This document shows positions 1 to 20,550 of a stretch of 20,550 bases of DNA, piece by piece (positions within the stretch are counted from its first letter, which is position 1; each line of letters starts with the position of its first letter). The notes below the pieces were generated by a model. It was not told the origin of the DNA, ran no database searches, and was given only the letters and a program-made list of their open reading frames with translations. Source of the stretch: a virus. The stretch covers positions 1-20,550 of IMG/VR virus record IMGVR_UViG_3300032304_001528. One strand, 5' to 3'. The position numbers were made by a program, and so were the translations under genes.

Positions 1-1
1 A

Positions 2-3000
2 TTTTCAAACGTTCAAGTGTCTCCAATTGGGTTGGTTTCTTCAGTTAATATTACGGAAAATGTTGTGTTTTTAAATCCTGGACCTACACTAACCGCTACT
101 CAAACTTTAACACCTACCCCAACTGTAACTAGTTCTGAAGGATACATACCGCCAACACCAACAGAAACACAAACCCCAACTCCAACTGTAACAGTAACTA
201 AAACTACAACCCCAACTGTAACTAGTACACAAACTACAACACCTACGATAACTAATACTAAAACGACAACCCTAACACCAACTAGTACCCAAACTCAAAC
301 TACAACCATCACTGAGTCTAAAACTCCAACCCAAACGTCTACCCCAACAATAACAAGTTCGGAAGGGTCTATAGCCCCTACACCGACCACAACCCCAACA
401 AATACTATTACACCAACCAACACAATTACTCCTACAAATACTATTACACCAACCAACACAATTACTCCTACAAATACTATTACACCAACCAACACAATTA
501 CTACTACAAATACTATTACACCAACCAACACAATTACTCCTACAAATACGCTAACCAATAGTATCACCCCAACAAATACTATTACGCCAACCAATACCGT
601 AACGCCTACCAATACCGTAACGCCTACAAAAACTATTACACCTACAAATACACCATCATCCGTAACACCTACACCAACACCTACAAAAACTGTAACACCT
701 ACTGTATCACCTGAAGTGGTCCCAACATTAGTTTATGATTTGGACGCAGCCAATTACTCATCAGTACCAACAAATGGTTCGACAATTAGTGGTTATACCT
801 TAACAGTTGCAAATGCTGGTAATAGTATTAGTTGGCAATCTGATTATGGTGGTTTATTTAGAAAATCTAACAGTGTTGGTACTGATTATATCGCAGGTGG
901 ACCAAATTATGTGACAAGTCAAAGTTATAGTGTTTTTATGGTTTATAAGTTATCCGCAACCTCGTTGGGTAGATTATTAAATACTCAAAGCGAGGCGACA
1001 AAAGATTGGTTAATGGGGGCTTATAGTAATGGTCTAAGTAAAATGAATGTCTTTTATCCAAACTTCACTATTAATTTAACGGGTGTTCCGGGAGATACTG
1101 CTTGGCATATGGATTGGGTAACATGGGACACAACCACAAACACAGGAAAAATTTATACCGCAACACCAACATCCGCACCACCATCTAATTTATTATATTC
1201 AGGAACAAGCGCGTCAGGTGGAGGATTTAACCAATTGAGGTTATTTAGTAGAGCGGCAGGTTCTGAAGTTCAAACTGCGGATATAGGTTTTATTAAAGTA
1301 TATAATGGAGTATTAAGTTTATCGACCATTCAATCACTACACTCGCAATACGCATCTAGATTTTTAGAACCAACCCCTACCCCAACACCAACTAGAACAA
1401 CAACCCTTACCCCAACAAAAACACCTACTAACACTGTAACGCCAACAAAAACATCGACCCCAACTGCAACACCGACTAAAACTCCGACAAATACCATAAC
1501 ATCATCAATTACACCAACTCCAACCTTATCATCTGTCGTGGCTCAACCGTTTGTTAGTGTTTGGACCGCTAATTCACCAATAGAACTTCCTTATTCACCA
1601 ACTGGAACATATTCAGGTACAATAAACTGGGGTGATGGTAATGTTTCTGCTAATACGTATGAAAATAGAACTCACACCTACGATACATCAGGTGATTATA
1701 CTGTAACAATAAACGGAACAATCGAAGGTTGGGATTTCTTAAATTACGCAACAAGTTATAGAACTAGTATAAAAGAAATAATAAGTTGGGGAACTTTAAG
1801 AGGTGAAAACAACTCAAATGAGTATATGTTCTATGAGTGCTCCAATTTAATATTAACTGGCGTTACAGATACACCTAACTTAGTTGGTATTACTTCAACT
1901 CAAGGTATGTTTAACGGTTGTTCGTCAATAACAACAGTAAACAATATGAATAGTTGGGACGTGTCAAACGTTACAAATATGGGTAGTATGTTTCGAAATA
2001 CAAACTCATTTAATCAAAATATTGGAAATTGGAATGTTTCAGGTGTAACAAATATGATTGATATGTTTAATAACGCAACGTCATTTAACCAAAACATAGG
2101 TAGTTGGAATGTGTCAAGTGTTACGGATATTGCCGCAATGTTTGAATTTGCAACGTCATTCAATCAAAACATCGGTGGTTGGAACGTTTCAGGTATAACA
2201 AATATGACTAATATGTTTTATAACGCAACATCATTTAATCAATCATTAAGTGGTTGGAATGTGTCAAATGTTACTAATATGACTAATATGTTTAATAACG
2301 CAACGTCATTTAACCAAAACATCGGTGGTTGGAATGTGTCAAATGTTACTGATATGAATTCTATGTTTTCACAAGCGACCGCATTTAACCAAAACATCGG
2401 TGGTTGGAATGTGTCAGGTGTAACAAATATGACTAATATGTTTTATGACGCAACTTCATTTAACCAAAACATTGGTGGTTGGAATGTGTCAAGTGTTACT
2501 AATATGAGTGCTATGTTTAGTAACGCGACCGCATTTAATCAAAACATCGGTGGTTGGAATGTGTTAAATGTTACTAATATGAATTCTATGTTTAATAACG
2601 CAACATCATTTAACCAAAACATCGGTGGTTGGGATGTGTCAAATGTTACAGATATGAGTGGTATGTTTTCCTATACACCATTTAGTTACTCTTTAAATTC
2701 TTGGAACGTTGGTAATGTAACAGATATGCCATATATGTTCGAATTTACGACTAATTTCAATCCTTTTAACGGAGTTACTGATTGGGATACTTCAAATGTA
2801 ACAAACATGGAAGGGATGTTTTATAATTCAACATCATTCAACGGAGATATGCAAGATTGGGACACTTCAAATGTAACAAATATGTCATATATGTTTTATA
2901 ACGCAACCGCTTTCTCGGGTGGAGGAAATATATCTTTATGGGATATAAGTAGTGTCGAAACAATGGAAGACATGCTTTCAGACTCGGCATGTCCGGCATC

Positions 3001-3172
3001 TGCATATAGTGATGCTTTAGTTAATTGGAAAATTATCGCAGATAATGTAGGGGTTAATCTTATTACACTTGGTGCTGCAGGCGTTAATTATATAACCTCT
3101 GTCGCTGATACAAGTAGAAGTTATTTAATAAATGATTTGAGTTGGTCAATAACAGACGCAGGAGGTATATAA
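2..3172 (+). CDS. Thr/Pro-rich BspA-like repeat adhesin, N-terminus outside window
   Basis: The frame is open to the left edge (codons F-S-N-V-Q precede the first possible start, GTG at 17), so this is probably the C-terminal part of a longer protein. Counting from GTG 17, the order is: Thr/Pro-rich linkers (about 25-235) including a TPTNTI tandem; a LamG/concanavalin-like beta domain (about 236-450); a second Thr/Pro linker (about 451-505); a PKD-like domain containing NWGDGN and [14 protein letters not shown] (about 510-570); then 14 BspA/DUF285-type repeats of about 25 residues (W-[ND]-V-S-x-V-T-x-M-x-x-MF, then FNQNIGG); and an end cap finishing SWSITDAGG. These modules are common in Bacteroidetes surface proteins. 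In a phage genome a virion fibre or adhesin role is the likeliest reading, but that is inference. The ATG of the next gene overlaps the stop as TAATG. No signal peptide can be judged because the N-terminus is missing. Confidence 0.8.
392..655 (+). repeat. TPTNTI tandem repeat with 36-bp DNA units
   Basis: This in-frame array encodes degenerate 6-residue TPTNTI units. Near-identical 36-bp double units begin at 425, 461 and 497 (the last has one C-to-A change, giving TTTNTI), with divergent units before and after. It is an extended, probably O-glycosylatable or simply flexible Thr/Pro linker between domains. The near-perfect DNA identity suggests recent expansion or slippage. Confidence 0.85.
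1955..3013 (+). repeat. 14 BspA/DUF285-type 75-bp repeats
   Basis: Repeat units start with a Trp codon at 1955, 2030, 2105, 2180, 2255, 2330, 2405, 2480, 2555, 2630, 2702, 2783, 2858 and 2939. The first ten are exactly 75 bp (25 codons) apart; the later ones vary (72, 81, 75, 81). The unit reads W-[ND]-V-S-x-V-T-[ND]-M-x-x-MF followed by [12 protein letters not shown]. The middle units are almost identical in protein but use different synonymous codons, so the array has both old and recently homogenised copies. Such repeats form extended solenoid-like surfaces in bacterial adhesins. Confidence 0.9.
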
Positions 3173-3582
3173 TGGAATGGTTTATTAAGAAAAACGCAAC
3201 ACTACCGGTAATCAAAGTCAAACTTTCTCAAAACGGAAGAAGTGACTTTATGAAAACTATGTCAGTATTAAGTGAATCCGAGGTTTATTTTTCTATGATA
3301 GATGTTGAAACAAATATACCGAAAATTTCATCAGTATTGGCAACCGTAGAATCAGGACTAACTGAAGACGGCCAAATAGAGTATTTTACATATTATCAAT
3401 TCAAAAAAAACCAAACCAAAAAAGTTGGAAGGTTTTCTGCGGAGTTTATGATAAAAAATGTTGATGGAACTTTATTTTTACCAACAACAGAAAAAATTTA
3501 CGTGAACATCATAGAAAGTTTTGCAATTGATGATGTGAATTTTACATCCAACTATGAAATAGAATTTCCTTGTTGCGATTGA
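3172..3582 (+). CDS. Small probable virion protein, possibly BppU-N-like
   Basis: A 136-residue protein, mostly beta by appearance, with no signal peptide or membrane segment. I chose ATG 3172 because GGAGG (3161-3165) lies six bases upstream and the start overlaps the preceding stop as TAATG; a start at 3142 would lie inside the adhesin gene and adds a basic, unlikely N-terminus. The pattern of short strands (VYFSMIDVET, YTYYQFK, GRFSAEFMI, EKIYVNII) resembles the N-terminal immunoglobulin-like fold of BppU-type baseplate upper proteins, which anchor receptor-binding modules. I can support only a resemblance, not a family call. Tight coupling to the adhesin suggests the two act together, for example as fibre and attachment or accessory protein. 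It could equally be a fibre chaperone. Confidence 0.7.
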   Translation: MEWFIKKNATLPVIKVKLSQNGRSDFMKTMSVLSESEVYFSMIDVETNIPKISSVLATVESGLTEDGQIEYFTYYQFKKNQTKKVGRFSAEFMIKNVDGTLFLPTTEKIYVNIIESFAIDDVNFTSNYEIEFPCCD

Positions 3583-3602
3583 GTTTGATTTATTGTGATT
3601 TT

Positions 3603-3610
3603 ATATTTAT
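3603..3610 (+). promoter_or_regulatory. Candidate phage promoter octamer (polymerase)
   Basis: ATATTTAT in the 86-bp gap before the polymerase gene, 58 bases ahead of its ATG. It is one of seven exact intergenic copies in this window, all in the same orientation relative to the gene downstream. Confidence 0.5.
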
Positions 3611-3668
3611 GATTGAGTTGTAAGGTAAACGTCGACAAGTTCGGCTGCTAATCAACCAAATTTATAAT

Positions 3669-6461
3669 ATGTTATCACAAGAAGAAATTAAATCATTTTT
3701 AGAAGGAAATGACCCCGAGCAATATATAGTTGCGGTAGAATTTGATTACGCGTCTGACTCAATATTCAAAATTAAAGAAGACCCAATCAAAGGTAAAACA
3801 ATTCAAAAAGAAAGTTTTACTCCTTTCGCATGGGTTGGTGACCTAAAAGACCGAAATTTCTACAAGTCGTCCAAAGACTTACAAAAAGAAGCGATGTCAA
3901 AATACGGTATCGTTATCGAGAAATTGGAAACAAAAGGTAATGAAAGATTAGAAAGAGGATTAAAATATATGGTAAAATCTTTAAAAGGTTACCGTTCTCT
4001 GATTAGTTTTTTCAGAGATGGCGGATTAGACCCTTGGGGAGAAAACACAAAAGACCTCATACTAATTTTACCCCCCGTAGAACAATATCTGATATCAAAA
4101 GAAAAAAGATTGTTCAAAGGGTTTGAAGAGTATAACGACATCACACGGTTTGTATTTGACTTGGAGACGACCTCTTTGGAACCTAAAGACGGTCGTATCT
4201 TCATGATTGGAATTAAAACAAATAAAGGATTCCAACAAGTAATCGAATGTGCAACTCCCGAACAAGAAAGGGAAGGTTTAATAGAGTTTTTCAATACCAT
4301 TGACCAAATAAAACCCTCAATCATTGGTGGATATAACTCATTTAACTTCGACTGGTTTTGGATATTTGAAAGATGTAAAGTATTGAACATTGACGTTAAG
4401 AAAACTTGCAAGACACTAAACCCCAACTATAACATTTCCCAAAAAGAGAATATGTTAAAATTGGCAAATGAAGTTGAGAAGTATAACCAAGTTGGAATGT
4501 GGGGATATAATATTATCGATATCTTACACTCTGTAAGAAGGGCTCAAGCAATTAACTCAAATATCAAATCGGCGGGACTTAAATACATTACCCAATATAT
4601 CGACGCTGAAGCCGAGGACCGAGTATATATTGACCATGATAAGATTGGTTCGATGTATGCAAAAAAAGAAGAGTATTGGTTAAATGTTAAAAACGGAAAG
4701 TATAAGAGGGCGGATAATCCTGCATTTGAAAACTTGGATACCCGTTTTCCTGACACATATATAAAAGTAAAAGGTGATGAAATTGTTGAGAGATACCTTG
4801 ACGATGACTTGGAAGAAACCCTCCTTGTGGATGAAGAGTTCAACCAAGGAACATTCTTACTTGCATCAATGATACCGACAACCTACGAGAGAGTATCAAC
4901 ATTAGGGACTGCAACAATTTGGAAATTAATTATGCTTGCTTGGTCATACAAACACAAATTAGCAATTCCTGAAAAAGAGGATAAAACAAATTTTGTTGGG
5001 GGATTATCAAGATTATTAAAAGTTGGATACTCAAAAGATATCCTTAAACTTGACTATTCTTCACTTTATCCGTCAATACAATTAGTACATGATGTTTTTC
5101 CTGAATGTGATGTATTAGGTGGTATGAAGGCGATGTTAACATATTTCAGAACTGAAAGGATTAAAAATAAAAACTTGGCATCGGAGTGGAAGAAAAAAGA
5201 TACCAAACTTTCCCAAAAATACGATAGGTTGCAACTACCATTAAAGATATTTATCAACTCTTTATTCGGGGCATTATCCGCTCCGCAAGTATTTCATTGG
5301 GGTGATATGAAGCAAGGTGAAATGATTACTTGCACAGGAAGACAATATCTACGTCAGATGGTTAAGTTTTTTACCAAAAAAGGATATATCGCGACCGTAT
5401 TAGATACTGACGGATGTAATTTTAGTTTACCTGAAAATGTGGAAGAAAGAGTGTATTATGGTAAAGGTATAAATCCACAGGTCAAAGAGGGTCATAAGTA
5501 TGAAGGGTATGAATCGGACGTTGCGGAGTTTAATGAGTTATTTATGAAATCCCCAATGTTTTTAGATTGCGATGGTACTTGGAAAAGTTGTATAAATTTG
5601 AGTAGGAAAAATTATGCAACATTAGAACATAATGGTAAAATTAAACTAACGGGTAATTCGATTAAGTCAAAAAAATTACCTTTATATATTGAGGATTTTC
5701 TAGACAAAGGGATAAAACTCTTGTTAGAAGGTAAAGGACATGAGTTTGTTGAGTGGTACTATGAATATTTACAACAGATTTTTGACCAAAGAATTCCACT
5801 CATGAAAATTGCTCAAAGAGCAAAAATTAAATTGTCATTATCAGATTACGAAAAAAGATGTAATGAGAAAACAAAGGCCGGAAATGCGATGAGTCGCATG
5901 GCCCATCTTGAACTGGCTATAAAACATAAAATTAAAACTAATTTGGGTGATGTTATTTATTATGTTAATAATGGCGTTAAAGCGTCTCACGGTGACGTTC
6001 AAAAAGTAAATAAATTGAAAAGTGGATGGGGTAAAGAAGTCCTTGATTATTTATCAACCAACAATTTACCATTACCAAATGACGATGAAGACTCTATTAT
6101 TAAACTTAATTGTTATATGTTAGAACCTAAAGACATTGAAAATAACCCTGATATGACCGGTGAATATAATGTACCAAGAGCTATTTCGGTATTCAATAAG
6201 AGAATAGAACCTATACTTGTTGTTTTCAAACAGGAGGTGAGAGATGGTTTGTTGGTTACCGACCCCGAAAGTCGTGGTTTGTTCACCAAAGACCAGTGCG
6301 AACTAATTAATGGAGTTCCTTTTGACCCCGAGGACCAAGATACACTTGAAGACCTTCTTAAAATATCTGATGATGAACAAGTTTTTTGGAAAAACAAAGG
6401 TATCAGTTCGGAGCATATTTATGATTTAGCGCAAGAGGGGTGGGAAAATTATATTTTGTAA
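3669..6461 (+). CDS. 43: Family B DNA polymerase, T4 gp43-like
   Basis: A replicative DNA polymerase of 930 residues (T4 gp43 is about 900), with 3'-5' exonuclease and polymerase activities; it would copy the phage genome in the cytoplasm. Visible motifs: Exo I FDLE (D164, E166), Exo II N223-SFNF-D228, Exo III Y376-LDD-D380, polymerase motif A DYSSLYPS from D462, motif B K526-IFI-NSLFG (530-534), and motif C D579-T-D581. A KxY-like stretch (RKNYATL) follows the palm, as in gp43. The catalytic aspartates are all present. Motif C reads DTDG rather than the usual DTDS. The spacing between Exo II and Exo III is about 45 residues longer than in RB69. The leader has the ATATTTAT octamer and no Shine-Dalgarno; the start is set by ATG 3669 after an A/T-rich leader. 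It is followed after 38 bases by a small RHH-like gene. Confidence 0.97.
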   Translation: MLSQEEIKSFLEGNDPEQYIVAVEFDYASDSIFKIKEDPIKGKTIQKESFTPFAWVGDLKDRNFYKSSKDLQKEAMSKYGIVIEKLETKGNERLERGLKYMVKSLKGYRSLISFFRDGGLDPWGENTKDLILILPPVEQYLISKEKRLFKGFEEYNDITRFVFDLETTSLEPKDGRIFMIGIKTNKGFQQVIECATPEQEREGLIEFFNTIDQIKPSIIGGYNSFNFDWFWIFERCKVLNIDVKKTCKTLNPNYNISQKENMLKLANEVEKYNQVGMWGYNIIDILHSVRRAQAINSNIKSAGLKYITQYIDAEAEDRVYIDHDKIGSMYAKKEEYWLNVKNGKYKRADNPAFENLDTRFPDTYIKVKGDEIVERYLDDDLEETLLVDEEFNQGTFLLASMIPTTYERVSTLGTATIWKLIMLAWSYKHKLAIPEKEDKTNFVGGLSRLLKVGYSKDILKLDYSSLYPSIQLVHDVFPECDVLGGMKAMLTYFRTERIKNKNLASEWKKKDTKLSQKYDRLQLPLKIFINSLFGALSAPQVFHWGDMKQGEMITCTGRQYLRQMVKFFTKKGYIATVLDTDGCNFSLPENVEERVYYGKGINPQVKEGHKYEGYESDVAEFNELFMKSPMFLDCDGTWKSCINLSRKNYATLEHNGKIKLTGNSIKSKKLPLYIEDFLDKGIKLLLEGKGHEFVEWYYEYLQQIFDQRIPLMKIAQRAKIKLSLSDYEKRCNEKTKAGNAMSRMAHLELAIKHKIKTNLGDVIYYVNNGVKASHGDVQKVNKLKSGWGKEVLDYLSTNNLPLPNDDEDSIIKLNCYMLEPKDIENNPDMTGEYNVPRAISVFNKRIEPILVVFKQEVRDGLLVTDPESRGLFTKDQCELINGVPFDPEDQDTLEDLLKISDDEQVFWKNKGISSEHIYDLAQEGWENYIL

Positions 6462-6487
6462 AAATACTACTTTTACTAATTTGAGAG

Positions 6488-6495
6488 ATATTTAT
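6488..6495 (+). promoter_or_regulatory. Candidate phage promoter octamer (RHH/HNH pair)
   Basis: ATATTTAT ending only four bases before ATG 6500. If it acts like a -10 or late-promoter box, the transcript would begin at or next to the start codon, giving a leaderless or almost leaderless mRNA. Confidence 0.5.
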
Positions 6496-6499
6496 AGTT

Positions 6500-6655
6500 A
6501 TGGGAAGACCAAAGAAACCGACAGAAGAAAAAAAAATAAAAGTTAGTATCAGTTTAGATAGACAACTTTATTATAAAATTAAATCGGATAATTTGAAAAC
6601 TTCCCGTATTATAGAAAAATTAGTGGAAGAATATTATGGAAACAAAGATTTGTAG
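6500..6655 (+). CDS. Small ribbon-helix-helix-like DNA-binding protein
   Basis: A 51-residue protein starting MGRPKKPTEEKKIKVSISL. The layout is that of an Arc/CopG ribbon-helix-helix protein: a basic arm, one strand (KVSISLD), a helix (RQLYYKIKSD), a turn (NLKTSR) and a second helix (IIEKLVEEYY). Proteins of this type dimerise and bind operators, usually as repressors. The start is the only ATG and sits directly after the promoter octamer; there is no Shine-Dalgarno. Its last 20 bases overlap the start of the HNH gene in another frame, so both are probably translated from one message, and it might control that message. A second RHH-like gene lies at 16175-16339. Assignment is by pattern only. 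Confidence 0.75.
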   Translation: MGRPKKPTEEKKIKVSISLDRQLYYKIKSDNLKTSRIIEKLVEEYYGNKDL

Positions 6656-7235
6656 TAAGTGTAAAGAACTAAAAACAATTGACGAATTTGGAAAAGACAA
6701 ATCCAGGAAAGAAGGGTATAGTTATCTTTGTAAGATATGTCTTATAAATAAAAGTAAATTATACAAGAAAAACAATCAAGAAAAAGTTTTATCTTCTTAT
6801 TCTCGTTATAGGGAAAATAACAAAGAAAAAATCAAACTTTCACGAAACGAGTATAAACTTAAAAATAAAAGTAAAATTACTGAATATAGAACGTATTATT
6901 CTAATAAAAGAAGAAAAGAATCAAACATTGTAAAACTTTCGGAAAACATAAGAAGAAGGATTAATGTTTTTTTATCGTCAAATAAAATTACAAAAAAAAA
7001 TAAAACATTTGATGTTGTTGGTTGTACTCCTGAATTTCTTAAAGAATATTTGGAGAAAAAATTTTTAGAAGGTATGACTTGGGATAATTACGGTTTTTAT
7101 GGTTGGCACATCGACCATATAATACCATTATGTACGGCAAAAACAGAAGAAGAGGTTTTGAAATTATGTCATTACACTAATTTACAACCATTGTGGTCCC
7201 AAGATAATTTCAAAAAAGGAGGGAGAATAGTTTAA
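6636..7235 (+). CDS. HNH homing endonuclease with N-terminal zinc ribbon
   Basis: A 199-residue free-standing phage HNH endonuclease. The N-terminus has a zinc-ribbon-like C6-x2-C9 ... C32-x2-C35. A highly basic, Lys/Asn-rich central stretch (about 36-125) is probably a DNA-contacting linker. The HNH core is at the C-terminus: WHIDHIIPL with H158 and H161, then YTNLQPLW with N182, then DNFKKG with N191. Such enzymes nick or cut a related genome lacking the gene, so that the gene is copied across during mixed infection. It lies just after the polymerase gene, a frequent place for homing genes in T4-like phages. It overlaps the RHH-like gene by 20 bases at its start and its stop overlaps the convergent gene's stop by four bases. 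Confidence 0.93.
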   Translation: METKICSKCKELKTIDEFGKDKSRKEGYSYLCKICLINKSKLYKKNNQEKVLSSYSRYRENNKEKIKLSRNEYKLKNKSKITEYRTYYSNKRRKESNIVKLSENIRRRINVFLSSNKITKKNKTFDVVGCTPEFLKEYLEKKFLEGMTWDNYGFYGWHIDHIIPLCTAKTEEEVLKLCHYTNLQPLWSQDNFKKGGRIV

Positions 7236-7567
7236 GATAACTTCAACCCATCACTTGATGTTATGTACCAGTTTCCTTGTGCGAAGTAAAACTCAACACA
7301 AGATTCTGAATTAATGGATAACTCATCATATTTTTCGTCAAATAATCCTATATCAGGAATTATAAGTGTGTTAGTCAAAGATTTTACCCTAACATGGTCT
7401 GTCGCTAAGTGAGTTAATTTTAACTTACAAAATGGCACATCCTTTACGATTATCAAACCTTCACCATTTGAGGTATACTCAGGTTCGGATACAATTACAA
7501 TTTCTGATGATTTTATAATTCTACCACCAATAACTTTTTCTGATGGAATTGAACGAATAATTGCCAT
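7232..7567 (-). CDS. Unknown 111-residue protein, possible virion protein
   Basis: I do not recognise the family. The protein (MAIIRSIPSEKVIGG at the start) looks beta-rich: alternating strands such as IVIVSEP, GLIIVKD, CVEFYFAQGNWYIT, with no signal peptide, membrane segment or catalytic motif. The short repeating strand pattern and the GNWYIT-like end resemble small capsid or tail decoration domains, but this is weak. It follows the gp13-like neck gene with a single base between stop and ATG, so the two are translated from the same message. Its stop overlaps the stop of the convergent HNH gene. Confidence 0.75.
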   Translation of the reverse strand: MAIIRSIPSEKVIGGRIIKSSEIVIVSEPEYTSNGEGLIIVKDVPFCKLKLTHLATDHVRVKSLTNTLIIPDIGLFDEKYDELSINSESCVEFYFAQGNWYITSSDGLKLS

Positions 7568-7568
7568 A

Positions 7569-8693
7569 TTATATTACGTATATTTGTCTTGGAAATGCTC
7601 TAAACTTCATTTGTTTGTTTAGATTTTCTGCGATTAACGCCTCTCTCTCCATTACCTTTTCAGGTTTCAACCTTGTCAATCTACCTTCAGCACCAATTAA
7701 TTCCTCAATTAATTTTGTTTTTTCGTCTTTCGCTTCGGTTGCTAAAGATGTATAATCTAAAGTTAATTCGGAGTCAGGTGTTTTAAGATTACCACTATAT
7801 TTTCCTCTAACTCTTGATAAGGTTTCTTTAACGTAAGCAACAAACCATCTACGTATCCATTGTTTAGCAGGGTTGTTCAAGTCAACCCAATTTAACTCAT
7901 CAAACGGAACATCAGAAGGTAATTTGATAATATCGGGATTATCTTTTAAACAAGAGTCTCTATCTGCACCTTCAGTGTCATAGTACCAATACCAAACTTG
8001 TCCTTGCATCATCTGTGCGTTACCGAAGTCAAACTTACCACCTGGTGTTTGCATTAAGTGAATTGCCTTCTTTCCATCAGGAAGAGCGGTTACACGATAA
8101 GTTAAATCTCCCGCAATAATTCTTCTTTGTATGTTTACCTCTTGCATTCTAAGTAACATATCAAAAGCCGGCATCATAAAATATGAACCACCGGTATTAC
8201 CCATTTGAGCAAAACCACCTGCACCACCCAATCCACCTGAACCGATACCCCCAAAAGACCAAGGGTCAAAAAATACATTATTTAATGTTGCCGGAGTAAA
8301 CCAAAGTAACTCATTTATTTCTCTCCCTGCGGGAATTTCATAAATTTGTTGTCCCTTTTTTAATTGGATAAAATCTTTTTTTAGTACCCAATCACCATTA
8401 CTTTGTAAACCAACAATTTTTGAGTAGGCGTAAGAATACCTGTTTTCCCAATCCAAACTTTTAGTAAGGAATGCTCTTGATAAAGATTGTGTATCTAAAT
8501 TAAGGTTGTATAAAGAAGTCCACTGAGATTCAATTAACCAATCTTGTACGTACTGTGCATAGTCTTGAATGGAAAACTCCAATAAAGTATCCATTTGTTC
8601 ATCTACAATTTCAATAGAACGAAGTGGTGCACCTAACAAGTGTTTTACTTGGGTGTATAGTTTACTTCTATCGGGTTCGGGTATGACAGCCAT
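7569..8693 (-). CDS. Probable neck/head-tail connector protein (gp13-like)
   Basis: A 374-residue protein. I chose the ATG at 8693 (MAVIPEPDRSKLYTQVKHLLG) rather than a TTG at 8723, because the longer start would translate through the ATATTTAT octamer. The N-terminus has the pattern LGAP-x5-V-DEQ-x8-SIQDYAQY, which I associate with virion neck proteins of T4-like phages annotated gp13-like. Next come a beta segment (QIYEIPAGREINELLWF), a Gly-rich loop (about 147-169) and a helical C-terminus (WIRRWFVAYVKETLSRVRGKY) that continues into a charged helix. In T4, gp13 and gp14 close the filled head and join it to the tail. The identification is from remembered family pattern and context, not from a search. 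Confidence 0.6.
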   Translation of the reverse strand: MAVIPEPDRSKLYTQVKHLLGAPLRSIEIVDEQMDTLLEFSIQDYAQYVQDWLIESQWTSLYNLNLDTQSLSRAFLTKSLDWENRYSYAYSKIVGLQSNGDWVLKKDFIQLKKGQQIYEIPAGREINELLWFTPATLNNVFFDPWSFGGIGSGGLGGAGGFAQMGNTGGSYFMMPAFDMLLRMQEVNIQRRIIAGDLTYRVTALPDGKKAIHLMQTPGGKFDFGNAQMMQGQVWYWYYDTEGADRDSCLKDNPDIIKLPSDVPFDELNWVDLNNPAKQWIRRWFVAYVKETLSRVRGKYSGNLKTPDSELTLDYTSLATEAKDEKTKLIEELIGAEGRLTRLKPEKVMEREALIAENLNKQMKFRAFPRQIYVI

Positions 8694-8708
8694 AGTAATA
8701 TTTTTTAT

Positions 8709-8716
8709 ATAAATAT
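8709..8716 (-). promoter_or_regulatory. Candidate phage promoter octamer (neck-like gene)
   Basis: ATATTTAT on the minus strand, directly after the stop codon of the 381-residue gene and 15 bases before ATG 8693. Its placement supports the shorter start for the neck-like gene. Confidence 0.5.
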
Positions 8717-9862
8717 CTAACAAACTATCTTTTCAACCTCTTTTTTTGGGACATATAATTGTTTTTTCTCTAAAATATCAGAATTTTTATTAAAAATGTA
8801 TGCGTCGATTGTTTTATTTTGATATTCCTTTTTTATACGGAATCTAATAGATAATCTTAATTCACCACATCCTCTTTGACCAACATTTGACCAATAAAAA
8901 TCAATATAGTTAATTGGAACAATTGTATAATTTTCATAAACAATACCCTCCATATTATTTTTAATACTATCAAGATATTCTTGACCTTCACCTTCTACCC
9001 ACTCATATAGACCACGAATTACTGAGTTATAAATTTCTAAATACGGACCCTTATACTCTTTATTTTTTGTTTGTTTAAAAATTGAAAAAAATTCTGACAA
9101 ATAACTGTCAATATTAACGTCCATCTTTTTGACCTCAAAGTTAGAACCAGATGGGAATACCTCAGTTTTTACTCCATTATCCATAACGTAAAGAGGGGTT
9201 TTAGACACTATGTCTGATTTTATAGCAACCTTATCGCTTAAAGATGACTTAACACAATTTTTTATCTTTAGTAATAATTTTTGAAAATCGTCAGTAGAAA
9301 CACTTTTGAATCTTTGTATTTTTTCCAAAAAATTATTATCAAGGTCTTCACCGCATTTATATTGTAAAGAAAGTGCGGTTCTTTTTAGGTCAAAATAATC
9401 ACCCTCGAATTCTTTCTCATATTTTGAATATTCTTTTTCTCTAGCATTTTTTAATATATCTTCTAAATCATCAGGAACTTCAGTCATATTTCTTAATTTT
9501 AGTAATTGTTTTTTGGTAACATCATCCTTAAATTCTTCATCATTGATAAAATCAGCAATCACCTTCAAGTCATTGATGGTTTTGTTTCTATCTATCAATG
9601 ATAGTTCCAATATTTTTGGTAAAAGACCTGAATTTTTTCTATTAAAAAATTTATAGAGAGTTTCAATACTTCTGTTCAAATCAGTTATTAATTTTTGGTC
9701 AGTTAGTGATGACCTCAAAGCCAAAAGTTTAATCGATGAGTTGTTTTTTTTACGAGTTTCTTTATATAAAGTATTTAAATAATCGTCGTCAAACATTTCA
9801 TCTTGGTCTAAATATTTCTCTGTTAATCTAATTAATTGACTTTCAGATATTAAAATTTTCAT
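8717..9862 (-). CDS. Unknown 381-residue protein with ISESQL N-terminal peptide
   Basis: No family recognised. The protein begins MKILISESQLIRLTEKYL and is then largely charged and helical (Lys, Glu, Asp and Asn rich) to about residue 210. The C-terminal third looks beta-rich (TIVPINYIDFYWSN, CGELRLSIRFRI) and has a GQRGCGEL segment. The first 15 residues resemble a peptide in the 36-residue protein at 19687 and contain two sites, ISE/S and LTE/K, that fit the [LI]-x-E cleavage rule of T4-type prohead proteases; a packaged internal protein is therefore possible. The ATG overlaps the stop of the SOD-fusion gene as ATGA, so the two are probably translated together. Confidence 0.85.
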   Translation of the reverse strand: MKILISESQLIRLTEKYLDQDEMFDDDYLNTLYKETRKKNNSSIKLLALRSSLTDQKLITDLNRSIETLYKFFNRKNSGLLPKILELSLIDRNKTINDLKVIADFINDEEFKDDVTKKQLLKLRNMTEVPDDLEDILKNAREKEYSKYEKEFEGDYFDLKRTALSLQYKCGEDLDNNFLEKIQRFKSVSTDDFQKLLLKIKNCVKSSLSDKVAIKSDIVSKTPLYVMDNGVKTEVFPSGSNFEVKKMDVNIDSYLSEFFSIFKQTKNKEYKGPYLEIYNSVIRGLYEWVEGEGQEYLDSIKNNMEGIVYENYTIVPINYIDFYWSNVGQRGCGELRLSIRFRIKKEYQNKTIDAYIFNKNSDILEKKQLYVPKKEVEKIVC

Positions 9863-11397
9863 TTTATATGTTCTATTAATGATGTTGATGGTATAGTGTA
9901 ATTTCCTTCCACAATCTTAGTATTGTTATTATCAAATACTAATACTCCAGAATTTTTATTGAAAAAAACAATCCAATCGGTACGATACTCTTTTACGTTG
10001 GCGGTATCGTATAGTGTATAAATATTATCATTCAAATCATAACGACCAAAAGGTTTGATTTGTGCTGTTTTGATTTTTCCATCAACAATAATCTCAGCAT
10101 CAATACCTTCTTTAGCATCTTTTGAACTACCTAGTTTACCAATCAATGAAACGTTTTCTTCACCATATCTTTCTTTTAATTTTGCAACCGTAAATTCTTC
10201 GGTCTTCTTACCAATTTTACTTGTACTGGTTAGAGTTGCCATTAGTTTCTTATAAGTGTTTAATTCATCTGAAAAAATTGTTGATTTGAATTTATCAATT
10301 AAATTAACCATTCTATAAACCTCGGAAATTTGTTCTGATGGATTTTTACCAATAAAAGTTAGAGGTCTTTCATTGTTTGTTTTTAACAATATATTAATGT
10401 CATTAACTAATATACAAAATCCTACGATGTTTGTATTCAAATAATTTATTACTGACCTTCCCTCACCCTCTAAGTCATAAATTCCAAACATTTCTCCCTC
10501 ACCATACTCGTTATTTTTTTTATATTTTTTAGCAAAAACTTGTCTTAGTGCTTTATTTATTCCTCTTTTATATAATTCTTTAACATTTTTATTATTATTA
10601 AAAATAAATTTGTATGCAATATATTGGTTCAATGAACAACCTTCAATATTATTGTTAGATATTGTTTTTTTAGTTGTTACCGATTCATTTAATTTATTTT
10701 TTAATTTCATGTTATACATCTTACCAACGAACTTCCAATTGATTGCTTTGAAGAAGTTTTTGATGTAATCGTCCCTCTTGTTCTTATATCTCAAGTAGTA
10801 AGCGTGTTCCCACAAATCAAGACCCAAAAGTGGATATCCCCCATTTCTTACTATGTTCATAAGTGGATTATCTTGGTTTGGTGTAGTCATAATCTTTAAA
10901 CTACCTGATTTGGTTAACACCAACCATATCCATCCTGAACCGAAATTTCTTTTTGCCTTTTCGGTAAATTCTTGTTTGAACCCCAAAAAGTTATGGAAAT
11001 CCTTTTTTATTCTATCGTAAATTTGACCACTACATTTTTGTTCTGTTGGTGATAACATTTTCCAAAATAAGGCGTGGTTAAAAGCGCCACCAGCATTATT
11101 TCTAATCGTTTTGTTATACTTACCGATAGATTTAATTATTTCCTCTAATTCAACATCACCGTAATCTTTTTTACTTAATGCGTCATTTAATTTGTCTACG
11201 TAAGTTTTGTAATGTCCGTTGTAGTGATAAGACATTGTCTCTGGGTCGATAAATTGTTTTAAAGCGGAATAGGAGTATGGTAGTTTCTCAATTCCTATTT
11301 TTTTCATTTCATTTATAAACAATTTTTCATTTTCCTTCGTGTCTATCTCTTTTATTTGATTGGCTATTTGTTCTACTTTCTCTTGAAGTTTTTTCAT
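9859..11397 (-). CDS. Mn-type superoxide dismutase fused to nuclease-like region
   Basis: A 512-residue fusion. Residues about 38-225 match Fe/Mn superoxide dismutase, which converts superoxide to oxygen and hydrogen peroxide. Landmarks: LPYSYSALKQFIDPETMSYH, RNNAGGAFNHALFW, FGSGWIWLVL, and GLDLWEHAYY. All four metal ligands are present: H58, H108, D194, H198. The GG before NH108 and Q175 in PNQDNPL (the equivalent of E. coli MnSOD Gln146) favour the manganese type. A Lys-rich N-terminal helix of about 35 residues precedes the domain. Residues about 240-512 are not SOD: a helical middle, then E399/E400, D433 in GIDAEI, and Q446-I-K448 in AQIKPF, a layout like PD-(D/E)xK nucleases with a QxK variant. 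There is no signal peptide, so it acts in the cytoplasm or inside the virion. The SOD call is firm; the nuclease call is tentative. Confidence 0.93.
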   Translation of the reverse strand: MKKLQEKVEQIANQIKEIDTKENEKLFINEMKKIGIEKLPYSYSALKQFIDPETMSYHYNGHYKTYVDKLNDALSKKDYGDVELEEIIKSIGKYNKTIRNNAGGAFNHALFWKMLSPTEQKCSGQIYDRIKKDFHNFLGFKQEFTEKAKRNFGSGWIWLVLTKSGSLKIMTTPNQDNPLMNIVRNGGYPLLGLDLWEHAYYLRYKNKRDDYIKNFFKAINWKFVGKMYNMKLKNKLNESVTTKKTISNNNIEGCSLNQYIAYKFIFNNNKNVKELYKRGINKALRQVFAKKYKKNNEYGEGEMFGIYDLEGEGRSVINYLNTNIVGFCILVNDINILLKTNNERPLTFIGKNPSEQISEVYRMVNLIDKFKSTIFSDELNTYKKLMATLTSTSKIGKKTEEFTVAKLKERYGEENVSLIGKLGSSKDAKEGIDAEIIVDGKIKTAQIKPFGRYDLNDNIYTLYDTANVKEYRTDWIVFFNKNSGVLVFDNNNTKIVEGNYTIPSTSLIEHIK

Positions 11398-11420
11398 TAT
11401 AAAATTATATGTTCGTTATC

Positions 11421-11428
11421 ATAAATAT
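11421..11428 (-). promoter_or_regulatory. Candidate phage promoter octamer (SOD fusion)
   Basis: ATATTTAT on the minus strand within the 45-bp gap between the helicase stop and the SOD-fusion start, 23 bases before ATG 11397. Confidence 0.5.
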
Positions 11429-11442
11429 CCTTTGAATTTGAA

Positions 11443-13197
11443 TTATTCATGACCATTGATTGAATTGAGTATTAACTCAGCGATACTACCCCTATCCAAG
11501 TTGTCCCCCATTACGGTTTCAAATATCCCTTTTTTCCTAATTAAGATGTCATATATCGCACCTTCTATAGTATTTTCAAATAGGGGATAATAAACTAAAA
11601 CACTATTTTTTTGACCATAACGGTACGCTCTATCCTCGGCTTGTGAATGGTCTGATGGAACAAAAGATAGGTCATTAAATATTACAACCTCCGCAGATGT
11701 TAAAGTAATACCAACCCCTGCCGCCTTTATGTTTCCACAAAACACTTTAACCTTATCGTTATCTTGAAAATCATCCACAGCCTTTTGTCTTGCGGGTTTT
11801 GTAGATGAACCATCCAAGTATACGGACATCTTACCGAAGTGTTCGTGAATTCTCTTTAATGGTTCAGTGAAGTTTGAAAATATAATAACTTTCTTACCTT
11901 GTTCTAAAATGTTTTCAGCAAGTTCTATTGTTTGAGAAACTTTTTCTTCGGCAATAACTTGTCTTACTTTCATCAGTTTTGAAAACTGAACCGTAAGAGA
12001 TGATGATTCCTCTTTATTATTTCTAAACCAATCAAAATACTCACCCATAAGATTTTCATATTCTTTTGATTTTAACCTCAGATAAACGGGATTAATAATC
12101 TTTTCAGGTAAATCTAACACATCAGTTTTTAATCTACGTAGTATTTGTTTTGAAGTTCTTTCACGTAGTTCATCCAAATTAGAAGCACCATTTACGTTCC
12201 ATACTTTTCTTTGACCTGCTCTAAACTGATAACCCTCACAAAAACGAATGACATAAGCCATCCAGTTTTGAGCAACAGGAGATTCAACCAAAGATAACAA
12301 GTTGTAGTAATCAATTGGACGAGATGTAATTGGGGTTCCTGTTAATAACCACAATCTATTAATATTCTTAACAAAGTGATTTATTAGTTTTGTTCTTTGT
12401 GCTTGTGAATTTTTAATGTAATGTGCTTCATCAATAATAACTAAATCAAACTTAGAATTAATAATTTGTGAGGTTTCTTTATCTTTAATGTCGTGAAAGT
12501 TTTTGATAATATCGTAATTAACTATAACAAAATCGTGGTCTGATGAGAAATTCTTACCCTCACATATATAAATTGACTTATCCGTATAGTTCTCAATTTC
12601 CCTTGACCAATTTATTTTAAGTGATGCGGGACAAATAATTAATACCTTTTTTGCCCCTGACTCTAAAGCTGCGATAATAGTCGAGGTGGTCTTACCCAAA
12701 CCCATATCATCCGCCAAAATAAATCTCTTACTACCCGCTAATTTCTCAATTGCTTCTTTTTGATGTGAAAGTGGAGGTCTATGACCATACTTTGAATAAT
12801 CAATATCAACTTTTTCTACCGTATGAGTTTTAATCAATGCTCCTTTAGGAACCCAAAAGTCACTTAAATGTTCAGATTCAAAAAACTTTCCCCAAATATG
12901 ATAAGATTTTTCTTTTTCTACCAATAGTTTTTCTACATAGATTTTATCAGGAACCTCACGAAACAATTTTTCGTCCGCAAACTTTCTTGCAAAATAGGGG
13001 TCTAAATCAACCCACTTTTTAGCGACCTTTGGTTTTTCATTATGGTATGTAATTATATAATCAGATTGTGTTCTTGTTGGAAAAAACTTTTTATTTACCA
13101 ATTGTTGTTGTTTTAATCTCAATATGAAATTATTACCCCCATCATATGTGGATAAAATTTCTAACGCCTTTTGTTCAATTGATAGTAGGTTTTCCAA
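11443..13197 (-). CDS. SNF2-family helicase/ATPase
   Basis: A DNA-dependent ATPase of the SNF2 superfamily 2 group, 584 residues from the proposed start. Motifs: Q-like segment PLSHQKEAI, Walker A DDMGLGKT (about 163-170), DEAH (256-259), TGTP (286-289), a second RecA lobe with VIIFSNFTEPL, then CGNIKAAGVGITLTSA and QAEDRAYRYGQ (about 519-529). The QAEDRAYRYGQ form is that of SMARCAL1-like annealing helicases, so a job in fork remodelling or recombination, similar in purpose to T4 UvsW, is likely. There is no ATG before motif I; the frame stays open to 13389 but that would overlap the divergent structural gene. I place the start at TTG 13197, 33 bases after a near-match promoter octamer. The exact start is uncertain. 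Confidence 0.93.
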   Translation of the reverse strand: MENLLSIEQKALEILSTYDGGNNFILRLKQQQLVNKKFFPTRTQSDYIITYHNEKPKVAKKWVDLDPYFARKFADEKLFREVPDKIYVEKLLVEKEKSYHIWGKFFESEHLSDFWVPKGALIKTHTVEKVDIDYSKYGHRPPLSHQKEAIEKLAGSKRFILADDMGLGKTTSTIIAALESGAKKVLIICPASLKINWSREIENYTDKSIYICEGKNFSSDHDFVIVNYDIIKNFHDIKDKETSQIINSKFDLVIIDEAHYIKNSQAQRTKLINHFVKNINRLWLLTGTPITSRPIDYYNLLSLVESPVAQNWMAYVIRFCEGYQFRAGQRKVWNVNGASNLDELRERTSKQILRRLKTDVLDLPEKIINPVYLRLKSKEYENLMGEYFDWFRNNKEESSSLTVQFSKLMKVRQVIAEEKVSQTIELAENILEQGKKVIIFSNFTEPLKRIHEHFGKMSVYLDGSSTKPARQKAVDDFQDNDKVKVFCGNIKAAGVGITLTSAEVVIFNDLSFVPSDHSQAEDRAYRYGQKNSVLVYYPLFENTIEGAIYDILIRKKGIFETVMGDNLDRGSIAELILNSINGHE

Positions 13198-13230
13198 AAA
13201 AATAGTTTTACAACTAAAAATAAGAATTAA

Positions 13231-13238
13231 GTAAATAT
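13231..13238 (-). promoter_or_regulatory. Candidate promoter octamer variant (SNF2 helicase)
   Basis: ATATTTAC on the minus strand, a 7-of-8 match to the octamer. It overlaps the plus-strand copy at 13235-13242 through the palindrome AAATATTT, so one site may serve both divergent genes. Confidence 0.35.
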
Positions 13239-13242
13239 TTAT
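13235..13242 (+). promoter_or_regulatory. Candidate phage promoter octamer (structural pair)
   Basis: ATATTTAT on the plus strand, seven bases before ATG 13250, again close enough to suggest a very short leader. Confidence 0.5.
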
Positions 13243-13249
13243 CAATATT

Positions 13250-13762
13250 ATGGCAAAGAAAGTCCCAATTACAAGGTTAGGTAAATTTTTTGGTGCGGAG
13301 GATTTCGATTTAGAAATACAATTAGGGCAGGAATGGTTAGAAGGTGACATGAATTTTACTTTGGTATTATATCGTGTCAATAGAATCAAAACAAAAAAGG
13401 ACGATGTCTATGGTGAAACCCTAAAAGACGGAATCCAATTTGACCCACCAATTGAGTTCAAAGGATATGTTCAAGTTGCCGCCCCTACAAATAAGGCGTA
13501 TGGTAATTCAAAAATTGAACAAACCGAACCAGGTAATTTAAAAGTGTCTGTGTATTCAAAACATCTACAAGAATTGGGTGTTGACATTGCATTTGGCGAC
13601 TATATCGGATATTATGAATCAGAAACAAGAGTTAGATATTACTCAGTAATAGATGATGGTCGTATTGTTTCAGATAACAAACATACGTATGCTGGATACA
13701 AACCATTTTACAGAACAATAACAGCCGCTCCTGTAACGGATAACGAATTTAGAGGATTATAA
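13250..13762 (+). CDS. Virion structural protein, possibly neck protein
   Basis: A 170-residue protein without signal peptide or membrane segment. Segments such as DFDLEIQLGQEWLEGDMNF, YRVNRIKTKKDDVYGE and FGDYIGYYESETRVRYYSV resemble a conserved small structural protein of marine T4-like phages. Position, just before a tail-completion-like gene and, apart from an inserted minus-strand cassette, before the sheath, matches the T4 order of neck genes (13, 14, 15 ahead of 18). I cannot say which T4 protein it corresponds to; gp14-like is a guess. The start is fixed by ATG 13250 right after the promoter octamer. The next gene begins one base after its stop (TAAAATG spacing), so the two are co-translated. 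Confidence 0.85.
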   Translation: MAKKVPITRLGKFFGAEDFDLEIQLGQEWLEGDMNFTLVLYRVNRIKTKKDDVYGETLKDGIQFDPPIEFKGYVQVAAPTNKAYGNSKIEQTEPGNLKVSVYSKHLQELGVDIAFGDYIGYYESETRVRYYSVIDDGRIVSDNKHTYAGYKPFYRTITAAPVTDNEFRGL

Positions 13763-13763
13763 A

Positions 13764-14804
13764 ATGGGATTTCCAAAAAAAATTAAAAAAAACATACCAC
13801 TTAATTATCCAAAAACTTTATTTCCGAGAAGAGAAGAGTTGGTAGATAAAATTAATCAAGATGGTACATTCTTACCTAAATCGATATTACATGCGGATTT
13901 GGATAGGGGTTTTTTGGATTTTGTGAAAAATGACTTGGGAATAGTTGTTGAGGGTGCGACTGTACCAACAGTAGATATAATAATTACAACACAGAATTGG
14001 GCTCAGTTTACCGAAACATGGAATTTTGTGGATTTAGATTTCAACGTAAAACCACCATTTGTTACAACAGTAAGAACACCTGAAGTTAAGTTTGGAACAA
14101 ATCCTGCTTTATTATATAACATACCAAATAGAAGACAATATTTTTACGCAACAGTACCAACATGGGACGGAAAAAAATTAGGTGCAGATGTCTACAAAAT
14201 ACCACAACCAATACCTGTTGATATTACATACCAAGTAAAGATTGTGTGTAATAGAATGAGGGAGTTAAACAGATTTAATCAAGTAGTTCTCGGAAAATTC
14301 GCATCAAGACAGGCATATACAGTGATTAAAGGACACTACATTCCTATTATATGGAATAACATCAGTGATGAATCTGTAATGGATTTAGACAAAAGAAAGT
14401 ACTACGTCCAAAGTTACGAATTTATAATGTTAGGATTTTTAATTGATGAGGAAGAATTTACCGTTAGTCCTGCAGTAAATAGGTTTATTCAAGTTTTCGA
14501 GACAGATGGAAAAATTATAACTAAAAAAACTAAAGGTAGAAATGAACCAATAGTACAAGAAAAAATTGATATTGATTTTCCTTCAGGTATAACTGAAGTT
14601 GTTAGAACATTCAGTCAGACAACTTCACTTTCATTACTTGATACTTCTAATGTTTTGTCTTTTGATATTTTTATTAATAACGATTTTTTTGGTTCCGATT
14701 TGACGACTATACAAATTAGTACTAATGATGTTGTGAAATTTGTTGTAACCAAAACAAATAATTCATTACAATCTAAAATTAGTTTTGAATCTTTTTTTAA
14801 TTAG
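13764..14804 (+). CDS. Virion structural protein, possible gp15-like tail completion
   Basis: A 346-residue protein with a basic N-terminus (MGFPKKIKKNIPLNYPK), no export signal, and alternating strands in the middle. The region NIPNRRQYFYATVPTWDG followed by PIPVDITYQVKIVCNRMREL and KRKYYVQSYEFIMLGFLID suggests the fold of a tail terminator or sheath-stabiliser; together with its place upstream of the sheath this points to a T4 gp15-like role, tentatively. After about residue 270 there is a separate beta-rich piece (SLSLLDTSNVLSFDIFINN) that looks like an added immunoglobulin-like end. Its last eight bases overlap the end of the convergent secreted-protein gene. Confidence 0.85.
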   Translation: MGFPKKIKKNIPLNYPKTLFPRREELVDKINQDGTFLPKSILHADLDRGFLDFVKNDLGIVVEGATVPTVDIIITTQNWAQFTETWNFVDLDFNVKPPFVTTVRTPEVKFGTNPALLYNIPNRRQYFYATVPTWDGKKLGADVYKIPQPIPVDITYQVKIVCNRMRELNRFNQVVLGKFASRQAYTVIKGHYIPIIWNNISDESVMDLDKRKYYVQSYEFIMLGFLIDEEEFTVSPAVNRFIQVFETDGKIITKKTKGRNEPIVQEKIDIDFPSGITEVVRTFSQTTSLSLLDTSNVLSFDIFINNDFFGSDLTTIQISTNDVVKFVVTKTNNSLQSKISFESFFN

Positions 14805-16164
14805 TAAAGACCGATACTGTGGGGTAAGGCACTACAGTAATTGGAACTTGCACCGAACTAATACACCCGTTAAACGCCACCAAATTTAATTGATACGTAG
14901 TTGTGTTTTGTGGGGTTATTGTTATACTTTGTGTTGTTTGATTTCCCGGTAACCATTGATATGATTGATAGCCTGGTGGGGCATTTAAAGTAATTGTTTG
15001 ACCAACGCATATAGTGTCAGGTAATAGTTGTAATACAGATGGAGAACATTCGGCGTCAATATATGCATAACCATAATGAGCTCCCTGACTACAATCTCCT
15101 GTTGTGAATTCGGCAGTTACCGATTGTCCAATATAGTTTGTCAAATCAACATTTACCGAACTCCATGGCTTATACACAACACCTGTACAAGTAGATGAAT
15201 TAAAAAAACCTGGTAAGTTTCCCGCTGCTGAAACAACGAATTCTGAACAAGGAATTACATTTCCGTTTTGGTCTCTTAATAATGCCCTAAAAAAAGGTTG
15301 TTCATTTGAGTTATGACCAGGGTCTTCAAAAACAACAGCATATCTATATGTAAAACTGTTATTAGATGAGGTAACCATAAATGTTTGAATAAGTTGTTCT
15401 GCCTCTGAATTAACATTATTGTTCCCTAACCTTACAGAACGAGGACCACCAAGTGGGTCGACTCTTGGGAATCCACCACATGGGTCATTTCCACCTGTCA
15501 TAATAGTGTGTCTACCATTTACAATACCAATTGAGTTTGAGTTGTAATTTGGTGTCGGAGACCCATTAGGTGACATGGTAGATAAACCGGTAGTTCCATA
15601 CCAACCGTTAAATGTTCCTGAATTAAAATTTATATTATTACAACCTTGTTGTGAAACTACAGGTGTTAAGTTAATAGTTAAGTCGAATTGGTAACAATTG
15701 GCAAAATAACTTGACCAAGTAAATGCATCAATCAATACATAGTATGTTTGACCTCCTTGAACCTGTCTAACTAACGAACCACCGCCTAAAGTTGGGTCAC
15801 ATAATACAAAACCTAAACAGGCACCAACAGTTCCTGGACACGAAGTTAGCAATGATATACTGGGGTAGGCGAATCCTGTGGAAACAATGTCGTTTAAGGT
15901 TATTGTAATTAACCCATCTTGTGATGGTGTAAAACTATATAACCAATCTTGTCCCCCATAATAATTTCCACTGGTTGGTGTTGCACAAGCGTTTAAACCT
16001 GTATAATCATTTAGGTCTCCACAAGTTGATTGGTTATTAGTGAAAAAAGGTAAATTAACTTGATTAGCGGATGCCCCTAAACAAGTGTTAGAACCCTGAC
16101 CAAAAATATTGTGATTAATTAAAATGATAATAAATAATAATAATATGTGTCTAATCGAATTCAT
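14797..16164 (-). CDS. Secreted Bacteroidetes-type surface protein (moron), C-terminally short
   Basis: A 455-residue exported protein. The N-terminus is a clear Sec signal peptide: MNSIRH, a hydrophobic core ILLLFIIILI, and an end at IFGQ, typical of Bacteroidetes. Domain 1 (about 24-170) resembles a pre-peptidase C-terminal (PPC) beta sandwich: GGQDWLYSFTPSQDGLITI, then GGQTYYVLID. Domain 2 (about 172-375) is Cys-containing and of the kind seen in flavobacterial gliding-motility-associated proteins (GWYGTTGLSTMSP, GGPRSVRLGN, YAYIDAEC). Domain 3 (about 380-445) is an Ig/PKD-like repeat (SYQWLPGNQTTQSITI). It ends at VVPYPTVSVFTN, which is how the next such repeat normally begins, and no type IX secretion sorting domain follows. 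It lies on the opposite strand to its virion-gene neighbours, ten bases after an RHH-like gene, overlapping the convergent gene by eight bases. It may alter the infected host's surface or the virion; the function is unknown. Confidence 0.9.
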   Translation of the reverse strand: MNSIRHILLLFIIILINHNIFGQGSNTCLGASANQVNLPFFTNNQSTCGDLNDYTGLNACATPTSGNYYGGQDWLYSFTPSQDGLITITLNDIVSTGFAYPSISLLTSCPGTVGACLGFVLCDPTLGGGSLVRQVQGGQTYYVLIDAFTWSSYFANCYQFDLTINLTPVVSQQGCNNINFNSGTFNGWYGTTGLSTMSPNGSPTPNYNSNSIGIVNGRHTIMTGGNDPCGGFPRVDPLGGPRSVRLGNNNVNSEAEQLIQTFMVTSSNNSFTYRYAVVFEDPGHNSNEQPFFRALLRDQNGNVIPCSEFVVSAAGNLPGFFNSSTCTGVVYKPWSSVNVDLTNYIGQSVTAEFTTGDCSQGAHYGYAYIDAECSPSVLQLLPDTICVGQTITLNAPPGYQSYQWLPGNQTTQSITITPQNTTTYQLNLVAFNGCISSVQVPITVVPYPTVSVFTN

Positions 16165-16174
16165 ATAACATTAT

Positions 16175-16339
16175 TTATTTTTCACCATACACATCTTTTT
16201 TGTCTTCACACTTTTCACGAATCAAGGTCTCCAAAAAACGATAAATTTTTATCCCTCTTTTGTCACAATACTTCTTCAAAATATCATGAACTTCTTTAGA
16301 AATCTTTAAATTTTTTACTTCTGTGTCTTTAGAATCCAT
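16175..16339 (-). CDS. Small ribbon-helix-helix-like protein
   Basis: A 54-residue protein read on the minus strand from ATG 16339, starting MDSKDTEVKNLKIS. It shows the strand-helix-helix pattern of Arc/CopG proteins: strand VKNLKIS, helix KEVHDILKKYCDKRG, short turn IKIYR, helix FLETLIREKC, then a charged tail. A promoter octamer lies 35 bases upstream. The secreted-protein gene starts ten bases after its stop, so both are probably one operon and this product may regulate it. Alternatively it is a general phage regulator. Family by pattern only. Confidence 0.75.
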   Translation of the reverse strand: MDSKDTEVKNLKISKEVHDILKKYCDKRGIKIYRFLETLIREKCEDKKDVYGEK

Positions 16340-16374
16340 AAGATAAAAAAGGCAGAAAATAATCTACCTAATTT

Positions 16375-16382
16375 ATAAATAT
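16375..16382 (-). promoter_or_regulatory. Candidate phage promoter octamer (RHH and secreted protein)
   Basis: ATATTTAT on the minus strand, 35 bases before ATG 16339, in the 119-bp divergent gap shared with the sheath gene. Confidence 0.5.
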
Positions 16383-16416
16383 TTTATTGTAAGTAAAGTT
16401 TTTGGTTTTTTCTATA

Positions 16417-16424
16417 ATATTTAT
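16417..16424 (+). promoter_or_regulatory. Candidate phage promoter octamer (tail sheath)
   Basis: ATATTTAT on the plus strand, 34 bases before the sheath ATG at 16459. The leader between them is A/T-rich and has no Shine-Dalgarno sequence. Confidence 0.5.
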
Positions 16425-16458
16425 TGAGAAAATAATAAATCTAAAAAAACTCAAAAAA

Positions 16459-19400
16459 ATGGCAAACAGTAAAGTTTTCGTTTCTCCTGGAGTTTACACA
16501 TCTGAAGTTGATTTATCTTTCGTCGCTTCTAGTGTTGGTGTTACTACATTGGGTATTGTCGGTGAGACTCTTAAGGGTCCTGCTTTCGAACCAATTTTCA
16601 TCAAGAACTATGACGAATTTCAAACAATATTCGGAGGTACATCTCCAGAAAAATTTGTGAATACACAAATTCCTAAATATGAGGCAGCTTATATAGCTAA
16701 GGCATATTTACAACAATCAAATCAATTATTCGTATCAAGAATTCTTGGTTTATCAGGTTATGATGCGGGTCCATCATGGTCTATAAAAACAATTGCAAAT
16801 GTTGACCCAGGAACTGTAGGTTATAATGGTGTTACAAATAGTCCGACTCAATTAGTATTTAGTGCTGACACGTCTAGTGGTACTTTCAGTACATATACTT
16901 ATGGATTTGATGAAGGTGGGGTATCTACTGAACTAGTTGGTGTGGACATCAATCAAAGTTACAGAAAAACTGATGGAAGTACTTCAACAATCGCTCAAGA
17001 CATTAAAGATTGGATTTCAGATATGGTTGCTTATAATCAAACAACAGGTGTTGTTAATAATTTACCAATAGTATATTTTTGGGGTTCTATTCCTAGTTCA
17101 GTATATAATACATTAAGTTCGTATACTGCTCAAACTAATGTATTTGGTGTAAATTCTGTAACTCTATCAGCAAATACTCTTTCGAGTAGCGATAACGACC
17201 CTTGGTATTATGCAACTTTTCAAAATACAAACGGAGCGTTTGACGGATACGGTTTTTATATTGTACAAGACACATCTAGTTCTTTGTCGGTAACTACAGG
17301 CGTTGACACTGAAGGTTTTATGAATATTCGAACTTTTGAATACTCAGGAACATCATATTCAGATTATGATAACTTAGTTGTTGCAACATTACGTTCAAGA
17401 GGTAAGGCGTCTTACGTATCAGATAATGGACCTGTTTATGAAGTATCTGCAACAACAAACGTAAATATGGTTTGTACAGGTTCTTACTCAGGCGTATCAT
17501 CTAATCCATATTCTACTTTCAAAATTTCAGGTCTTACAAGAACAAATCAAACTTTCCAATTCGAAACCTCTCTTTTGAATTCTAACACAAATTATATTTC
17601 TAAAGTATTTGGAGTTTCTAACTTTGATAAACCAAGAACCGAGGTTCCTCTATTTGTAGAAGAAAGTTATTCTAACTTACTTAACTACGCATATAATAAA
17701 GGATACATTAGAGGATTGAATTGTAATTTGATTCCTTTGGATTCTGCAAGAAGCACGGGTGCAACATCAAGTTTGTCGATTGCTAATTATTTAGAACCTT
17801 ATCAAACACCTGAAACACCTTGGGTTGTTTCTGAAGTACGAGGCGATACAATATTTAGACTATTCAAATTTATAACAATTTCTGATGGTACTTCCGCAAA
17901 TAGAGAAGTTAAAATCTCTTTGGCTAACATGTCATTTGTGAGTAACACTTTCGATGTTTTAGTTAGAGATTATTACGATACTGACCAAAACCCAACTGTT
18001 ATTGAAAAATTCACTCAATGTTCTATGAACCCTAATTTAAATAATTATGTGGCTAAGAAAATTGGTTCTAAAAATGGTGAATATTCTTTAATCTCTAAAT
18101 TCATAATGGTTGAGGTTAATGAAGATGCACCTGAAGATTCATTACCATGTGGATTTGAAGGATACACAATTAGAACATATAGTGGAAGTACAGTTAATAA
18201 TCCACCTTTTGTTATCTATAAAACAAAATATGAAATACCTGGTTCTACAGTATTCGAACCACCTTTCAACACACCTATTGGAGCTGGAATTTCTATAACA
18301 ACTAATGGGGATAACGTAAGAAGAACTTACTTAGGTATATCCGATAAAATTGGTTTTGACGGAGATTTCTTTGATTACAAAGGAAAAATAAAGGCGGGTA
18401 ATTTATGTGAGGAGTCCACACAAGATGCTTGGGATTATAAAGTTAGAGGTTTCCACATGGATATCATGGCAAGTGCGATTACAATTTCTAATTCTTATAT
18501 AACAAGTGGAACCCCTGAATTCTTCGTTGGAGACGCTATCTTCCAATCGGAACCTGAAAGTCAAGATAACCCTTACTTTAGAACATTCGCAAGAAAATTC
18601 ACTGTATTACCTGCAGGTGGTTTTGATGGTTGGGACATCTACACTGAGTCAAGAACTAACACTGACAGATTTATTTTAGGTGGAACAGGATATAAAAAAG
18701 GAGCGTGTTTTAATTCAAGATACCCAAGTGCTACGGGTCAAGGTATGTTCAAACAAATAACAGTTGACCAAAATAGTGTAGATTATGCAAATACCGACTA
18801 TTATGCTTACTTGTTAGGTATGGAAAGCATGTCAAACCCTGAAGCGGTTAATATTAATGTGTTTGTTACTCCTGGCATTGATTATGTTAACAACTTATTG
18901 TTAGTGAATAGTGCAATTAATATTGCGGAAGTAGATAGAGCGGATTCTATCTATATTACAACAACACCTGACTGGGATATGTTTGTTCCTAACACAAATG
19001 ACACTGCGGACCAAATTTTCGCTCAATCGGCGGTTGACAACTTAGTTGATTCAGGAATTGATTCAAACTATACGGCAACTTACTACCCTTGGGTATTAAC
19101 GAGAGATACTGTAAATAATACACAGATTTATCTTCCACCAACAGCTGAGGTAACAAGAAACTTGGCACTTACTGATAATGTTGCATTCCCTTGGTTTGCA
19201 ACTGCTGGTTACACAAGAGGTCTTGTAAATTCTGTTAAGGCAAGAAAGAAACTATCACAAGAAGATAGAGATACTTTGTATGAAGGTAGAATTAATCCAA
19301 TTGCTACGTTCTCTGATGTTGGAACTGTAATTTGGGGTAATAAAACTTTACAAATCGCACAATCAGCACTTGATAGAATCAACGTAAGAAGATTGTTATT

Positions 19401-19683
19401 ACAAGCACGTAAGTTGATTTCTGCGGTATCAGTAAGATTACTATTCGAACAAAACGACGATATCGTAAGACAACAATTCTTGGATTCGGTTAATCCTATT
19501 TTGGATTCAATCAGAAGAGATAGAGGTCTTTATGATTTCAGAGTGACTGTTAGAAATACACCTGAAGACTTGGATAATAATAGACTTGTTGGTTCAATCT
19601 ATATCAAACCTACAAGAGCGTTAGAATTCATTGACATAACATTCTACATCACACCAACAGGTGCGTCTTTTGAGAACATATAA
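16459..19683 (+). CDS. 18: Contractile tail sheath protein, T4 gp18-like
   Basis: A sheath subunit of 1074 residues that would polymerise around the tail tube and contract during infection. I chose ATG 16459 (MANSKVFVSPGVYTSEVDLS) because SPGVYTxE near residue 10 is the usual N-terminus of sheath proteins; a longer frame from 16402 would begin inside the promoter region. The N-terminal GIVGETLKGPAFEP and the C-terminal block (RLLLQARKLISAVSVRLLFEQN, then DRGLYDFRVTVRN and GSIYIKPTRALEFIDITF, about 970-1065), which forms the conserved sheath core, are both intact. T4 gp18 has 659 residues; the extra 400 or so lie between these ends and probably form surface-exposed inserted domains. It is followed three bases after its stop by a microprotein gene. 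Confidence 0.95.
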   Translation: MANSKVFVSPGVYTSEVDLSFVASSVGVTTLGIVGETLKGPAFEPIFIKNYDEFQTIFGGTSPEKFVNTQIPKYEAAYIAKAYLQQSNQLFVSRILGLSGYDAGPSWSIKTIANVDPGTVGYNGVTNSPTQLVFSADTSSGTFSTYTYGFDEGGVSTELVGVDINQSYRKTDGSTSTIAQDIKDWISDMVAYNQTTGVVNNLPIVYFWGSIPSSVYNTLSSYTAQTNVFGVNSVTLSANTLSSSDNDPWYYATFQNTNGAFDGYGFYIVQDTSSSLSVTTGVDTEGFMNIRTFEYSGTSYSDYDNLVVATLRSRGKASYVSDNGPVYEVSATTNVNMVCTGSYSGVSSNPYSTFKISGLTRTNQTFQFETSLLNSNTNYISKVFGVSNFDKPRTEVPLFVEESYSNLLNYAYNKGYIRGLNCNLIPLDSARSTGATSSLSIANYLEPYQTPETPWVVSEVRGDTIFRLFKFITISDGTSANREVKISLANMSFVSNTFDVLVRDYYDTDQNPTVIEKFTQCSMNPNLNNYVAKKIGSKNGEYSLISKFIMVEVNEDAPEDSLPCGFEGYTIRTYSGSTVNNPPFVIYKTKYEIPGSTVFEPPFNTPIGAGISITTNGDNVRRTYLGISDKIGFDGDFFDYKGKIKAGNLCEESTQDAWDYKVRGFHMDIMASAITISNSYITSGTPEFFVGDAIFQSEPESQDNPYFRTFARKFTVLPAGGFDGWDIYTESRTNTDRFILGGTGYKKGACFNSRYPSATGQGMFKQITVDQNSVDYANTDYYAYLLGMESMSNPEAVNINVFVTPGIDYVNNLLLVNSAINIAEVDRADSIYITTTPDWDMFVPNTNDTADQIFAQSAVDNLVDSGIDSNYTATYYPWVLTRDTVNNTQIYLPPTAEVTRNLALTDNVAFPWFATAGYTRGLVNSVKARKKLSQEDRDTLYEGRINPIATFSDVGTVIWGNKTLQIAQSALDRINVRRLLLQARKLISAVSVRLLFEQNDDIVRQQFLDSVNPILDSIRRDRGLYDFRVTVRNTPEDLDNNRLVGSIYIKPTRALEFIDITFYITPTGASFENI

Positions 19684-19686
19684 TAT

Positions 19687-19797
19687 ATGAACAAGAACAA
19701 TAAAAAAACCAAAACTCAAACAAACGAGTCAAAACCTAAATCAATCGTGGTTAGTGAGGCTCAATTAGAGAGGCTGATTCAAAAATTGTCGAAATGA
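19687..19797 (+). CDS. 36-residue microprotein with VSEAQL motif
   Basis: A very short but plausible gene: ATG 19687 three bases after the sheath stop, with its own stop overlapping the next ATG as ATGA. The first half is polar and basic (MNKNNKKTKTQTNESKPKS), followed by IVVSEAQLERLIQKLSK, an amphipathic helix. That helix resembles the first residues of the 381-residue protein at 8717-9862. Function unknown; it could be a small prohead or tail component. Coupling on both sides argues that it is translated. Confidence 0.6.
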   Translation: MNKNNKKTKTQTNESKPKSIVVSEAQLERLIQKLSK

Positions 19798-20550
19798 TTA
19801 AAAAAGGGATATATAAAAGACCAGTCTCCGTGTCCGAAGGGATTACGGAGGCTGGAACTCCCGACATGAAGTATTACGCTTTTGATTGGGATGACAATAT
19901 TATGAACATGCCAACAAAAATTATCTTGAAAAGTAAAGATGGTGAAGAAGTTGGAATGTCAACTGAGGATTTTGCACATCATAGAACTATGATAGGTAAA
20001 GAAGACTTTCAATATGAGGGTAATACAATTGTAGGTTTCGCAGAAAATGCTTTTAGAAACTTCGTAGTTTCAGGAGATAAGAAATTCATAATAGATTCAA
20101 TGACAGCACCTACCGGTCCTGCTTGGTCTGACTTTGTTGAGGCCATTAATAATGGTTCAATATTTGCAATCATTACCGCAAGAGGTCATACACCGTCAGT
20201 TTTAAGAGAGGCTTGTTATAATCTTATATTGTCGAACAGAGATGGTATATCATTTACAGAACTTGTAAAAAATCTTGAAAAATATAGAGACATTGCGGGT
20301 TTCCAAGGCAACCAAGATAAAATGGAAATCCTAAATGAATATCTTGATTTATGTAGATTTTACCCTGTGGCATATGGTGAAGGTTCATCAATTAGTCCTG
20401 AACAAGGAAAAATAAATGCGATGAAAGAGTTTATCTCTTACATAAAAGAAATTTCAAATTCTATAGGAAAAAAGGCGTTTCTTAAAAACGATGTAAGTAA
20501 TAATTTCATTCCAAAACCAACTTTAGGGTTTTCAGATGACGATATTAGAA
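19794..20550 (+). CDS. HAD-like phosphatase, C-terminus outside window
   Basis: The gene runs off the right edge; 252 residues are visible. HAD superfamily motifs are present: motif I YAFDWDDNI (nucleophile D31, acid D33), motif II IITARG with T128, a possible motif III Lys near K231, and motif IV GFSDDD (D248-D250). HAD enzymes remove or transfer phosphate from small molecules or nucleic-acid ends. The substrate cannot be read from this sequence. Before the domain there is an N-terminal stretch of about 25 residues ending SVSEGITEAGTPD, which contains an ITE/A site fitting prohead-protease cleavage. The start is ATG 19794, overlapping the microprotein stop by four bases. In T4 this position, after the sheath, leads to tube and portal genes; neither is in view. 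Confidence 0.82.
   Translation, partial: MIKKGIYKRPVSVSEGITEAGTPDMKYYAFDWDDNIMNMPTKIILKSKDGEEVGMSTEDFAHHRTMIGKEDFQYEGNTIVGFAENAFRNFVVSGDKKFIIDSMTAPTGPAWSDFVEAINNGSIFAIITARGHTPSVLREACYNLILSNRDGISFTELVKNLEKYRDIAGFQGNQDKMEILNEYLDLCRFYPVAYGEGSSISPEQGKINAMKEFISYIKEISNSIGKKAFLKNDVSNNFIPKPTLGFSDDDIR

Follow-up and report, generated by a model that had tools for sequence, protein, structure and literature searches.

A widespread phage gene fusing a predicted Mn-type superoxide dismutase to a nuclease-like domain, with candidate prohead-protease sites at the domain borders

The window analysed here is an entire 20,550-base IMG/VR contig, a fragment without the head gene cluster. Its minus strand carries a 512-residue open reading frame (ORF) with an ATG start (9859-11397), whose product comprises a leader (residues 1-30, 11308-11397), a Fe/Mn superoxide dismutase (SOD) domain (residues 36-229, 10711-11292), a disordered linker (residues 230-252, 10642-10710) and a C-terminal nuclease-like domain, hereafter the C-domain (residues 253-512, 9862-10641). 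An initial annotation had claimed this single-frame fusion without stating its strand; the ORF is confirmed, and the plus strand of 9859-11397 has stops throughout. The window also encodes a contractile sheath homologue, a trait of T4-like myoviruses, and this gene, together with the gp21, gp23 and gp20 homologues of large relatives, bears out the T4-like assignment made earlier.

Scans of viral contigs retrieved at least 596 relatives with the full protein and at least 570 viral contigs with a C-domain profile. The domain pair, which the initial annotation had suggested seeking in other phage genomes, is present as a full-length fusion in 212 of the 233 loci with a match (102 distinct proteins of 508-519 residues), in an uninterrupted frame that runs from one half into the other without stop codon or frameshift. 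The remaining loci are truncated at contig edges, lack the SOD or are split copies. Among 50,697 phage records there was no match spanning the fusion, although UniProt entry A0A6J5L953, which carries an automatic name only, is a relative of it. The genome_contigs collection held no fused copy and just two SOD-only matches, and a cellular origin of the fusion was rejected on that ground. As far as the contigs tell, this is a genuine fusion that occurs widely and in conserved synteny. The only two split loci (L191:3001-4538 and L196:3001-4292) are broken downstream of the SOD, at a point within the C-terminal region, and may be sequencing errors or decayed copies.

Upstream on the same strand lies a gene for a UvsW-like SNF2/superfamily 2 helicase (11443-13389; the true start is probably within this ORF). 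Downstream, p381 (8717-9862, minus strand, function not assigned) overlaps the end of the SOD-nuclease gene and is followed by the gene for a head-tail adaptor (neck) protein (7569-8723, minus strand; phrog_211, E 1.2e-9). Every sufficiently long contig shows the same order, bar occasional inserted ORFs: helicase, SOD-nuclease, (p381), neck and p111 share a strand, and DNA polymerase B lies on the other one. Judged by this synteny, the SOD-nuclease is a core gene between the helicase and neck genes. p381 is found in some relatives only (L002, L003, L014, L036, L055 and L062), and its leader, MKILISESQLIRLTE, has two (L/I)xE motifs resembling those of the SOD-nuclease. Elsewhere in the window, an HNH/endonuclease VII-like ORF (6636-7235, plus strand) changes position between relatives; in L007, for example, it separates the helicase gene from the SOD-nuclease gene, and it has other positions in L004, L022 and L102. 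It looks like a mobile homing-type gene. A proline/threonine repeat protein with BspA-like DUF285 repeats (17-3172, plus strand; E 1e-163) is probably a surface or adhesion protein.

The SOD assignment is supported by Pfam matches that cover residues 36-226, with Sod_Fe_C at E 4e-37 (126.8 bits against a curated cut-off of 20.9) and Sod_Fe_N at E 5.5e-22 (78.5 bits against a cut-off of 27). Residues 36-229 can be aligned to the sequences of solved SODs in the PDB, and the identity to Staphylococcus aureus SodA is about 46%. The initial annotation had recognised a complete MnSOD with four metal ligands and the Mn-type glutamine, and these residues (H58, H108, D194, H198 and Q175) proved invariant in all 103 SOD-bearing sequences, as are H62, Y66, E197 and Y201. 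This complete catalytic set marks the domain as a Fe/Mn SOD that is predicted to be active. The dN/dS ratio is 0.02-0.09 for the SOD versus 0.08-0.36 for the C-domain, and is lower for the SOD in 8 of 8 pairs, several dS values being near saturation; wherever it is kept, the SOD is thus under stronger purifying selection than the C-domain. A full-length structure model rendered the SOD half poorly (rmsd about 5.8 against real SODs) and was used for disorder only.

The C-domain consists of a helical region, with the motif GRSxxNxxNTNxxxFC, and a PD-(D/E)xK-like core. An AlphaFold2 model built from 44 diverse members (pLDDT 87.8, pTM 0.79) places the candidate catalytic residues on the first core helix and the following strands: E400, the presumed active-site glutamate of that helix (10198-10200), D433 of G431-x-D433, a presumed metal ligand (10099-10101), and Q446-I-K448, a presumed (D/E)xK-type motif (10054-10062). 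E400, G431, D433, Q446 and K448 are invariant in 106 of 106 sequences, in agreement with the motif residues named by the initial annotation, and D427 (10117-10119) is invariant too. The earlier pairing of E399 with E400 holds for E400 alone, residue 399 being threonine here and arginine in most relatives. All six positions are unchanged across 14 sequences that include a 290-residue stand-alone homologue, 21-27% identical, from a 735-kb phage. In a Foldseek search of the PDB the top match was I-Ssp6803I (E 0.003, probability 1.00, with low TM-scores), followed by Sulfolobus Hjc, NhoI and further archaeal Hjc entries, all of which are PD-(D/E)xK enzymes. The PD-(D/E)xK assignment proposed at the outset thus gains from the conserved residues and the top fold matches, with the qualification that the E-values are modest and that the second core helix is not evident in the model; as a prediction from alignment and model it has good but not final support.

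In profile searches, residues 230-512 gave no convincing Pfam or PHROG family, nor did the 44 C-domain members; scattered weak matches to DUF6602 and MC4 were not trusted. The C-domain profile had no match among PDB sequences, and defence-system annotation gave no PADLOC match. Pattern scans with the single C-terminal sequence or the megaphage homologue alone retrieved nothing, while alignments used as queries gave matches. The stand-alone homologue of the 735-kb uncultured phage (L082:5743-6615) lies near a PhoH-like gene. Another distant homologue that stands alone was found at L269, and the C-domain fold also occurs inside a much longer chain, the 1113-residue viral protein A0A8D9CCA0.

The two segments that flank the SOD are marked by a short recurrent motif, (L/I)xE. 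The leader ends in I28-N29-E30 (11308-11316), and a motif at this position is present in 102 of 103 SOD-bearing sequences. The linker, where pLDDT is below 50 over model residues 1-21 (residues 230-250), carries L236-N237-E238 (10684-10692); here (L/I)xE is found in 97 of 106 sequences, and E238 is invariant within an otherwise variable stretch. A further site at 246-248 is present in 103 of 106 sequences; the window's own protein has the sites at 28-30 and 236-238, and ISN at 246-248. Most linker sites are followed by Ser or Gly. The motif reaches a density of 7.3 per 100 residues in the leader and 8.2 in the linker versus 0.9 and 1.1 in the two domains, and the predicted cut points agree with the borders of the SOD (36-229) and with the start of the ordered C-domain (about 251). 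The distant stand-alone homologues at L082 and L269 have no such leader. In T4, L/I-X-E is the cleavage motif of the gp21 protease, which cuts after it (PMC9026906) and strips the leaders off internal head proteins and gp23 (PMC9026906, PMC5694885). Cleavage behind E30 and E238 would set free a SOD whose length is normal for this enzyme. It should be noted that the motif is short and that leader and linker are hydrophilic, so that a chance origin is possible.

Large relatives encode the machinery that such processing would involve. Of six large related contigs that were tested, five had Peptidase_S77 (gp21; E about 1e-24); Gp23 was detected in 5 of 6 and the T4 portal (gp20) in 4 of 4. Of the eight (L/I)xE motifs in the gp23 homologue, the major capsid protein, five fall within residues 1-60; the last of these is INE|A, at which the propeptide appears to end. 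An acidic scaffold-like ORF beside this gene has 13 such motifs and another ORF of the head cluster has 12. Across a relative's genome, N-terminal (L/I)xE motifs number 185 against 115 expected (maximum of 200 shuffles, 150), and the composition-corrected value is 1.58 at N-termini versus 1.19 elsewhere; this proteome-wide signal is real but moderate, and we use it as support only. The 322-kb relative G009 (L251-L267) contains dozens of ORFs with short leaders, such as MKIIITE(S/N), MKKIIRLKESDL...LINE and MNLQEN...LITE, and the first 30 residues of its ORFs show an excess of (L/I)xE; judging by these leaders, they may form a large set of head-targeted proteins.

Versions consisting of leader and C-domain only occupy the same locus in some relatives, with 294 residues in L102, L125 and L128 and 309 residues in a second lineage (L110-L118). 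In the 309-residue lineage, ...SINEMKKIEIEKL remains of the SOD's beginning and is joined directly to KSIISEGKSERC, which reads as a deletion scar. Contigs of 308 and 318 kb from the SOD-less lineages contained no other SOD, the second showing just a 43-residue scar. In a quick C-domain tree, poorly rooted by its distant outgroup, the SOD-less forms are nested among SOD-bearing relatives and need at least two changes (starred branches). Because of this nesting among close SOD-bearing relatives and the deletion scar, the simplest reading is that the SOD was lost in frame at least twice, with leader and nuclease retained. All SOD-less forms keep the nuclease-like residues, as well as the leader and (L/I)xE sites. 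The SOD therefore does not seem to be needed for the role of the C-domain, and, given the purifying selection on retained copies, it seems optional but useful: from the alignments, the gene has the nuclease-like domain as its core, to which the SOD is an optional addition under strong selection.

Taken together, it is probable, by a slight balance, that the gene encodes a head-targeted precursor made up of a leader, a Mn-type SOD, a linker and a PD-(D/E)xK-type nuclease, which is cut in the prohead. The leader would carry the precursor into the prohead core, where the prohead protease would cleave behind E30 and E238 and, in the majority of relatives, also behind E248. Two separate proteins would result, a SOD close to its native form (about residues 31-238) and a nuclease (about 249-512), both remaining alongside the DNA within the head. 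The SOD could then limit superoxide damage to the packaged DNA, or to phage or cell components just after entry, and the nuclease could work within the head or reach the host by ejection. Repeated (L/I)xE motifs in a disordered, variable linker suggest that the domains are to be separated rather than coupled, and the adjoining neck gene offers supporting context. We hold more tentatively the fuller version, in which the protein is a head polyprotein whose freed SOD and nuclease both accompany the genome inside the virion and may be carried into the host. A role in protecting phage DNA or virion proteins, one of the functions proposed by the initial annotation, is compatible with these findings.

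The adjacent helicase gene and the presence of Hjc-type resolvases among the best fold matches could also point to a role in the infected cell. Here the intact two-domain enzyme would combine defence against reactive oxygen species (ROS) by the SOD with phage DNA metabolism by the nuclease, e.g. branch resolution with the UvsW-like helicase; the fusion would merely fix co-expression or dimerise the nuclease through the SOD dimer, and the (L/I)xE motifs would be due to chance or helix capping. Free SODs occur in other phages, and phage SODs have been proposed to serve in ROS defence (PMC6802176). We regard this reading as rather unlikely, as the motifs coincide almost without exception with the domain borders, the linker varies around an unchanging E238, and the nuclease was kept through at least two losses of the SOD, which shows SOD dimerisation to be dispensable. 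The weak fold scores, the lack of a Pfam or PHROG nuclease match in the 44 members and the adjacent neck gene would fit a C-domain that is a structural or DNA-binding head or neck protein with a degenerate PD-(D/E)xK-like fold, the SOD being its cargo. This is improbable, since invariance of E400, D427, D433 and Q446xK448 down to 21-27% identity goes beyond the needs of a purely structural role.

The initial annotation had also raised the idea that redox or metal sensing is coupled to DNA cutting, or that the SOD fold acts as a scaffold. Both domains are of metal-dependent types and share one chain, so that superoxide or Mn might gate cleavage; the sister lineages from which the SOD was removed in frame nevertheless keep the nuclease-like domain with its residues, and the long disordered linker gives no hint of allostery. 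A scaffold would not be expected to retain a full SOD catalytic set under strong purifying selection. Neither proposal is supported by these data, and we consider a sensing or scaffolding role very improbable. As for an assembly or gene-calling artefact, nothing speaks for it except the split relatives L191 and L196, and it is practically ruled out by the identical frame across 212 loci on many independent contigs with conserved synteny.

The head-targeted precursor has partial counterparts among known systems. The T4 internal head proteins IPI, IPII, IPIII and Alt likewise carry an N-terminal leader with L/I-X-E, a capsid targeting sequence processed by gp21, and the phage group studied here also encodes T4-type head genes including that protease. 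In contrast to them, the present precursor, whose place in the virion is predicted, has two enzyme domains with sites flanking the first, and its leader is about 30 residues long instead of 10-20. Vibrio phage 2.275.O, Pseudomonas phage PA5oct and relatives also encode a Fe/Mn SOD, but as a stand-alone single domain (about 190 residues in 2.275.O) that is 27-29% identical and is without leader, linker sites or C-domain; in freshwater phages SODs have been proposed as a ROS defence (PMC6802176). The chlorovirus PBCV-1 packages a Cu/Zn SOD in its virion, which is thought to lower early superoxide (PMC7019647). It provides a precedent for a particle-borne viral SOD, although packaging is only predicted here and the PBCV-1 enzyme is unfused, belongs to the unrelated Cu/Zn family and comes from an algal virus. 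The C-domain has the predicted core fold and the E ... GxD ... QxK pattern in common with the homing endonuclease I-Ssp6803I, archaeal Hjc resolvases and NhoI, but it is about 9-15% identical to them with low TM-scores, has an extra N-terminal helical region, and its nuclease activity is a prediction. A0A6J5L953, a 501-residue 'superoxide dismutase' of an uncultured Caudovirales phage, matches the C-domain fold with a TM-score of 0.86 and 38% identity and is very probably the same fusion.

The open-access literature searched contained no description of a SOD-nuclease fusion or of a phage virion SOD, which agrees with the earlier remark that no described system of this architecture was known. 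All of the parts belong to known kinds. In the open-access literature searched, the conserved fusion, the repeated loss of its SOD in frame and the prohead-protease motifs flanking the SOD appear to be undescribed. If the proposal is true, no earlier case is known to us of a phage-borne SOD in the virion, nor of a prohead protease that splits a precursor of two enzymes. The gene offers a widespread system for testing antioxidant enzymes in phage heads, as in a chlorovirus, and a test case for the prohead protease as a polyprotein processor, for which the natural SOD-less relatives are ready controls of the SOD's contribution. In addition, conserved (L/I)xE leaders could allow head cargo in uncultured large phages to be predicted from sequence.

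A phage-type promoter-like element, GATATTTAT, lies upstream of the SOD-nuclease gene (11421-11429, minus strand), and its TATTTAT is found within 70 bases upstream of the gene in 80 of 80 relatives. In G009, ATATTTAT is 8.9-fold enriched upstream of ORFs, and similar elements precede the neck, gp21, portal and polymerase genes. The use of ATATTTATA as proof of late expression was rejected, as the element is not confined to head genes and also precedes that for DNA polymerase. Two promoter-like classes can be distinguished in G009, TTTG-N-TATCTTTG (25 ORFs) and ATATTTAT (58 ORFs, counting those of 100 residues or more), which barely overlap (one shared ORF in the stricter count); ahead of the SOD-nuclease gene the phage-type element stands in place of the first class. 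In the 25 ORFs with an upstream TATCTTTG, TTTG often stands about 20 bases ahead of the element, a pattern that fits the Bacteroidota promoter consensus; a Bacteroidota host is therefore likely. A further ORF of the window (14797-16164, minus strand), which also occurs in L008 and L036, has a signal-like N-terminus and a weak match to Ig_7 (CHU_C-associated), and by these features it looks to have been acquired from a Bacteroidota host.
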